Shown in pieces: positions 1 through 64,000 of a DNA stretch of 64,000 nucleotides (positions within the stretch are counted from its first letter, which is position 1; each line of letters begins with the position of its first letter). This DNA is from Limnochordales bacterium (GTDB taxonomy: Bacteria > Bacillota > Limnochordia > Limnochordales > DUMU01): positions 62,001 to 126,000 of the forward strand of contig JADBKP010000001.1 in the NCBI GenBank assembly GCA_014896315.1. Reading direction: 5' to 3'. Position numbers and translations under genes: made by a program. Below the pieces are notes generated by a model, which was given only the letters and a program-made list of their open reading frames with translations, searched no databases and was not told where the DNA came from.

Positions 1-571
1 GGCGGTCGTTGAAGAACCGGGCAAGCTCCCCGATGGTCATCCCCGTCCGGATGGTAATCGGCTGCCTGCCCACGAATGAGGCAAACTCCATGTCAAGAAC
101 GTTGCCCTCGCAAACCACGCCAGTGATGGGGTTTGGTCGGTCGAGTACGACCACCGGGAGGTTATAGTCGGCCGCCGCTTCCAGTAAGTAGGCAAGGGTA
201 TAAAGGTAAGTATAATAACGGCAACCGGCATCCTGGATATCAAAGATGAAGACGTCGATGTCACGCACCATCTCCGGCGTCGGACGGCGTGTCTTACCAT
301 ACAGGCTGTATACGGGAAGTCCGGTGCGAGGATCGATTTCGTTACCGATATGAACTCCGTCCTGCGCCGCCCCCCGGATGCCGTGCTCGGGTCCAAAAAG
401 CGCTGTCAGCCGGACCAGTTCCCGGCTGGCCAGAAGATCTATGTTGGCGCGCAGCCGGCTGTCGACACCGGTCGGGTTGGTGACCAGCCCCGCCCGAGCG
501 CCCCGAAACCTCCGGGCGGCCTCATGTTTTCCGGAAAGAAAGACTTCGAGACCACTGGCCACTCTTGCCAT
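1..571 (-). CDS. Exo-beta-N-acetylmuramidase NamZ-like (DUF1343), 3' truncated by window edge
   Basis: An open frame of 190 codons runs off the left edge, so only the N-terminal part is present. The ATG at 571 has a strong SD (AAGGAGG) 8 bases upstream. The translation shows the DUF1343 hallmarks: TNPTGVD at residues 31-37, LFGPEHGIRG at 58-67 and DIQDAGCRYYTY at 111-122. Members of this family (B. subtilis YbbC/NamZ) remove N-acetylmuramic acid from the non-reducing end of peptidoglycan fragments during cell-wall recycling. I see no signal peptide in the first 30 residues, so a cytoplasmic product or an unconventional export route is possible. It lies 31 bp downstream of ispDF and may be cotranscribed with it. 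The assignment to the family is firm; the enzymatic activity is inferred. Confidence 0.85.
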   Translation of the reverse strand, partial: MARVASGLEVFLSGKHEAARRFRGARAGLVTNPTGVDSRLRANIDLLASRELVRLTALFGPEHGIRGAAQDGVHIGNEIDPRTGLPVYSLYGKTRRPTPEMVRDIDVFIFDIQDAGCRYYTYLYTLAYLLEAAADYNLPVVVLDRPNPITGVVCEGNVLDMEFASFVGRQPITIRTGMTIGELARFFNDR

Positions 572-602
572 CAGCCCGCCTCCTTGCCCTGAGTCCGTTT
601 GA

Positions 603-1964
603 TTAGCACGTTACCGAACCGGCGCGCAAAAGCAGCACAACCGCCTCCGCCGCCATACCCTCACCCGCTCCCACCCATCCGAGCCCCTCGCCGGTCTTGG
701 CCTTGAAGCTCACCTGCGTCCGGTCGACGCCCAGCGTCTCAGCCAGCCGGGCCACTATCGCCTCCGCATAGGGAGCGAGCCTGGGCCGCTCCGCTGCCAC
801 CACCGTGTCCACGTTCACTACCTGCCAGCCCTTTTCCTCCAGTAGCCGGCGCACCCTGGCCAGAAGAGACAGGCTGCTCACACCCTCCCACCGGGGATCG
901 GTGTCGGGAAAGTGCCGACCGATGTCACCCAGACCCGCCGCTCCCAGACAGGCGTCGATCACGGCATGGGTGAGCACATCGGCATCAGAATGACCGGCCA
1001 GGCCCAGATCGTAAGGAATGGTTACGCCTCCCAGCACTAGCGGTCGCCCCGCCACCAGACGGTGAACGTCCGTCCCCAGTCCCACCCGCAACTTAGGCAG
1101 TTGCATCACCGGTCTCATGAGCCCTCCTGCTTCTGCCACCTCCCGCAGCCGCCTTGCCATGATCGCCTCAGCCAGCTCGAGATCCTCCGGCACGGTGATC
1201 TTGATATTTGCCCGTTCACCCGGCACAAGCCGTACCGGAAAACCAGCCGCCTCAAGCAGTCCCGCCTCGTCGCTGGCCACCCGACCGACCGCCCGCGCCT
1301 GGCGCAGGGCCTCCTCATACCAGTCGATCCGGAAAACCTGCGGCGTCTGAACCGCCCACAATCCCGTCCGGTCCACGGTCTCCGCCACCAGCGGCAGCCT
1401 TTCTTCCGCCTGCGCCCCCTCCCCCGGTTCGCCGCGCTTGACCGTGTCGCTCACCGGCAGGGCGGCCACAGCCGCCCCCGCCCCGGGTGCTCTCGCTGCC
1501 GCAATCACACGCCGGAAAAGCCGCGGCGTGGCGAGCGGTCGTACCCCATCGTGAACGGCGACCCATTCCCACCGCCGCTTCCGGTCGGCAGCAAGCAGCG
1601 CCGAAACGCCCCGGGCCACTGACTCCTGCCGGGTTATCCCACCTTCCACAACGGCTATGAGTTTGGGTCTAACTGTGGCGGGTATGAGCGAACTCCAATC
1701 TCCCTCTGACCCGGTTGCCCCCCGATCGGGGGGTAGGACGAGAACCAATCCCGCCACCTCGGGTGTTTGCACCACCGCTTCCAGGGTCCAGGCCAGCAAA
1801 GGCCGGCCAGCTAAGGGAAGAAACTGTTTGGGGATGGCACCTCCGAAACGCTCTCCCCTCCCGGCGGCCACAACCACCGCACCAACAGCCGGACCTGTCT
1901 CCACAGAACCTGTGTCGCCTATACCTGCCTGCGGTCTCCCTGTCAAGAATCCCTCACCGGTCAT
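603..1964 (-). CDS. ispDF: Bifunctional IspD/IspF (MEP cytidylyltransferase + MECDP synthase)
   Basis: This is a 453-residue fusion of two non-consecutive enzymes of the MEP isoprenoid pathway. The IspD part has VVVAAGRGERF near residues 30-40, KQF, and VHDGVRPL near 137, and makes CDP-methylerythritol. The IspF part begins near residue 293 with VGLGTDVHRL (metal-binding Asp and His), AGHSDADVLTH and GRHFPDTDP, and ends with KAKTGEGLGWVGAGE. The frame is open up to a TTG at 2075, but that extension covers a terminator-like hairpin and has a poor SD. The ATG at 1964 has AGAGGAAG 8 bases upstream and fits the family N-terminus, so I chose it. In Bacillus the two genes are separate neighbours at this same locus; here they are one frame. 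Domain identity is certain; the start is fairly certain. Confidence 0.93.
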   Translation of the reverse strand: MTGEGFLTGRPQAGIGDTGSVETGPAVGAVVVAAGRGERFGGAIPKQFLPLAGRPLLAWTLEAVVQTPEVAGLVLVLPPDRGATGSEGDWSSLIPATVRPKLIAVVEGGITRQESVARGVSALLAADRKRRWEWVAVHDGVRPLATPRLFRRVIAAARAPGAGAAVAALPVSDTVKRGEPGEGAQAEERLPLVAETVDRTGLWAVQTPQVFRIDWYEEALRQARAVGRVASDEAGLLEAAGFPVRLVPGERANIKITVPEDLELAEAIMARRLREVAEAGGLMRPVMQLPKLRVGLGTDVHRLVAGRPLVLGGVTIPYDLGLAGHSDADVLTHAVIDACLGAAGLGDIGRHFPDTDPRWEGVSSLSLLARVRRLLEEKGWQVVNVDTVVAAERPRLAPYAEAIVARLAETLGVDRTQVSFKAKTGEGLGWVGAGEGMAAEAVVLLLRAGSVTC

Positions 1965-1980
1965 CCCGCTAACTTCCTCT

Positions 1981-2003
1981 GGCCGACCGGCACCGGTCGG
2001 GCC
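1981..2003 (-). repeat. GC-rich inverted repeat just upstream of the ispDF ribosome site
   Basis: CCGACCGG and CCGGTCGG face each other across two bases, flanked by further GG/CC pairs, about 5 bases upstream of the ispDF SD. It could fold in the leader RNA and affect ispDF expression, but nothing else in the sequence shows a role. Confidence 0.4.
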
Positions 2004-2026
2004 CAGCAACATCAGGAGAAAACATA

Positions 2027-2059
2027 GAAAAACAAAAGGGCGGGAATTGCCCGACCGCC
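2027..2059 (-). terminator. Probable Rho-independent terminator after yacL
   Basis: On the minus strand a GGCGG/CCGCC stem (alternatively GGGC/GCCC) is followed directly by CTTTTGTTTTTC. It sits about 65 bases past the yacL stop and inside the longest possible ispDF frame, which supports the downstream ATG start for ispDF. The stem is short, so termination may be partial. Confidence 0.6.
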
Positions 2060-2123
2060 GCTGCCGGCGAATCAAAGCCCTTACCCGTCCCCTGTTCTAC
2101 TCGGCACCGGTGATTCCTGCTAT

Positions 2124-3329
2124 CTATCCGCTGAGCGCCCGCACTCCTACGGCCTGCTCCCGGGTCTTCGGGCGCGCAAAGATCATCCGCCCGGCAGAAG
2201 TCTGCAGGACGCTGGTGACCGTGACAGCCACCGTTGAACCAATATACGGACGGCCCCCATCCACTACTATCATCGTGCCGTCGTCCAGGTAGCCAACCCC
2301 CTGACCTTGCTCCTTGCCGTCCCGCAGTACCCGTACCTCCAGCTCTTCACCGGGCAAGACCACCGGCCGGGTAGCATTGGCCAGTTCATTGAGATTGAGC
2401 ACCGCCACCCCGTGCAGTTGCGCCACTTTGTGGAGGTTGTAGTCGTTTGTGACGACTTTGGCCCCCAGCTTGCGGGCGAGCTTGACCAGCGCCAGGTCGA
2501 CCACCTGACCGGCCGTGTCATTCTCCTCCCATATCTCTACCTGCAGCGAGGGATCCTGGCGCATGCGGTTGAGGAGGTCAAGACCCCGGCGTCCCCGGTT
2601 CCGTTTTAACTCCTCCGGCGAGTCGGCGAGGCGCTGCAACTCCTGAATTACAAAGCCGGGGATCACCAGCGGGCCCTCGAGGAACCCGGCTGCCGCCACA
2701 TCGGCAATGCGCCCGTCGATGATGGCACTGGTATCAAGCAGCTTGCGGGTGACTTGGGGTAGACTCCGGTCGCTACTTGCCCTGCCCTCACTATCCACCG
2801 TCGCCGCCACCGCCGGCAGGTTATCAACAGGCCCCTTGCCCGGGGCCGAACCGGCCAGCGCCGCAAACTGGTCGGCCTCCCGACCGGGCCGACGCGACCG
2901 CCAGGGAGCCAGGCGGAGCAACTCATCCTTCTTGCGAACCGCCAGCGCCGCGCCAAGGTAGCCACCAACCAGCGTTACGATCAGCGGCAGGTAGCGGCCG
3001 ATCCACGGGATCAGCGATAAGGGAAGACTGGCCAAAAGCGCAACCAGCAGCCCTACAATCAGGCCAGCAATAGCTACTGCAATCTCTTCACCAGGGACCT
3101 TCTGCAGGCGAGAGAGAAAACTATCGATGGCATGCCAGATCTCTTGGTACAAGAAAGGCAAAACAAGAACCCCGACGAGCGCTCCGAGGAACGCACCCAC
3201 GACTATAGCGCGAAGGCCGCTCAGAAACCCCCAACCACCCGGTGTGGTAGCGACAACCACTTTCGCCACCCATGCCCCTGTGGCTGCCCCGATGAGCACA
3301 GAGGCCAAGCGCAGGCGGTTTTCCGTCAC
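2124..3329 (-). CDS. yacL: PIN/TRAM-domain membrane protein, YacL family
   Basis: This 401-residue protein has four hydrophobic segments in residues 1-130 (about 10-27, 40-60, 83-105, 110-131), a low-complexity linker, then a PIN nuclease-like domain starting at LLDTSAIIDGR (197-207, first acidic residue D199) and a C-terminal TRAM domain (about 330-395). The arrangement matches YacL proteins of the Firmicute clpC-radA-disA locus. PIN domains usually cleave RNA, but the substrate of this family is not established. The GTG at 3329 has AGGAGGTGG about 11 bases upstream. An ATG at 3336 has better spacing but is out of frame with the conserved protein. It lies between carD and ispDF, probably transcribed from the carD promoter. 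Confidence 0.92.
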   Translation of the reverse strand: MTENRLRLASVLIGAATGAWVAKVVVATTPGGWGFLSGLRAIVVGAFLGALVGVLVLPFLYQEIWHAIDSFLSRLQKVPGEEIAVAIAGLIVGLLVALLASLPLSLIPWIGRYLPLIVTLVGGYLGAALAVRKKDELLRLAPWRSRRPGREADQFAALAGSAPGKGPVDNLPAVAATVDSEGRASSDRSLPQVTRKLLDTSAIIDGRIADVAAAGFLEGPLVIPGFVIQELQRLADSPEELKRNRGRRGLDLLNRMRQDPSLQVEIWEENDTAGQVVDLALVKLARKLGAKVVTNDYNLHKVAQLHGVAVLNLNELANATRPVVLPGEELEVRVLRDGKEQGQGVGYLDDGTMIVVDGGRPYIGSTVAVTVTSVLQTSAGRMIFARPKTREQAVGVRALSG

Positions 3330-3450
3330 CGCTCATTCCACCTCCTGGTAGCGTCGGATTCCAACCCTAGTATCCCCGTCTACACCACGCTTATCCGCTT
3401 TCTTACGGGACGGGTTGGAACTCCCACTACCATACGGCGGTTAAGAGGCC

Positions 3451-3927
3451 TTATCCAATGTACTCCTCAAGCTCGCGCAGGATCTCCTTTTCCGTGCAAT
3501 TCCGTGCGAGCACCAGTTCGCTGACGAGTATTTGTCGAGCGCTTTCCAGCATTCGCCTTTCGCCCGTGGACAATCCTTTTTCCTTATCTCTCTCGGCCAG
3601 GTTTTTCACAACCTGAGCCACCTCAAATATGTCACCGCTACGGATCTTTTCCAGGTTGGCACGATAACGTCTGTTCCAATTGGAGGACATATCGGTAGTT
3701 TTACCCTTCAAGATCTCCATTACCTTGCGAACACCATCTTCGTCGACAATTTGCCGCAAGCCGACTTCCTCTGCGGTGTCCATCGGTATCATAACTTTTA
3801 ATTCGCCGAGCGGAAGCCTCATAACATAATATTGATGTTTCTTGCCCAGCACTTCTTTTTCCTGTATACCTTCGATGACTCCTGCGCCATGCATGGGATG
3901 AACCACTTTATCGCCAGCTCTAAACAT
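3451..3927 (-). CDS. CarD/CdnL-family transcription regulator
   Basis: The 158-residue product begins with the CarD N-terminal fold MFRAGDKVVHPMHGAGVIEGI, which binds the RNA polymerase beta lobe in this family, and continues with a helical C-terminal half that contacts the upstream edge of the -10 element. Family members stabilise or tune open complexes at many promoters. The ATG is preceded by GGAGGTTTTTCC. A near-consensus sigma-A promoter lies 50-75 bases upstream. The length is normal. In Firmicutes this gene commonly sits beside yacL, as here. It diverges from the small gene at 4177. Confidence 0.93.
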   Translation of the reverse strand: MFRAGDKVVHPMHGAGVIEGIQEKEVLGKKHQYYVMRLPLGELKVMIPMDTAEEVGLRQIVDEDGVRKVMEILKGKTTDMSSNWNRRYRANLEKIRSGDIFEVAQVVKNLAERDKEKGLSTGERRMLESARQILVSELVLARNCTEKEILRELEEYIG

Positions 3928-3974
3928 GGAAAAACCTCCAACGGCGCTGTCAGGGTTACAGATACCCAGGTTGT

Positions 3975-4003
3975 ATTATATCACTAGAACCACCTCCTGT
4001 CAA
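3975..4003 (-). promoter_or_regulatory. Sigma-A promoter for carD (and probably yacL)
   Basis: Reading the minus strand, TTGACA (4003-3998), a 17-base spacer and TATAAT (3980-3975) form a perfect consensus promoter 48 bases upstream of the carD ATG. Confidence 0.85.
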
Positions 4004-4023
4004 TTTCATCTCTTGTCGACATC

Positions 4024-4053
4024 TTGACTCGGTTTGGCCAGTGCGCCTATAAT
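4024..4053 (+). promoter_or_regulatory. Sigma-A promoter for the small gene at 4177
   Basis: TTGACT (4024-4029), 18 bases, then TATAAT (4048-4053). It diverges from the carD promoter with about 20 bases between the two -35 boxes. The predicted leader is about 115 bases. Confidence 0.75.
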
Positions 4054-4176
4054 ATACGTGTGACCTGGGCGCGTTGTTTACCCCTCTCGCCCCCGGTAGG
4101 CCACTTTCCCCGAGTTTTCCAGGCCCGCCCACCACTGAACGACCGACACTCCCACTCCTGGAGGAGAGCGGTATTC

Positions 4177-4566
4177 ATGGAGCACGAAGACCTGCCTGCC
4201 TTGCAACAGGCCGTCGAGCGTAATCTGGTGCGTCACCGCAGTATCCTGGATATTATCTCCAAACTGGAGGAATCCGACGCCAAGGTTAACCGTGCCGTAG
4301 CCCGTGCGGTCACCATGTGTGGGTGCATCGAGATACATGCATCCAAGCAGGTGTTTGATGGCGACCTCGCCCGCAGTCTTGCGACGGTTAACTACCATGT
4401 CAACGGCGAGTTGTGCGAGCAATGCCGGGAGCAGGTAGAGACCGAGCTGGGCCGCCACCTCTATTACCTCTCCGCTCTCTGCAATGCACTGCAGGTAGAC
4501 TTAGGCAAAGTGATCAAGGGCGAACTGCGTCGGCTGGCAGCCCTGGGGCTTTTCACGCTAGCCTAG
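4177..4566 (+). CDS. Small conserved clostridial protein, function unknown
   Basis: The 129-residue protein is mostly helical with five Cys: C48 and C50 (TMCGC), C80 and C83 (GELCEQC) and C102. The first four could bind a metal. I recognise the pattern (N-terminal QQAVERNLVRHRSILDIISK, central CGC, late CEQC) from unnamed proteins of Peptococcaceae and Moorella but do not know a function. The ATG at 4177 has GGAGGAG 9 bases upstream. The frame is open further upstream to 4024, but that part overlaps the promoter and has no SD. It converges on disA. Confidence 0.75.
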   Translation: MEHEDLPALQQAVERNLVRHRSILDIISKLEESDAKVNRAVARAVTMCGCIEIHASKQVFDGDLARSLATVNYHVNGELCEQCREQVETELGRHLYYLSALCNALQVDLGKVIKGELRRLAALGLFTLA

Positions 4567-4625
4567 CCTGGTATCTGCGCCCGGGGCTCTCTTCGTGGGA
4601 ACGGTGGGGGCTGGGCTCCCTTGAC

Positions 4626-5702
4626 TCACAGCCTCCGGTCCAGGACTGCCTGGTCCCTCAGTCGCCGCAACCCTTCTTGAATGGATTTGGCCCGCACCTC
4701 ACCGATCCCGTCAACGGCATCCAGCTCTTCCACAGTCGCAGCCAACACAGCCCCGAGGTTCTTGAAGGTGCGGACAAGGTTTTCAATGACCGGCGCCGGC
4801 AAGCGCGGGATCTTGTGCAGAAGACGATACCCACGCGGTGTCACGGGCTGATCGAGGTTGGGGAGAGTGGGGGAATATCCCAGGGATCGGGCCACAAGCG
4901 CCTGATCAACGAGGTCATCCGAGCTCCAGCTCTCCATGGCCTGCCAGACCTGTTCGGCAGTGCGCCCGTCCTCCGCAACCAGGTAATCTTTGACCGTCAG
5001 TAGCCCTTCGTTTTCCAGCCCGTTGAGGGTCTCTTCCATCTGTAACTCTACCAACCGGCCTTCGGTGCCCAGCTCGATCACATACCGTTCAATCTCGCGA
5101 ACGATGCGGTCCACCATCTGGGCCCGCTGGATGACGGTGACCACGTCCTGCAGCGTGACCAGGCCCTCGAACTCAAGCGCATTCAACTCGGCCAGCGCCT
5201 GTTCCAGCACCGACTTGTACTTTTCCAGCGTGGAAAGGGCCTGGTTCGCTTTGGTCAGCAGCACGCTCACCTCGGGTAGCAGGTACTTCCAGTTCCCCTG
5301 GTAGAGGGTGATTACATTCCGTCGCTGGGAAATGGCGATGACGAGCTGTCCCGTCTGGCGGGCAACCCTCTCCGCCGTGCGATGACGGGTCCCGGTCTCC
5401 CGCGTCGGCAAAAGCGGGTCCGGTTGCAGTTGAACGTTGGCGAGGAGAATACGGCGGGCATCAGCCGAAAGCACGATAGCGCCATCCATTTTACACAGTT
5501 CATACAGGGCGGAGGGGTTCAGCTCCGCGTCGATACGGAACCCGCCATCCACCAGAGCAAGCACCTCCGGGGTGTCACCGACGACGATCAAAGCCCCCGT
5601 TCGGGCGCGCAAGACATTTTCCAGTCCTTCATAAAGCGGCGTTCCTGGAGCAACCATCCGCAGGGCCCGCAACGCAGCCTCGCTCAAACGCTCTTCCGCC
5701 AT
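4626..5702 (-). CDS. disA: Diadenylate cyclase DisA, DNA integrity scanning protein
   Basis: DisA condenses two ATP into the second messenger c-di-AMP and pauses on branched DNA. The 358-residue product has the DAC-domain motifs DGA (73-75) and RHR (106-108), a helical linker (about 150-280) and a C-terminal helix-hairpin-helix DNA-binding region (VDGIGEVRAKSIQEGL, about 325-345). The length equals the family norm. It starts 10 bases after radA ends, so the two are cotranscribed. RadA and DisA are reported to interact in B. subtilis, which fits this pairing. Confidence 0.96.
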   Translation of the reverse strand: MAEERLSEAALRALRMVAPGTPLYEGLENVLRARTGALIVVGDTPEVLALVDGGFRIDAELNPSALYELCKMDGAIVLSADARRILLANVQLQPDPLLPTRETGTRHRTAERVARQTGQLVIAISQRRNVITLYQGNWKYLLPEVSVLLTKANQALSTLEKYKSVLEQALAELNALEFEGLVTLQDVVTVIQRAQMVDRIVREIERYVIELGTEGRLVELQMEETLNGLENEGLLTVKDYLVAEDGRTAEQVWQAMESWSSDDLVDQALVARSLGYSPTLPNLDQPVTPRGYRLLHKIPRLPAPVIENLVRTFKNLGAVLAATVEELDAVDGIGEVRAKSIQEGLRRLRDQAVLDRRL

Positions 5703-5712
5703 CTTGCCACCT

Positions 5713-7146
5713 CTATCTTTCTACCCACCCCAGAGCCTCTTCCAGGCGACCCACTGCCTCAACTTCGATATCGGCACGGAGCGGTAAGCGGCGAACATTG
5801 CCCGCCGGCAGCAGCAATCGCCGAAAGCCTGCCCGGGCAGCTTCCGCCAGCCGTCTTTCCGGCAGGTTGATGCTGCGCACCTCTCCCGTCAAGCCGATCT
5901 CTCCCGCCACAGCCATATCGGCGGGCACCGGCACCGACCGGAAACCCGATACCACAGCCAGAGCTATGGCCAGGTCGGCTGCGGGTTCATCGATCAACAT
6001 CCCGCCCGCTACATTGACATAAACTTCCATTGTGGCCAGGTTTAGCCCGGCCCGCTTCTCCAGTACTGCCAGGACCATGCCGGCTCGGGCCGGATCGACA
6101 CCGGTTACCAGACGCCGGGGAGTCCCGCCAAACGGAGCGGGCGTGACCAGCGCCTGCACCTCAACCATCACCGGCCGGTGTCCCTCCATCGCCGCCAGCA
6201 CCACTGACCCGGGAGCTCCTTTCGGCCTTTCGCCCAGGAAAGTTTGAGACGGGTCGGCCACGGGATCGAGCCCGCGCTCCCCCATCTGAAAAATACCCAC
6301 TTCCTGGGTAGATCCGAACCTATTCTTGGTCGCCCGCAAGAGCCTCAGAGCAGAACGTTTCTCCCCTTCGAAAGAGAGCACTACGTCAACAATATGTTCA
6401 ACCACTTTCGGCCCGGCCAGAAGGCCGCTTTTGGTCACATGACCGACCAGCAGTACCGCCGGTCCGCTGCTACCCCCGCCATTCTTACTCCCCGCTGCAC
6501 TGCCGGCCTCTTTGGCCAGCGTAACGAAGTCAACTGCCACCTGGCGAACCTGGGCCAGCGACCCGGGCGGTGCATCTACCTCAGGATCAAAAACCGTCTG
6601 CAGGGAGTCGACCAGCACGAGATCGGGATGCAAGTGGCCCACAGCCGCAAAGACGTCTGTGAGAGCGTTACGGTTGAGAAGGTAGAAACGTTCGGCGGTC
6701 GCGCCTACGCGCTCGGCGCGGCTTGCGACCTGGGCGGCGGACTCTTCGCCGGCCACGTAGAGTACTGTACGTCCTTGCCGGGCCAACCGTTCGCCAGCCT
6801 GCAGGAGCAGCGTCGACTTGCCAATCCCCGGCTCGCCGCCCAGCAGGATTACCGATCCCGGGACGACTCCCCCGCCCAGCACCCGGTCAAACTCCACAAG
6901 GCCGGTGGGCCAACGAGGTTCGGCCATCCCCACGCACTCCGCCAGGCTCCTAATCACCGGCGTACTTTGCGGCTCTTTCAATGCTCGCAGCAGCTTAGAG
7001 GAGGAAATGACGGCAGACGCCTGGGAGACCGACGCAGCCACCGGGGTGAAGCTATTCCAGCTGCCACAGGCATGACACCGCCCCTGCCACTTGGGAGCCG
7101 TCTGCCCGCAGACCTGGCAGACGTATGCCGCCTTGACCGCCGGCAC
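5713..7146 (-). CDS. radA: DNA repair protein RadA (Sms)
   Basis: RadA is a RecA-like helicase that helps process recombination intermediates. The 477-residue protein has an N-terminal zinc finger (C10, C13, C24, C27), Walker A GGEPGIGKS (103-111), Walker B LVLVDS (about 176-181), the RadA-specific KNRFG motif (274-278) and a C-terminal Lon-protease-like domain. A Gly/Ser-rich insert (about 215-229) follows the Walker B strand. The GTG start at 7146 has GAGGGGGG upstream. A strong terminator separates it from clpC, so it likely has its own promoter in 7147-7345; the only candidate I see is an extended -10 (TGGTACGAT) without a convincing -35. Confidence 0.95.
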   Translation of the reverse strand: MPAVKAAYVCQVCGQTAPKWQGRCHACGSWNSFTPVAASVSQASAVISSSKLLRALKEPQSTPVIRSLAECVGMAEPRWPTGLVEFDRVLGGGVVPGSVILLGGEPGIGKSTLLLQAGERLARQGRTVLYVAGEESAAQVASRAERVGATAERFYLLNRNALTDVFAAVGHLHPDLVLVDSLQTVFDPEVDAPPGSLAQVRQVAVDFVTLAKEAGSAAGSKNGGGSSGPAVLLVGHVTKSGLLAGPKVVEHIVDVVLSFEGEKRSALRLLRATKNRFGSTQEVGIFQMGERGLDPVADPSQTFLGERPKGAPGSVVLAAMEGHRPVMVEVQALVTPAPFGGTPRRLVTGVDPARAGMVLAVLEKRAGLNLATMEVYVNVAGGMLIDEPAADLAIALAVVSGFRSVPVPADMAVAGEIGLTGEVRSINLPERRLAEAARAGFRRLLLPAGNVRRLPLRADIEVEAVGRLEEALGWVER

Positions 7147-7345
7147 CAGTCAGCCCCCCTCGCGTTGGCCAGCTTGAAATGGCAACCCATCCCACGCAAA
7201 AGTGGACCGATTTGATCGTACCACATCCTGCTGCCACATTCAGGCGTCTACAAACAAAGAGACGATAGTTCTTGTACGGCAGGAGACAGCGGAGGCAGTG
7301 ACCGGGGGTGGGGGTCATTTGCCTGCACGCACTTGGAGTTGCCGA

Positions 7346-7383
7346 GTAAAAAAGGGCTCCCGGTCCACTTGCCGGAAGCCCTT
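7346..7383 (-). terminator. Strong terminator of the ctsR-mcsA-mcsB-clpC operon
   Basis: On the minus strand a 12-bp stem (AAGGGCTTCCGG / CCGGGAGCCCTT, one G-U pair) with an 8-base loop is followed by TTTTTT. It starts 17 bases after the clpC stop. The rest of the gap (7147-7345) shows no gene. Confidence 0.92.
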
Positions 7384-7399
7384 CACCATCAGGGCGTCT

Positions 7400-9886
7400 T
7401 TATGAGATGGTTGCTGGACTTTCCTCTTTCTTCTCCCCACCGCCCTCGGCTTCGGGTAGACTGTCACGGAAGACTATCGCCCCGTCCTGCAGGTCGGCGT
7501 AGATGGTCTGGCCTTCCCGGAAACGACCCATAAGAATCTCTTCGGACAAGGGGTTCTCGATGTACCGCTGGATCGCCCGGCGCAGCGGCCGTGCGCCGTA
7601 CTCCCGGTCGAAGCCTTTGTCGACCAGGAACTCCTTGGCTGCCTCGGTGACGACCAGCTTCATATCCCGCTCCTTCAGCTCCGACTGAATCTCCCGGAGC
7701 ATGATGTCGACGATCTTCTTGATATCGTCCCGGCTTAACGGGTGGAAGACGATGATCTCGTCGATCCGGTTGAGAAACTCGGGCCGGAAGGTGCGGCGCA
7801 GCTCATCCATGACCTTGGACTTCATCTGCTCGTAGCTGGATCTTTCGTCCTCGTTCTTGCGGAAGCCGATAGCGGTGGAACGTTGGATCTCGTGGGCTCC
7901 TACGTTGCTGGTCATGATCAGCACCGTGTTACGGAAGTCCACCGTACGTCCCTGGGCATCGGTCAGCCGCCCATCCTCCAGCACCTGCAGCAACACGTTG
8001 AAGACTTCCGGATGCGCCTTCTCCACCTCATCAAAGAGCACCACCGAGTACGGATGCCGCCGTACCTGTTCGGTCAGCTGGCCGCCCTCTTCGTACCCGA
8101 CATATCCCGGCGGTGCACCCATCAGTCGGGAGACCGTGTGGCGCTCCATGTATTCGGACATGTCCAGGCGGATCATAGCGTCCTCATCTCCGAAGAGGGC
8201 CTCGGCCAGCGCCCGGGCAAGCTCGCTCTTGCCCACGCCGGTAGGTCCGAGGAAGATAAAGGAACCTATGGGCCGCTTCGGGTTCTTCAGCCCCGCCCGG
8301 GCCCGGCGGATCGCCTTTGCTACCGCCTCGATTGCTTCATCCTGGCCTACCACCCGCTGGTGCAGGATCTCCTCCAGATGGAGCAACCGTTCGGTCTCCT
8401 CCTCCGCCAGCCGCTTTACCGGAATACCGGTCCAACTGGAGACGACCTCGGCAATATCCTCTTCCGTCACCTTCGCCTCGTTCCGGCTGCGGCTGTTCTT
8501 CCACTGCTCCCGCTTCTGGTTGAGCTCGTCCTGCAGCTTCTGCTCGAGATCCCGCAGCTCGGCCGCCTTCTCAAACTCTTCGTTCTTGATGGCGGACTCC
8601 TTTTCCAGCCGCGTCTTCTCGATCTTCTCCTCCAGCTCTTTGAGCTCCGGCGGGGCGACCAACGCTTTCAAGCGTACCTTCGAGGCTGCTTCGTCGATCA
8701 GGTCGATAGCCTTGTCCGGGAGATAACGATCGGTCACATACCGATCCGAAAGGCGTGCTGCGGCCCGCAGAGCCTCATCGGTGATCTTGACCCGATGATG
8801 AGCCTCGTACCTGTCTCGGAGTCCCTCGAGAATGCGGATGGTCTGCTCCACGGTCGGTTCCTCGACCAGGATGGGCTGGAAGCGACGCTCCAGCGCTGCA
8901 TCCTTCTCCACATGCTTGCGGTACTCATCGATAGTGGTCGCACCGATCGCCTGCAACTCTCCCCGGGCTAGCGCCGGCTTGAGAATGTTCGAAGCATCGA
9001 TCGCGCCCTCGGCAGCGCCCGCGCCTATGATGGTATGCAGTTCATCGATGAAAAGGATGACGTCGCCCGCGGTGCGGATCTCATCCATCACCTTCTTGAG
9101 ACGTTCCTCAAACTCCCCGCGAAACTTCGAACCGGCCACGAGCGCCCCGAGATCCAGGGCGACCACCCGCTTGCCGAGCAGCGTCTCCGGTACGTCGCCG
9201 GCGACGATCTTTTGCGCCAGCCCTTCAACGATGGCGGTCTTGCCTACCCCCGGTTCACCGATGAGCACCGGGTTATTCTTCGTCCGGCGAGAGAGCACCT
9301 GAATAACCCGCTGAATCTCCTTCTCCCGTAGCAGCACCGGGTCGAGCTTGCCCTCCCGCGCCTGTTCGGTCAGATCCCTTCCGTACTGCTCCAGGGTGGG
9401 GAGCCGGCGGCTGCGGGCGGCCTGCTTGGGGCCGGTAGCGGCCGCACCACCCAGAAGCTCGATAACCGTCCGCCGGACTCTGTCTACGTCAGCGCCCAGG
9501 TTCTTCAGGACCTGAGCTGCCACACCCTCACCCTCCCGGATCAGGCCGAGCAGGATGTGCTCCGTGCCGATGTAGGTATGGCCGAGGTTGCGGGCTTCGT
9601 CGAAAGCCAGCTCCAAAACCCTTTTCGCCCGGGGTGTAAAGGTAGGCTGACCGATGGGATTACCCTCGCCCCGTCCGATTACCTTCTCCACCTCCGAGCG
9701 GACTTTGTCCAGGCTTATTCCCATGGATTGCAGGGCACGGGCCGCTACGCCCTCGCCTTCCGCACACAGCCCCAGCAAGATATGCTCCGTGCCCACCACG
9801 TTATGGCCGAGTCGTCTTGCTTCCTCCTGGGAGAGGACAACTACCTTCTGAGCCCTTTCCGTGAACTTGCCAAACACGGCCTCCAC
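7400..9886 (-). CDS. clpC: ATP-dependent Clp protease ATPase subunit ClpC
   Basis: This is a class I Hsp100 unfoldase that feeds proteins, including arginine-phosphorylated ones, to ClpP. The 828-residue protein has two N-terminal Clp_N repeats (about 1-70 and 80-148), AAA+ domain 1 with Walker A GEPGVGKT (210-217), a middle region with a UVR-like coiled coil (about 420-455) that distinguishes ClpC from ClpA and ClpB, AAA+ domain 2 with GPTGVGKS (about 545) and the ClpP-binding C-terminal domain. It lies 18 bases downstream of mcsB in the CtsR-controlled operon. Confidence 0.97.
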
Positions 9887-9904
9887 CTTCCTTCCTTGCA
9901 GACT

Positions 9905-10975
9905 TTATCTGTCTTCCCCCAAGGCCTTTGCTATGCGCCGGCGGATCCAGGTGGCCCTGGCCACATCTCGTTCCTCCGGCCTCATCTCGTGGTGCAGCAA
10001 CCGCTGCAGGTGGGCGGGGCGGATCTGCACCAGAAGCTCCTGCAAGATCGTGGGCGCCAATCCCGTGATCAGGTTGAGATCAATTCCCAACCGAACATCC
10101 GAGAGGTAACCGAGAGCTTCGGTAGTACTCAACCTGCGCGCATAACGGAGAGTGCCGAGCGCCCGCCATACCCTGTCTTCCAGCGCGATACGGTTGTGAT
10201 CCAGCATCGCCTGGCGAGCCTGCCTCTCCTGGGCGATCACCTGTCGGGTCACTTCCTGTAGATGCGACAGAACCTCTTCTTCAGTGGGCCCGAGGGTAAT
10301 CTGGTTGGATACCTGGTAAATGTTGCCGGCCATCTCGCTCCCTTCGCCGTACAGACCCCGCACCACAAGTCCTACCTGACTGAGTCCATGGGAGAGCCGT
10401 CGCATCTGCTCGGCCAGAGTGAGCGCCGGCAGATGGAGCATCACGGAGACCCGCAGCCCCGTCCCCAGGTTGGTGGGGCAGGCGGTAAGGTATCCCAGGC
10501 GGCGATCGTAAGCGTACCGCAGCTCCGACGCCAGGAAATCGTCGAACTGGTTCGCCAGCCGCCAGGCATTTTGCACTTCCAGTCCCGGGAAGAACCCCTG
10601 GATCCGCAAGTGATCTTCCTCGTTGACCATGATGCTGACGCTTTCGTCGCTGCGCAAGATAACGCCGCGTCCTTCTCCCCCATCGGCCTGCTGGGGGCTG
10701 ATCAAGTGGCGTTCGACGAGAATCTGCCGGTCAAGGGGCGTCAGATCCTTCAAATGGATGGCCTGAAGCTGGCCCAACCCCCTGGCTCTTTCGGCCGCGC
10801 TGCGCACCAGCTCATAAACATGCTCACGCTGGGCCGGGGTGGCCGTCCCGGGAAAAGGAATATCCGCCAGATTGCGGGCCAGGCGTACCCGGCAGCTGAT
10901 TACGACGTCGCTGTCGGCTCCGCTACCTCCCATCCAACCGACGCCACCATGGCTTATAAGGTCATCGACCTGCAC
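9905..10975 (-). CDS. mcsB: Protein-arginine kinase McsB
   Basis: McsB phosphorylates arginine residues, marking damaged proteins and CtsR for ClpCP. The 356-residue protein has the phosphagen-kinase motifs SCRVRLARN (27-35), NEEDH (119-122 region) and CPTNLGTGLR (166-175, with the conserved active-site Cys). The length is close to the 363 residues of the Bacillus protein. Its start overlaps the end of mcsA by 14 bases, consistent with translational coupling to its activator. Confidence 0.95.
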   Translation of the reverse strand: MQVDDLISHGGVGWMGGSGADSDVVISCRVRLARNLADIPFPGTATPAQREHVYELVRSAAERARGLGQLQAIHLKDLTPLDRQILVERHLISPQQADGGEGRGVILRSDESVSIMVNEEDHLRIQGFFPGLEVQNAWRLANQFDDFLASELRYAYDRRLGYLTACPTNLGTGLRVSVMLHLPALTLAEQMRRLSHGLSQVGLVVRGLYGEGSEMAGNIYQVSNQITLGPTEEEVLSHLQEVTRQVIAQERQARQAMLDHNRIALEDRVWRALGTLRYARRLSTTEALGYLSDVRLGIDLNLITGLAPTILQELLVQIRPAHLQRLLHHEMRPEERDVARATWIRRRIAKALGEDR

Positions 10976-11711
10976 TGCCCGCTCCCTCCCCCTGGCCTTC
11001 CCGGCCGCTCTGTTCGCCTCTCTGGCTCAACATGGCTTCAAGCTCGCGGATGCGATCACGCAGTCGGGCGGCATCCTCGTACCTCTCCTCCGCTACCGCG
11101 CGCCGCATCTCCGCCCGCAACTGAGCCAGCCGGGCCGGAACCCCCGCGGCCTGGCCTGCGGAGTCGGTCGTCCCGGACTCTGTCTCCGGCCGCGGCGACG
11201 TGGCAGTCGGGCACTCAGGGGTAGCGCCCGGGCGTCGACTCGGCCGATCCGCCGTCCCCGCGTCCGTGCCTGTCCCTGCACCTGTGCCTGCCGCAACCTG
11301 CCCCACCGGCCGCTTGCCCCGGTGAGCGATGCTGCCCTGTACCTGGCGGATCACCGGCTCAAGCGGGCCAGCAAACTGCACGTAGCAATGAGCACAACCA
11401 AGCAAACCTGTGCGGCGGAAGTCGGCCAGCGTGGCACCGCAGACCTCGCAGCGGTCCGGACGCCCCGCACCGCGGGAACGGTGCTGGCCATACGTGGAGC
11501 CGCCGTTCCGTTCGTTCCGTTCCGTATCAAACAGACTGCTCAGCAGGTTCTGGAACGCAAAGGCGGGAGATTGCAAGCTAAAGTTGAATGGCTGCAACTC
11601 CCGGCGTGAACGAGCACACTGCTCGCACAACCACCGCTCCTCGCGGTGCCCGTTGATCTGCGTAACCACGTGAACCGTCGCCGGCCGCTCGTGGCACTCG
11701 TCACACACCAT
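10962..11711 (-). CDS. mcsA: McsA, zinc-finger activator of McsB
   Basis: McsA binds zinc and activates McsB. Two Cys4 clusters are visible (C3, C6, C29, C32 and C88, C91, C106, C109), and a C-terminal UVR domain (about 195-229, RLRDRIRELEAML). At 249 residues it is longer than the roughly 185 of Bacillus McsA. The extra length is a Gly/Thr/Pro-rich linker (about 137-190) between the second zinc site and the UVR helix. The ATG lies 42 bases downstream of ctsR. Confidence 0.93.
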   Translation of the reverse strand: MVCDECHERPATVHVVTQINGHREERWLCEQCARSRRELQPFNFSLQSPAFAFQNLLSSLFDTERNERNGGSTYGQHRSRGAGRPDRCEVCGATLADFRRTGLLGCAHCYVQFAGPLEPVIRQVQGSIAHRGKRPVGQVAAGTGAGTGTDAGTADRPSRRPGATPECPTATSPRPETESGTTDSAGQAAGVPARLAQLRAEMRRAVAEERYEDAARLRDRIRELEAMLSQRGEQSGREGQGEGAGSAGR

Positions 11712-11753
11712 CAGTAAACCCTCCTCGCCCGCATTGCCGGCGTTGCCCGCGCT

Positions 11754-12224
11754 CTAGGCTTCTCCTACTACCACTGTGAGCAGGCTGCGCAGCAGAGCCG
11801 CCCGGAAGACATCCTGCCACTCACCCTGCAGGAGCTGAGCCTCTCTTTCCAGCACATGCCGGCTGAGAATCGCCTGGCGTTCGCTGATCCATCCTCTGCG
11901 CACGATCTCGGCCAGCAACGCGTTGGCCCGGCTCTGGCTGATCGACTCGCCGATCTGGGACAGCATCCACTGCCATCTGCTCTTCTCGTTCCCGGGGTCC
12001 AGGCGGATGATGCGGATGTAGCCGCTACCGCCCCGCCGACTTTCGACCACGTACCCCCGGTCGGTGGTAAAACGGGTGGTCAGAACGTAGTTGATCTGTG
12101 ACGGCACACAGGAGAAACGTGCCGCCAGATCGCAGCGTCTGACTTCAACCAGGCCGTCCGCCTCATCAAGAAGCTGTAAGAGATAAGCTTCGATCTGATC
12201 GGACAACGCTCGGTATCCCCGCAT
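11754..12224 (-). CDS. ctsR: Heat-shock repressor CtsR
   Basis: CtsR represses clp and mcs genes until heat or McsB activity removes it. The 156-residue product has the winged-HTH region (SDQIEAYLLQLLDEADGLVE through RRGGSGYIRII, residues about 7-80) with the beta-wing Gly residues that sense temperature in Bacillus, and a C-terminal four-helix dimerisation domain. The frame is open to 12377, but MRGYRALSDQ at 12224 matches the family N-terminus and the upstream part overlaps the promoter and operator. A recognisable CtsR box precedes it, so the operon is autoregulated. Confidence 0.94.
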   Translation of the reverse strand: MRGYRALSDQIEAYLLQLLDEADGLVEVRRCDLAARFSCVPSQINYVLTTRFTTDRGYVVESRRGGSGYIRIIRLDPGNEKSRWQWMLSQIGESISQSRANALLAEIVRRGWISERQAILSRHVLEREAQLLQGEWQDVFRAALLRSLLTVVVGEA

Positions 12225-12258
12225 AGTCTGCTTGCCCCTGTCCTCACCTTTCCGCTGG

Positions 12259-12291
12259 GTTGACCTTTTCTGACCTTCTGCCCTCATTATA
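12259..12291 (-). promoter_or_regulatory. CtsR operator with -10 box
   Basis: On the minus strand GGTCAGA-AAA-GGTCAAC (12275-12259) fits the CtsR tandem heptad (RGTCAAA-NAN-RGTCAAA) closely. TATAAT lies at 12291-12286, 10 bases upstream of the operator, so the box covers the expected start of transcription. No good -35 is seen (TTTCTT at about the right distance). Confidence 0.88.
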
Positions 12292-12409
12292 CCACCGGCC
12301 CCGGCCGGAAGAAAGCATGCGCGAGAAAAAGGCGAGGATGAGTCCGGCAAGGCGCCCGGGGATCGACCATGTGCCACGTACCAGGCTCAAGGGCGAGCTG
12401 AAAGATCGG

Positions 12410-12455
12410 CCCCGGGTCAGCCCGGGGATCAGCCCGGCCAACAGCCGGGCTGATC
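12410..12455 (-). terminator. Two adjacent perfect hairpins after the Myb-like gene
   Basis: A 12-bp perfect stem (GATCAGCCCGGC / GCCGGGCTGATC, 5-base loop, 12427-12455) touches the stop codon of the gene ending at 12454. It is followed directly by a 7-bp perfect stem (CCCCGGG / CCCGGGG, 4-base loop, 12410-12427). There is no U-run, so this may be a Rho-type or processing or stability element rather than a classic terminator. Confidence 0.6.
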
Positions 12456-13479
12456 AAGGGAGGGCAACCCGTTCCTCTAGCTGCTTTAGCTTCTCATCCA
12501 GCGAAGATAGGAATACGGGCAGCTGCCTGATCTTGTCCCAATGGCCAAGGCACAGGAAAGCATGTAAACTCTGACTGAGCTCCCGGACGGTTGACCGTAT
12601 CGCCTCATCCACCGGCTCCCCTCCCCCGCGCCTGTCCGGACTCGCACTGTTACCCGATGCTGCCGGCAGGACCCTGATTATCTCCTGCAAGCCCGCAACC
12701 AATCCGCTCCAGGCGCTCTCCAGCACCGCTACGCGCTGGAGAAGCCTCGCCTGCTCTGCCTCCAGCCCCGCCAGCCTCTCCGGCAGAGCGGCCAGGGTAG
12801 TCCACAGTTCACCTCCGGTTTCGGTACTCTCGCTCCGAGAACTCGTCGACCGGGCCTCCCCCTCCACCCGCTCGGATGCCGAACCGGGTGTCTGCTGGAG
12901 TATCAGTAAGTAGCGGGCCCTACACTCACCCGGTGTCACGCCTCCGAGGATCTCGGCTATCTCCTCAAAGGAGGTGCCGCTGCGTGCCTGACGCCAGAGG
13001 AAGGCCTCCCGTTCCGGGGTCCAGCTGGCCTGGTTCAGCCCGGGGCTTGCATCCGTCGCCGCCCCCGCCCGGGCATGGGTCGGCCGCTGCCCACCCTCAA
13101 CTTGAAGTTGTGCTTGCAGCTGCTGGCGACGGTGCTCTTCGGGTGTAACTCCCATCTCTCGCAGGAGGAGATAGTAGCGCTGTGCCAGAGCTGCCTTGGT
13201 ACGCCCCAGTTCCCGTATCAACTGGGGACGTTTCTCCTTCTGCCACCATTCGCGCAAGATACGCTCGTCCTCTTCTGCGGTGTAGCGCCGCAGCCCCCGC
13301 TCGTCAGCCTGCCCCGGCAGGGCCATATTCGCCGAGGCGTGGTTGCTTCCATTTACCACCATATCGCCCCCTGATGAAAGCAAATGGCCGCGCTCTCCAT
13401 CCCGGTTAATTTGCCCAGTTACCGGCAAGAGATGAGCACGGCCAGCTAGGAAAGCCACAAGTTGAGGCGATGAGGTCAT
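12454..13479 (-). CDS. Two-repeat Myb/SANT-like DNA-binding protein with coiled coil (RsfA-like)
   Basis: The 341-residue protein has two Myb-like helix-turn-helix units: one at about residues 64-112 (RRYTAEEDERILREWW ... AQRYYLLL) and one at about 148-195 (ASWTPEREAFLWRQA ... CRARYLLILQ). A Ser/Glu linker and a C-terminal coiled coil (about 225-270 and 305-340) follow. The layout resembles RsfA/YlbO-type prespore regulators of Firmicutes, but target and timing cannot be read here. The ATG at 13479 overlaps the menG stop (ATGA), suggesting coupling. An internal ATG (codon 40, with AGGGGG upstream) is an alternative start. Confidence 0.75.
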   Translation of the reverse strand: MTSSPQLVAFLAGRAHLLPVTGQINRDGERGHLLSSGGDMVVNGSNHASANMALPGQADERGLRRYTAEEDERILREWWQKEKRPQLIRELGRTKAALAQRYYLLLREMGVTPEEHRRQQLQAQLQVEGGQRPTHARAGAATDASPGLNQASWTPEREAFLWRQARSGTSFEEIAEILGGVTPGECRARYLLILQQTPGSASERVEGEARSTSSRSESTETGGELWTTLAALPERLAGLEAEQARLLQRVAVLESAWSGLVAGLQEIIRVLPAASGNSASPDRRGGGEPVDEAIRSTVRELSQSLHAFLCLGHWDKIRQLPVFLSSLDEKLKQLEERVALP

Positions 13480-14336
13480 TTGATACCGATATGCAGGGCT
13501 GCTATGCCGCCGGTCAGATTGCGGTATCTTACGGCGGAGAAGCCGACGGAGCGCATAATCTCCGCCAATTCCTGCTGGGGCGGGATCTCGGACAGGGACT
13601 CGGGCAACCAGACATAAGGCGAAACCTGCGCAGGCCTGGTCTTACCCCGCCGTCTGGCCGGCATTCCGTCCAGTCGGCGGGCGGCCCAGCGTCCGAGCAG
13701 GGGGATAACATGATGAACGTACAACCGGTAAGGGCCGATCAACCACTTGTGAACAGGGTGCGACAGCTCCAGACTTACGACCCGTCCTCCCGGGCGGACT
13801 ACCCGGTACATCTCTGCCAGAGCCCGCCTCAGGTCCGTCATGTTACGCAGCGCAAAGCCTGTAGCTACGCAATCGAAGGAATCATCCTCAAAAGGAAGTT
13901 TGAGGGCATCTCCGTATCGGAGATCGACGATATCTCGGTAACGGGTACGGGAGATCTTCTCACGCCCTACGCTTAGCATGGCCGGGGAGAAGTCGATGCC
14001 AATCACCCGGCCGTTTGGGGCAACCTGCCGGGCCATGATCAGGCTGAGTTCGCCCGTACCGCAGGCGACATCCAGTGCCTGCTGGCCGGGGCGCAGACCG
14101 GTATGCCGCCGGAAGACGGCCTGCCAGTAGCGGACGATACCGCCGGTCATGATGAGGTTCATCAGATCATAGCGGTCGGCTATAGTCCCGAACACTTGCT
14201 GCACATATCTGGCCTTCTCTTCCGGCGAACGAAATTCCGGCCGCAGAGTTATCCCACCTATCGCCTGTGATCTGTTCGGCTCGGGAGCACGAGCAGGCAT
14301 GACAAAAGACTCGGCTACTGCTGGCTCAGGCTCCAT
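13476..14336 (-). CDS. menG: Demethylmenaquinone methyltransferase MenG/UbiE
   Basis: This SAM-dependent C-methyltransferase carries out the last step of menaquinone synthesis. The 286-residue protein has a variable N-terminus, then VFGTIADRYDLMN (about 49-61), motif I LDVACGTGEL (about 89-98), GIDFSPAML, and RVVRPGGRVVSLE. It implies a respiratory quinone even though the window also encodes fermentation. The gene overlaps the upstream arsR-type gene by 22 bases and the downstream Myb-like gene by 4, so the three are one operon. Confidence 0.92.
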   Translation of the reverse strand: MEPEPAVAESFVMPARAPEPNRSQAIGGITLRPEFRSPEEKARYVQQVFGTIADRYDLMNLIMTGGIVRYWQAVFRRHTGLRPGQQALDVACGTGELSLIMARQVAPNGRVIGIDFSPAMLSVGREKISRTRYRDIVDLRYGDALKLPFEDDSFDCVATGFALRNMTDLRRALAEMYRVVRPGGRVVSLELSHPVHKWLIGPYRLYVHHVIPLLGRWAARRLDGMPARRRGKTRPAQVSPYVWLPESLSEIPPQQELAEIMRSVGFSAVRYRNLTGGIAALHIGIK

Positions 14337-14626
14337 TCCCCCAGCACTTGCCCGAGCAACCTGCCTATACGCTCGTCCACCAGACGATGGTAGACCAGCC
14401 GTCCTACCCGCCGGCGGGCCACCACCCGAGCTTCCCGCAGCAACCGCAGTTGATGGCTGGCAGCGCTTACAGAAAGGGCGACCGCCTTGGCCAGATCACC
14501 CACCGGCAATTCCCGTTGTGCTAACGCGTGCAGTATCCGTAAACGGCTGGGATCGGACAGGAGGTTGAAGAGCTCCGCCGCCCGCCGCAGTTTTTCGCCC
14601 GTAAGCTCAGGGAGATCGGCAGCCAT
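14315..14626 (-). CDS. ArsR-family winged-helix repressor without metal-site cysteines
   Basis: The product of about 103 residues is a typical ArsR/SmtB winged helix: LSDPSRLRILHALAQ, then the recognition helix LSVSAASHQLRLLREARVV and the wing RRVGRLVYHRL. It has no Cys and lacks the alpha-5 His/Asp set, so it probably senses something other than a metal through the known sites. The ATG at 14626 is the most family-like start; a TTG at 14650 is possible. It overlaps menG and lies just downstream of a perfect palindrome, a candidate operator. Confidence 0.85.
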   Translation of the reverse strand: MAADLPELTGEKLRRAAELFNLLSDPSRLRILHALAQRELPVGDLAKAVALSVSAASHQLRLLREARVVARRRVGRLVYHRLVDERIGRLLGQVLGEWSLSQQ

Positions 14627-14651
14627 TCCTGTTTCAAAACGCCCCCTCAAT

Positions 14652-14688
14652 GAACGGCCGCGGCAACTGGCAGCTGTCGCGGCCGTTC
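14652..14688. repeat. 11-bp perfect inverted repeat between the radical SAM and ArsR genes
   Basis: GAACGGCCGCG (14652-14662) and CGCGGCCGTTC (14678-14688) are separated by 15 bases. There is no clear U-run in either direction. It could be an ArsR operator, an attenuator, or a weak terminator for the radical SAM gene. Confidence 0.6.
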
Positions 14689-14695
14689 TCTTTGA

Positions 14696-16171
14696 TTATA
14701 CCGTACGTCCTGCTGATGCTGAAGCTGAAGCTGAAGCTGAAGCTGCAACTTCGGACGCAGCCGCTTTGGCAGATCCGGCCGCCCCCGTCTTCTCCAGCTC
14801 TTCGGCCAACGCCAGCCACTCTGCCGCCCGCCGGTCGAGGGCCCGGGCAATCTCATCACGCATGATCTCGTCTGCACCTTCATGAGTTGGACGCGCCCCG
14901 GCCTCCCTCACCATGTCACGCAGCATCTGCGGGTGATCGATGATGGGGCAGGGTGCAAGGAGGTTGCGATGGAACGGTTGCCTGGCGCGGAAGGCAGCAA
15001 ACAGCGGGGACTTGAGGGCCTCTGCCAGCGATTTTTCCTTGATGTTCTCGGTAGAGAAATGGAAGAAGGCACATGGTTCGACATCGCCGTTAGCATTGAT
15101 GTGAACGTAATGCCTGCCTCCGGCGATGCAGCCCCCGACATATGGGCCATCGTTCCAGAAGTCCGCGATGAAGATGGGCCGTGTCATCCGCAGCTCGTTT
15201 ACCCGCTCACGCAGCCAGGCCCGCTGCTCCGGAGAGATCATCAAAGAAAGGTCCGGATCGCGACCTATAGGTATATAGTGGAAACTCCAGAGGTAGAGAA
15301 CGCCCTTGTCGATCAGATGATCGATGAACCGATCACTGAAGAGCTGATAGACGTTGCGGCTGGTAACGGTAAGGGAGGCTCCGAAGACCAACCCCCGTTC
15401 GCGTAACCGGTCCATCGCAGCCATGATCTGTTCATACACGCCCGCCCCTCTCCGGGCGTCGGTCTCCTCCTGAAAACCTTCCAGGCTAATGGCAGGTGTG
15501 AGATTGCCCAGATCGGCCAGCCAATCGGCCACCTCGTCTGATATGAGGGTTCCATTGGTATAAGCCATGAACATTATGTCCTGGTGGCGGGCGAGCATCT
15601 GGCGCAGGTAGCGGTAGGCAAACGGTTCACCACCAGAGAGAACCACCCAGTGAATTCCGAGCTCTTTCGCCTCCGTGAGAACCCTGTCGACCACTTCCCA
15701 GGGCAACGTGTGAGGCTCATACCTTCCCGCCCAGCAGCCCCGGCAGCGAAGGTTACAGGCTTCGGTCGGATCAAGCAAGATGAAGCTGGGTGGCCGGAAC
15801 CCCAGGCGTTCGGCAACCTCCTGCCTCTTCTTCTGGCCCTGCACAAAGCCCTTGAGCGCCCATGTCATGACCAGGTGTCTGACCATACGCGGACTGAGAT
15901 GCAGGCGAGCCACTACTTCTCTCCACTTCTCGTCCTCGTCCCAGCGCCGGCGGACCGCCGCAATCACGGGACGGTACGCCTCCACGGCATTGATCTTGCC
16001 AAGGAGGCTCAGAATCGCCGGTACCGCTCGCCCCGGGTCCCTGGTAATCGATCCGATCATCGTTTCCAGGATTCGATCACTCCAGGAGATCTGCACTTGC
16101 AGGGTTCCATCATCCCCTTCCCTGAGTGGCTCTGCTCCCGATCCGTTGTTCACGCCGGATAGCATCCTCAT
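14696..16171 (-). CDS. Radical SAM protein with SPASM-like C-terminus, function unknown
   Basis: The 491-residue protein has a helical N-terminal part (1-125), then the [4Fe-4S] motif CNLRCRGC (C139, C143, C146), SGGEPF, and a C-terminal Cys-containing stretch (GGCIAGGRHYVHINANG, then EPCAFFHFS and LAPCPII) that probably carries a second cluster as in SPASM proteins. I know this type as an unnamed clostridial radical SAM family; substrate unknown. No RiPP precursor or maturase is adjacent. The tail ends in an Ala-Ser repeat from a hexanucleotide tandem repeat. The ATG at 16165 has better SD spacing (GGAGGG, 6 bases) than the one at 16171. A possible promoter (TTGCAT, 16 bases, TAACAT) lies about 50 bases upstream. 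Confidence 0.8.
   Translation of the reverse strand: MRMLSGVNNGSGAEPLREGDDGTLQVQISWSDRILETMIGSITRDPGRAVPAILSLLGKINAVEAYRPVIAAVRRRWDEDEKWREVVARLHLSPRMVRHLVMTWALKGFVQGQKKRQEVAERLGFRPPSFILLDPTEACNLRCRGCWAGRYEPHTLPWEVVDRVLTEAKELGIHWVVLSGGEPFAYRYLRQMLARHQDIMFMAYTNGTLISDEVADWLADLGNLTPAISLEGFQEETDARRGAGVYEQIMAAMDRLRERGLVFGASLTVTSRNVYQLFSDRFIDHLIDKGVLYLWSFHYIPIGRDPDLSLMISPEQRAWLRERVNELRMTRPIFIADFWNDGPYVGGCIAGGRHYVHINANGDVEPCAFFHFSTENIKEKSLAEALKSPLFAAFRARQPFHRNLLAPCPIIDHPQMLRDMVREAGARPTHEGADEIMRDEIARALDRRAAEWLALAEELEKTGAAGSAKAAASEVAASASASASASAGRTV
14712..14747. repeat. Hexanucleotide tandem repeat (GCTGAA) in the radical SAM 3' end
   Basis: Four perfect GCTGAA units (14718-14741) are flanked by GCTGAT and GCTGCA. 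On the coding strand the repeat encodes alternating Ala and Ser. Unit-number changes would keep the frame. Confidence 0.85.
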
Positions 16172-16353
16172 CCCTCCCGTCTCGCATCTCGTACCCGCCT
16201 GCGCCTGCAGGCGGTCAAGCCTATGTTACCATACTTGAACATATATGCAAGTGATGGGATGAACAACCCTGGCTTCGCCGGGGGAGTCAAGCTCGACAGG
16301 AGAGTATCCGGCCGTGCCGAACATTTTAGGGTAGGAGGCGATGGCTAAACGCC

Positions 16354-16737
16354 ATGGACTTCAACCAGATCGCAACCGCACCGCCGGCCGCATCTGGGGG
16401 CTGGCTTGACCGGATTGCCGATGGCAGCTGGGGTGTGCTGGGAAGCCAGGTCGGGTTGGGGGTGATCCTGGGACTTGCGGTTGGCTATACGGCCAAGAAG
16501 GCCCTGCGCATCGCCCTCTTGTTGCTCGGCATAACGGTGATAGCCGGGGTCTATCTTACCCGCAGTGGTTTCATAACAGTTAACTGGGAGTCGGTCGAGG
16601 CCGCTTACGAGGCGTATGTGAATGGCCGCGGCGGGTTGGGCGGGCTCATCAAGGAATGGGCAAGCTTCCTCAGCGGGTACATTCCCGTTTCCGGCAGTTT
16701 CCTTGTCGGTTTCGTACTGGGCTTCCGGGCCGGCTGA
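16354..16737 (+). CDS. FUN14-family small membrane protein
   Basis: The 127-residue protein has the FUN14 pattern: a glycine-rich membrane segment GVILGLAVGYTAKKALRIALLLLG with the GY.xKK element near residues 43-50, a second hydrophobic stretch, and a C-terminal segment ending in GSFLVGFVLGFRAG. FUNDC-type proteins act in mitophagy in eukaryotes; the bacterial role is unknown. The start is awkward: AGGAGG is 15 bases upstream of this ATG, and only 2 bases upstream of an overlapping ATG (16340) that opens a 22-codon frame. It converges on comFA, 10 bases from its stop. Confidence 0.75.
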   Translation: MDFNQIATAPPAASGGWLDRIADGSWGVLGSQVGLGVILGLAVGYTAKKALRIALLLLGITVIAGVYLTRSGFITVNWESVEAAYEAYVNGRGGLGGLIKEWASFLSGYIPVSGSFLVGFVLGFRAG

Positions 16738-16747
16738 AGGCACGCGC

Positions 16748-18688
16748 CTACGCGTCTAGCAGCCCTCGTGACTTAGCCCGCTGGTTGGCCGCCAGTATCG
16801 CCATCCGGGCCTGCTGCATGGAGCGAGTTACGCCTCGTTCGGCCAGAAAGATCACCAGGCCGTGAGGAGCGGCGCGGCTGCGCCCGGACCTTCCCGCCAT
16901 CTGCACCAATGCAGCCCGGTCATAAATCCGTTCCTGATCCGCATTCCAGACCAGCACGTTGGCCCGGGGGATCGTTACCCCCCGTTCCATCACCGAAGTG
17001 GTGACGAGGACATGGATCACCCCTTTGCGAAAGAGGTCAACCTTCTGCTCCCGGGCCGGATCGTGGGCATGGCACGTCTCCACCCGCAGCCTCAATCCGC
17101 CAGGGCCAAGCTGAGTCAGCATAACCCGAATCTGTCGGGCCACCGCTTCGAGCTGCGCCACCCTGGGAACGAAAACAAAGAGCGGCTCGCCGGCCAGCAC
17201 TCTTGACCAGAGTTGCTGCAATGCCCGGCCGGCCTGAGGCGATCCGCGCGAGACAAGGAGAGGAGGGGGCAGTGGCCGGCCATGCGGGCGGGCCGACAGA
17301 TCCACGTGCAATCCCCCGGGGACCGAGGCTTTGCGAACAAGGGAAGGATCGGGGGTCGCGGTCAGGTATACGACGTGCCCGCCGGGGCTGGTCGCCTGCT
17401 CTACCGCCCGCTCCAGCAGAGCATTCCCGCGGAAAGGAAATGCGTCCGCCTCGTCGACAATCGCCAGGTGGAAGGCGTGGCGAAAGCGCAGGAGCTGGTG
17501 CGTGGTGGCGAGGGTAAGCAATTGACCCCGCCACCGTTCGTTGCTGCCACCGTAAAGCGCGGCAATGGCAACCTGGGGCAAGTAGGTTCGCAGTCTATCC
17601 GCCAGCTCCCGCACCACCTCCCGCCGGGGCGCGGCAAAGAGCACCCGCCGACCTTTGCCCAGAGCGTCAATGATGGCCGGCAGAGTGATCTCGGTCTTCC
17701 CTGCCCCGCAGACCGCTTCGACCAGTCCGTACCGAGGTGCTGGCTGGCGGCAGAACCGCAGAAGCTCGGCGGCGGCCTGCTCCTGCTCGTGCGTGAGACG
17801 GAAGGGGAGTTGCAACTGTAAGGCGGTCGGATTGCCTGCCTGAGCCGGCGCTTCTGCCGTTCCACATCCGGACCTTTGCTCCGCAGCAGCCTGGTAGAGT
17901 AACGTGCAGGTACGGATAGGCCCCAGGGAAGCACACTCCCGGCAGACAAGGCAGACGCCACCGCTCCTGCCGCAAGCAGGGCAGAAAGATTCCCACTCCG
18001 CTCGCGCCCCGCAGCGGGTGCAGTGCCAGCCATCCCCAAGCCAGGTGAGACCCGGGAGCAAACGGAGGCGGCCGGCAAGCACCACCAGCTGTAAGGCTGC
18101 TGTCAGTTGGCGGCCGGACAGCAGCAGGCCCATCTCCTCCAGATCCCGGCGGATCTCCCCCCATGTCAGCAGCCGGCCGGCCACAACATCCATAAGATCG
18201 TCGGGTGTCAGCGAGATACTGACTTCTGTAGCAAGATCATCCGGGCCGTTCTCCTCCAGCAGGGGAAGCCTTCTGCACCTCCTGCCTTCGAGCACAAAAG
18301 CTCCGATCTGCCGGCGCAGATAAAGGGAAAGCCGCCAACGCTGCCAGAAAGAGCCCTCCCACAACGGCTCCAGCGCTGCTCTCTCCCGACCAAGCCGGCG
18401 ACAGACCCGGTCGGCTTCCCCTGCAGAGAGCGGCCCGGCCAACAGTTGCACCTGCGCGCCGCGAGCACGCCAGTAGGTGATGTCAAAGCCGGGATCAGGA
18501 GTCATCCAGACCTCTATCCTCCTCCCCGCGCCTTGCGAACCTTCCTGCCGCACGGCATAGACGAAGAGCTGCACCGGTGCCTTCGCCCGCACGGGCCGCC
18601 TCACCCCTTCCGTCACCGCTTCTGATACCATCATGCGGCAGCGGGCGTGCGAACCACGTCGAAACCTGGCGTTCACGCCTCCCCGCAA
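16748..18688 (-). CDS. comFA: ComFA-like DNA helicase/translocase
   Basis: ComFA is a cytoplasmic ATPase that helps pull single-stranded DNA in during natural transformation. The frame has a Cys-rich zinc region (CTRCGARAEWESFCPACG and CLVCREC, about 223-252), Walker A AVCGAGKTE (326-334), the DEAD box IVDEADAFPF (about 400) and motif VI QMAGRSGRS. At up to 646 residues it is longer than Bacillus ComFA (about 460) because of a 200-residue N-terminal region without recognised domains. The start is uncertain: TTG at 18688, or ATG at 18634. The usual partner comFC is not adjacent. Confidence 0.87.
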   Translation of the reverse strand: MRGGVNARFRRGSHARCRMMVSEAVTEGVRRPVRAKAPVQLFVYAVRQEGSQGAGRRIEVWMTPDPGFDITYWRARGAQVQLLAGPLSAGEADRVCRRLGRERAALEPLWEGSFWQRWRLSLYLRRQIGAFVLEGRRCRRLPLLEENGPDDLATEVSISLTPDDLMDVVAGRLLTWGEIRRDLEEMGLLLSGRQLTAALQLVVLAGRLRLLPGLTWLGDGWHCTRCGARAEWESFCPACGRSGGVCLVCRECASLGPIRTCTLLYQAAAEQRSGCGTAEAPAQAGNPTALQLQLPFRLTHEQEQAAAELLRFCRQPAPRYGLVEAVCGAGKTEITLPAIIDALGKGRRVLFAAPRREVVRELADRLRTYLPQVAIAALYGGSNERWRGQLLTLATTHQLLRFRHAFHLAIVDEADAFPFRGNALLERAVEQATSPGGHVVYLTATPDPSLVRKASVPGGLHVDLSARPHGRPLPPPLLVSRGSPQAGRALQQLWSRVLAGEPLFVFVPRVAQLEAVARQIRVMLTQLGPGGLRLRVETCHAHDPAREQKVDLFRKGVIHVLVTTSVMERGVTIPRANVLVWNADQERIYDRAALVQMAGRSGRSRAAPHGLVIFLAERGVTRSMQQARMAILAANQRAKSRGLLDA

Positions 18689-18726
18689 CGACTTGCCACT
18701 TCTCCCCTGCCCTGGCCCGTCTGCCC

Positions 18727-18755
18727 TTTACTTGTCCTGCTTACGGTGATAGTAT
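18727..18755 (+). promoter_or_regulatory. Possible sigma-A promoter for the flavoprotein gene
   Basis: TTTACT (18727-18732), 17 bases, TAGTAT (18750-18755), about 53 bases upstream of the ATG. Two hexamer mismatches in each box. Confidence 0.4.
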
Positions 18756-18808
18756 TGATTAGCAGTATCGGCTGCGAGCCGAAATCGAACCGGAGGCGAA
18801 AGAGTCTC

Positions 18809-19429
18809 ATGGCAATGGATGAGACAACCAGCGTGTACGATGTGGCCGTGATTGGTGCAGGAGCGGCCGGGACAAGCGCTGCCATCTTCACCGCCCGGGC
18901 CGGCCTGCGCACGCTCCTGGTCGACGCAGGCGAAAGCGGTCTGGTCAAAGCTGCCCTCTACAACCACCTGGGCTATGAACGTGTTTCCGGACCGGAGTTT
19001 CTCCAGCTTGCTAAGGAGCAGGCTCGCGCGGCCGGAGCTGAGTTCGTAGAAGCCAGGGTGACCGGCCTGGAGTTGAGCAGTTCAGGCGACCGGGTCTATT
19101 CCCTTAAGGCCGAAAACGGGCAGGAGTTTCTCGCCCGCCACGTAATCCTCTGCACCGGCAAATCGCTGGACCTTGCCCGGCAGGCCGGCCTCGAACTGAC
19201 TGCGGGCCGTGAACGCAAGTACCCCGAGATCATCAAGGTCGACAGCGACGGCCGGACGAGCCTTACGGGGGTATGGGCCGCGGGTGCAGTCGCAGGCGCC
19301 AGCCCGCACACCATCATCGTGGCGGGAGATGGTGCCCGGGTCGCCATCAATCTCCTGAGTGAACTGCAGGGGAAGCGCGTAGTTGACCACGACGTGCTGC
19401 CGGTGCAAACACCAGCCGCTACTGCGTGA
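18809..19429 (+). CDS. Reduced thioredoxin-reductase-like flavoprotein
   Basis: The 206-residue product is related to thioredoxin reductase but much shorter than the usual 310. It has the FAD-binding start VAVIGAGAAGTSAAIFTARAG (residues 12-32) and the matching C-terminal part TGVWAAGAVAGAS. The NADPH domain and the redox CxxC are missing, and the usual Asp of the AAGDV motif is Ala here. This suggests a FAD-binding protein that is not a dithiol reductase, perhaps needing a partner. The ATG at 18809 has GGAGG 12 bases upstream; an ATG two codons later is also possible. Confidence 0.75.
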   Translation: MAMDETTSVYDVAVIGAGAAGTSAAIFTARAGLRTLLVDAGESGLVKAALYNHLGYERVSGPEFLQLAKEQARAAGAEFVEARVTGLELSSSGDRVYSLKAENGQEFLARHVILCTGKSLDLARQAGLELTAGRERKYPEIIKVDSDGRTSLTGVWAAGAVAGASPHTIIVAGDGARVAINLLSELQGKRVVDHDVLPVQTPAATA

Positions 19430-19458
19430 CCATGCTGCCATGTCCTGCCTCGTCTGCC

Positions 19459-19506
19459 GCAGCGGGGAGAGCGTGTCACCCCTCCCCCTACACTTCTCCC
19501 CGCTGC
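19459..19506. repeat. 12-bp perfect inverted repeat between convergent genes
   Basis: GCAGCGGGGAGA and TCTCCCCGCTGC are separated by 24 bases in the 117-base gap between the flavoprotein and RND genes. It could act as a bidirectional stop or RNA 3' end protector; no U-run is present. Confidence 0.5.
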
Positions 19507-19546
19507 CGGGGCCGACAGCCTCCTCACGGCCGGCGCAGATAGTGAC

Positions 19547-22500
19547 TTACCGCACCTGCTTGCGACTCTCCACCAGCTCCCAGATCATGGGGATGAAAAT
19601 GAGCGTCAAGATGGTGGAGACCAGCAATCCTCCCATCACCGATAGCGCCAACGGCCTGTCGATCTCGGCCCCCTCACCGCTGCTAAAAGCAAGGGGAAAG
19701 AGCCCCACGATGGTGGTGGCGGCGGTCATCAGAACCGGCCGCAGGCGTACTCTGCCGGCTTGTCGCGCCGCCTCAGCCGGGCTCATTCCCTGTCTGCGAA
19801 GCTGGTTGGCGTAATCGATCAGTACGATACCGTTGTCTACCGCGATACCGGTCAGGATGATAATACCGACGAGCGATATGATGTTGATGGTCGTCCCCCC
19901 GGCGAATGTGGCAAGGATCGCTCCGATGGCGGCTAGCGGCACCGTCAGCATGATCACGAGCGGATGGAGTATCGACTCGAACTGGGCCGCCATCACCATA
20001 TACACGAGAATGATAGAAAGGATCAACGCCAACCGCAGATCGGCGAAGGCGTCCCGCATCAGCTCGGTGACACCTCCCAGCTTGACGGAGACGCCCGGCG
20101 GCAACTCCATCACGGCCAGCACGCGTTCCACCTTGTCGCTGGCGGCACCGATGTTGCCGTCGACGGGGGTGGCCAGAACCGTCAGAATCCGTTGCCCGTC
20201 CTGCCTTTCGATGGTCACGGGAGCTTTTTGCTCTTCCGCCTCCACCACCGACCGTACCCGCACGTAGGTGGTGCCGGCCGCACCCGCACTACCGCTGCTC
20301 CCGGTCATACCTCCCAGGTTGACACCGGCCACGCGCAGATTCGTCACACTCTCCAGTGAACGGTCTGGTACAGCGGCCTTCACCACTATCGGCACCTCGC
20401 GGCCGTCAATCTCTATGTACCCGGCCTCCGCACCGACCAGGGCGTCGCGAACACCCATTCCCAGCTGGGCGGTGGTAAGTCCACCCAGCAACAGCCGGGT
20501 TCTCTCCGGCGTGAGGACCAGCATCGGCCGCACCACATCCTCCGAGGAGCGGACGTCGGTCAAGCCGGGTGTCCGCCGGAGCCGCTCCACGAGCTCCCGT
20601 GCCACGGCCGACATCGCCCGGGTATCCAGGCCTCTTATTTCCACAGTCACTTGCCGGCTGAGAAAGCTACCCAACGCCCCTGCCAGCTGCGCTTCATCAC
20701 TGACGGAGATCGTGGCCTGCGGAAAGCGTTGTGAGAGTCTGGCTACCTTCTCCCGCAGTTCATCCACGATCATAGCGGTACTCCGGCGCCGCTCCGCCTT
20801 AGGCTTGAGCGTGACCGTCAGCGTCCCCTGATTGCCAGGCATGCCCGTCAACTGGCTGATGAAGTCCGAGCCACCACCCGTACCCACCTGCGTGGAGAAA
20901 GACTTGATCTCGGGCAGCGCTGCCACGAGTTTCTCGACCTCCCGGATCACGCGGTCCGTCTCCTCGGGCGGTGACCCGACGGGCAGCTCCACATTGATCG
21001 AAAACTGCCCCATATCCACGCGGGGGATCAACTCCCTGTCCATCAACGGCACCAGGGCCGCGACAAAGGCTGCCAGGGCTACCAGGCCGCCAAGCAGAGA
21101 GACTTTGTGAGTCAAAGACCAGTCAAGCACCCGACCGTACGCTTTCTGCAAACGGTCAAACCAGGGGACGTTGCTTCCGATTCCGGCCTTCGCTGTTTTC
21201 CCGCCCATCCTCCCCAGACCGCGGGAGGCCAGAAGCGGCACAAAGGTAACGGCGACCAGAAGCGAGGCCATCAAAGCCATAGTGACCGTCAAACCCAACT
21301 CCCGGAAGAGTTCGCCGGCAAGACCACCGACAAAGACCACTGGCAAGAAGACGGCCACCGTCGTCAGGGTTGCATCGGTGATTGCGGCCAGTACTTCCTC
21401 CGTTCCCCGTACGGCCGCTTCCACCGGCCCCTCTCCCTGCTGGTAGTGGCGGAAAATGTTCTCCAGGACGACGATGGAGTTGTCCACCAGCATGCCCATC
21501 CCCAAAGCCAGCCCGCCGAGAGACATCAGATTGAGGGTGACGCCGCTGAAATACATGAAGATCCCTGTGACCAGAAGGGAGAAGGGTATCGCCAGTCCTA
21601 TCACCAGCGTGCTCCAAAGATCCCTCAGGAAAAGGAAGATCGCCAGCATTGCCAGGACGCCACCAAGAAGGGCGTCTTCAGCCACGTTCCGAATGGAAAG
21701 AAGGATAAACTGCGACTGGTCGAAGATGGTCGTTACCTGCAGGTCCTTATTCTCACGCGCAAGCTGTGCCAGCGTCCGGTTGATAGCACGGACCACTGAC
21801 ACGGGATTGGCGTCTGACTCCTTGTTGATCGCCACCAGAATGGCCGGTTGACCGTTGACCCGGGTGAACCCTTCACTGCCTTCAAACGCTTCTCTTACTT
21901 CCGCTACATCACCCAGCGTCAGGAACTGCGGCATCAGGAACGCCAGTGCCCCCAGCGAACTCCCTGCCTCCGATTGCGGGCGCAGACCGACAACGAGCCC
22001 CTTCAGCTCGTCAATAGAGGTGAGGCGACTGCCAACCCGGGCCGGATACTCCTTGCCGTCCTTGCGCAAGTTCCCGATCGGCACGGAGATATTCTGGAGC
22101 TGTATGATCTGGGTGAGCACCGACGGACTCAGCCCGTACTCTTCTAGTTTGTCGGGATCGTAGAGAACCTGGATCTGCCGACTCGCTCCACCCATCATGT
22201 TGACCTGGGCAACTCCGGAGGTCTGCTCAAGTGCCGGCAGCACATCCGTCTCGACCCGTTCTGTAAGTTCTGCCAGGGACATATCGCCGGCGACACCCAG
22301 CATCATCACGGGTATCTGGGTGGGGTCGAGCCGGAGCACCATCGGATCCTGAGCCTCTTGCGGCAGCGTCGTGCGCACCTGCTTTAGGCGGTCGCTCAGT
22401 TCCTGAACAGCGGCGTCGAGGTTTGTTCCCCACCGAAACTGGGCGATCGTGACGGCGACGTTCTCCATCGCGATGGTGTTTACCTGGTCCAACCCGGCAA

Positions 22501-22732
22501 TGGTCCGCACCACGCTCTCGACGGGCCTTGCCACCGCCTGCTCGACAGTTTCCGGATCAGCGTTGGGATATACTGTTAAAACCCCCAAGACGGGGAGATT
22601 AAGTTTGGGTAATAGATCCAGCCCAAGCCGCGGAACTGCCACCGCACTGAAGACTGCGATGGCCAGTCCGATCATCAACATGAGAACCGGCCGGCGCACC
22701 GCCAATCGGGCCAGCTGCATAAAGACATCCAC
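19547..22732 (-). CDS. RND-family efflux transporter (HAE1/AcrB-like)
   Basis: The 1061-residue protein has the RND layout: TM1 after about 10 residues, a large extracytoplasmic loop, a TM cluster including GMLVDNSIVVLENI (the proton-relay motif, with Asn in place of the second Asp, as often seen in Gram-positive members), a second large loop from about 560, and a final TM cluster. Members expel drugs or move lipids by proton motive force. No membrane-fusion adaptor or TolC homologue is adjacent. Instead the next gene upstream encodes a LolA-like protein, which hints at lipid handling as in SwrC- or MmpL-type systems. Confidence 0.92.
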   Translation of the reverse strand: MDVFMQLARLAVRRPVLMLMIGLAIAVFSAVAVPRLGLDLLPKLNLPVLGVLTVYPNADPETVEQAVARPVESVVRTIAGLDQVNTIAMENVAVTIAQFRWGTNLDAAVQELSDRLKQVRTTLPQEAQDPMVLRLDPTQIPVMMLGVAGDMSLAELTERVETDVLPALEQTSGVAQVNMMGGASRQIQVLYDPDKLEEYGLSPSVLTQIIQLQNISVPIGNLRKDGKEYPARVGSRLTSIDELKGLVVGLRPQSEAGSSLGALAFLMPQFLTLGDVAEVREAFEGSEGFTRVNGQPAILVAINKESDANPVSVVRAINRTLAQLARENKDLQVTTIFDQSQFILLSIRNVAEDALLGGVLAMLAIFLFLRDLWSTLVIGLAIPFSLLVTGIFMYFSGVTLNLMSLGGLALGMGMLVDNSIVVLENIFRHYQQGEGPVEAAVRGTEEVLAAITDATLTTVAVFLPVVFVGGLAGELFRELGLTVTMALMASLLVAVTFVPLLASRGLGRMGGKTAKAGIGSNVPWFDRLQKAYGRVLDWSLTHKVSLLGGLVALAAFVAALVPLMDRELIPRVDMGQFSINVELPVGSPPEETDRVIREVEKLVAALPEIKSFSTQVGTGGGSDFISQLTGMPGNQGTLTVTLKPKAERRRSTAMIVDELREKVARLSQRFPQATISVSDEAQLAGALGSFLSRQVTVEIRGLDTRAMSAVARELVERLRRTPGLTDVRSSEDVVRPMLVLTPERTRLLLGGLTTAQLGMGVRDALVGAEAGYIEIDGREVPIVVKAAVPDRSLESVTNLRVAGVNLGGMTGSSGSAGAAGTTYVRVRSVVEAEEQKAPVTIERQDGQRILTVLATPVDGNIGAASDKVERVLAVMELPPGVSVKLGGVTELMRDAFADLRLALILSIILVYMVMAAQFESILHPLVIMLTVPLAAIGAILATFAGGTTINIISLVGIIILTGIAVDNGIVLIDYANQLRRQGMSPAEAARQAGRVRLRPVLMTAATTIVGLFPLAFSSGEGAEIDRPLALSVMGGLLVSTILTLIFIPMIWELVESRKQVR

Positions 22733-22839
22733 CCTCCAAAATGGAAGCCGGACCTCTAAAGCCCGGCTTACCCGATCTCGCGCAATCCCGCGGCTTCCGG
22801 CGGGACGCTACTTGGCTTCTCGCTTCATCTCCCCATCCG

Positions 22840-23631
22840 TCAGGGTGCAACCCGCGCCCCCGCAGGCAGTTTCAGCAGAAGAGTTGCCTGCAACCCGACG
22901 TTCCGCTGCAGCGACTCGATGATCGTCCGGACGACCAGCCGTTCTTGCTGATCATAACTCTCTACCTGGCCAACCTGCCCGGTAGAGCGCACGATCCACA
23001 GCCGCTGGCGGCCGGGAAGCTCTCTCGAGGTTATGTCAACAACCCCTGCCTCTGATCCCATCCATTTTTCGAAGCGCACAAGAGTAACAGTATAATTCTT
23101 TTCGTCTCGGGTCGCGGGAAGCTGGAGGAGCTTATTGATGTCGATACTCCCATCGCCCGAGCCAGCAGCCGTCAAAGGCAGACTAACCCCCGCCATGGCG
23201 GCCGCCTGCTGGATTGGCTGCACCATCACTTGCTCGGTGACGGGTGAATAGATATAAACCTGCTGCTTTTCACCATCGACAATGACGAGCTGCCCGGCTA
23301 AAGCGGTCGGCTCGACAAACTCAAGCCGGAGGACCGGCGGCTTGACCGTAGCTGCGAGCTTTCCCCGCATGCGAGCAACCTCTCGACCTGTGGCAGGATC
23401 AAACTGAGAGACGGTCACGGTCAACCTGGCGTCTTTGATCTCCTGCGCATAAGCGAGGGCTTTCTGCACCAGCGACCAGGCGTCAGAAATTGACTCCGCC
23501 CCGGCAGAGGAAGCGGAAGCGGCAGCCCGGACGCTCTCTGCCCCCGGCCCGATGGCGATCGCAACCACCAGGAGTACGCCCAAAGCAGCAAGAAGAGATG
23601 CCACGGCCCCCGTCCTACGTGCGCAGCTCAT
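22840..23631 (-). CDS. LolA/RseB-like extracytoplasmic lipid-binding-fold protein
   Basis: The 263-residue protein has an N-terminal signal sequence (hydrophobic about 10-28, Ala-rich cleavage region about 35-40) and a beta-rich body typical of the LolA/LppX/RseB fold (RLTVTVSQFDPATGREVARM, then LRLEFVEPT). The family binds acyl chains of lipoproteins or lipids outside the membrane. It is 107 bases upstream of the RND gene and probably cotranscribed, which makes a transporter plus lipid-carrier pair plausible. There is no lipobox Cys near the cleavage region. Confidence 0.65.
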   Translation of the reverse strand: MSCARRTGAVASLLAALGVLLVVAIAIGPGAESVRAAASASSAGAESISDAWSLVQKALAYAQEIKDARLTVTVSQFDPATGREVARMRGKLAATVKPPVLRLEFVEPTALAGQLVIVDGEKQQVYIYSPVTEQVMVQPIQQAAAMAGVSLPLTAAGSGDGSIDINKLLQLPATRDEKNYTVTLVRFEKWMGSEAGVVDITSRELPGRQRLWIVRSTGQVGQVESYDQQERLVVRTIIESLQRNVGLQATLLLKLPAGARVAP

Positions 23632-23867
23632 GCCGACCCCACCTCTTTCCCGATCTTAGCCGTGATGTCTTCCACCGTCAATATTGCCAGGTCTTGCGCA
23701 CCGCAGGCAGCTAGCCCTGGCAGAATCCGGCATGAGGGAACAGCCCCTGACAGCTGGAGCTGCTCCTCCCACCTGGACCCAGAATTACATAAAGGATTCG
23801 CAGAATTGATAACGAATACGGCTGCATGTTGGTTGAGAGCCGGGCGTCGCCGGCAAGGAGGTTAGCA

Positions 23868-24605
23868 GTGGATAACCTGCTGTCGATTCTTCTGGCAGTA
23901 TTCCTGCTTGTGGGGATTCCCGCCGGCAAACCGGCGTCAACGGGCAGCAGTACACCGCTTTCGCCGTCCCCGGCCTCCGGCGTGGACTACGACAATTTCG
24001 ATCCAATTCAAGAGCTGCCGCCGGCGAGCCACCTACCCTACCGCGACCTTTCGGTCCTGAAAGGCCGTACGATCGTGGTAGATGCCGGCCATGGCGGAGA
24101 CAACCCGGGCGCACGCGGTGCTTCGGGCGCGACTGAAGCCAATAACGTCCTGGCCATCGCCCGCTTCCTCCAGGCGGAGCTGGAGAAGGTCGGAGCCCGC
24201 GTGATCATGACCCGTACCGGGGACGAGGCTCCGCTGGGCGGCCGCGTTGATCAGCTTGCGGCCCGCACCCTCATCGCCAACCGTTCCCGGGCGGATGTCT
24301 TTGTAAGTATCCATAATGACAGTAATCCCGACCCCAACAAGAGCGGACCGACCACCTACTACTACGGTTCAGAAAGCCTGGCCCGGGCAATCCAGGGAGA
24401 GCTGGTAACAGCTCTCGGTGCCCCGGACAACGGTGTCATGCGCCGCGGCTTTTACGTCCTCAAGCATACTCGCATGCCCGCTGTGCTGGTGGAAGCCGGG
24501 TTCATCACCAATCCCTATGACGATCTGCGTCTGCGCCACCCCGTATACCAGCGGCGGGTCGCTCAGGGCATCGTAAGGGGACTTGCCCGCTACTTTGGCG
24601 GCTGA
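23868..24605 (+). CDS. N-acetylmuramoyl-L-alanine amidase, CwlD-like
   Basis: The 245-residue zinc amidase (Amidase_3) has a hydrophobic N-terminus and the catalytic set: VVDAGHGGDNPGA (first His), the Glu in TEANNV, SIHNDSN (second His) and LVEAGFITNP (Glu). Size and layout match CwlD, which with a deacetylase makes muramic-delta-lactam in the spore cortex so that germination enzymes can recognise it. The GTG at 23868 has an ideal AGGAGG 6 bases upstream, and was preferred over the ATG at 23826. The 236 bases upstream hold no other gene. Confidence 0.88.
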   Translation: MDNLLSILLAVFLLVGIPAGKPASTGSSTPLSPSPASGVDYDNFDPIQELPPASHLPYRDLSVLKGRTIVVDAGHGGDNPGARGASGATEANNVLAIARFLQAELEKVGARVIMTRTGDEAPLGGRVDQLAARTLIANRSRADVFVSIHNDSNPDPNKSGPTTYYYGSESLARAIQGELVTALGAPDNGVMRRGFYVLKHTRMPAVLVEAGFITNPYDDLRLRHPVYQRRVAQGIVRGLARYFGG

Positions 24606-24613
24606 GATCCCCC

Positions 24614-25381
24614 TTAATCTTCACGCTGTTCCCCCGGCGGCTTGGGATCGTCCTTGTGTATCAACTGCTGCCAGAGGGGGCGTATACGCGGCTGGCGCGG
24701 CTGCACGGTGAGGCGACCCTGCGTATCGAGGGAGGCAAAGAATACATCCTTAACGTTGGCAATACCCCTGGCTGCTAGCGCCCCTTTTAGCCATCCCAGG
24801 TCAAGGTTGGCCCGCTTGAGGCTTTCATAGAGGACCTGCCCGTCGACGATCAGCGGCAGAGGGATCCCTTCGTAGTTCGTCGGTACCCCCACATCCGCCG
24901 GCTGAAGCGGCCGCTTCTGGGAGACGGGGAAGACCGAGAGTTCACCTGAGGTTTCCAGAATCGCAAACTCCACGTCCTCCACATTTGCTATCCCTTTACC
25001 TCGCAGCTGGGCAAGGAGATCGTTCACGTTATAATTCATCTTGCGTAATTCGTCCTCAATGATCTGCCCGTTGCGAATGACGACCGAGGGTTGACCGGCC
25101 ACCCAGGTACGAACCTTGAGGCTTTTGGTCGACGCCCACGAAAGCAGGATCTCCAGCGCGATCAGCGTGATGATGACCACCACGCCATCCCAGACGGGGA
25201 TCTTCAGGTTGGAGATGGCCATCACCGAACCCTCGGCAACCATGACTGCAACCACGAGATCCATGGGCGCGAGCCGGCCGACCTCGCGTTTGCCGCTTAC
25301 CCGCAGGCCTGCCAGCAGCAGGAAGTAGAAGAGCACGCTTCGGCCAACAACCGTCAGTATGCGCATGCCGTAGCTCTCCAC
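24614..25381 (-). CDS. DUF421 membrane protein (YetF/YcaP-like)
   Basis: The 255-residue protein has three N-terminal membrane segments (about 5-95) followed by two DUF421 cytoplasmic or extracytoplasmic subdomains (TWVAGQPSVVIRNGQI and, later, NVEDVEFAILETSGELSV). Bacillus YetF-type proteins of this family occur in spore membranes (SpoVA-associated and germination-linked paralogues are known), but its function here is not clear. The GTG at 25381 has AAGGAGG 7 bases upstream and was preferred over a GTG at 25420. It converges on the CwlD-like gene with an 8-base gap. Confidence 0.85.
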   Translation of the reverse strand: MESYGMRILTVVGRSVLFYFLLLAGLRVSGKREVGRLAPMDLVVAVMVAEGSVMAISNLKIPVWDGVVVIITLIALEILLSWASTKSLKVRTWVAGQPSVVIRNGQIIEDELRKMNYNVNDLLAQLRGKGIANVEDVEFAILETSGELSVFPVSQKRPLQPADVGVPTNYEGIPLPLIVDGQVLYESLKRANLDLGWLKGALAARGIANVKDVFFASLDTQGRLTVQPRQPRIRPLWQQLIHKDDPKPPGEQRED

Positions 25382-25477
25382 ACTCTCTCCTCCTTGTCTC
25401 CTACTGCCTCCCTCTCGCACAGGCTACCCGGGTCTGGACGCCGGCCCTCTTCCATAAGGATCTGTGGGGGTGAGCAC

Positions 25478-25930
25478 GTGCCCGCCGGGATTCTGGTGCT
25501 GGTCATCCTGCTGGGAGCAGGTCTTTACATTCACAACCAGCCCCTGGCAGCCGCTTCCTTGCTGATACTGATCCTTTCGGCCGTCGGCTGGCCGGCGGTG
25601 CTACCCTTCCTGGAACGCCACAGCGTCCAGCTCGGCATATTCTTTCTGCTCGTCGCAGTTCTCACCCCGTTCACCCGCAGTGAACTGACCTGGAATGAGA
25701 TCTACCGCTCGCTCGTTTCCGACCGCGGCATCCTGGTGGTAACCATCGGCGCCCTCTCAACCTACCTGGCCGCCCGGGGAGTCCGTCTACTTCAGTCCGA
25801 TCCTGTCATCATGGTCAGCCTGGTGGTCGGCTCGGTGGTGGGCGTTTCCCTCCTGGGAGGGATTCCCGCCGGACCACTGGTGGCTGCGGGACTGGCCGCC
25901 GTTCTGGTGGAGCTGCTTACCCCCCGATGA
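25478..25930 (+). CDS. DUF441 membrane protein
   Basis: The 150-residue protein has four hydrophobic segments starting right at the N-terminus (VPAGILVLVILLGAGLYI) and the DUF441 body (WPAVLPFLERHSVQLGIFFL ... GIPAGPLVAAGLAAVLVELL). The length equals the family norm with the GTG at 25478 (GGGGGTG upstream). The function of the family is unknown. Its last 144 bases are antisense to the 3' end of the MFS gene. Confidence 0.88.
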   Translation: MPAGILVLVILLGAGLYIHNQPLAAASLLILILSAVGWPAVLPFLERHSVQLGIFFLLVAVLTPFTRSELTWNEIYRSLVSDRGILVVTIGALSTYLAARGVRLLQSDPVIMVSLVVGSVVGVSLLGGIPAGPLVAAGLAAVLVELLTPR

Positions 25931-27226
25931 TCCCATCTGGCCGGAGACTTCCGGCGCGGGCCCTGTCAGTTTCGCCGGCAACAACTCCTCCTCGCGTACG
26001 ACGAACAGCTGGAGCAGCGCCACCACCCCCAGCACTCCTGCCACGGCCAAAAGCAGCAGCAGCCGCCCCGTATCGGCACCCCAGCCGTAGAAGGGCGGGC
26101 CGGCGGCGACGCCAAAAAAGCGGAGGCTGCCGTAGATGCCCGTCACTATTCCCCGCTCAGCCCGGGAAGCAGTACTTGTGATCAGGACGTTTATAGAGGG
26201 CAAGGTGAGGCCGGTGCCGACGCCCGTGCCCAGACTGACCGCGGCCAGGCGCAGAATCCAGTGGTCAAGTAGCAGCAAGGCTACGATACCGGCCGCGGCC
26301 AGACCCAGGCCCAGGGGAATGGTCAAGCCAACGTAGCGGGGCAGCTGTTTCTGCATGATTGTGCCGGTAGTGTAGGCCACCGACGCCATCAAGAGGACCG
26401 GGATGGCCAGCAGGAGCCCGCGTCCAAAGACTCCAATACCCTGATCTCGTTCCAGCATGTCGGAGAGGAGGCTCAGCGTGCCGAAAAGATTGCCCAGGAC
26501 AAGAAAGCCGGCCATGCTGGTGATCAGGAAGTAGACGCCCTTTTGCCGGGCAATTTGCGCCAGAGTCCGGCCGTACTCATGCAGCGACTGGGGCTTCTCG
26601 TCCAGCTTCGGCTCCTCTGCCACCCACCACACCAGGGCCGCCGCCGGAAGGGCAAGTACCCCGTACAGGAAGAACGGTGCGTACCACGCGAGCAAAGCCG
26701 CGGCCGCACCGGCCAGGGGTGCAATAACCTTTCCCAAGCCGTTGGCAGCCTCAAGCAGACCCAAGGCCCAAGCGCGCGCGGGGCCCGTGTATATGTCGCT
26801 GGCCATGGCCATGGCCAGCTGGTAGGTACCCCCGGCACCGACCCCTTGAAGAATGCGGCCCGCCACTATCCAGGGCCAGGGGTTGGCGGCCAGGACGGCG
26901 GCCACACCGGCGACCAGTCCACCAGTGCCGTAGAGGGCCAGCGCCGGGGCGATCACCGCCCTGCGTCCGCTCCGATCTGAGATAAAGCCAGAAAATGGTA
27001 TTATCAGCCCTGCCGGTATTGAGAAGAGCGTGATCAGCACACCGACACGGGTCAGGTTTGTGTCCAGGGCCTTCTGCAGCTCGGGCAAGACCGGGATCAG
27101 CAGGGAGTTACCCAGCACCATGATGAAGGGAACGGTGCACAGCACATACAATGTCACCGCCTTCCGTCCCGGCGACCTCTGCCTCTCCCCATGACCGCCA
27201 TCTGCCCTGCACTCTGTTTCGGCCAT
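25787..27226 (-). CDS. MFS transporter, DHA1-like
   Basis: The 479-residue protein has about 12 membrane segments, an A-like motif SGFISDRSGRR (about residues 79-89) and AGRILQGVGAGG, typical of drug:H+ antiporters of the major facilitator superfamily. The substrate is unknown. After the last membrane segment it carries a hydrophilic tail of about 60 residues rich in Ser, Gln and His, whose DNA lies antisense to DUF441. One additional G in the six-G run near 25920 would stop the protein there, so the tail may come from a slip or sequence error. The ATG has AGGAGG 10 bases upstream. Confidence 0.88.
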   Translation of the reverse strand: MAETECRADGGHGERQRSPGRKAVTLYVLCTVPFIMVLGNSLLIPVLPELQKALDTNLTRVGVLITLFSIPAGLIIPFSGFISDRSGRRAVIAPALALYGTGGLVAGVAAVLAANPWPWIVAGRILQGVGAGGTYQLAMAMASDIYTGPARAWALGLLEAANGLGKVIAPLAGAAAALLAWYAPFFLYGVLALPAAALVWWVAEEPKLDEKPQSLHEYGRTLAQIARQKGVYFLITSMAGFLVLGNLFGTLSLLSDMLERDQGIGVFGRGLLLAIPVLLMASVAYTTGTIMQKQLPRYVGLTIPLGLGLAAAGIVALLLLDHWILRLAAVSLGTGVGTGLTLPSINVLITSTASRAERGIVTGIYGSLRFFGVAAGPPFYGWGADTGRLLLLLAVAGVLGVVALLQLFVVREEELLPAKLTGPAPEVSGQMGSSGGKQLHQNGGQSRSHQWSGGNPSQEGNAHHRADHQADHDDRIGLK

Positions 27227-27386
27227 TCACCTGCGACCTCCTCGCGCGCCTGGGTAGTATGCAGCTTTTTGCTTCACTTCACGCCCGGGGGAGGCAGGCG
27301 TTGAGACCGGGATATTCTGGGTACACTCTGCAAAGAACGACATTCAGGGGAGAAAGGGAAGAACGGGCCTGCCCACACTCGCACGC

Positions 27387-28355
27387 TTGCGACTGCTCTT
27401 GCCCGTACTGGCTCTGCTCGTGATCTCCTGGGCGGGCCTGCAAACTGCCCGCGGCCCAGGGCAGGCAGAGCTGATAACCGGGCTGGAAGCTTTTCTTGAT
27501 GCTCGCCTGCGGCAGGACGAGGAGGCGGCGCTCATCTGGCTGACCAAAAGCGCACGCCACCAATTCACCCGGGCCGGCGAGCCCATCACCGGTACGGCTA
27601 ATCCCCACTGGACCTACTTCGCCGTACTTGGCTGGAAGGGAAACGAGGCGATCGTCGCCGCACACGAGGGGTACTCCGGCGTCCCCTATGCCTCATACCG
27701 GGAAGAACGGCTCGCCTGGGGAAAGGTAGGCGGTGAGTGGCGGATCGTTCGAGCCCGTTTCTCACCCCGGTACACTCTGCGGGCCAGCCAGGACGGCACC
27801 ACACTCTTCTTTGCGACAGATACCGGTACGGCAGCCCCAGGTCAGCCGGACGGCGACGGTAAGTGGCAGGAGCGGCAGGAGAGTATCTCCCCCACGGTAG
27901 TCCTGCGTCTTACGGACCTTCCGGCAGAGTTCACCCCGGCCGGTGCCTCGCCTGAGGTACGGTTTGGAGTCGGGCGGGCCCGGTTTGGGCCGCTGGCCTT
28001 TGCACCCGCAGATCCGTCCCGCTTTGCTTTCAGCAGCAGTGGCGTCCACGGCTTTGTCGGCCTGGCCAGCCGGCAGGGGTTCGAGCGCGGACTTGATCTG
28101 TACTTCGAGGGCGATGTGGTGGAGATCCGCTGGAGCCCCCAGGGTCAATACCTCCTCGTGGACGTACTCGAACCGTCCGGCCAGGTGGTCACATTCATTT
28201 ACGATGTGGTCCGCGGAACTCGCCTTCCCGTCGAGCGCATCCGGGCCTATCCCGCCCCGATCCCGCCTGAATTGCTGAGTGTAAGCCGGCTACCCGCCGC
28301 CCATCGCGTGCAGACCCCTGCCCCTGTATTCCCCGCGCCCGCTGCTGCCTTCTAG
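27387..28355 (+). CDS. Secreted or membrane-anchored protein of unknown function
   Basis: The 322-residue product starts with a signal-like segment (LLLPVLALLVISWAGLQTA) followed by a domain of about 110 residues (TGLEAFLDARLRQDEEAALIW, then GKVGGEWRIVRARF) that resembles the alpha+beta layout of small secreted NTF2/DUF-type domains. A Pro/Ala-rich C-terminus follows. The second half (about 170-300) is beta-rich with VVEIRWSPQGQYLLVDVLE, similar in style to WD/PD40-like repeats. I do not recognise a family. The TTG start has no clear SD. A GGGGAGAAAGGGAAG stretch lies 26-40 bases upstream, so a start at CTG 27369 is possible. It precedes the PdaB-like gene. Confidence 0.65.
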   Translation: MRLLLPVLALLVISWAGLQTARGPGQAELITGLEAFLDARLRQDEEAALIWLTKSARHQFTRAGEPITGTANPHWTYFAVLGWKGNEAIVAAHEGYSGVPYASYREERLAWGKVGGEWRIVRARFSPRYTLRASQDGTTLFFATDTGTAAPGQPDGDGKWQERQESISPTVVLRLTDLPAEFTPAGASPEVRFGVGRARFGPLAFAPADPSRFAFSSSGVHGFVGLASRQGFERGLDLYFEGDVVEIRWSPQGQYLLVDVLEPSGQVVTFIYDVVRGTRLPVERIRAYPAPIPPELLSVSRLPAAHRVQTPAPVFPAPAAAF

Positions 28356-28383
28356 TTCACCGTTCACCCACATACTGATGAAC

Positions 28384-28411
28384 CGGCAGCCCGCCGGGTG
28401 GCAGGCTGCCG
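28384..28411 (+). repeat. 8-bp inverted repeat between the unknown secreted gene and pdaB-like
   Basis: CGGCAGCC and GGCTGCCG enclose 12 bases in the 93-base gap. No U-run follows, so it is a weak terminator or RNA-stability candidate. Confidence 0.4.
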
Positions 28412-28448
28412 TCCGCAAGCAAACCGCACCGGCCGGGGAGGTATCCAG

Positions 28449-29231
28449 ATGCAGATGTTTTTCATCCGGGCCCGGACCTTACTCGCTTATGCGGGTCTGC
28501 TCGCCCTGCTGATTGTCGTGGGCATTGCCTGGCGCGCCGGCTGGCACTGGGAGCGGCCGATTCAGGAGTTCGACAACTACATCCCCGCAGTGGCCCATAC
28601 CGAGTGGCCCATCTTCTACGTCAAGACCGATCAGAAGAAGGTAGCGTTGACCTTCGATATCAGCTGGGGTCATAACACCGCCCCCAAAGTGCTGGAGATC
28701 CTGAAACAGGAGGGGGTTCGGGCCACTTTCTTTCTCTCCGGTCCGTGGGCACGCCGGCACGCTGATCTGGTCCGCCGGATAGTTAGCGATGGCCATGAGA
28801 TTGCCAGCCACGGCGACCGGCACATCAACCTGGGCCATCGTTCACGTGCCGAGATTGCGGAGAATATTCAAAAAGCCGATGCCGACCTGCGGGCCGTCTC
28901 CGGACAACAGCCCCGCTTTTTCCGGCCGCCCAATGGCGACTACGATGACATGGTGATCGAAACCGCCCGCAGTCTCGGTTATGAGACGGTGATCTGGGCC
29001 ATAGACACGCTCGACTGGAAGAATCCGGGACCGGAATACATGGTACGGCGGGTACTCAACCAGGTCTTCAACGGGGCGATCATCCTGATGCATGCCAGCG
29101 ACTCGTCCAAACAGATCCATCTCGCGCTGCCCGAGATCATCCGCGAGCTCCGCTCCCGTGGGTACGAACTGGTCACCGTCGGTGAACTGTTGCTCGCCGG
29201 CACTCCCGGTCGCAACGATCCCCGCCGTTAG
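28449..29231 (+). CDS. Polysaccharide deacetylase, sporulation PdaB-like
   Basis: The 260-residue protein has one N-terminal membrane segment (about 8-27) and a NodB-type deacetylase domain: VALTFDISWG (catalytic/metal Asp), SHGDRHINLGH (metal His), RPPNGDYDD, DTLDWKNPG and IILMHASDS. The TFDISWG form and the DTLDWKNPG motif match proteins named PdaB in spore formers, needed for stable spores. The ATG at 28449 has GGGGAGG 7 bases upstream and was preferred over one at 28398. Together with the CwlD-like gene 4 kb away it points to cortex modification. Confidence 0.87.
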   Translation: MQMFFIRARTLLAYAGLLALLIVVGIAWRAGWHWERPIQEFDNYIPAVAHTEWPIFYVKTDQKKVALTFDISWGHNTAPKVLEILKQEGVRATFFLSGPWARRHADLVRRIVSDGHEIASHGDRHINLGHRSRAEIAENIQKADADLRAVSGQQPRFFRPPNGDYDDMVIETARSLGYETVIWAIDTLDWKNPGPEYMVRRVLNQVFNGAIILMHASDSSKQIHLALPEIIRELRSRGYELVTVGELLLAGTPGRNDPRR

Positions 29232-29481
29232 CAACCGGCGATGCCTGCGCCGGACAAGTATCGTCTAGTTAGAGGCGGCGATGAAACGTAAAGTGAAAGA
29301 CCACATGCCCGGGCCGAGCTGCCAAAGATCGCTCACCCGGACAGCCGCCCTGCTGGCCGTCCGACCCTCTCGACGTCCGCAGGCCACGGTGACGCCTCCC
29401 TATGACGTAATAGACGTGATATCGGAACGTGTAATAGCCGGACGGTAGAAACCCGTGCCATAAGATGCAACTACTGGCATG
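29232..29481. other. 250-base gap without a firm gene
   Basis: It holds a 6-bp inverted repeat (CCGGCG / CGCCGG, 29235-29253) just after the PdaB-like stop and a 55-codon frame (29281-29448) listed separately. No promoter is convincing. Confidence 0.5.
29281..29448 (+). CDS. Doubtful 55-codon frame, possible DUF1015-like remnant
   Basis: An ATG with GAGGCGGCG upstream opens a 55-codon frame. Its middle part (LLAVRPSRRPQ, then TPPYDVIDV) looks like the start of DUF1015 proteins, which have a PFRALRP...APPYDVI pattern. The rest of such a protein (about 400 residues) is absent. It may be a decayed gene or a chance match. Confidence 0.2.
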   Translation: MKRKVKDHMPGPSCQRSLTRTAALLAVRPSRRPQATVTPPYDVIDVISERVIAGR

Positions 29482-30321
29482 TTATCTTACCCCGGGATCT
29501 CCGTCCATACCAAAGATAAGGTCAAGCATCTGGCGGGCATTGCGGATGGCGTAATCGCCAAAGTTGTTATTCATCAGCAGGTGAACTGCCTCCGCCTCCC
29601 CGGCCAGCTCCTGCGCCTTTTCCGCCCATGGGCGCAACTCCTCTTCAGAGTAGAGGTACTTGAAACGATCGCCGCTCGTAGCCAACCCCCGGGCGTACCA
29701 GGTCTCCCGGTTCCGTCCGTGAAACCGGATTATGGCCAGCAGGGGGTTGGTCACGGCAATGACGGCGGGTATGCTTCCGGAGCCGGTCTGGGGCTCGTCG
29801 ACGATCGTATGAACAAACTGCAGGTCCCGCAAGAATGCGAGGGTTTCCTTGCTCACCGCCGGGGTGGCAAACCAGCTGCGGTGGCGAAATTCGATGGCAA
29901 TAAGGTAGGAAGCAAACTGCTCCCGGACCCAGACAAGATAGTCCAGATTCTCGGCCCGTCGCACAAACCAGGGGGGAAACTGGAAGTGAAGCGCGGTCAG
30001 CTTGCCGCTGGCGACCAGCGGCTCAAGGCTGCTGCGAAAGCGATGGGCCACTTCATCCAGGTTCTCCTCGCCAGGTTTGGGAGTCCGGTCATGCCTGGTC
30101 AGCGCCCGGTAGGCCTTGACGTGGAAACGAAAGTCGGGCGGGGTCACCTGAGCCCAGAGGGCAAAATTGCGGGGCGGCTGCAGAGCATAGTAGGACGAAT
30201 CCACTTCCACCAGGTTAAACTGCCGGGCATAGTACGGCAGGCGCTCACGCGGCTTGAGCCCCTCGGGATAGAAGTTGGCGTGGTCCGCCCAGGCACACGT
30301 TCCCACGCGAATTTGTCCCAT
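29482..30321 (-). CDS. DUF72 family protein (YecE-like TIM barrel)
   Basis: The 279-residue product has the family features IRVGTCAWADHANFYPEGL at the start, LVEVDSSYYALQP (about 37-49), FHVKAYRALTRH and, later, IRFHGRNRETW. The family folds as a TIM barrel resembling an endonuclease IV; its reaction is unknown. The ATG has AGAGGGAG upstream. It diverges from the YchF-like gene with 41 bases between starts. Confidence 0.93.
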   Translation of the reverse strand: MGQIRVGTCAWADHANFYPEGLKPRERLPYYARQFNLVEVDSSYYALQPPRNFALWAQVTPPDFRFHVKAYRALTRHDRTPKPGEENLDEVAHRFRSSLEPLVASGKLTALHFQFPPWFVRRAENLDYLVWVREQFASYLIAIEFRHRSWFATPAVSKETLAFLRDLQFVHTIVDEPQTGSGSIPAVIAVTNPLLAIIRFHGRNRETWYARGLATSGDRFKYLYSEEELRPWAEKAQELAGEAEAVHLLMNNNFGDYAIRNARQMLDLIFGMDGDPGVR

Positions 30322-30349
30322 AGCACTCCCTCTTTCCCATTATCACCCC

Positions 30350-30355
30350 TATAAT
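30350..30355 (+). promoter_or_regulatory. -10 box placing the YchF-like transcript start at or next to its ATG
   Basis: TATAAT ends 7 bases before the ATG at 30363. No -35 is convincing and no SD lies between, so the mRNA could be leaderless. Confidence 0.4.
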
Positions 30356-30362
30356 AGCTAAC

Positions 30363-31454
30363 ATGAGAATAGGCATTGTTGGACTTCCGCAAGTTGGCAA
30401 GACCAGTGTATTTCAGGCTCTCACCGGCAGCACGGCCGGGGTAGGTGTGGCGCCTGTCCCCGATCCGCGGGTGGACAGGCTGGCGGCCATGTTCAACCCC
30501 CGCAAGACAACTTATGCCCAGCTGGAACTGGTCGACCTCCCTTCCTACCCCCTCTCCGGTGGCCCGGCCGGTACGCCGGCAGGCGGCAAAACGGTGGAGC
30601 AAGCCCGGCGAGCTTTCCTCGAGGCGGTCCGGGACGTCGATGCCCTCATCCAGGTGGTGCGCGCCTTCGACAACCCGGCGGTGCCCCCGCCACTTGGCAG
30701 CATCAACCCCGCCCGGGAGTTCGCTACTCTGCAAGAGGAATTTCAGCTCTCCGATTATCAGGTGCTGCAAAACCGTCTGGAAAGGCTGGCCAAGACCGGG
30801 CGCGGCCGCACCGGCAATCCCGCGTCGGCCAGGAGTGAGGCTGAGCTACTGGAGAGATGCAGTGCCTGCCTGGAGGAAGGCAAGCCCCTGCGCACCCTAT
30901 CCCTCGCCGCGGAAGAGGAGAAGCTGCTGCGGGGTTTTGACCTCTTCACCTTCAGGCCGGTGATTCTTGTGGTTAACCTCGACGAAGATGAATGGCGGCG
31001 GGGGAAGTACACGGGCCAGGAGGTTCTCGAGGCGCTGGCCGCGGCGCAGCATTTGCCGGTGCTCCCTATCTGCGGCCGTCTGGAACAGGAGATTGCCGAG
31101 CTGCCGCCGGAGGAGAGAGAAGCTTTCGCCCACGAGCTTGGTATCGAGGAAACGGGTATTGCGCGTCTGGCCCGTACAACCTACGCCCATCTCGGCCTGA
31201 TCTCCTTCTTCACCGTGGGCGAGGACGAAGTCAAAGCCTGGACGATCCGCCGCGGGATGAGCGCCCGGGAGGCTGCCGGCCGGATTCACAGCGATATCGC
31301 CCGCGGCTTCATCCGGGCAGAAGTGGTCACGTACGCTGACCTGATGGCTTGCGGTTCACTGGCGGCGGCCCGGGATAAGGGCCTGCTCCGCCTGGAAGGC
31401 AAGGATTATGTGATGCAGGACGGCGACATCGTCAACTTCCGCTTCCATGTCTGA
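30363..31454 (+). CDS. YchF/OLA1-related GTP/ATP-binding protein
   Basis: The 363-residue protein has a P-loop GLPQVGKTS (7-15), a Walker B-like LVDLPSY (about 58-64), an NxD-type motif in VVNLDED and a C-terminal TGS-like domain (LGLISFFTVGEDEVKAW through DGDIVNFRFHV). This is the OLA1/YchF layout (DUF933), but the protein is one of the divergent paralogues found in Clostridia. YchF proteins bind ribosomes and hydrolyse ATP or GTP. No SD precedes the ATG; see the -10 box upstream. Confidence 0.87.
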   Translation: MRIGIVGLPQVGKTSVFQALTGSTAGVGVAPVPDPRVDRLAAMFNPRKTTYAQLELVDLPSYPLSGGPAGTPAGGKTVEQARRAFLEAVRDVDALIQVVRAFDNPAVPPPLGSINPAREFATLQEEFQLSDYQVLQNRLERLAKTGRGRTGNPASARSEAELLERCSACLEEGKPLRTLSLAAEEEKLLRGFDLFTFRPVILVVNLDEDEWRRGKYTGQEVLEALAAAQHLPVLPICGRLEQEIAELPPEEREAFAHELGIEETGIARLARTTYAHLGLISFFTVGEDEVKAWTIRRGMSAREAAGRIHSDIARGFIRAEVVTYADLMACGSLAAARDKGLLRLEGKDYVMQDGDIVNFRFHV

Positions 31455-31472
31455 GCACCGCTCAAACCGGTC

Positions 31473-32261
31473 TCACCGCGAAAAGCCGCCGGAAAGGTAG
31501 GCCGAGGAAGAAGCGGACTCCGTACGCAGATGTACCTGATCACTGCCAAAGTGCAGGAGTTCTGCGCCGGTGTCCAGCACCAGCCGCCCATCGTCATCGA
31601 GGCCAGCAAAACGGCCGCGCCAGACCGCACCGTCCTCGCCTACGACCAGCACCGGCTCGTCTATCAGCAACAGGCGCTGGCGGGCCTGCGCAGCAAGAGG
31701 GATGTACTCGCCCCGGAGCAGGGAGCGGTAGAGGGGCAGGAATGCCCGTTCAACGGCGAGCAGCACGGCCCGCAGCGAGAAACGTTCACCGGTCTCTTCG
31801 TAGAGGCTTGTCGCCTTATGCCGTAATGCCGGCGGGAGATCTGCAATCCTCACATTCACGTTGAGGCCGACCCCGGCCACCGCCGCCAGCGCCTGGCCTT
31901 CAACTCCCCGGGTCTCGACCAGCACGCCGGCCAGTTTGCGGCCTCCTACCACCACATCATTAGGCCATTTCACCCGCGCGGTTACGCGGGAGACCTCTTC
32001 GACGGCCCGGGCCGTCGCCAGCGCCAGTGCCAACCCCAACCAGGAGGCACTCCGCATCGGGAGCGGCCGGGCAAAAGACAGAAGGCGGCTGGCCCACAGG
32101 CCACCCAGGGGTGACGCCCACTTTGAACCGCGGCGGCCCACCCCCGCCGACTGGGTCAAAGCGACCACCCACGTGTCCCGCCGGTAGCCGGCCTCCCACA
32201 GGCGCCAGGCTACAGTATTGGTAGAATCGACTGCTTTCAACCAGATCTGAGGTGTTTCCAT
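31473..32261 (-). CDS. birA: Biotin-protein ligase BirA, without HTH domain
   Basis: The 262-residue enzyme attaches biotin to carboxylase subunits. It has LKAVDSTNTVAWRL near the N-terminus, the biotinyl-AMP loop GVGRRGSKWASP (about 41-52), KWPNDVVVGGRKLAGVLVE (about 98-116) and a C-terminal SH3-like domain. It lacks the N-terminal HTH found in many Firmicute BirA proteins, so it should not repress biotin genes itself. No strong SD precedes the ATG. Confidence 0.93.
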   Translation of the reverse strand: METPQIWLKAVDSTNTVAWRLWEAGYRRDTWVVALTQSAGVGRRGSKWASPLGGLWASRLLSFARPLPMRSASWLGLALALATARAVEEVSRVTARVKWPNDVVVGGRKLAGVLVETRGVEGQALAAVAGVGLNVNVRIADLPPALRHKATSLYEETGERFSLRAVLLAVERAFLPLYRSLLRGEYIPLAAQARQRLLLIDEPVLVVGEDGAVWRGRFAGLDDDGRLVLDTGAELLHFGSDQVHLRTESASSSAYLSGGFSR

Positions 32262-32309
32262 ACTTTCGCTGTCAAATGGTATAATTGGCGCTGAAGGGAG
32301 GGCGGTCGT

Positions 32310-33305
32310 GTGTCTGCTCCCTCGTCCCCACCCCGCAAGTGGTTCTTTTTTTCATCAGGGATCTTGCCTGTCCTGCTGATGCTTGTGACCGCGCCCCCGG
32401 CCCGGACAACTACGCCTGCCTTCCCCGTCTTTGCTCTGGTAGAGATCACCGCCGAATTTCCCGCACCGAGCCTCCCTTCGGTCTTTTCCCGACCCCTTGG
32501 CATAGATTTGTTTGCCGAAGACTGGTCACGCACACCCTGGACGTACCCGCCCGATCCCCGCGCTCTCCGTCGTGTCGGCCTCGGTATCCTAATAGATCCC
32601 CGCGGTTACATCCTGACCAGCCAGCATCTGGTGGGCTACCCGGGTGATCACCAGAAACTCAACGCCCGCATCCTCTCCCCGGTTGCGACAGATCCTGCCA
32701 CCGCCGCCGGACTCGCCTCGGCGACGCCGGCGTTGACCGTAACCGGGGCCGGAACTCCGCTTGCCGTCCGGCTGGTCGCGGTTGATCCGGTCCACGACTT
32801 GGCACTGCTTCTCACAAGTGAACCTCCGGCGTACCGGCCAAACTCCCCGGAGCTGGTCGCAAGTCTGCTTCCCCTGGAACCGGGCTCTGCCGTCAGTCTG
32901 GTTGGGGGATCGGTGGCCGGCTCTGATCTCTCCGGGTTGACCTTGCTCCCCGGCGAGGTAACACGTTACAACAGATGGCCCTCCGCAGATGCTCAGGCGA
33001 CCGCCCACCTGATCGACCCGCTGCTCGGTGAGACCCGGGAGGTTTCAGGGCTTGTCCCCATCCGCCTGCTGCAGGTACCCGTGCTTGCCGCTGCCGCCAC
33101 CTCCACTAGTTCTACCGGCTTCGCCGCTCCCCTGCCGGGAGGTCCCGCCTTCGACAGGAACGGCCAGGTGGTGGGGCTGGTGACCGGCCTTGTGGCAACT
33201 TCCGATCCCGATCTGGCCTTTCTCGTCCCCTTGCAGGTGGGGCTGCAGCTTATGTCAGACTGGCAGGCGAGTGAAGAACGCTTCCGGCGCGTCAAGGACG
33301 AGTGA
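32310..33305 (+). CDS. Trypsin-fold (HtrA-like) secreted protein lacking the catalytic Ser
   Basis: The 331-residue product has a signal or anchor segment (about 15-30) and an HtrA/Deg-type chymotrypsin fold: GLGILIDPRGYILTSQHLV (His106 at the position of the catalytic His), VAVDPVHDLALL (Asp163) and PLPGGPAFDRNGQVVGLVTG. The last motif normally reads GNSGGP; here the Ser position is Pro276. No PDZ domain follows. The fold is clear, but it is probably not an active serine protease and may bind peptides or act as a scaffold. The GTG at 32310 has GGGAGGG 7 bases upstream. A TATAAT lies at 32278-32283. Confidence 0.72.
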   Translation: MSAPSSPPRKWFFFSSGILPVLLMLVTAPPARTTTPAFPVFALVEITAEFPAPSLPSVFSRPLGIDLFAEDWSRTPWTYPPDPRALRRVGLGILIDPRGYILTSQHLVGYPGDHQKLNARILSPVATDPATAAGLASATPALTVTGAGTPLAVRLVAVDPVHDLALLLTSEPPAYRPNSPELVASLLPLEPGSAVSLVGGSVAGSDLSGLTLLPGEVTRYNRWPSADAQATAHLIDPLLGETREVSGLVPIRLLQVPVLAAAATSTSSTGFAAPLPGGPAFDRNGQVVGLVTGLVATSDPDLAFLVPLQVGLQLMSDWQASEERFRRVKDE

Positions 33306-33657
33306 TCTCCACCTCTGCGTACCCCACCATGCCGGCCAGGGGCGGCTGCAGCTTGCGAACCCGCACGGTAACCTTCTCCAACCCTGCTCTCCCCTGCTGC
33401 GACTCAAGGATCGCCCCTGCGATTGCCTCTGCCAGCGCCTCGGCCAACCGGAAGTGGCGTTCCTCCACCACCTCCTTGATCAGGGAATATACGCGGGAGT
33501 AATCCACCGTCGCCGAGAGCTCATCCACCCGGCCTGCTTCTTTGAGATCAAGCCAGAGGTCGACGTCAACCTCCCACCGCTGCCCGAGTTGCTGCTCCGC
33601 GGGAATAGCTCCATGGTAGCCGTAGAAGACCATGTTCTTCAAGCTCAACCGGTCCAA
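33292..33657 (-). CDS. folB: Dihydroneopterin aldolase FolB
   Basis: FolB converts dihydroneopterin to hydroxymethyl-dihydropterin in folate synthesis. The 121-residue protein has the family start LKNMVFYGYHGAIPAEQ (with the catalytic Glu), VDYSRVYSLIKEVVEERHF and a C-terminal VRVRKLQPPL (Lys). The length is normal. The TTG start has no obvious SD. It lies 62 bases downstream of ftsH; folP and folK are not adjacent. Its 3' end overlaps the convergent HtrA-like gene by 14 bases. Confidence 0.92.
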   Translation of the reverse strand: MDRLSLKNMVFYGYHGAIPAEQQLGQRWEVDVDLWLDLKEAGRVDELSATVDYSRVYSLIKEVVEERHFRLAEALAEAIAGAILESQQGRAGLEKVTVRVRKLQPPLAGMVGYAEVEITRP

Positions 33658-33719
33658 GCCCGCAGGCCGGTTACGGGTACTCAGCGCCAGCCACCTCCCT
33701 GCCGCATGCGATCCGATAA

Positions 33720-35672
33720 CTATTGCAGTCCTACAGCCGGCTTGGGCTTCTTGCCGGCGTCGAGCGGGATTCCCACTTCCTGACTGCGCTCCCGCGCCTC
33801 GGCGGCCGCCGGCTGCTCCTGCTGCTCTTCTTGCTCCTTCTTCTCCTGCGGCGCCTCCACGGCCGGTTTGTCCAGTTCCTCGCCGCGCATCAGAGCGGCA
33901 AACTCCTCCCGGCCGAGCGTCTCCCGCTCCAGAAGCGCTTCCGTAACCCGGTCGAGCTCAGCCCGGTGTTCCTGCAGGATCTGCTTGGCCCGGGCATAAG
34001 CCGTTTCGACCAGGCGGCGTACTTCCTTGTCGATGGCCGCCGCCACTCTTTCACTGTAGTTGCGGTCGCGGGCGATATCCCGGCCGAGGAAGATCAGGTC
34101 CTCATGCTGCCGGCCGAAGGTTAGCGGGCCGAGCTCTTCGCTCATGCCATACTCCGTCACCATCCGGCGGGCGATCTTGGTCACCTGCTCCAGATCGTTG
34201 TGCGCCCCGGTGCTCACCTCTCCCAGGACCAGCTCTTCCGCGGCCCGTCCTCCCAGCATGTGAGCGAGCCTCTCCTCCAACTCGGTCCTGGTCTCATACC
34301 AGCGGTCCTCTTCCGGCAGCGTAAGGGTGTAACCTCCTGCCATGCCACGACCGACTATGGTCACCTTGTGAACCGGATCCGAATGCGGCAGGAAGTGCGC
34401 TACCACGGCGTGGCCCGCCTCGTGAATGGCGGTAAGCCTCTTCTCCTCCGGGGTCATAACCCGGCGCTTCCGCTCCGGCCCGAGCAGCACCCGGTCAATG
34501 GCTTCCTCAATCTCCGCCATCCCGATCCGCTTCTTGTTGCGGCGCGCCGCCAGGATCGCCGCCTCGTTCATCAGGTTCTCGAGATCCGCCCCCACGAATC
34601 CAGGGGTCATGCGGGCCACCACTTTCAGATCTACATCCGGCCCCAGGGGTTTGTTGCGGGCATGGATACGCAGAATCTCCTCCCGGCCGATCACGTCCGG
34701 CCGGTCGACAACAATCCGCCGGTCGAAGCGCCCGGGACGCAAAAGGGCCGGGTCGAGGACGTCGGGGCGGTTCGTGGCTGCCATGACGATAACGCCGGTG
34801 TTGGCCTCAAACCCGTCCATCTCCACCAGCAACTGGTTGAGGGTCTGCTCCCGCTCGTCGTGACCGCCACCCAACCCGGCACCCCGGTGCCGGCCAACCG
34901 CATCCAGTTCATCGATGAAGACGATACAGGGGCTGTTTTTCTTAGCGGTCTCAAACAGGTCGCGCACGCGGGCCGCACCCACTCCCACGAACATCTCAAC
35001 GAAGTCCGACCCGCTGATGCTGAAGAAGGGAACTCCCGCCTCACCGGCCACTGCCCGGGCAAGGAGCGTCTTACCGGTCCCAGGAGGACCAACCAGGAGT
35101 ACTCCCTTGGGGATCTTGGCTCCCATCTCGACGAAACGCTTGGGATGCTTGAGGAATTCTACTATCTCTCCGAGCTCCTGTTTGGCCTCGTCGGCACCGG
35201 CAACATCATCAAACGTCACTTTCGCCTTCTCTTCCGAGTAAAGATGCGCCCGGGCCTTAGCAAACGAAAGGGCCCGGTTGTTGCCGCCCTGCATCTGGTT
35301 GAGGATAAAAAGGAAGAAGGCTGCGAAGATGACCAGCGACAGAATGGACGGCAGCAGATCAACCCACCAGGGCCTTACGGTCGGGCGAGCCTCCACCGGA
35401 ATGCCCCGTGCCTGAAGTTCCTCCACCACCTGCGGTACCATCCCAGGCGGCAGGACGGTCTGGAATTGCTTCTTGTTGGTCAACCGTCCGACTACGTTCT
35501 GGTCCCCGATGAACTGTACTTCGGCAACCTCACCACGCTCGACGTACTGCATGAATTCGGTGAAATTGGGCCGTTCCGGTGGTGACGGGCTATTCATGAG
35601 GACCCTACCCAGAGAGAGCGCCAGGATGGCGATAAGCATATACAAGCTGATGTTACGTGCCAGTCTGTTCAA
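33720..35672 (-). CDS. ftsH: Membrane AAA+ zinc protease FtsH
   Basis: FtsH degrades membrane and regulatory proteins. The 650-residue protein has two membrane segments (about 8-24 and 107-127) flanking an extracytoplasmic loop, Walker A GPPGTGKT (about 194), the AAA second region of homology, the zinc motif HEAGH (about 416) and a Glu/Gln/Ala-rich C-terminal tail. The TTG start has GGGGAGG 7 bases upstream. It directly follows tilS; the hpt gene that separates them in Bacillus is missing. Confidence 0.97.
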
Positions 35673-35729
35673 TAATGGGCCTCCCCTCGTGGGCCTGCTG
35701 GCGCGTTAGTAGCAATCGTCGCTATCAGT

Positions 35730-37274
35730 TCAATTATAAACTATACCACCGGCCTCCCACGCCGGTCCGGACCAGGTAAGGTAGACCCGTCGGCTGGTCG
35801 TGGGTTTGACCAGCACCCGGCGGTCAACTGCCAGCCCGGGAACCCAAACTATACCTTTTGAGTCTACCACAACGGGCCAGAACTGCCGCCAATCCCGGGG
35901 GATTTTCCGGTCAACAAAGAGATCCTGCAGCTTCTTGCTCCCGTCCAGCCCCGGCGGCTCGATCCGGTCACCCGGCAGCCGCCGACGAACCCGTAGCGCG
36001 CCGGCGATCGCACCGGCATCGAGCAAGACTCCGTACTCTGCTTTTGGCGTACCTGTTGCAGCAGGCAGTATCTCCCCGGGAATTGCTTTAAGCCAGGTGG
36101 GCGCACCCGCCCACCAGCAAACCTCCCCCGGAATTGACAGAATTATTCCCTCTCTGGGAACTTCTTCTGCTGCCCCCACCGGTGTCGCAGTGGCCGCTTC
36201 CGGGTCTGCCACTCTTTCCACCCTTGCCAATCCCACCCGCCCACGGTTTACCCAGTAGGAAAGACCTCCGGGCAGGTTGAAAGGGCCGGAAAAGGCCACT
36301 GGCTTGCGGGCCAGTTCCAGCAAGTTCCGCCGCCACTTCTCCGTCTGCACAAAGCCCAGGTCGCGGGGGGCAGCACGGCCGGTAACCTCCTCCACAAACT
36401 GCCGCAGCAGCCGCCGCTGAACCGCCACCGGCTGCGCGACGTAACGGTCCAGCGTCCAGAAGAGCCGGGATGTTTCTCCCACCCGTACGACCTCCGCTCC
36501 GACCGCCGCCCAGCGCGCCCGAACCACTTCCTCCAGGAAGTCGTCTTCTTCTCTCACGACTTCAGCCAGACGGGCCAGGTTCACCCGGATGGCCGGATTG
36601 TACTCCCGCTCGAGGAGCGGCAGAAGCCTGTGCCGCAGGCGGTTGCGCAACAGCGTCACGTCAGTATTGGTCCTGTCGCGGGCGGGCTGCCAGCCCCAGG
36701 AGGCGACGTAAGCTTCGATCTCCTCCCGGCTGACGGAAAGGAGCGGCCGCACGTAGCGCCCCTCCCTGATCCACCTCATCCCGGCCAGACCGCGCAGCCC
36801 CGTCCCCTGCAACAGATGGAGAAGCACCGTTTCCGCCTGATCATCCCGATGGTGTCCGAGAGCGATCCGGGCAAATCCCAGGGAGTCGGCCAGTTCGTCA
36901 AGAAAACGATAGCGGGCCAACCGGCCCGCGGCTTCCAGGGTCAATCCCTCTTTTCGGGCGAGCCGAGCCACATCCTCGTGCCGGCTGTAAAAAGGAATCC
37001 CCAGGCAGGAGGCCAGCTCTCGCGCCCGTTCCAGGTCGGCATCGGCCTCCTCCCCCCGCAGTCCGTGGTGCAGATGGGCGCAGGCCAGCTGCAGCTGCCA
37101 GTTTTCCTCCCGGTTGAGTCGCCAAAGCAGATGCAGCAGCGCCGAAGAGTCCGGTCCCCCCGAGAGTGCCACCAGCACCCGGTCTCCCGGGCACATCAGT
37201 CCCCGGGCTTCGATCTCCCTGCGCACCCGCGCAAGCAGGTCGCACTCGCAGTCCACCAGGCAAGCTCCCCCCAT
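35730..37274 (-). CDS. tilS: tRNA(Ile)-lysidine synthase TilS
   Basis: TilS modifies C34 of tRNA-Ile(CAU) to lysidine, allowing AUA decoding. The 514-residue protein has the PP-loop LVALSGGPDSS (about 34-44), HLHHGLRGEEAD, LGHHRDDQAET and a C-terminal TilS domain (RVRRRLPGDRI). The ATG has GGGGAAG upstream. A perfect hairpin (37299-37323) lies in the leader. Confidence 0.95.
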   Translation of the reverse strand: MGGACLVDCECDLLARVRREIEARGLMCPGDRVLVALSGGPDSSALLHLLWRLNREENWQLQLACAHLHHGLRGEEADADLERARELASCLGIPFYSRHEDVARLARKEGLTLEAAGRLARYRFLDELADSLGFARIALGHHRDDQAETVLLHLLQGTGLRGLAGMRWIREGRYVRPLLSVSREEIEAYVASWGWQPARDRTNTDVTLLRNRLRHRLLPLLEREYNPAIRVNLARLAEVVREEDDFLEEVVRARWAAVGAEVVRVGETSRLFWTLDRYVAQPVAVQRRLLRQFVEEVTGRAAPRDLGFVQTEKWRRNLLELARKPVAFSGPFNLPGGLSYWVNRGRVGLARVERVADPEAATATPVGAAEEVPREGIILSIPGEVCWWAGAPTWLKAIPGEILPAATGTPKAEYGVLLDAGAIAGALRVRRRLPGDRIEPPGLDGSKKLQDLFVDRKIPRDWRQFWPVVVDSKGIVWVPGLAVDRRVLVKPTTSRRVYLTWSGPAWEAGGIVYN

Positions 37275-37298
37275 GCTTCCCCACCCGTAAGACGCGAC

Positions 37299-37323
37299 AC
37301 CTCCCCGCGGTGAGCGGGGAGGT
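37299..37323 (-). repeat. 10-bp perfect hairpin between spw and tilS
   Basis: ACCTCCCCGC / GCGGGGAGGT with a 5-base loop, 25 bases upstream of tilS. There is no U-run. It could end the SPW transcript or shape the tilS leader. Confidence 0.5.
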
Positions 37324-37439
37324 AGGAGGCAGGTATCGTCATCGCGGGCAGATTGTCATCACCTGGAAGCCCAATCCGATAACCCGATCACTAAGATATC
37401 AGTCCGGCAAGACAGGATAAAAGACCGCCAACTACACTG

Positions 37440-37610
37440 TCACCGGTTGCCGCCTTGCTGCGTGCTTTGCAGGTAGGAAAGGATCGCAACCAAAACTCCA
37501 ACGATAATGCTATTCCACATAGGCGTTGGCTGGTCGCTGAACCCGAGAATAAACGGCGAAATGATGAGCCAGATTCCCAGGATGATATTGACCCAGGCCT
37601 GCCATGTCAT
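37440..37610 (-). CDS. SPW-repeat small membrane protein
   Basis: The 56-residue protein has a single SPW unit: WVNIILGIWLIISPFILGF followed by a second hydrophobic helix (IIVGVLVAILSYLQ). Function unknown. The ATG at 37610 has AAGGAG 9 bases upstream, and was preferred over a start at 37649. It lies between spoIIE and tilS on the same strand. Confidence 0.85.
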   Translation of the reverse strand: MTWQAWVNIILGIWLIISPFILGFSDQPTPMWNSIIVGVLVAILSYLQSTQQGGNR

Positions 37611-37650
37611 CTCGGTTCGCTCCTTTCTCCACCCCGACGACACCCGCACT

Positions 37651-37678
37651 GTGCCCGATGTTTTCTATCTTCGGGCAC
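37651..37678 (-). repeat. 8-bp hairpin after spoIIE
   Basis: GTGCCCGA / TCGGGCAC with a 12-base loop lies about 33 bases past the spoIIE stop. There is no U-run; it is a possible weak terminator or RNA-stability hairpin. Confidence 0.45.
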
Positions 37679-37710
37679 TCTCCCGTTCAATATTATGCTT
37701 TTCTAGGATT

Positions 37711-40491
37711 TTAGTCCAGTGGAGGGAGCAAGACTGAAGACAACCGAATATACTCATCCATGGCCGGGGCAGCCTCTTCGGCATCCATCCGTGACTGCCA
37801 CGCACCGGTACAAGGTTCAATCTGCACCACAACGATGGTGGTGTCGTCCGTTAGTTGACCCTCAGCCCGCTCCCAAACCGTAGCAAACAGCTCCTCTGCC
37901 ACCTCCTGCGGATTGCGGCGCCTCAGCTCTACCAGACGCCGTGCCAGCCACTCCCCGCCCAGCTCGCCGCTGGGCCCGGACTCCATCGCCCCGTCGGTAG
38001 CCAGAACCAGAAGGTCTCCCGGGTACAGGCGGAACCGCCGCGGCTCAACCGGTATGGTCGCCAGGATCCCTGCCGGCAGAGTTGAAGCGGTAATGGTTTG
38101 CACCGTGTCACCATGTAGGAGCAGCGTGGGTGGTGAACCGATTTTGATAAGCTCGGCCATCCCGCTGTGCAAGTCCACGGTCAGCAAATCGAGGGTGGCA
38201 AACCTTTCTTCGGAACGGAGCAGGAGGGCCGCATTGAGCGTGCGGACGGCAAACTCGGGGCTGAAACCGGCCACAAGGAGCCGACGCAGCATCACCATGG
38301 CCGCCTGGCTCTCATCCGCGGCCGGCCAGCCGTTCCCCATTCCGTCACTGACGGCTATAACCTCCCGCTCCGACCCGAGCGGGAAGCGGACCGCCGCATC
38401 TCCCGAAACAGTCGCATTCGCCTTGGGAGCAGCCTGCTTCCCCCAAAGTACCTGCAGCTGCTGGGCCGGAGTTAACCGGTAGGTAACCCTTACCGCCGGC
38501 CGGTAACCGCCAACGTGGCCCGCCAACGCCCCCGGTACATCCCGGCCGTCCAGGCGACTCGCCTCCTCCACCTTGGCCAGCTGACAGGAGAGGCGCAAGC
38601 CGGCGGCAGTGGACAAAACCGCGGCAAGGCGCGACACCCAGTCCTGGGCTTGTTCCGGCCGCTCGAGCCAGAGGGTTGTCTCGATCTCCCGGCTGCCTCC
38701 ACCCGCCTCGACCACGGTAACCCGGGCCGGAGGAAATCCGCGTCCGGCCAGCTCAGCCTCGAGCCGGGCCGACAACCCGGAATTGAACCTGACTTCCGCC
38801 TGCATCTCCGCGGCGAGCACATCCATTAACTGGGCCAATCCTCGCAGCTCTCCCGCGACCAGACGCCGGCTTTCCCATACGCGCTGCTGCCAGTGAGCCT
38901 CAATCCGGGAGAAGTAGAGAAAGCGGTTGGCAACCGCCACCAGGCGTTTGGGGCGAAGACACCGCCGGCGTAGAGCGGCCGGGATATCTTCCACGCCAGC
39001 CCCGCTCCGGCTCTCGCCGGCCGCCAGCAGATCGATAAGCGACCAGTAGGTTTCCTGCGAGTTCTCCTGCCAGCATACCTTCCGCAGAGGACAGGACTGG
39101 CAGCAGTCTTCGTCTACCGCGCGCAGGAAGACATCGAATGTGGTGGGCTGGCCGGGCAGGCGTCCCGAAATTGCCGCCGAAGTAGCCAGGCGGACGGTGG
39201 GTAACTGATCGAAGACCGAAGCTACCTGCTGCAAGACCTCGCTTACGCCCCGCAAACGCCCGGTCATCTGGCGACGCAGGTGAATCGCCTCCACCACGGC
39301 AGTCTGGGCTTCATCCGGAGGGTTGCAGAGGCGCCGGGCCCATTCCCGCCAGCCGGCGGGCATCAACAGGAAGAGTAGGGCGGCTACAACCCCCGAGCTG
39401 CCGTAGAGATGTAACGCATCAACCAGAACAGAATCTCTCCCCGCCATCCACCCCGCTCCTGCCCCCGCCCCCACTCCGAGCAAGGCGGTGACCATACCCA
39501 GGGCGTACCAGACCACTGCCCCTCCTCGGCTCCCCGCCGGAAAGCTGCCGGCAAACAGCCCCCCAACCGCAGCCAGAGCAATGATCACCGGCTGCCGGGA
39601 GACAGATGCTTGCGCCAGCCCCAGCACCACACCGGCAGCTGCCCCAGCTCCCGCACCGCCAGCCGCCGCCGCCAGGAGGCTGCCGGCGAGGGTTACAATC
39701 ACCGAGAGATCCAGAACTGCCAGGGTCACATCCAGGCGGGCCAGCACCGTTACCCCAAGAGCCACTCCGGCAAGCAAGCCCACCTGGGTAGGTCGATCGA
39801 GCCGGGCCGGGTAGTTGTCGGCAAGCTTCTGCCAGGCCACCCGCCAGACCGGCACAAAAAGAATAGTCCCTTGCAGGACAATGCCGGCCTGCAAGGCCAC
39901 GAGCGGGAGCGCGAAGTAAAGCTCACCCGCCCAGGCGACCAGCAGCGCATACAGTAAGACCTGTATCAGTGCGGCCGTAGCGGCAAAAACTCCTGCCGGC
40001 TGCCATCGCCAATCGCCACGGGGAAGGCGCAGCGGTCCCATCAACACCCAGGCCAGACTGCCCGCCAGCAAGGATGCGGCCGCGAACTGCCAGCCCAGAT
40101 CGGCAAGGCCAGCTACCGCCCCGAGAAGGCCGCCGGCCAGAACCAGCGTCTCTCGCAGGCCGCTTTCTTCTCCCTTCTCTCTGTGTACCGCGTGGTGCAC
40201 CGCGTGCTCCGCCAGACCATCGCCGTGGCTTGGTCCACCTGGGTTCGGTTGCCGCCGGCGGGGCCAGCTCACCAGGGCGGCAACATACCACGCATATCCA
40301 AACGGAGCAATCTCCCCCCAACGGGCCAGGGAGAAGACGAAACCGGACAGGGCCGCTCCTGCCGCCCACTTCCAAACCCTGCGCCGCTGGTGAAGATCAC
40401 TCCTGATACCGGTCGTATTGGGGGACGTCCGGCCGACCGGCCGCAGATGGGAATCTATGCGCTGGTAGCGATTGACCTGCGTCGTTGCCAC
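37711..40491 (-). CDS. spoIIE: Stage II sporulation protein E (PP2C phosphatase)
   Basis: SpoIIE localises to the polar septum and dephosphorylates SpoIIAA to activate sigma-F in the forespore. The 926-residue protein has a membrane domain with about ten segments (residues 45-395), a central region with a Cys cluster (DCCQSCPLRKVCW, about 480-492) and a C-terminal PP2C domain with AVSDGMGNGWPAADES and LATDGAMES. It is about 100 residues longer than Bacillus SpoIIE, mostly in the N-terminal region. The GTG at 40491 has AGGAG 11 bases upstream. In Firmicutes it commonly sits just upstream of tilS and ftsH, as here. Confidence 0.96.
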   Translation of the reverse strand: MATTQVNRYQRIDSHLRPVGRTSPNTTGIRSDLHQRRRVWKWAAGAALSGFVFSLARWGEIAPFGYAWYVAALVSWPRRRQPNPGGPSHGDGLAEHAVHHAVHREKGEESGLRETLVLAGGLLGAVAGLADLGWQFAAASLLAGSLAWVLMGPLRLPRGDWRWQPAGVFAATAALIQVLLYALLVAWAGELYFALPLVALQAGIVLQGTILFVPVWRVAWQKLADNYPARLDRPTQVGLLAGVALGVTVLARLDVTLAVLDLSVIVTLAGSLLAAAAGGAGAGAAAGVVLGLAQASVSRQPVIIALAAVGGLFAGSFPAGSRGGAVVWYALGMVTALLGVGAGAGAGWMAGRDSVLVDALHLYGSSGVVAALLFLLMPAGWREWARRLCNPPDEAQTAVVEAIHLRRQMTGRLRGVSEVLQQVASVFDQLPTVRLATSAAISGRLPGQPTTFDVFLRAVDEDCCQSCPLRKVCWQENSQETYWSLIDLLAAGESRSGAGVEDIPAALRRRCLRPKRLVAVANRFLYFSRIEAHWQQRVWESRRLVAGELRGLAQLMDVLAAEMQAEVRFNSGLSARLEAELAGRGFPPARVTVVEAGGGSREIETTLWLERPEQAQDWVSRLAAVLSTAAGLRLSCQLAKVEEASRLDGRDVPGALAGHVGGYRPAVRVTYRLTPAQQLQVLWGKQAAPKANATVSGDAAVRFPLGSEREVIAVSDGMGNGWPAADESQAAMVMLRRLLVAGFSPEFAVRTLNAALLLRSEERFATLDLLTVDLHSGMAELIKIGSPPTLLLHGDTVQTITASTLPAGILATIPVEPRRFRLYPGDLLVLATDGAMESGPSGELGGEWLARRLVELRRRNPQEVAEELFATVWERAEGQLTDDTTIVVVQIEPCTGAWQSRMDAEEAAPAMDEYIRLSSVLLPPLD

Positions 40492-40700
40492 CTTATCGGT
40501 CGCTCCTGTTGCGGGATGGGGTGTCCCTACTCTACCACCGGGCCGGCAGGCGGTGTGTCGATTGCAGGAGGTTGGCCTCCGAGGGTATCCTTGAGCTTCC
40601 CAACCCCCCGCGGACCTTCCGAGAATATCCCGAGAAGATTGGCGGCAACTTATGACGGGCGATTGATCACCAACCTTTGCGATTTGAGGAGATGGTGGGC
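40492..40700. other. 209-base divergent gap between spoIIE and DUF1540
   Basis: No gene seen. One Spo0A-box-like heptamer (TGTCGAT, 40556-40562) is present, one mismatch from TGTCGAA. No convincing -10/-35 pair. Confidence 0.4.
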
Positions 40701-40958
40701 TTGCCGCAGGTAAAGTGTACTGTCAGCAACTGTTTCTTCTGGGAAAAGGATTTCTGTAACGCTTCCGAGATCGAGGTGGCAGTTAACCGGTCCAGCACCT
40801 TGCCGGGCAGAATGCCTCGGGAAGAGGTGGGAGAAGTAGGTGCTATCGAACGGTATGCCCAGGACACTACCGATACCTGCTGTGTGACCTTCCGGCCCGC
40901 GGGGAAAGTGGGCGCTACCTACGAGGAAGCTGGACGCTACGACCAGGAGAAGGGCTAA
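40701..40958 (+). CDS. DUF1540 small Cys-rich protein
   Basis: The 85-residue product begins LPQVKCTVSNCFFWEKDFC, matching the DUF1540 Cys pattern (CxxxxC...C) that probably binds metal, and ends with a second part containing TTDTCCVTF. Function unknown. The frame has three possible starts: ATG 40692 (SD directly adjacent, so unlikely), GTG 40695, and TTG 40701, which has GAGGAG 9 bases upstream and fits the family start (M-P-x-V-x-C). I chose TTG. Confidence 0.8.
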   Translation: MPQVKCTVSNCFFWEKDFCNASEIEVAVNRSSTLPGRMPREEVGEVGAIERYAQDTTDTCCVTFRPAGKVGATYEEAGRYDQEKG

Positions 40959-41003
40959 GCGGGTAGTCGCCGTTTTTGTCGCCGCGTTGCCGCTGCTTCT
41001 CCG

Positions 41004-41396
41004 CTACTTTTCTTGGCGCGGGAACAGCAGGTAGTACGCGGCGAGTCCCAGCAGCAGATCATCGAGCCAACCCAGAAGGGGGATGAAATCGGGCCGCCAA
41101 TCGACGGGTGAGAGGATGTAGATCAGGACAGCCCAGAATAACACCTTTCGCCAGGTAGCCACCCGGGGGCTGGCGAGCAGCCCGAGGACTCTCAAGACCC
41201 AGGACCAGAAACGGGACCTACCCGTGACGTGCGCAGACCGTCTGTTTGAGGTTCGTCCGCGAAATCTGATCTGCCATGAGCTCTCTTCGCGCGCCGCCCT
41301 GTCGCCGGTGTCTGCCTGGCGATCAGCAAGCGGTGTACCGCAATAAGGACAACGCTCTGCCAGGGCTACCTGCTGCCCGCACTCCGGGCAATGCAC
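41004..41396 (-). CDS. Zinc-ribbon plus DUF1232 membrane protein
   Basis: The 130-residue protein starts with a zinc ribbon (MHCPECGQQ ... CPYCG, four Cys) and ends in a DUF1232 domain with the family signature YILSPVDWRPDFIPLLGWLDD inside a membrane-associated segment. Function unknown. The GTG has GAGGAGG 8 bases upstream. It converges on the DUF1540 gene. Confidence 0.85.
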   Translation of the reverse strand: MHCPECGQQVALAERCPYCGTPLADRQADTGDRAAREESSWQIRFRGRTSNRRSAHVTGRSRFWSWVLRVLGLLASPRVATWRKVLFWAVLIYILSPVDWRPDFIPLLGWLDDLLLGLAAYYLLFPRQEK

Positions 41397-41565
41397 TGTG
41401 ATACCTCCTCAACCATGCTCTTTTTACTATGGTAACCTTTTTCCCCGCTCCGGTCTTCCCCGTGCTACTTTGCAGCAGGAGAACCTCTCCCCCAGACCGA
41501 AGTGATTGAGGTCGGGCTAGGATTACACAGGCAGGCACGGACAGGGGCGGGCAGGAGCGAAGAGA

Positions 41566-42423
41566 TTGGCAAGCGAACGCAAGGTGCGGGGATTGAGGGA
41601 AAGAGTTCACCCGAAGGCTTGTATCAGTGAAACCGCCCAATTGGCGGCGGATGTGCAGGTCGGGGCATACACGATCATCGGGCCGGATGTGGTTATACAC
41701 GAAGGGTGCACCATTGGTCCGCATGTAACCATCGCGGGACGGACGGAGATCGGCCCGCGCACCCGTATCTACACCGGTGCGTTGATCGGTGTCGCTGATC
41801 CGGCCGGGTTTCGTAGTGACCGGGGCTGCGACGATGGAGCAGACACCACTACCACCCCCTCCACCCCGGCCCAAGCGAGGCAACTGATCATCGGAGCTGA
41901 CAACATCATCCGGGAGTACGCAGTCCTGCGCCCGGGTAACAAGATCACCGGCCCGACCCAGGTGGGTGATGGCAATTTCATCATGGGATACGTGTACCTG
42001 GGCTCGGGCTGCCAGATCGGCAATGGCGTGATCATCACTCAGGCAACACACCTGGGGGATGGTGTCACCGTCGAAGATGGAGCAGTGATCAGCGGCCTGA
42101 GCGAGATCGCCGCCGGTGTCCGCATTGGCGAGCTGGCTATGGTTGGAGCGGTAACCTGTATCAGGGCCGATATCCCTCCTTATCTGATGGTAGCCGGCAA
42201 TCCGCCGCAAGTTCACGGCATCAACGTGGTCGGATTGCGGCGTCATGAGATCTCACCGGAAGACCGTGCCGACCTGAAGCGAGCGTTCAAGATAATCTAC
42301 CGGACCAACCAGCCCCTGGCCACCAGCATCGAGGAGCTGTCCCGCGAATTCCCGCACTCTCCCCTGGTGCAACATTTGATAGAGTTCCTGCGTCAGTCGC
42401 GGCGGGGAGTATTTCAGCAGTAA
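41566..42423 (+). CDS. LpxA-family left-handed beta-helix protein without the catalytic His
   Basis: The 285-residue protein has hexapeptide repeats through residues 14-205 and the LpxA-type C-terminal helical part (GINVVGLRRHEISPEDRADL, then KIIYR). LpxA transfers an acyl chain from ACP to UDP-GlcNAc in lipid A synthesis. Aligned to E. coli LpxA, the catalytic H125 region (AHDC) reads GSGC, and the other active-site His positions are also changed. So it is LpxA-like in fold and ancestry but probably uses another residue or substrate. The neighbouring sugar aminotransferase suggests acylation of an amino-sugar nucleotide. The TTG start has GGAG 8 bases upstream. Confidence 0.78.
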   Translation: MASERKVRGLRERVHPKACISETAQLAADVQVGAYTIIGPDVVIHEGCTIGPHVTIAGRTEIGPRTRIYTGALIGVADPAGFRSDRGCDDGADTTTTPSTPAQARQLIIGADNIIREYAVLRPGNKITGPTQVGDGNFIMGYVYLGSGCQIGNGVIITQATHLGDGVTVEDGAVISGLSEIAAGVRIGELAMVGAVTCIRADIPPYLMVAGNPPQVHGINVVGLRRHEISPEDRADLKRAFKIIYRTNQPLATSIEELSREFPHSPLVQHLIEFLRQSRRGVFQQ

Positions 42424-42438
42424 AGGAGCGCCCACTCA

Positions 42439-43647
42439 GTGCGAGCTGCCACCTGTGGTCCGGCCAATCAATCCATGACTGAAGCAACAGTTCCCATGCT
42501 GGATCTCCGCGAGGAGTACCGTTTAATTGCCCCGGAGATAGACCGCGCTGTGCAGCAGGTGCTGGCCTCCGGACGCTACATCCTGGGAGAAGAAGTCTCT
42601 GCTTTCGAGGCCGAGGCTGCTGAATACCTGAAAGTAAAGCACGCCGTCGGCTGCGCCAGCGGTACAGATGCCCTGCTGCTCTCTCTCATGGCTCTCGGGA
42701 TCGGACCGGGAGACGAGGTGATTACAACTCCTTTTAGCTTCTTTGCCACCGCGGCGGTGATCAGCCGCCTGGGAGCGATTCCGGTATTTGCGGATATTGA
42801 CCCCCGCACCTTCAACCTCAGTCCGCACGCAGCAGCCGAGTTGATTACACCCAGGACCCGGGCGATTATCCCCGTTCATCTTTTCGGCCAGCCCGCCGAG
42901 CTGAACGCCTTGCGGGAACTGGCCGATCGGCACGGCCTCTTCCTGGTGGAGGATGCCGCCCAGGCATTCGGGGCCCGCTGGCAAGGTCGGCCTGTTGGTG
43001 GCTGGGGCGATGTGGCAGCCTTTAGCTTCTACCCCACTAAGAACCTGGGGGCGGCCGGAGATGGAGGACTGGTAACCACGAACGACGACGAGCTGGCCAG
43101 GAGGATCCGCATCCTGCGCCAGCAGGGTGTCAGCTCTTCCCGGTACTGCCATGAATTGATGGGAGTAAACAGCCGGCTTGACGAGATACAGGCTGCGATC
43201 CTGCGCGTCAAACTCGCTCATCTTGAAGACTGGAACGCCCGGCGCAACCAGATCGCCCACCGGTATACGCAAGTCTTGCAGGACTTGCTCGGCTGCCAGC
43301 CGCCCTTTGTGGCACCCGCGGCCACTCACATTTACCATCAGTACACTCTGCGTACTCCCTATCGCGACGAACTCCGTGAGTTTCTGGCCGTCGCCGGAGT
43401 GGAGACGGCAATCTATTACCCGCTGCTTCTGCCGGACCAGCCTGTCTACCAGAGGGGGGGATACCCCTTCCGTTGCGGACCTTTGATCGAGGCACGCCGT
43501 GCCAGCCGGGAGGTTCTTTCGTTACCGATCTTCCCGTACTTGCGGGAGGAGCAGGTCGAAAGAGTGGTGACTGCCATCACTTCGTTCTTCAGGCAGAAGG
43601 CAGCGGTCGACAGGCAGGAGTCGGTGTTGACCGCGGCCAATATGTAG
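42439..43647 (+). CDS. DegT/DnrJ/EryC1 family PLP sugar aminotransferase
   Basis: These enzymes aminate keto-sugar nucleotides. The 402-residue protein has ASGRYILGEEVSAFE, GCASGTDALLLSL, EDAAQAFGA and the PLP-Lys motif FSFYPTKNLGAAGDGG (K201). The GTG at 42439 has AAAGGAG 10 bases upstream. An ATG at 42478 lacks an SD but is closer to the conserved start. It follows the LpxA-like gene by 15 bases, so they are an operon. Which sugar is made is not readable; no dehydrogenase or dehydratase for it is adjacent. Confidence 0.88.
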   Translation: MRAATCGPANQSMTEATVPMLDLREEYRLIAPEIDRAVQQVLASGRYILGEEVSAFEAEAAEYLKVKHAVGCASGTDALLLSLMALGIGPGDEVITTPFSFFATAAVISRLGAIPVFADIDPRTFNLSPHAAAELITPRTRAIIPVHLFGQPAELNALRELADRHGLFLVEDAAQAFGARWQGRPVGGWGDVAAFSFYPTKNLGAAGDGGLVTTNDDELARRIRILRQQGVSSSRYCHELMGVNSRLDEIQAAILRVKLAHLEDWNARRNQIAHRYTQVLQDLLGCQPPFVAPAATHIYHQYTLRTPYRDELREFLAVAGVETAIYYPLLLPDQPVYQRGGYPFRCGPLIEARRASREVLSLPIFPYLREEQVERVVTAITSFFRQKAAVDRQESVLTAANM

Positions 43648-43705
43648 TCGTTTAAGGTTGACTCGGCTTGTCTGACCCCACCTCTGGCATCTGGCAATGT
43701 AATGT

Positions 43706-44833
43706 ATGGAGGCAGCCGTCTTGGAACGTGACGATCAGCGCTGGCTTTTTATACTCAACCCCACCGCCGGCGGAGGGCGGGCCGGCAGGCTCTGGCCCGG
43801 GCTCGCTGCCGAACTTGATAGCCAGGGGATCAAGTATCAGGTCGTACGAACGGAAGGTCCTGGTCATGCCCGGGAGCTGGCCATGGCGAATTCTGGCCGT
43901 TATGAGCGGATCGTTGCGGTGGGCGGTGACGGGACCTGCCAGGAAGTGGTGCGCGGTGTAGTAGAGGCAAACAGCCCCGCCGCCAACCCGGGCAACCCGA
44001 CTCCGAACCCCGCCGCACCGGCGGTCATCCCCCTTGGCGTTTTGCCGCTGGGGACGGGGAATGATTTTGCCCGGGGTCTGGGGCTGCCGACCGACCCGCG
44101 CCAGGCACTGCGTGCCCTCCTGAGCGCGGAAGTTCGTTTTGTCGACCTGGCACGGGTTAACGGAAGACCGTTCATAAATGTTGCCGGTGTGGGTTTCGAC
44201 GCCGAAGTGGCCGCCCTGATCAACCGGATTCATGTCCGCCTGCCCGGCCCGGCCATGTATCTGGCCGGCATTCTTTACGAGTTGATCCGCTATCACAACG
44301 CCCCACTCTCCCTCACCTGGGAGTCCGGTAAGTGGGAGGGCAAGGCATTGATGGTGGCCGTCGGCAACGGCACCTGTTATGCGGGCGGCCTGAAAATGAC
44401 GCCCTACGCCCGCATGGATGACGGGCTCTTTGACGTCGTCATCGCCGGCGACTTAAGACGGCTGCGCATCCTGCGGCTTCTCCCCGACCTGGCCCGCGGC
44501 GATCATCTCCGCGACCGGCAGGTCCGCCTCATACGTTGTCACCACCTGCGCGTGGAGGGGCCGCCCCACCTGAGCGTTCATGCCGACGGTGAAGTGGTCG
44601 GACGTCTTCCCGCCGAGTTTACCCTGGAAAAAGGAAGGCTGGCCGTACTGCGGCCGCGGTCCGCTCTCGTCTCCGAGGAAGCCGCCGGGAGAGAGGGGGC
44701 CGGCGCCGCTCACGCCGCGACCAAGAGCCAGAAAACCGACTCGCGGATGTCTGCCATACGCATGAAGCCGGCGCCGGCGGGATGGGAGGCGTCCGGCAAA
44801 GCCCCCCCACCAGCATCACCTGGCAATCCTTGA
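43706..44833 (+). CDS. Diacylglycerol kinase/YegS-like lipid kinase
   Basis: The 375-residue protein has the kinase fold: FILNPTAGGGRAG (about 16-28), VAVGGDGTCQEVV (about 71-83) with the GGDGT loop, PLGTGNDFARGLG and a C-terminal beta domain (PHLSVHADGEVVG). It probably phosphorylates diacylglycerol or a related lipid. A short Pro/Ala insertion follows the GGDGT loop (SPAANPGNPTPNPA) and there is a low-complexity C-terminal tail of about 60 residues that is not part of the family fold. It starts 58 bases after the aminotransferase with no clear SD. Confidence 0.88.
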   Translation: MEAAVLERDDQRWLFILNPTAGGGRAGRLWPGLAAELDSQGIKYQVVRTEGPGHARELAMANSGRYERIVAVGGDGTCQEVVRGVVEANSPAANPGNPTPNPAAPAVIPLGVLPLGTGNDFARGLGLPTDPRQALRALLSAEVRFVDLARVNGRPFINVAGVGFDAEVAALINRIHVRLPGPAMYLAGILYELIRYHNAPLSLTWESGKWEGKALMVAVGNGTCYAGGLKMTPYARMDDGLFDVVIAGDLRRLRILRLLPDLARGDHLRDRQVRLIRCHHLRVEGPPHLSVHADGEVVGRLPAEFTLEKGRLAVLRPRSALVSEEAAGREGAGAAHAATKSQKTDSRMSAIRMKPAPAGWEASGKAPPPASPGNP

Positions 44834-44865
44834 TATCGTCGCAACCCCTGTGCTGGAAAAGCAGA

Positions 44866-44889
44866 CCGGTGTCCCTGAAAGGACACCGG
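44866..44889 (-). terminator. Perfect 9-bp hairpin, probable 3' end of the YjcZ-like gene
   Basis: CCGGTGTCC / GGACACCGG with a 6-base loop. On the minus strand it is followed by TCTGCTTTTCC. On the plus strand nothing U-rich follows, so it more likely serves the minus-strand micro-gene. Confidence 0.55.
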
Positions 44890-44950
44890 CTGCGGGAAAT
44901 GGGACGGGCCTAAAGCTAGGCACCTGGTCTATAGTCTCTTGCCCTCAAGC

Positions 44951-45040
44951 TCAAGCGTCGCCCAGAATGAGGAGGATAAGGATCAGGAAGATCACGAACG
45001 CCATTCTGGTACTCCAGGTTCCGAATCCGAAGCCGCCCAT
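44951..45040 (-). CDS. YjcZ-like 29-residue spore membrane peptide
   Basis: This 30-codon frame (29 residues plus stop) encodes a Gly/Phe-rich start (MGGFGFGTW) and one hydrophobic helix (MAFVIFLILILLILG), ending GDA. The layout matches YjcZ/SscA-type sporulation peptides of Firmicutes, which have a Gly/aromatic N-terminus and a FALIxxLFILLxI helix. The ATG is preceded by GGAGG with an 8-base gap, which is strong for such a short frame. A hairpin lies downstream, and it sits next to coat genes. I infer spore expression from the family; nothing in the promoter proves it. Confidence 0.7.
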   Translation of the reverse strand: MGGFGFGTWSTRMAFVIFLILILLILGDA

Positions 45041-45257
45041 CGACTATGCCTCCCTCATATGTTTGTCTAAGGCCGAGTTTTGCGGCCCTATCTGGTAGAA
45101 GAGCATACGCAGCAGCCATCCGGCGCGAACTAGCCGTCGCGATTCAATTCCATTAGTCTCCGGTGCCGATCCGTTCGGGCAGATCGGGCTCGACCGGCGC
45201 AGGAATAGGCGGCCAGCTCGCCGGGCTGAACAGCCTGCAGGGGTTGCGCTCCCTTCC
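45041..45257. other. 217-base gap between the CotE-like and YjcZ-like genes
   Basis: No further gene or recognisable promoter. A minus-strand frame crosses it in another register but has no family features. Confidence 0.4.
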
Positions 45258-45848
45258 TCAGTCGTCATCGCCCCCTTCGGGTTGGAACCAAGAAGGGCTG
45301 TCAGGTACCTGGTGCTTGGGGCTCTTCTCCGGATTCAAGGGCCGGGCATAGACCAGAACCCTGGCATCGCCCACGACTTCGCCAGCCAGCGTCAACGTTA
45401 CCGGGATCTTGATTGTATGGCTACTTCCCCGACTGATTACCGTAGCCTTGCCGCAGACCGGGTGTTCGACAAACCGGGCCGCCGCTTCCTCGTTCTTGTA
45501 GGAAGCTCCGGCCAGACCCTTGACAGGGATATCCTCGACGAAGTGGAGCGTTTTCCTGGTAACGTAGGTGTCGTTGACCCCCTTGCACCACAAAAAGAGG
45601 TCGAAGCTGCCGGTAACCTTCACTTTCTTGCCCCCGCCGCTGTCGGCGATGGCGGCCACGTCGGTCACGGTCGGGTTGGCGGTGTGCGTCCCCAGAACCT
45701 CCACCAGTCCAGCGCTGGGATTCTGCATCTCGATCTCATACACCCGTTCTACGGTCGTGGTGCCGCGACCGTATACTGCCCGTAACACAGTCTCTACCAG
45801 AGCCGCTCCCGCGGGGTTAGGCGCCTTCTCCGCTTCATGCATCTGCAC
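45258..45848 (-). CDS. CotE-like spore coat morphogenetic protein
   Basis: The 196-residue protein resembles CotE (outer coat protein family): RAVYGRGTTTVERVYEI near the start, then the core VKVTGSFDLFLWCKGVNDTYV with TRKTLHFVEDIPV, VVGDARVLVYARP, and an acidic end (PEGGDDD). Bacillus CotE directs outer-coat assembly on the forespore surface. The GTG (45848) and the ATG two codons later are both possible. It reads away from the CotS-type operon, and the YjcZ-like gene follows downstream. Confidence 0.75.
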   Translation of the reverse strand: MQMHEAEKAPNPAGAALVETVLRAVYGRGTTTVERVYEIEMQNPSAGLVEVLGTHTANPTVTDVAAIADSGGGKKVKVTGSFDLFLWCKGVNDTYVTRKTLHFVEDIPVKGLAGASYKNEEAAARFVEHPVCGKATVISRGSSHTIKIPVTLTLAGEVVGDARVLVYARPLNPEKSPKHQVPDSPSWFQPEGGDDD

Positions 45849-46018
45849 TACCCCATTTCCTCAGGGATGAAGAGCGAGTTTTTTCGAACCCGCCCTAGTT
45901 CTTTCGCTTCATGATATGCCACAGGCCCAGAGAGGTTCTTCCCGGTCAGCGCTCTGTGAACAGCCCGAAGGTTGCCAGGGAAGATCAGTCAACCGGGTCA
46001 CAGGGGTCACAGCAAGAA
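45849..46018. other. 170-base gap, no gene seen
   Basis: Contains the upstream region of the CotE-like gene (minus). No clear sporulation promoter. Confidence 0.4.
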
Positions 46019-46042
46019 ACGGGGGAGGAAAGCCTCCCCCGT
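46019..46042 (-). terminator. Terminator of the amphi-Trp gene
   Basis: A 10-bp perfect stem (ACGGGGGAGG / CCTCCCCCGT) with a 4-base loop is followed on the minus strand by TTCTTGCT, 33 bases past the stop. Confidence 0.75.
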
Positions 46043-46075
46043 CCTGTCCCGTCATGTGGCCAGGCTACCAGCTAA

Positions 46076-46324
46076 CTACTGCTCCTCTTCTTCCTGCTCT
46101 TCTTCCTCTGGCTCTTCCTCTTCCTCGCCCCACTCCACCTTCACGGTAAGAGTGCCAACAGGTCCCTCTTCCTTGTACTTGAGAGTATAGCGAAGCTCGA
46201 CATCGGGTATTACGACCTGTTGCTCTTGTACCGTCAGCGCTCGGCTCGCGATGCGGCTGGCGAGGGTGTTGAGGTAGCTCGCCAGTTCCTTACGGGTAAC
46301 AATACTCTCTTCCTTCCACTTCAC
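46076..46324 (-). CDS. amphi-Trp domain small acidic protein
   Basis: The 82-residue protein has the amphi-Trp layout: RKELASYLNTLASRI helix, a strand pair, LTVKVEWGEEEEE and a poly-Glu tail (about 15 acidic residues). Function unknown. The GTG at 46324 has AAAGGAGG 8 bases upstream, and was preferred over an ATG at 46360. It is adjacent to spore coat genes, but I do not know that it is a spore protein. Confidence 0.75.
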   Translation of the reverse strand: MKWKEESIVTRKELASYLNTLASRIASRALTVQEQQVVIPDVELRYTLKYKEEGPVGTLTVKVEWGEEEEEPEEEEQEEEEQ

Positions 46325-46469
46325 GACTCTTCCCTCCTTTCTTCCCAAGTCCCCGAGCAACGTATGCGGTAGGCCCGGGGATCGAAACGGGAGCAGGAGA
46401 CCGTTTTTCGTATGAGCATCGTCGCTGCTTGCGGCATACGATGGTACACCGCAGCAAGGAGTGGTAGAC

Positions 46470-47549
46470 GTGTCAGCCGAGTCTCCTCGCCCACCTGAGT
46501 CAGTTCTGGCAGCTTATGGGATCACCCGCGCCTGCGTGACTACCGAAAACTACAAAGAGAAAAAAGGCGTCTGGTACGTAAGTCACAATGGGGAAACCAA
46601 AGTACTGAAAAAGCTCTCTCTCAGCCCCGCCCGTCTGCGGTTCGTGCTGGATGCTGCGGAGCACTTACGCCGGAATGGAATCCACATTCCTGCCGTTTTC
46701 ACCACTATCGATGGCCGCGATTTCGTGGAAGTTGCGGGCGACATCTACATCCTGACCGAGTTCATCAAAGGCAGGAATCCCGAATACGACAAGGAGTCAG
46801 ACCGCGCCATGATCATGCAGGGCCTGGCCTCCTTCCACCAGGCCTCCCGCGGCCTGCGCTGGTCGGACCGGGCCGAGGCCCACGTGCAGCTCGGAAACTG
46901 GCCAGAGCAGTACACCCGCCATCTGGAGAGGATCGCCCGGGCTGAGTTGACCGGCCCGTTTGGCACCGAAGCAGCCAGGTACAGGCAGCACCTGCTGGAG
47001 ATAGGGTACTTTGCCCTGCACCGGCTGGAACGGTCCGCCTACGCCGACTGGGTGGAGGAGGTCCGGCGTGAAGGCGGGCTGGCACACCAGGACTTCGCCG
47101 CCGGGAATCTTTTGGTCGACCGGCCGGGCAACCTGCACGTACTGGACATCGACTCGCTCAGCATCGAGATACCCGCCCGGGACCTGCGCAAGGTCTTGCT
47201 GAAGGTGATGAAAAAGAGGCCGGGCTGGGAACACGACCTTGCCTGCTCTCTGCTGCACGCGTACGACCAGGTTAATCCTCTTTCCAAAGCCTACTACGAG
47301 GTGCTTGCCATCGACCTGATCTTCCCCCACCTCTATGCAGGGCTGATTGATAAGTACGTCCGAGAGCGGGCTCCTGAGTGGAGCGAAAAGAAGTTCCTCC
47401 AGAAGTTGCAGGAAGTGGTGAAGCTCGAAAAGACAAAGGCAGAAGCGCTCCTGTCTCGCGCTTTATTACCTTGTGCCCTACCGGCCGTCGGCAACCACAA
47501 CCACCGCCACCGGACCGCCGCCCGCAAAGGAGGGATCGCCGGTGTCTGA
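46470..47549 (+). CDS. CotS-family spore coat kinase-like protein (first)
   Basis: The 359-residue product has a choline-kinase/APH-like fold: an N-terminal strand region (YKEKKGVWYVSHNGETKVLK), the catalytic loop LAHQDFAAGNLLVD (His-x-Asp plus Asn), and LHVLDIDSLSIEIP (metal Asp). CotS/YtaA/YsxE-type proteins are coat proteins in Bacillus. The GTG at 46470 has AAGGAG 8 bases upstream (an overlapping GTG at 46461 has the SD inside the codon). A CATACGAT at 46435-46442 resembles the sigma-E -10. The gene is the first of five with overlaps or tiny gaps. Confidence 0.83.
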   Translation: MSAESPRPPESVLAAYGITRACVTTENYKEKKGVWYVSHNGETKVLKKLSLSPARLRFVLDAAEHLRRNGIHIPAVFTTIDGRDFVEVAGDIYILTEFIKGRNPEYDKESDRAMIMQGLASFHQASRGLRWSDRAEAHVQLGNWPEQYTRHLERIARAELTGPFGTEAARYRQHLLEIGYFALHRLERSAYADWVEEVRREGGLAHQDFAAGNLLVDRPGNLHVLDIDSLSIEIPARDLRKVLLKVMKKRPGWEHDLACSLLHAYDQVNPLSKAYYEVLAIDLIFPHLYAGLIDKYVRERAPEWSEKKFLQKLQEVVKLEKTKAEALLSRALLPCALPAVGNHNHRHRTAARKGGIAGV

Positions 47550-48597
47550 ACGCAACGGCCGGCCCCCGCGGCTCACCCCGGGGTCGGAATCCCGACTCCT
47601 CTCGATACTGCGCCAGTATCCTTTTGAGGTCCGCAAGATAACGCCCGTCCAGGTCGAGGAGGAGAAGGGCAAGGGCGTCTGGAAGGTGGAGACAGAGAGC
47701 GGAACTCTCTGCCTGAAGCGGACCGGACAGCCGGCCGAACGGATCGCCTTCAGCGTCGCCGCCCAACGTCACCTGGCGGCCCACGGTGCGCCGGTGCCGG
47801 AAGTGATCCCCACCCGGGACGGGTCGTACTTCGTGGTTGAAGACGGTCAGAGTGATAGGCAGGTCTACGCCGTATACCAGTGGATCTCCGGCCGCAGTCC
47901 CCGCTGGGAGGATCGGGAAGAGTTGCGGGCGAGTGTGGTCGCGCTGGCCCGCCTGCACGCCGCCTCGCGGGGGTTCAAAGTCCCCCAAGGGGTGCAAATC
48001 TTCACCAAGCTCGGCCGCTGGCCGGAAAACTATGAGGAGACCGAGGCGCGGCTCAAGGAGTGGAAGGAACAGGCAGCCAAGCAGCCGGAAAACGGGTTGA
48101 ATGCGCACTTCCTGGCCGGCGTTGACATAGCTCTGGAACTGGCGGCCCATGCCCGCCACGCTCTCGCAGCATCACCCTACGCCGCGATGGTCCAGCGCTT
48201 GTGGCCCGGGGAGACTCTCATCCATCAGGACTTTGGCCCAAGCAACCTTGTTCTGACCAGGAGCGACCCATATTTGCTCGATCTTGACACCGTCACGTTC
48301 GAGTTCCCTGCCCGCAATCTTCGCAAGCTCGCCTGTGAACTGATGCAGAGCAAGGGTGGCTGGCGAAACGAAGTTCTGGATGAAATCCTGGAATGGTACA
48401 CCGCGACAAATCCTCTATCCCAGGAACACTTGCAGCTGCTGGCCATAGACCTGTTATTCCCCCACGCTTTCCACGATGCGGCCAAGAACTGGTTCAAGAA
48501 AAACAAACCAGAGAAGCCCGAACGGATCGCTCGGGCGGCCCGCCTGGAAAAGGAGAAAGCCGACGCTCTCTCAGTCTGGCTACGTAAGTTGGGGTGA
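47542..48597 (+). CDS. CotS-family spore coat kinase-like protein (second)
   Basis: The 351-residue paralogue overlaps the first by 8 bases. It has LIHQDFGPSNLVLT (catalytic loop), PYLLDLDTVTFEFP (metal Asp) and a KKNKPEKPERIARAARLEK C-terminal helix. The two share the same layout (N-lobe with KGVW, C-lobe with NPLS then LLAIDLLFPH), so they arose by duplication. They may phosphorylate or bind a coat sugar; the substrate is unknown. The GTG at 47542 has AAAGGAGG 8 bases upstream; an ATG at 47473 is inside the previous gene. Confidence 0.83.
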   Translation: MSERNGRPPRLTPGSESRLLSILRQYPFEVRKITPVQVEEEKGKGVWKVETESGTLCLKRTGQPAERIAFSVAAQRHLAAHGAPVPEVIPTRDGSYFVVEDGQSDRQVYAVYQWISGRSPRWEDREELRASVVALARLHAASRGFKVPQGVQIFTKLGRWPENYEETEARLKEWKEQAAKQPENGLNAHFLAGVDIALELAAHARHALAASPYAAMVQRLWPGETLIHQDFGPSNLVLTRSDPYLLDLDTVTFEFPARNLRKLACELMQSKGGWRNEVLDEILEWYTATNPLSQEHLQLLAIDLLFPHAFHDAAKNWFKKNKPEKPERIARAARLEKEKADALSVWLRKLG

Positions 48598-48603
48598 GTC
48601 AAG

Positions 48604-49770
48604 TTGCGTGTTGCCCTGATAGCGACGGAGAAGCTACCCGTTCCCCCCGTGCGGGGGGGAGCGATCCAGCTATACATTGATGGTATCCTCCCCTACCTCA
48701 CCAGCCACCACGATGTCACTGTCTTCAGCGTCAACGACGAGCAGTTGCCGGCGGAGTCGGAGCTTGCGGGAGCTAAGGTGGTTAGACTGCTTGACACCCG
48801 CTACCACCAGAACGTGGCAGAGGCTCTCAGGCAAGCGGAGTTCGAGCTGCTGCACATTTTCAACCGGCCCACGTGGGTGGTCGAGTTCGCGGCGGCCCGG
48901 CCGGAAGCAAGGCGGATCGTGAGCCTGCACAACGAGATGTTCGAGTCTGACAAGATCTCTGCAGAGAACGCTGCCGCCTGCCTTGAGGCGACCGACAAGG
49001 TAGTGACGGTAAGCAGATTCATCGCCGAAGGCGTAGCCGCCCGATATCCACAAGCAGCTCCAAAAACCAGGGTTGTCTACTCGGGCGTCGACCCTGAGAT
49101 CTACCTGCCGCGCTGGCATCCCCGCGCCCGCCAGCTGCGGGTGAAACTGGCCCGCCGCCTGGGATTCGACCCCGATGCGCCGATAGTGCTCAACGTCGGC
49201 CGCCTGTCGCCCAAGAAGGGAAGCCACCTGATCATTCAAGCAATGGATACCGTTCACGAGCGCTTTCCGGAGGCAGTACTCATCATCGTCGGTAGCAAGT
49301 GGTACGGGGAGACCGAATGGGACGAATACGGTCAGTACCTTATGAGAATGGCGGCCAGGTCGCCGGGCCGGATCTTCCTGACCGGCTTTGTCCCGCCCGG
49401 CGAGATACCCGCATACTACAGTTCCGCCGACGTCTTTGTCTGCGCCTCGCAATGGCCTGAGCCCCTGGCCCGGGTTCACTACGAGGCTATGGCCGCCGGC
49501 CTGCCTATCATCACCACACGGCGGGGCGGCAATCCGGAGGTCGTTGACGGTCTGGGCAACGGGTGGGTGGTCGACGAGTATAACGACCCCGTCGCTCTCG
49601 GCACTCACATCGCCCTGCTGCTGGAGAAGCGGGAGCTGGCCGAAGAGATGGGCCGGCGGGGGCGCGAGCTGGCCGAAGAACGGTTTAACTGGAAACGTGT
49701 CGCCGACGAGTTGCTGGAGATCTACGCCGAACTGGAACACGCCGAGCCGGAAGGAGAGGGGCAGCCGTGA
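48604..49770 (+). CDS. GT4-family glycosyltransferase (CotSA-like)
   Basis: The 388-residue protein has a GT-B fold: RGGAIQLYIDGI near the start, GVDPEIYLPR, LNVGRLSPKKGSHLIIQAM, the E-x7-E region (PEPLARVHYEAMAAGLP) and IITTRRGGNPEVV. It is the type of glycosyltransferase that accompanies CotS in Bacillus (cotSA). The TTG start has GGGGTGA upstream, 6 bases from the previous stop. It probably builds a glycan on spore proteins with UDP-sugars from the next two genes. Confidence 0.87.
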   Translation: MRVALIATEKLPVPPVRGGAIQLYIDGILPYLTSHHDVTVFSVNDEQLPAESELAGAKVVRLLDTRYHQNVAEALRQAEFELLHIFNRPTWVVEFAAARPEARRIVSLHNEMFESDKISAENAAACLEATDKVVTVSRFIAEGVAARYPQAAPKTRVVYSGVDPEIYLPRWHPRARQLRVKLARRLGFDPDAPIVLNVGRLSPKKGSHLIIQAMDTVHERFPEAVLIIVGSKWYGETEWDEYGQYLMRMAARSPGRIFLTGFVPPGEIPAYYSSADVFVCASQWPEPLARVHYEAMAAGLPIITTRRGGNPEVVDGLGNGWVVDEYNDPVALGTHIALLLEKRELAEEMGRRGRELAEERFNWKRVADELLEIYAELEHAEPEGEGQP

Positions 49771-51128
49771 AAGTCTTGGTGGTGGGGGCAGGCCGGGTGG
49801 GGTTGATCATGGCGGTGACCCTCGCCCGCCTGGGGCACGAGGTCGTCTGCCTGGAGAAGGATGCGGAACGGGTCGAGCTGCTCCGGCAGGGCTGCTCCCC
49901 CTTCTGGGAGGCGGGGCTGACCCAAGCGCTGCGGGAGGGATTGGAAGCGGGTCGGCTGGCGTTTGCTCACGCCGGTGAACGGTACGTGATAGCTCCCGAC
50001 ACGCAGGTGGTGATGCTCTGTGTCGGCACTCCCGTGACTGCGGTGGGCGGTATCGACCTCAGTCAACTGGAGGCGGCCGTCGAATTCCTGCTCCCCCGCC
50101 TGGAAGAAGACGTGCTGCCCGCGGTGACGGGGCCGGTCGCGCTGGTCACGAAAAGCACCGTTCCCGTGGGAACGGCACGGGCACTGGCCGCCCGGATTGC
50201 GGCCCGGGGCATGGCCGGCCGGGTGCTGGTTGCCAGCAATCCGGAGTTCTTGCGGGAAGGAACGGCACTGGCCGATGCACTTCATCCCGACCGCATTGTC
50301 ATAGGAATGCAGGAACCGGAGGCGGCGGCGATCTTGCGGGAGCTTTATGCGGGCATTGAGGCGCCGGTGATTGTTTGCGACTGGCAGACTGCCGAACTGA
50401 TCAAGTATGCGGCCAACGCCTTCCTCGCCACCCGGCTCTCTTTGATGAACGAGCTGGCCGACCTGGCCGAAGCGACGGGCGCCGACATTGTCGAGGTGGC
50501 GCGGGGCATCGGGTTTGATCCGCGCATCGGCCCGCACTACCTGAAAGCGGGCCTGGGATATGGCGGCTCGTGCCTGCCCAAGGATGTGGCCGGGTTGATA
50601 CATATGGCCTGCGAACAGGGGGTCGCCCCGACGCTGCTCACGGCGGTGGCCGCCGTCAACGGCCTGCGCCCGGGCAAGGTCGTGGCCAGGCTTAGGCAGG
50701 CCCTGGGCGGAAGCCTGGAGGGCCGGGTGGTGGCGGTCCTGGGGCTGAGCTTCAAGGGCGGGACTGACGATCTGCGCTCCTCTCCGGCGCTGGAGGTGGT
50801 CCGGTTGCTGGCCAGGGCCGGAGCCCGGGTGCGGACCTACGACCCGGCGCACCCCCCCGGGGCTCTGGCCGCGGTCTCGGCGGAGATTCTGCCCTCCGCC
50901 TATGAAGCCGTTCGGGATGCGGAGGCCGTTGCGGTGGTAACCGATTGGGATGAGTTTGTGCAGCTTGACTGGGAGCGGATGCGCAAGATGATGGCCGGCC
51001 GCATCGTGCTGGACGCCCGCCTGTGCCTGGACGCAGCCCACCTTAGCAAGCTCGGTTTCTTCTACATTGCCCCGGGCCGGGGCCAGTTCCCAGTCTTCTC
51101 GGGGGAGGAGGGTGAAAACCGTGGCTAA
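49767..51128 (+). CDS. UDP-glucose/UDP-sugar 6-dehydrogenase
   Basis: The 453-residue enzyme oxidises UDP-glucose to UDP-glucuronate (or a related sugar). It has the NAD fold VLVVGAGRVGL (3-13), CVGTPV, KSTVPVGT (129-136), SNPEFLREG, LIKYAANAFLATR (Lys213) and GYGGSCLPKD with catalytic Cys269. The GTG overlaps the glycosyltransferase stop (GTGA). The length is normal. It implies a uronic acid in the coat-linked glycan. Confidence 0.92.
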   Translation: MKVLVVGAGRVGLIMAVTLARLGHEVVCLEKDAERVELLRQGCSPFWEAGLTQALREGLEAGRLAFAHAGERYVIAPDTQVVMLCVGTPVTAVGGIDLSQLEAAVEFLLPRLEEDVLPAVTGPVALVTKSTVPVGTARALAARIAARGMAGRVLVASNPEFLREGTALADALHPDRIVIGMQEPEAAAILRELYAGIEAPVIVCDWQTAELIKYAANAFLATRLSLMNELADLAEATGADIVEVARGIGFDPRIGPHYLKAGLGYGGSCLPKDVAGLIHMACEQGVAPTLLTAVAAVNGLRPGKVVARLRQALGGSLEGRVVAVLGLSFKGGTDDLRSSPALEVVRLLARAGARVRTYDPAHPPGALAAVSAEILPSAYEAVRDAEAVAVVTDWDEFVQLDWERMRKMMAGRIVLDARLCLDAAHLSKLGFFYIAPGRGQFPVFSGEEGENRG

Positions 51129-52098
51129 AGTGATCGTGACGGGGGCGGCCGGGTTCATCGGTTCGACCCTGGCCGAGGAACTGCTCAAGCAGGGGCACGA
51201 GGTAGTGGGCATCGACGCCTTCCTGCCCAACTACTGCATATTTCAGAAGAACGACAACTGGGACCGCTTGCTGGAGTGGGATCGGTTCAGCGGGGTGGTT
51301 GGTGACTTGGCTCAGCTGGATCTGGATGGGTACGTCTCCGGCGCCGACGTGATCTTCCACCAGGCGGCCCTGGCCGGTGTCCGGGAGAGTTGGGGGGAGG
51401 GGTTTTCGGCCTACCTGCACAACAACGTGCTTACCACCCAGGTCCTGCTCCAGCTGGCTGTCAGACACCGGATCAAGAGCTTCGTCTATGCCTCGTCCTC
51501 GTCGGTCTACGGCCAGCAGCCCGCGCTCCCCCTGCACGAGGGCATGTCTCCCCGCCCATACTCACCCTACGGCGTGACCAAACTGGCTGGTGAAAACCTT
51601 GTCCGGGCCTACCACGAAAACTTCGGCCTGGCCTGCGTCAGCCTGCGCTACTTCACAGTCTACGGCCCCCGCCAGCGCCGGGACATGGCGATCTATCGCT
51701 TCATCGACGCTCTCGTCCACGGTCGCGAGATCAGCGTGTACGGCGACGGAACCCAGACCCGTGACTTTACCTTTGTGGATGACGTCGTACGTGCCAATAT
51801 CGCCGCCTGGCATGCGCTAGCAGACGAGGCGACAAGCCCGCTCGTAGCTGGGGAAGTCTTCAACGTGGGCAGCGGCACCTCTGTTACCTTAAGAGAGCTC
51901 CTCGATCTGATCGGCCAGGTAGTAGGCCGCGCTCCCCGCATCATTCAACTTCCGGCCGCCCCCGGCGACGTAGCTGCCACCCTGGCAGACGCAGGCAGGG
52001 CCAGGACGGTTTTGGGGTGGCAGGGAGTTACACCCCTGCCGGAGGGTATAGCGGCAGAGTACCGGTGGTATCAGGAGGTCCATCAGGTCCACCGGTAA
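51121..52098 (+). CDS. NAD-dependent epimerase (UDP-glucose/UDP-glucuronate 4-epimerase-like)
   Basis: The 325-residue extended SDR has the Rossmann start VIVTGAAGFIGS, SSSSVYGQQP, the YSPYGVTK active-site Tyr/Lys, RYFTVYGPRQRRDMAIYRFI and a C-terminal EVFNVGSG. Next to UDP-glucose dehydrogenase it most likely converts UDP-glucuronate to UDP-galacturonate, but UDP-glucose epimerisation is also possible. The GTG at 51121 has GAGGAGGG upstream and overlaps the dehydrogenase by 8 bases. Confidence 0.88.
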   Translation: MAKVIVTGAAGFIGSTLAEELLKQGHEVVGIDAFLPNYCIFQKNDNWDRLLEWDRFSGVVGDLAQLDLDGYVSGADVIFHQAALAGVRESWGEGFSAYLHNNVLTTQVLLQLAVRHRIKSFVYASSSSVYGQQPALPLHEGMSPRPYSPYGVTKLAGENLVRAYHENFGLACVSLRYFTVYGPRQRRDMAIYRFIDALVHGREISVYGDGTQTRDFTFVDDVVRANIAAWHALADEATSPLVAGEVFNVGSGTSVTLRELLDLIGQVVGRAPRIIQLPAAPGDVAATLADAGRARTVLGWQGVTPLPEGIAAEYRWYQEVHQVHR

Positions 52099-52203
52099 GC
52101 CGGGCCTGAGACCCTGCTGCTCTCGGCCGCATTCTGCAGCGCTCAGTTCACCTGCAGGAACAGTGCATCGTGTATCGTGCATCACCGTAACCCCACTGAA
52201 GGT

Positions 52204-52448
52204 GATGGGTGAAAAAACCACCCACCTTCGCGGACAAGGGTGGTGAAAATTTCACCCACTGAGGAGCATCCGCCGGACGCAGGTTTACCCCAGGCAACCC
52301 TTGCCGAGGTGGGCGGCGCTGTCCCTCACCCCTAGCTGGGCTTATGCAACGCCAACCTGGCCGCAACCGGCCGTGGGAACGTTCCCACGCCTGCACCGGG
52401 TAGATTTTTCACCCACCCTCGCCAGGCGACCGGGTAGAAAAACTACCC
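52204..52448. repeat. Cluster of five short inverted repeats, four with a GGGT...ACCC motif
   Basis: Within 245 bases: TGGGTG-AAAAAAC-CACCCA (52206-52224); GGTGAAA-A-TTTCACC (52242-52256); an 18-base perfect palindrome CGTGGGAACGTTCCCACG (52372-52389); GGGTAGA-TTT-TTCACCC (52398-52414, one mismatch and one wobble); and GGGTAG-AAAAA-CTACCC (52432-52448). All but the palindrome share GGGT/ACCC ends and A- or T-rich loops. No coding gene overlaps, apart from low-quality frames. The gap 52099-52555 lies downstream of both flanking operons. Confidence 0.8.
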
Positions 52449-52555
52449 ACCACCCCCACCAGGGTGAAGCAAGGGTGAACCAGGGAGCGTGGTTCATCCA
52501 GCAGCAGCCCGACCGGCGTGATGTAGGCCGTAGGCCGATACTGGTGGTGCAGAAG

Positions 52556-53398
52556 TCAGGAATCGATCCAAACATGGTGCAGGCCACCTGCCTTGAGGAT
52601 GGCAGCGGCTCGTTCAACGTCACTCTGATCGGCCTCTCGCACCCCGGCAAGCGGGGATCGGTCACTCTGTTCGGCCCATTTGTGGTCACCCAGTTTGGTG
52701 TAGGGCAGCAACTCGACTCTCTCGACATTCGGTAGCGTGCGTACGTACGATGCCAGCGCCACGAGATTCTCCTCTGTGGTAGTGATGCCCGGGATAAGCA
52801 CTACGCGAATCCAGACCGGGATGCGTTGATCCGCAAGGAAGCTCGCAAAGCGCCGAATGCGACCCGGGTCGACCCCGGTCAGCGAGCGGTGTAAGCCCGG
52901 ATCCATCGCCTTGATGTCCATCAAGACCAGATCGGTGTACGAAAGCATCTCCCGCACATCCGCACGCTCGATCCGGGCATACCCCGAGGTATCCAGGGCC
53001 GTGTGGATCCCTGCTTCCCGGCAACGCCGGAAGAGCTCGGCGACGAAGGCCGCCTGCAATGCGGGTTCACCGCCGGAAACCGTCACCCCGCCGCCCGACG
53101 CTTGCATATAAGACTGATAGCGGAGAAGATCGTTCCACACCTCGTCAACGTCTTTATCCTGGCCACCCCAGAGTGACCAGGTGTCCCGGTTGTGGCAGAA
53201 GGCGCACCGCAGGGGACAGCCCTGGAGAAAGAGGACGTACCTCAGGCCCGGACCGTCCAGGGCCCCCATACTCTCCACAGAGTGCACCCGTCCCCGGATC
53301 GGCCCGGTGCCGGTGGCTGTGCGCCGGTCAACCGGCCGCGAGCAGGCCCACTCGCGGCCGGCGGTCTGGCATTGTTGGTCCCGCGGTTCAATTGCCAT
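52556..53398 (-). CDS. pflA: Pyruvate formate-lyase activating enzyme
   Basis: This radical SAM enzyme makes the glycyl radical on PflB. The product of about 280 residues has GRVHSVESMGALDGPGLRYV, the cluster motif CPLRCAFCHN (C-x3-C-x2-C), VSGGEPALQ and LVLMDIKAMD. The ATG at 53398 has AGGA and GGAG upstream. An ATG at 53437 right after the pflB stop is an alternative that would add 13 residues. The family start usually lies a few residues before GRIHS, so either leaves an unusual N-terminal extension of about 30 to 45 residues. Confidence 0.93.
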   Translation of the reverse strand: MAIEPRDQQCQTAGREWACSRPVDRRTATGTGPIRGRVHSVESMGALDGPGLRYVLFLQGCPLRCAFCHNRDTWSLWGGQDKDVDEVWNDLLRYQSYMQASGGGVTVSGGEPALQAAFVAELFRRCREAGIHTALDTSGYARIERADVREMLSYTDLVLMDIKAMDPGLHRSLTGVDPGRIRRFASFLADQRIPVWIRVVLIPGITTTEENLVALASYVRTLPNVERVELLPYTKLGDHKWAEQSDRSPLAGVREADQSDVERAAAILKAGGLHHVWIDS

Positions 53399-53441
53399 TG
53401 GTCCTGCTCTCCTCAACGGTTCGCCTGCAGACCTCATGCCC

Positions 53442-55709
53442 CTACAAACGTTCGTGGAAGGTACGGTTGATCACTTCCAGCTGCTGTTCACGGGTGAGAC
53501 GGATGAAGTTGACCGCATACCCCGAAACCCGGATGGTCAGCTGCGGATACTTCTCGGGGTGCTCCATGGCGTCGATGAGCGTCTCCCGGTTCAGGACGTT
53601 GACGTTGATGTGGTGACCTCCCCGGGCAAAATACCCGTCGAGCAACCCGACCAGGTTGCGTACCCGGGTCTCGCCATCCCTCCCCAGGACAGTGGGGATC
53701 ACGGAGAACGTGTAGGAGATGCCGTCCTGTGCTTCCGCATAGGGTAGCTTCGCCACCGAGTTGCAGGAGGCAAGGGCGCCCTTCCGATCCCGGCCGTGCA
53801 TCGGATTCGCGCCGGGGGCAAAGGGTTCACCCGCTCGGCGTCCGTCCGGCGTCGCCCCCGTCTTCTTGCCGTAAACCACGTTGGACGTGATGGTCAGAAT
53901 GGAAAGCGTGGGAACAGCTTGCCGGTAGGTCGGCTGCCGGCGCAGCTTGTCCATGAAGCGTCGCACCAGGTCGACGGCGATCTGGTCCACCCGGTCATCA
54001 TCGTTGCCGAAGGCCGGATAATCACCTTCGATCTGGAAGTCGACAGCAATGCCCTGTTCGTTGCGGATCGGCTTCACCCGCGCGTACTTGATGGCCGACA
54101 ACGAATCGACAGCCACCGATAAGCCGGCAATCCCGCAGGCCATTGTCCGCAGGATCTCTTCGTCGTGGACTGCCATCTCCAGGCTTTCGTAGCAGTACTT
54201 ATCGTGCATGTAATGGATGATGTTGAGCGCATTGATGTAGGTTCTGGCCAGCCAGTCCAGCACCCGGTCGTAAGCTGCCATCACCTTGTCATATTCCAGC
54301 ACTTCATCGCGGATGGGAGGCATCTCCGGGCCCACCTGCTCCCCGGTCTTCTCGTCGATGCCGCCGTTGATGGCGTAAAGCAGTGCCTTGGCAAGGTTCG
54401 CCCTGGCCCCGAAGAACTGCATCTGCTTGCCAATACGCATAGCCGAAACGCAGCAAGCGATGCCGTAATCGTCGCCCCAGTACGGGCGCATCAGGTCGTC
54501 GTTCTCATACTGGATCGATGACGTATCGATGGAAACCCGGGCGCAGAACTCCTTGAAGCCACGCGGCAGCCTCTCCGACCAGAGCACCGTCAGGTTGGGC
54601 TCAGGCGCCGGACCGAGGTTGTAGAGGGTCTGCAGGAAGCGGAAGGAGTTGCGGGTAACCAGCGGTCTGCCGTCTACTCCCATTCCGCCGAGGCACTCCG
54701 TCACCCAGGTGGGATCGCCGGAGAAGAGCTCATTATACTCGGGCGTGCGCAAGAAGCGGACCAAACGCAGCTTCATGACGAACTGGTCGGCCAGCTCCTG
54801 GGCTTGCTCTTCTGTCAGCAGTCCTGCGCGTATGTCTCTCTCCACATAGATGTCGAGGAAGGTGGAGACCCGGCCGAGGCTCATCGCCGCACCGTTTTGC
54901 TGCTTGACCGCGGCCAGGTAGGCAAAGTACAGCCACTGGTAGGCCTCCTTTGCCGTTCGGGCCGGCCCGGAGATGTCAAAGCCGTAGGAAGCTGCCATCT
55001 CCTTGAGCTCTTGCAGAGCCCGGATCTGTTCGGCGATCTCCTCCCGGTCCCGAATCGTCTCTTCCGTAAGGCTCGGCCGCTCGAGCCGCCGCAGGGCATC
55101 TTGCTTGGCAGCGATCAGACGGTCCACTCCATAGAGCGCCACCCGCCGGTAATCACCGATGATGCGGCCACGACCGTAGGCATCGGGAAGTCCGGTGATA
55201 ATCCCGGCGTGGCGGGCCTTGCGAATCTCCGGCGTGTAGACGTCGAAAACCCCCTGATTGTGCGTCTTGCGGTAGCGCGTGAAGATAGTCTTGACTTGCG
55301 GATCCAGCTGATACCCATAAGCGGAGCAAGCCTGTTCCACCATGCGAATGCCGCCGAAGGGCATGATGGCTCGCTTAAGAGGCGCATCGGTCTGCAGTCC
55401 GACGATCAGTTCGTCTTCGGGATCGATATAGCCCGGTTTGTGGGAAGTGATGGTGGAAGGTGTCCGGGTATCGATATCAAGCACCCCGCCCCGGCGCCGC
55501 TCCTCGGCGAGCAGCTCCAGGCACTTCTGCCAGAGGCGCTGTGTCCTGGGGGTCGGGCCGACCAGGAACGAAGCATCGCCGGTGTACGGGGTCACGTTGC
55601 GCTGAATGAAGTCACGCACGTTGATGGTGCGCTGCCACTCGCCGGAGACGAAACCCTCCCAGGCGTCGGTGCGGCTTTGCACGTGTTCGGGCAGTATCTG
55701 TACGGACAT
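53442..55709 (-). CDS. pflB: Pyruvate formate-lyase
   Basis: PflB splits pyruvate with CoA to acetyl-CoA and formate under anaerobic conditions. The 755-residue protein has the catalytic Cys pair [13 protein letters not shown] (C419, C420) and the C-terminal glycyl-radical motif [11 protein letters not shown] (G730). Length and motifs are those of true PFL (not a diol dehydratase). Its promoter (TATAAT at 55825-55830) is followed by a Rex-type operator. It reads toward pflA. Confidence 0.96.
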
Positions 55710-55794
55710 CCGATCGATCCATCTCCTTTGCCCTTTTTCTCTGCCTTTGAGCCTCAGCCCTCATGGGGCTTGACAGCAACGGCGACTTTGTGTT

Positions 55795-55830
55795 AGTGAA
55801 CAGCGTCACATACTTTACGCCGGCATTATA
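55795..55830 (-). promoter_or_regulatory. pflB promoter -10 with Rex-type operator
   Basis: On the minus strand TATAAT (55830-55825) lies 14 bases upstream of TGTGACGCTGTTCACT (55810-55795), which differs from TGTGAACNNNTTCACA at two positions. The operator covers the expected transcription start. No good -35 is visible. Confidence 0.65.
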
Positions 55831-55896
55831 CCATACCTTACGTATCGAAACCTAGGCGTCGGGACGTAACGTTTTTGTTAACGCCACACACACCCA

Positions 55897-55959
55897 TTGA
55901 CAAGCAGCCATTGTGCCGTTATAGTCAACGGCAAAGGCGATTCTGTGAACGCGTTCACA
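55897..55959 (+). promoter_or_regulatory. adhE promoter and perfect Rex-type operator
   Basis: TTGACA (55897-55902), 17 bases and TATAGT (55920-55925) make a strong sigma-A promoter. TGTGAACGCGTTCACA (55944-55959), a perfect 16-base palindrome, equals the Rex operator sequence known from actinobacteria, and sits about 18 bases downstream of the -10, where it would block transcription when NADH is low. Confidence 0.8.
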
Positions 55960-56003
55960 ATCGCAAGCCCCTGCCACCCACCAACCTGGAGGAGGAAGTT
56001 GCC

Positions 56004-58754
56004 ATGCTGACCGCAACAAACGGCAAGCCGGGGCCACAAAAGCCCGAAAGCACAAAGCTCTTAGGCCAGCAGCCCGCCCGCGGTCAAAGCGCCCCGGTCG
56101 CCGAAGCCGAGGCAGATCGTACGCACCGCTCGTCCGGAAACGAAACGGAGAGACCGCTCTCACCCGCAGTCCCTCCTTCACTGCAGCAGCGTCTTGACCG
56201 GCTGGTCGCCGAAGCCAGGGCCGCTCAGGAGATCATGCGTTCCTTCACCCAACAACAGGTGGACGAGATTGTGCGGGCGGCGGCCACTGCGGCCCTCGCC
56301 CATCATGAACGGCTCGCCCGCCTCGCCGTCGAAGAGACCGGCATGGGCGTATATGAAGATAAAGTTCAAAAGAACCTGTTTGCTTCCGAGTACGTTTATA
56401 ACGACATACGTCACAAGCGAACCGTCGGCGTCCTGCGCGAATTCCCCGAAGAAGGATATGTGGAAGTGGCCGAGCCCGTCGGCATCATCGCGGGCATCAC
56501 ACCGGTTACCAACCCGACTTCTACCACAATCTTCAAGAGCTTGATCAGTCTGAAGACGCGCAACCCGATTATCTTCAGTTTCCACCCCAAAGCGTTTCAC
56601 TGCAGCGCCGAAACCGCCCGCATCCTGCGGGAGGCTGCCGTCGCCGCCGGGGCACCTGCCGGATGCATCTCCTGGGTCGAACCGGTTACCCTTGAAGCTA
56701 CCCAGGCGCTCATGCGCCACCCCGGTATCGCGCTTATCCTTGCTACGGGCGGCGCGGGCATGGTTGCGGCGGCCTACTCCTGCGGCAAACCGGCGCTGGG
56801 TGTGGGCCCGGGCAATGTCCCGGCCTACATCGAAAAGTCCGCCGACCTGGAGCAGGCCGTGGCCGACATCGTCCTGAGCAAGACCTTTGACAACGGCATG
56901 ATCTGCGCCTCCGAACAGGCCGTTATCGTCGATGCCGAGGTTGAGCCGAAAGTTCGGCATCTCTTTGTCGAGCTCGGCTGCTACTTCCTCTCCCCAGAGG
57001 AGGCGGCACAGCTCGCCAGCGTGATGTTTAAGCCCAACGGTGAACTGAATGCTGCGGTGGTCGGGCAGAGTGCGGTGAAGATCGCGGCCATGGCCGGGCT
57101 GGATGTGCCCGCGCAGACCAAGATGCTGCTCGTACCGGTAGAAGGCGTCGGGCCCGAGTATCCGTTCACCCGGGAGAAGCTCTCTCCCGTTCTTGCATAC
57201 CTGGTCGTCAAGGACTTTCACGAGGGCGTGCGCCGCTGCGAAGAGATGACCGAGTTCTACGGGCTGGGCCACTCGGCCGTGATCCACTCCCACAACCAGG
57301 AAGCGATCAACCTCTTTCGGGAACGGGTACGGGCCGGGCGTCTTCTGATCAACCAGCCAGCGTCCCTGGGCGCTATCGGTGACCTGTACAATTTCGCCAC
57401 CCCCTCGCTCACCCTTGGCTGCGGCACGATGGGCGGAAACTCGACCACGGCCAACGTCGGCGTGGAACAACTCATCAACATCAAGCGGGTGATGCTGCGA
57501 CGTCCCCGCATGCAGTGGGTACGCATTCCGCCGGAAATCTACTTCGAACCCGGTTCACTACAGTATCTGGCTGAACTTCAGGCAAAGCGAGCCTTCATCG
57601 TAACCGACCCGATGATGGTAAAGCTCGGCTACGTGGCAAGGGCCGAATACTTCCTCAGGAAGGCCGGAGTGACGGTGGAAGTCTTCAGCGACGTCGAACC
57701 CGATCCATCTGTAGAGACGGTAGAGGCGGGTGCCCGGGCGATGCAGCGCTTTGAACCGGACTGCATCATCGCCCTGGGTGGCGGTTCGGCCATGGATGCC
57801 GCCAAGGGTATGTGGCTCTTTTATGAGTATCCCGATGCCCGCTTCGAGGAGCTGCGGCTGAAGTTCCTGTACATCCGCAAGCGTGCCATCCGCTTCCCCC
57901 ACCTGGGTCGGAAGGCGAAGTTCATCGCCATCCCCACAACCAGCGGTACCGGTTCGGAGGTCACGGCCTTTGCGGTCATTACCGACAGAAAGAGAAATGT
58001 GAAGTACCCGGTCACCGACTATGAGTTAACCCCGGACGTGGCCATTGTCGACCCGGACCTGGTCATGACCGTGCCGCCCCGGCTGACGGCGGATACCGGT
58101 ATCGATGCCCTGGTCCACGCCATCGAAGCCTATGTCTCGGTCATGGCCTCGGACTTCACCGACGGCCTGGCCCTCAAAGCCATCGACCTGATCCTCAAGT
58201 ACCTGCCACGTGCCTACAGGGATGGCACCGACCGCGAGGCACGGGCGAAGATGCATTATGCGGCCACCATTGCCGGCCTGGCCTTCACCAACGCCTTCCT
58301 CGGCATCAACCATAGCCTGGCGCACGTGGTGGGCGCCCGCTTCCACATACCCCACGGGCGAGCCAATGCCATCCTGCTGCCGCACGTGATCCGGTACAAC
58401 GCCGAGCTGCCGAGCAAGCTGGTGGCCTATCCGCAGTACAGCTGGCCGCGGGCGGCCGAGAGGTATGCCGAGATCGCCCGTTTTCTCGGGCTGCCGGCCC
58501 GGACGCCGGCAGAAGGGGTCGACAGCCTCCTGGCAGCGATCGACAGGTTGCTTACCGAAGTGGATATGCCTCGCAGCTTCGCCCAGGCCGGGATTGACAG
58601 GGAAGCCTTCCTCGCCCAGCTGGATGAGATGGCCGACGTGGCCTTCAACGACCAGTGCACCGGGGCGAACCCTCGCCTGCCGCTTGTGCCGGAGCTGGCC
58701 GAGATCCTGCGCAAAGCTTATGAGGCGGAGAGAGTTGGAGAGTCCAGGAGTTGA
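56004..58754 (+). CDS. adhE: Bifunctional aldehyde/alcohol dehydrogenase AdhE
   Basis: AdhE reduces acetyl-CoA to acetaldehyde and then to ethanol. The 916-residue protein has an unusual N-terminal low-complexity extension (about 1-58), a CoA-acylating aldehyde dehydrogenase domain with Cys301 (GMICASEQ) and an iron alcohol dehydrogenase domain with GGGSAMDAAK and the His ligands in HSLAHVVGARFHIPHGRAN. The ATG at 56004 has GGAGGAGG 8 bases upstream; the frame is open to 55875, but that part overlaps the promoter and operator. Confidence 0.96.
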   Translation: MLTATNGKPGPQKPESTKLLGQQPARGQSAPVAEAEADRTHRSSGNETERPLSPAVPPSLQQRLDRLVAEARAAQEIMRSFTQQQVDEIVRAAATAALAHHERLARLAVEETGMGVYEDKVQKNLFASEYVYNDIRHKRTVGVLREFPEEGYVEVAEPVGIIAGITPVTNPTSTTIFKSLISLKTRNPIIFSFHPKAFHCSAETARILREAAVAAGAPAGCISWVEPVTLEATQALMRHPGIALILATGGAGMVAAAYSCGKPALGVGPGNVPAYIEKSADLEQAVADIVLSKTFDNGMICASEQAVIVDAEVEPKVRHLFVELGCYFLSPEEAAQLASVMFKPNGELNAAVVGQSAVKIAAMAGLDVPAQTKMLLVPVEGVGPEYPFTREKLSPVLAYLVVKDFHEGVRRCEEMTEFYGLGHSAVIHSHNQEAINLFRERVRAGRLLINQPASLGAIGDLYNFATPSLTLGCGTMGGNSTTANVGVEQLINIKRVMLRRPRMQWVRIPPEIYFEPGSLQYLAELQAKRAFIVTDPMMVKLGYVARAEYFLRKAGVTVEVFSDVEPDPSVETVEAGARAMQRFEPDCIIALGGGSAMDAAKGMWLFYEYPDARFEELRLKFLYIRKRAIRFPHLGRKAKFIAIPTTSGTGSEVTAFAVITDRKRNVKYPVTDYELTPDVAIVDPDLVMTVPPRLTADTGIDALVHAIEAYVSVMASDFTDGLALKAIDLILKYLPRAYRDGTDREARAKMHYAATIAGLAFTNAFLGINHSLAHVVGARFHIPHGRANAILLPHVIRYNAELPSKLVAYPQYSWPRAAERYAEIARFLGLPARTPAEGVDSLLAAIDRLLTEVDMPRSFAQAGIDREAFLAQLDEMADVAFNDQCTGANPRLPLVPELAEILRKAYEAERVGESRS

Positions 58755-58768
58755 ACGGTTGAAAGTAA

Positions 58769-58796
58769 GGGGAGGCGGATCCCCGCCCTCCCCTTT
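58769..58796 (+). terminator. adhE terminator
   Basis: GGGGAGGCGG pairs with CCGCCCTCCCC (one bulge) around ATCC, followed by TTT, 15 bases after the stop. Confidence 0.7.
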
Positions 58797-58858
58797 GCCC
58801 GTATTGCACATATTGGTGGTTTGCGTCCGCGCTACTGCCACCGGGTCAGAACACGGCC

Positions 58859-59563
58859 CTATTGCCCGGCCGGACGCGCTCGAACCGGCGTTCCCCTTCG
58901 CTCCGGTAGCTTCGCGGCCCGGGCAAACATGACCAGCCAGCAAAGGCCCAGCGCCAGCCCGGCCAGGACGTCGCTTAGATAATGCACGCCCAGGTACAGC
59001 CGGCTGTAGGCGATGAGAAGGATGAAGAGGGTAAAGCCCCCTGCGATCAGAAACCGAAAGAAAGGCTCCCGAATGTAGCGGGCCAAAATCCACGCAAAAA
59101 GCCCGAAAACAGCAGTACAGACGAAAGCATGACCGCTAGGAAAGGCAAATCCAAGTTCGCTCATATCCACGCCGGCCGGCCTTTCCCGGGCAACCCAACT
59201 CTTGAGCTGATCGTTGGCAATCGCTGAAGTCAAAAGGTCAGTGACAAAGACGAGCGCGGGCTGATAGAGCCGCAGGGCCAGCAACACCACCAGCATGATC
59301 AGGGAAGTCACTATCACACCCTCGGCCGTACCAAACCAGGTGATAATGGTAAAGAAAGCCGCCGCCTTCACTCCCCGCAAGTTCAGATCGTCTACTCCGC
59401 TGAACCATCCGTATCTGATGGCAACCGATCCCAGCCAGCCAACCAGCCCGGAGGCGATTGCCACTGCCAGCACAGCCTCCACCAACCGGCCAAACCCCAC
59501 AAGGCCCGAAAGCTTTCTCCCCGGCATACGGGTACCACGAGCCATCAACCGATCCATCCTCAC
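58859..59563 (-). CDS. PAP2-family membrane phosphatase
   Basis: The 234-residue protein has five or six membrane segments and the three PAP2 motifs: KSWVARERP, FPSGHA and SRLYLGVHYLSDV. Likely acts on undecaprenyl-pyrophosphate, phosphatidate or phosphatidylglycerophosphate; the sequence does not say which. A GTG at 59563 overlaps the amylase stop by 4 bases; an ATG two codons in is as likely. Confidence 0.9.
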   Translation of the reverse strand: MRMDRLMARGTRMPGRKLSGLVGFGRLVEAVLAVAIASGLVGWLGSVAIRYGWFSGVDDLNLRGVKAAAFFTIITWFGTAEGVIVTSLIMLVVLLALRLYQPALVFVTDLLTSAIANDQLKSWVARERPAGVDMSELGFAFPSGHAFVCTAVFGLFAWILARYIREPFFRFLIAGGFTLFILLIAYSRLYLGVHYLSDVLAGLALGLCWLVMFARAAKLPERRGTPVRARPAGQ

Positions 59564-61128
59564 TTCTTCTGCCCATCTGCCTCCCGGCCCGGCGACTTGC
59601 TACGGTTCGGCTGCACCACGTAGATGGCACCGCTCCGGGGGCGAATATCTACGGAAATTCGCCCGTTCTGTACCTGTACCCTGCCGCCCGTCAGTTCATC
59701 CACGAGAACGGTCCCGTCGGGCAGGTTAAGAGCGGACAGCTCGATCTCCCTGACAAAGGGCTGAGAGGGGTGGTTGTTTAGCACCACCACTACCCGATCT
59801 TCGCCGAGGGTACGGGCATAGGCGTAACGCCACCAGTCGGCCAGGATCATCTCCATTCCCCCTCGCCGCAGGGCGATATGCCGGGAACGAATGTCATTCA
59901 GCCTGACCACCAGATCCCGCACGTCAAGGTTCTCCTCTTCGCCCCAGGGGAAGTCGGCTCGGTTGTAAGGGTCGTTCCCTCCCTCCATGCCGATTTCCGT
60001 ACCGTAGTAGACGATGGGAATCGCCCGTTGGGTGAAGAGCCAGATCAGTCCCAGCTTGAGTCTGCCTATAGGATCATCCCTGGTATAGGTGGTAAACCGG
60101 GGCATGTCATGGTTGTCCAGGAATGCTCCCATCTGCCATGGATCTTCCATTGCCATCTCCACCTGGCGGCTAACCTGAGCCAGCACCGCCAGGGAGCCGT
60201 CCCTGGCAAAGGCCTGGCGGGCCGCCTCGCTCTCCGGGAAGTCGATGAGAGCCGTTACCCCGGCCCTCTGATACTCCGCCAGCCTGTACGGCGAGCTGTC
60301 CCAGACCTCGCCGATCACCCAGAACCCCGGTTTGATCTTCTGCAGCTCGGGTACGTACCACGACCAGAACTCCGGCTCCACGTGCTTGACCGTATCCAGC
60401 CGGAAGCCATCCACATCGGTCTCTTCGATCCAGAAGCGGGAGTACTCCAGAATGTACTCTCGGACCTCGGGATTGCTCTGGTCAAAATCGGGCAGGCCGA
60501 AAAGCCAGCCCCTCCGTACCTCTTCAGTATCATTCCAGTTGCTTATTTCCCGGCGGGGATGGAACCACTCGGGTTTTTCCACCACCAGCGGGTTATTTGG
60601 GCCGGTGTGGTTGACTACTATGTCGAAGATCACCTTCAGGCCCCGGGCGTGGGCCTCGCTCACCAGCCTCTTCAACGTCTCCTTCGTGCCGAAATGAGGG
60701 TCGACTTCGTAGAAGTCCACCGCTGCGTAACCGTGGTAGTCAATCCCCGCGTTTCTCACGTGGGGAGTGATCCAGATGGCGGTAAAACCCAGCGACTTGA
60801 TGTAATCCAGCTTGTCGATGATCCCCTGCAGGTCACCGCCGTGCCACGCGTACGGGTTACCCTTCATCACATTGAAATTGTTGGTAGGATCGCCATCACT
60901 AAACCGGTCAATCATGATGAAATAGATTCGCTCGTCCTGCCAGATCCGCTGATCGGCCGGCGCACCGGGCGTCACAGCCCTCTCCGCCATGGCTACACCC
61001 AGAACGTGAACCCCCAGCCCCAGCACGGCCAGCAAGAAAACCAACAACAAAAGTCGGCAGGCCCATGGAGCGGTCGGCCCGAGTTTTGTGAACCGAATCT
61101 CTCGGGTAAGGCGGATCATCTGTATCAT
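59560..61128 (-). CDS. Alpha-amylase family GH13, N-terminally anchored or secreted
   Basis: The 522-residue enzyme has an N-terminal hydrophobic segment (about 24-46) and the GH13 motifs: DIVVNH (I), GFRLDTVKH (II, nucleophile Asp), IGEVW (III, acid Glu) and LDNHD (IV). The segment ends in VLGVAMAERA, so secretion or anchoring is likely. It cleaves starch or maltodextrin outside the cell, with neopullulanase inside. The ATG follows the neopullulanase stop immediately. Confidence 0.9.
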   Translation of the reverse strand: MIQMIRLTREIRFTKLGPTAPWACRLLLLVFLLAVLGLGVHVLGVAMAERAVTPGAPADQRIWQDERIYFIMIDRFSDGDPTNNFNVMKGNPYAWHGGDLQGIIDKLDYIKSLGFTAIWITPHVRNAGIDYHGYAAVDFYEVDPHFGTKETLKRLVSEAHARGLKVIFDIVVNHTGPNNPLVVEKPEWFHPRREISNWNDTEEVRRGWLFGLPDFDQSNPEVREYILEYSRFWIEETDVDGFRLDTVKHVEPEFWSWYVPELQKIKPGFWVIGEVWDSSPYRLAEYQRAGVTALIDFPESEAARQAFARDGSLAVLAQVSRQVEMAMEDPWQMGAFLDNHDMPRFTTYTRDDPIGRLKLGLIWLFTQRAIPIVYYGTEIGMEGGNDPYNRADFPWGEEENLDVRDLVVRLNDIRSRHIALRRGGMEMILADWWRYAYARTLGEDRVVVVLNNHPSQPFVREIELSALNLPDGTVLVDELTGGRVQVQNGRISVDIRPRSGAIYVVQPNRSKSPGREADGQKK

Positions 61129-61129
61129 C

Positions 61130-62950
61130 TCATGTCTTCCAATCCAATCCCGGCTTGCGGTTCATGGCGGCCGCTACCGTCGCCGGCGCCAGAATGGCGA
61201 TGCCGTGGGGAGGCAGTTCCAGCCGATCACCCTCCACTCTGCCGGTCAACATCTCTACCTCCAACAGGTCTACCAGGTGCACACCCACACCTGCGGGTAC
61301 TGTGACGGCATTCCCCCGGCTACTGTTGTTGATAACCACGTAAAGACCTTCCTCATTGGCCGGCCGTTCCGGAGCTGCCAGCGGACTGGGCAGCCGGCGG
61401 AAGCCGAAGAGACCCGTCACCGGGTCGGCGACAAAGGTCTCCCAGGCCCCGTCGTTCAACCACGGGAACGCCTTGCGGATGGCGATCAGCCTTCGGTAGA
61501 GCGAAAGCAGCTCCGTGTCCCTCTGCTTTGGGTCATCCCACGGGTAGCAGCGGCGGCAGTCCGGATCGCCCTTGCCCTCGAGCCCCACCTCGTCGCCGTA
61601 GTAGATCATCGGCACGCCCTCCGAGGTAAGCAACAGAACTGCAGCCTGAGCCGCCTTCTCCCGACTGCCCAGAACGGTACGAACCCGAGGCGTGTCGTGG
61701 CTGCCCAGGAGGTTAACCAGGCCACGAACCATCTCGGAGGTGTATGTAAAGCGCATGCGGCAAAGTAACCTGTCATACTCGGCAGCGTCCAGTTGACCGC
61801 TAAGAAAGGCAAGGGTAGCATGACGCCAGGGATAGTTCATCACCGAGTCGAACTGATCGCCCTGCAGCCAATCAGTAGCATTGTGCCACACCTCACCGAG
61901 GATGAAAGCATCCGGCTTTACTCCCTTCACCCGGTCACGGAAAGCCCGCCAGAAGCGGTGGTCCACCTCATTGGCCACGTCCAGCCGCCAACCATCGATA
62001 TCCGCCTGCCGGATCCAGTACTCGGCCACCCCGAGCAAGTAATCCCGGCACTCCGGGTTGCCAGTGTCCAGCTTCGGCATGCTGGCGATTCGGTTGGCAA
62101 AGGTCTCGTAGTTGCAGACCTCCGGATTGACAGGGAAGGAGTGCAGATCATAAAACCAACCCGCGTACCTGGAATCCTTGCCCTTCTCGATCACGTCCCG
62201 GAAGGCGAACCATTCCTTGCCCGCGTGATTGAAGACCGCATCCAGCAAGATCCGGATACCCCGCCCGTGCGCTTCCTTCACAAGCGCCTTCAACTCCTCT
62301 TCGGTGCCAAACTGCGGATCGATACGGTAGTCGTCGGCAGTGTCGTACTTGTGATTGGAGGGCGCTGCAAAGATCGGCGTCAGGTAGATACAGCCGATTC
62401 CAAGGTCTTGCAAGTAGTCAAGCTTCTGGCGGATGCCTGCCAGATCGCCACCCATCCTGTTGCTACCGGTCGGTGGCGTCCCCCAGGCTGCTACGTTCGG
62501 GGGATCGTTGGTGGGATCGCCGTTACAGAAGCGGTCGGGAAAGATCTGATAGAAGACTGAATACCGCAACCACTCCGGCTGCGCAAAGGCATCGTTTCTA
62601 TGAATGTACGGATACTCGAAGAACCCCCGGCGCGGGCGCCGGGGAGCGATTCCGTACTCCGTCAGCCAGGCGTAATCCCCATCCCGGCCCCGGACGTAGA
62701 TAGAGTAGCGGATCCGCCGGGTGGGAGCCGGGATGGTGACACCCCAGTATTCGTGCACACCATCATCGCCCAGGCGTTCCATAGGAGTTGAGCGATCAAG
62801 GTCGGGGGGCCAGGAATAACGGTCGCCGTGAACGCAAACAGCCGCAGCCAGATCTCCCCGGGCAGCCTTCAGTATAATTCGGAGGTGTTCAAGACCAACC
62901 GGATAAGCGTATGGTGACCTGCAGGCGTGAAAGAGAGCGGCCAGCTGCAT
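61130..62950 (-). CDS. Neopullulanase/cyclomaltodextrinase-type GH13 enzyme
   Basis: The 606-residue enzyme has an N-terminal beta domain (about 1-125, absent in simple amylases, typical of cyclomaltodextrinases/neopullulanases) and GH13 motifs DAVFNHAG (I), GWRLDVANE (II), LGEVWHN (III) and GSHDT (IV). No signal peptide, so cytoplasmic, hydrolysing imported maltodextrins. The ATG at 62950 has GGGGGT 7 bases upstream; an upstream ATG at 62977 lacks an SD. Confidence 0.92.
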   Translation of the reverse strand: MQLAALFHACRSPYAYPVGLEHLRIILKAARGDLAAAVCVHGDRYSWPPDLDRSTPMERLGDDGVHEYWGVTIPAPTRRIRYSIYVRGRDGDYAWLTEYGIAPRRPRRGFFEYPYIHRNDAFAQPEWLRYSVFYQIFPDRFCNGDPTNDPPNVAAWGTPPTGSNRMGGDLAGIRQKLDYLQDLGIGCIYLTPIFAAPSNHKYDTADDYRIDPQFGTEEELKALVKEAHGRGIRILLDAVFNHAGKEWFAFRDVIEKGKDSRYAGWFYDLHSFPVNPEVCNYETFANRIASMPKLDTGNPECRDYLLGVAEYWIRQADIDGWRLDVANEVDHRFWRAFRDRVKGVKPDAFILGEVWHNATDWLQGDQFDSVMNYPWRHATLAFLSGQLDAAEYDRLLCRMRFTYTSEMVRGLVNLLGSHDTPRVRTVLGSREKAAQAAVLLLTSEGVPMIYYGDEVGLEGKGDPDCRRCYPWDDPKQRDTELLSLYRRLIAIRKAFPWLNDGAWETFVADPVTGLFGFRRLPSPLAAPERPANEEGLYVVINNSSRGNAVTVPAGVGVHLVDLLEVEMLTGRVEGDRLELPPHGIAILAPATVAAAMNRKPGLDWKT

Positions 62951-62978
62951 CTGATGTACCCCCGATCTGATCGGCAAC

Positions 62979-63013
62979 GGAGGGACGCCGCTTGCGCCGG
63001 AGGGCGTCCCTCC
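62979..63013 (-). terminator. 11-bp perfect hairpin after the sugar-binding protein gene
   Basis: GGAGGGACGCC / GGCGTCCCTCC with a 13-base loop. No U-run follows. In solute-binding-protein operons such hairpins often protect the upstream mRNA, so it could set a higher level for the binding protein than for the enzymes downstream. Confidence 0.6.
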
Positions 63014-63027
63014 GAGATACCAACGTT

Positions 63028-64000
63028 CTATTTCTTCCGATACTCGGATATTGCCTTCTGGAGCCTTGCCTCAGCCACGGGCAGGTAGGCAGCTATCCCT
63101 GTTTGCAGGTCTCTCCTGCCGAACATCGCATCCCGGATCACGTCGCCAAAGCCATCGGCGAAGACCGGGCCGAAGTTGGGTACCTTGGCCCAGTACATCG
63201 GCATGGACTCAAAAGCTGCCAGGAAGAAGTTGGAGTAGTACGGATCCTTGGTGATGCCGAGCTCCTTGGCAAGCTCAATATACGAAGGCATCGCCCAGCC
63301 GGTGGAGACCATGTGCTTCTGTCCCTTTGGACCGGCAAGGAAGCTGAGAAGCTTCCAGGCTGCCTCTCTGCGAACCGGGTCCTTAATACCGCCCGCCATG
63401 CCCCAGCCAGCTTCCATCACAAACGTGGTAGAGTGGACTTTATAGATGGGAGGTATGACGGTACCCCAGCGGAGCTTCGTCTCGTTTCGCCAGCGGTTGA
63501 TCGGCCAGTTACCGTATATGACTATAGAAGCCTTTCCGCCGAAAAACGCCCCTTCAGCATGTCCTATTGCATCCCGTTCCGCCCAACCATTAGGCCCGAT
63601 CTTGTACTTGGCGGCAAGATCAATAAAGAACTGCATAGCCTTGATGGCTTCGGGATTATCGAGATAACCTTTAAACGTCATGAAATTCTTGTCCATTATC
63701 GTGTAGCCGGCACCCCAAGCGAAAGAAAGGGTGAGGGCAACCCACTCAGGATCGGTGAAGATACCGTAGCGGATCACCTTACCAGAAGCATCTCGCCTGG
63801 TCAACTTCTGGCCCCAAACGAGAGCTTCGTTCCAGGTCCACTTGTTAGTAGGATAAGGGATTCCCGCCTCATCAAAATGATCTTTGTTGTAGAAAATGCC
63901 CATCGTAGAGAAATCTTTTGACATGGTATAGAAGTTGCCGTCGGGCTGGCGATGCTGGTTCACAATGGTGGGAACGTAGGCGTTAAGATCTATCTTGTCC
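63028..64000 (-). CDS. Sugar ABC transporter solute-binding protein, N-terminus outside the window
   Basis: The frame runs off the right edge; 324 C-terminal codons are present. The sequence is a family-1 extracellular solute-binding protein: GNFYTMSKDFSTMGIFYNKD, WTWNEALVWGQKLT, GKASIVIYGNWPINRW and AGWGMAGGIKDPVRREAAWK. It likely delivers maltodextrin or another oligosaccharide to an ABC permease whose genes are not in view. The adjacent neopullulanase and amylase support a starch or maltodextrin ligand. Confidence 0.88.
   Translation of the reverse strand, partial: DKIDLNAYVPTIVNQHRQPDGNFYTMSKDFSTMGIFYNKDHFDEAGIPYPTNKWTWNEALVWGQKLTRRDASGKVIRYGIFTDPEWVALTLSFAWGAGYTIMDKNFMTFKGYLDNPEAIKAMQFFIDLAAKYKIGPNGWAERDAIGHAEGAFFGGKASIVIYGNWPINRWRNETKLRWGTVIPPIYKVHSTTFVMEAGWGMAGGIKDPVRREAAWKLLSFLAGPKGQKHMVSTGWAMPSYIELAKELGITKDPYYSNFFLAAFESMPMYWAKVPNFGPVFADGFGDVIRDAMFGRRDLQTGIAAYLPVAEARLQKAISEYRKK

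Follow-up and report, generated by a model that had tools for sequence, protein, structure and literature searches.

A gene in the window, the 64,000-nucleotide stretch of Limnochordales DNA analysed here, is the orthologue, by position and signature, of an active HtrA found across its class. It has lost the catalytic motif, the PDZ domain and two segments of the ancestral protein, and its sequence has remained under constraint. We consider it fairly likely that this slot HtrA has been turned into an exported, probably monomeric, non-catalytic binding protein of the extracytoplasmic space, a conversion in which we infer the binding, the export, the inactivity and the monomeric state. Two copies of this pseudo-HtrA are known, one in the window's genome (G000) and one in the sole other genome of the genus compared (G001); a further genome, G002, belongs to the same family and to another genus. 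A preliminary description of the gene had read it as an HtrA-like secreted pseudoprotease, with a chaperone, an inhibitor or a peptide receptor as possible roles, and included neither the positional orthology to the class-wide active HtrA nor the loss of the trimer-linked segments.

The pseudo-HtrA gene and its surroundings

The gene, its parts and its neighbours are as follows.

31473..32261, minus strand: birA, an HTH-less ligase that bounds the slot on the left (Pfam BPL_LplA_LipB; synteny)
32310..33305, plus strand: pseudo-HtrA gene, 331 aa, GTG start with GGAGGG a few nucleotides upstream; orthologue in the congener genome G001
32343..32387, plus strand: hydrophobic segment, residues 12-26, candidate signal peptide or N-terminal anchor
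32511..32549, plus strand: FAEDWxRTPWxYP motif, residues 68-80, 11 of 13 identical between the two pseudo copies
32622..32654, plus strand: QHLVGYPGDHQ, residues 105-115, with His106 at the catalytic position and the signature of folB-adjacent HtrAs
32796..32798, plus strand: codon of Asp163, the Asp at the catalytic position in VDPVHDLALL, invariant across the 15-sequence alignment
33129..33146, plus strand: PLPGGP, residues 274-279, which replaces GNSGGP, so that Gly193 and Ser195 each become Pro (hhalign)
33292..33657, minus strand: folB, right border of the slot (Pfam FolB; synteny)
33720..35672, minus strand: ftsH, named by its family, the gene after folB in the conserved slot (translation; synteny)

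The pseudo-HtrA gene diverges from birA and converges on folB, and its strand neighbours yield no operon partner. Its 3′ end reaches 14 nt into folB, which leaves no space for a relic of a PDZ domain. A scan of 31400-33800 gave neither a consensus promoter nor a terminator, and no Rfam family matched anywhere in the window. As to the other genes, the birA at 31473-32261 (minus strand) is of the ligase-only type, without the N-terminal HTH found in BirA of G003, another genome of the order (Pfam). At 603-2075 on the minus strand, a single 490-aa ORF with IspD and YgbB (IspF) domains represents an IspDF fusion (Pfam).

The window protein matched Trypsin_2 (PF13365) in Pfam over residues 90-290 and over the full profile, with an E-value of 6.2e-11 and 43.7 bits against a cut-off of 27.6. 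Apart from Trypsin_2, no Pfam domain was found in it at E ≤ 1, PDZ models included, in agreement with the preliminary description, which had reported no PDZ domain; the congener copy gave no PDZ match either. The most hydrophobic 15-residue stretch scored 2.32 and began at residue 12, and the corresponding stretch of the congener scored 2.29 and began at residue 43. The most striking stretch common to both pseudo copies, and among the best conserved, was FAEDWxRTPWxYP, which presumably lies in the LA-loop region of HtrA.

Origin from a class-wide HtrA slot

The arrangement birA(-), HtrA(+), folB(-), ftsH(-) recurs in the class, and the window gene occupies the same slot. When 28 slot-type loci (L007-L034) were inspected with flanks of about 1.5 kb, 18 were bounded by birA at one end and by folB/ftsH at the other, a further 7 had one of birA and folB, 2 had tilS only and 1 had none of the flank genes. 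The slot label was assigned from the locus list, and it includes L023 without a flank gene and L026 and L028 with only tilS in the flank. Four order members were also part of the slot set, with L036 and L039 adjoining ftsH and L040 and L041 adjoining folB. In the order members G004 and G007, an active-type HtrA with a PDZ domain was located next to folB and ftsH.

A signature, QH[VL]VGxxGxxQ, was present in 31 of the 32 slot-type rows and in both pseudo copies, and in none of 28 other HtrAs. The motif GNSGGP was found in 30 of the 32 slot rows, i.e. in all 30 that reach the site, the other two ending earlier; these counts cover the matches that were retrieved as loci. All four slot HtrAs scanned with Pfam had a PDZ domain, compared to neither of the two pseudo copies. 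Among individual active HtrAs, L069, L070 and L009 are adjacent to folB in the same slot as the pseudo-HtrA and L077 is located beside tilS-ftsH. The signature, in the form QHVVGxxGxxQ, is shared with L069, L077 and L009, L070 being the exception, whereas all four differ from the pseudo-HtrA in carrying both GNSGGP and a PDZ domain.

A tree was built from 62 HtrA rows (61 HtrA-like ORFs minus contained duplicates and the window and congener copies, with both pseudo rows re-added from their own coordinates). The pseudo pair grouped together with 100/100 support and fell inside the slot group with 92/95, a value that was not starred. The branches of the pair were very long (2.48 and 2.25, with a shared branch of 5.07), and an AU test did not reject a tree in which the pair joins the L002-type HtrAs and not the slot group (p 0.31). 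The signature is the stronger evidence of slot origin compared to the tree. Together, the slot, the signature (31/32 against 0/28) and the tree (92/95) point to descent from an HtrA and support the window gene as the positional orthologue of the class-wide, folB-adjacent active HtrA. They also support an active-type, PDZ-bearing HtrA in the conserved slot as its ancestor. Among the NCBIfam HtrA models, the best match of the window protein reached 26.7 bits where the cut-off is 470, and the active HtrA L002 also scored below these cut-offs.

The L002 locus (G000 C16:120790-121233; also on C23 of G001 and C55 of G002) encodes an active-type HtrA with a PDZ domain, which the tree places near the slot HtrAs. 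Its context is common to the three genomes of the family and differs from that in another family of the order. L002 may have arisen from a slot HtrA by relocation or duplication.

Replacement of the catalytic serine and the oxyanion glycine

When the window protein was aligned by hhalign with a 13-row profile of active slot-type HtrAs (probability 98, E 2e-13), PLPGGP was found opposite GNSGGP, with Pro274 at the position of Gly193, Leu275 at Asn194 and Pro276 at Ser195. A two-row profile of the window and congener proteins also had Pro opposite Ser (98.8, 9.1e-17). The preliminary description had aligned His106 and Asp163 with the Deg/HtrA triad, and the alignments, hhalign included, confirmed this for His106 in GYILTSQHLVG and for Asp163 in VDPVHDLALL. 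Its placing of Pro276 at the Ser position, with PLPGGP for GNSGGP, was likewise upheld by the hhalign register and by a Pro in the congener. In contrast, two larger MAFFT alignments had Ser265 opposite the catalytic Ser, with 11 residues inserted between it and GGP. The loop preceding GGP in the window protein is about 11 residues above normal length. We prefer the hhalign register over the MAFFT register because the residue adjoining GGP stays in line. In both registers no Ser adjoins GGP, and TSTSST around Ser265 is unlike G-x-S-G-G. On another Ser in the catalytic pocket, which the preliminary description had named as a refutation, the alignments were divided, with Pro276 by hhalign and Ser265 by MAFFT.

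A protease with a relocated nucleophile, in which Ser265, Ser267 or Ser268 of the lengthened loop replaces Ser195, would be in line with the MAFFT register, with the Ser residues that both copies have in this loop and with the retention of His106 and Asp163. We regard it as highly improbable, since both the hhalign register and the pair profile have Pro at the Ser position, a comparison of the window and congener copies found no Ser at a shared distance from GGP/GAP, the loop was predicted with a pLDDT below 50 and Pro or Leu replaces the oxyanion Gly.

The congener reads LPPGAP at this site, which puts Pro opposite Ser and Leu opposite the oxyanion Gly193. The triad of HtrA/Do (S1C) is incomplete in both copies, with His and Asp kept and Pro at the Ser position, and the oxyanion Gly193 is replaced in both, by Pro274 in the window protein and by Leu in the congener. 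Proline has no backbone NH, and because Pro occupies both 193 and 195 the window protein would be without both usual donors of the oxyanion hole. The replacement of both Ser195 and Gly193 argues against serine-protease chemistry. For the HtrA relative MamO, the case was made that an oxyanion hole does not form with a non-Gly residue at 193 (PMC4794232, in excerpt). The term secreted pseudoprotease in the preliminary description is supported by the hydrophobic residues 12-26, the replaced Ser and oxyanion positions in both copies, the missing PDZ domain and the constrained sequence, and from these we infer export and inactivity.

Distribution in the genus and family

The orthologue in G001 is located in the same slot, between birA and folB, and has no PDZ domain. 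Its identity with the window protein is 42% in the MAFFT alignment and 38% in BLASTP. Whether the Ser is lost throughout the lineage was a question raised in the preliminary description, and neither of the two genomes of the genus compared has retained it. A sequencing or assembly error was rejected, as the congener has the same slot, a Pro at the Ser position and no PDZ domain. When a profile of the pair was run over 72 genomes of the class, full-length matches were obtained only in G000 (594 bits) and G001 (623 bits). In all, 53 of the 72 genomes matched at E ≤ 1e-6, those outside G000 and G001 through the N-terminal lobe with 28.6-47.8 bits. No further pseudo-type copy was found in the 72 genomes, the next-best match being the one of 47.8 bits over the N-terminal lobe.

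In G002, birA and folB are adjacent and the slot has no gene between them; this genome of the same family has lost the gene from the slot. Another protein of G002, L113 (2836-3969, minus strand), is diverged and S1-like, reads SNNHVLA and GDSGA, and matched Trypsin_2 weakly and below the cut-off. It was rejected as the missing orthologue, having other neighbours and being by eye a different S1-like protein.

Selection on the two copies

By the Nei-Gojobori method, the window and congener genes differed with a dN of 0.57 and a dS of 1.93, and the resulting dN/dS of 0.30 is rough because dS is saturated. Identities at the first, second and third codon positions were 0.56, 0.64 and 0.35, respectively. 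Compared to the pseudo pair, dN/dS was 0.15 and 0.12 for active HtrA pairs from G000 and G001, and 0.25, 0.23, 0.18, 0.12 and 0.09 for the neighbours birA, tilS, folB, ychF and ftsH. Amino-acid identity was 0.54-0.69 by region over residues 37-170 and 0.32-0.36 over residues 171-331. The divergence fits purifying selection, although dS is saturated, with a constraint that lies mostly on the N-terminal lobe and is weaker than that on the neighbouring genes.

The weak conservation of the C-terminal half fits a slow decay of the gene as well, in which redundancy with the other HtrAs relaxed selection and the frame has stayed intact by chance or for want of time. The empty slot in G002 of the same family would agree with such a decay, and so would a dN/dS that exceeds the 0.12-0.15 of the active HtrA pairs. 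However, the frame is intact in two copies despite a saturated dS of about 1.9, the two proteins agree at 54-69% of residues 37-170, identity at third codon positions is 35% against 56% at first and 64% at second positions, and both the deletions and the FAEDWxRTPWxYP motif are common to the two copies. We therefore consider slow decay unlikely, and a gene kept under purifying selection remains the preferred reading.

Predicted fold and loss of trimer-linked segments

A search of genome contigs with the window protein alone gave no match, and a search with the 15-sequence alignment A2 gave at least ten distant HtrA loci, which served solely to build the AF2 alignment and enter no statement on taxonomy. 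From an alignment of the window protein with nine distant HtrAs, AF2 predicted a trypsin-like fold of middling confidence (pLDDT 65, pTM 0.65), with residues 259-273 below 50. Foldseek searches with this model gave DegS and DegP as the best PDB matches (E about 1e-11), and a superposition on DegP by VIA-align had a Z of 19.6 over 193 residues with an rmsd of 3.0. The likeness to DegS and DegP is partly built in, because the AF2 alignment consisted of HtrAs. Without an alignment, AF2 gave no fold for the window protein (pLDDT 32). The fold prediction that had been suggested as a check thus gives a trypsin-like model when HtrAs are supplied and no fold otherwise.

Ahead of the first strand, the slot HtrAs have an N-terminal segment of the type NPYLIADIAExVSPA. 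This segment is missing in both pseudo copies (TPAFPVF-ALVEITAEFP; NPFPFIVAITADFP), and the aromatic residue of GNP[YF]G is gone in both as well. The two missing segments probably correspond to the stretches with Y169, F171 and F278 of human HTRA1. A phmmer match that begins at query position 84, aligned with residue 17 of 3nzi, gives support at the level of the segment. This putative correspondence links the missing segments to the trimer, as Y169, F171 and F278 stabilise the HTRA1 trimer (a table in PMC8509474; PMC7351529; both in excerpt). The pseudo-HtrA is predicted to be a monomer because the trimer-linked N-terminal and GNP[YF]G segments are gone. The protease domain of MamO crystallises as a monomer (PMC4794232, in excerpt).

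The genome G000 has three active-type HtrAs with PDZ domains, located elsewhere on contigs C1 and C16. A neighbouring active HtrA, which the preliminary description had proposed to look for, was not found adjoining the gene, and an adjoining active HtrA as partner gene was rejected, all active-type copies being at these other sites. L114 and L115, both in G004, are long proteins with a C-terminal trypsin-like domain that read AGNSGGL and SGHSGGA, respectively. The long N-terminal part of L114 resembles pre-peptidase repeats by eye, and L114 was rejected as a further loser of the Ser motif in view of its AGNSGGL.

In the DegP hexamer, the LA loops block opposite active sites. A heteromer in which the pseudo-HtrA serves as a dead subunit or inhibitor of an active HtrA, for example of the L002 type, perhaps with the LA-region motif reaching the active sites, would find partners in the active-type PDZ HtrAs of the same genome and would account for an LA-region motif among the best conserved stretches. 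We think this improbable, as neither copy has the N-terminal segment or the GNP[YF] aromatic tied to trimer contacts, which argues against joining a canonical trimer; a monomer is the reading that we retain.

Comparison with HtrA proteases and MamO

The pseudo-HtrA resembles HtrA/Do (Deg, peptidase family S1C) in its Trypsin_2 domain, the His and Asp of the triad, the N-terminal hydrophobic segment and the predicted fold, and it shares its slot with active HtrAs of the class. It differs in being without the catalytic Ser, the oxyanion Gly, the PDZ domain, the N-terminal trimer segment and the GNP[YF] aromatic, and in the lengthened loop before GGP.

Among open-licence PMC papers on HtrA with pseudoprotease or pseudoenzyme, the relevant cases were MamO and PRSS23, and no relevant case was found there for Limnochordia with HtrA. 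MamO of Magnetospirillum is an HtrA relative whose protease domain has lost catalysis and binds transition metals, and its authors proposed that redundancy let one copy lose catalysis (PMC4794232, in excerpt). MamO and the pseudo-HtrA are both HtrA-related pseudoproteases with an altered loop L1 and a non-Gly residue at 193. However, MamO has Thr for Ser, a TauE transporter domain and di-His metal binding (same source, in excerpt), whereas the pseudo-HtrA has Pro for Ser, nothing after the domain, and another lineage and gene context.

The window protein was not listed at E ≤ 1 for the NCBIfam MamO model, and the congener reached 28.3 bits against a cut-off of 800, over the N-terminal lobe only. 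The window protein has four His in total and no Pfam domain beyond Trypsin_2. A metal-binding pseudoprotease of the MamO kind could be argued from the precedent of a non-catalytic, metal-binding HtrA relative with a non-Gly at 193 (PMC4794232, in excerpt) and from the match of the congener to the MamO model. That match is far under the cut-off and confined to the N-terminal lobe, and the His conserved in both copies are His106 and His162. This pair was rejected as a metal site, since His162 is part of DPxHDLALL, which is also found in the active HtrA L088. We give the metal-binding alternative very little weight; the best reading is that the pseudo-HtrA is analogous to MamO but of independent origin.

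Proposed role and implications

In the proposed course of events, the slot HtrA of the genus ancestor would have lost the catalytic Ser, the oxyanion Gly, the PDZ domain and the trimer-associated N-terminal and GNP[YF]G segments, and would have retained the trypsin fold and the His/Asp pair. The protein would be exported to the extracytoplasmic space and would act there as a monomeric, non-catalytic binder, which may hold or present a peptide or protein, or restrain a partner, via its conserved N-terminal lobe. Proteolysis would be left to the other active HtrAs of the cell. For Limnochordales, three closed circular genomes of isolates and a diderm envelope have been described (PMC11456536, in excerpt), and membership in this diderm order suggests a periplasmic location of the pseudo-HtrA.

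HtrA-derived pseudoproteases seem to be rarely described in bacteria, and those found among open-licence PMC papers were from magnetotactic bacteria only. The chances appear about even that, in one genus of a Bacillota class, a housekeeping-slot HtrA was converted to a monomeric, PDZ-less pseudoprotease under purifying selection, whose genus-specific, conserved FAEDWxRTPWxYP motif in the presumed LA-loop region serves a new binding or regulatory role. This would be an independent repurposing of HtrA outside the magnetotactic bacteria, with a sister genome deleting the gene from the slot instead. One slot provides a before-and-after series, in which the HtrA is active and carries a PDZ domain in the relatives, is apparently dead and PDZ-less in one genus, and is absent from this site in the sister genome. 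Though the organisms are poorly cultivated, the order of the losses and the new role thereby become directly testable.
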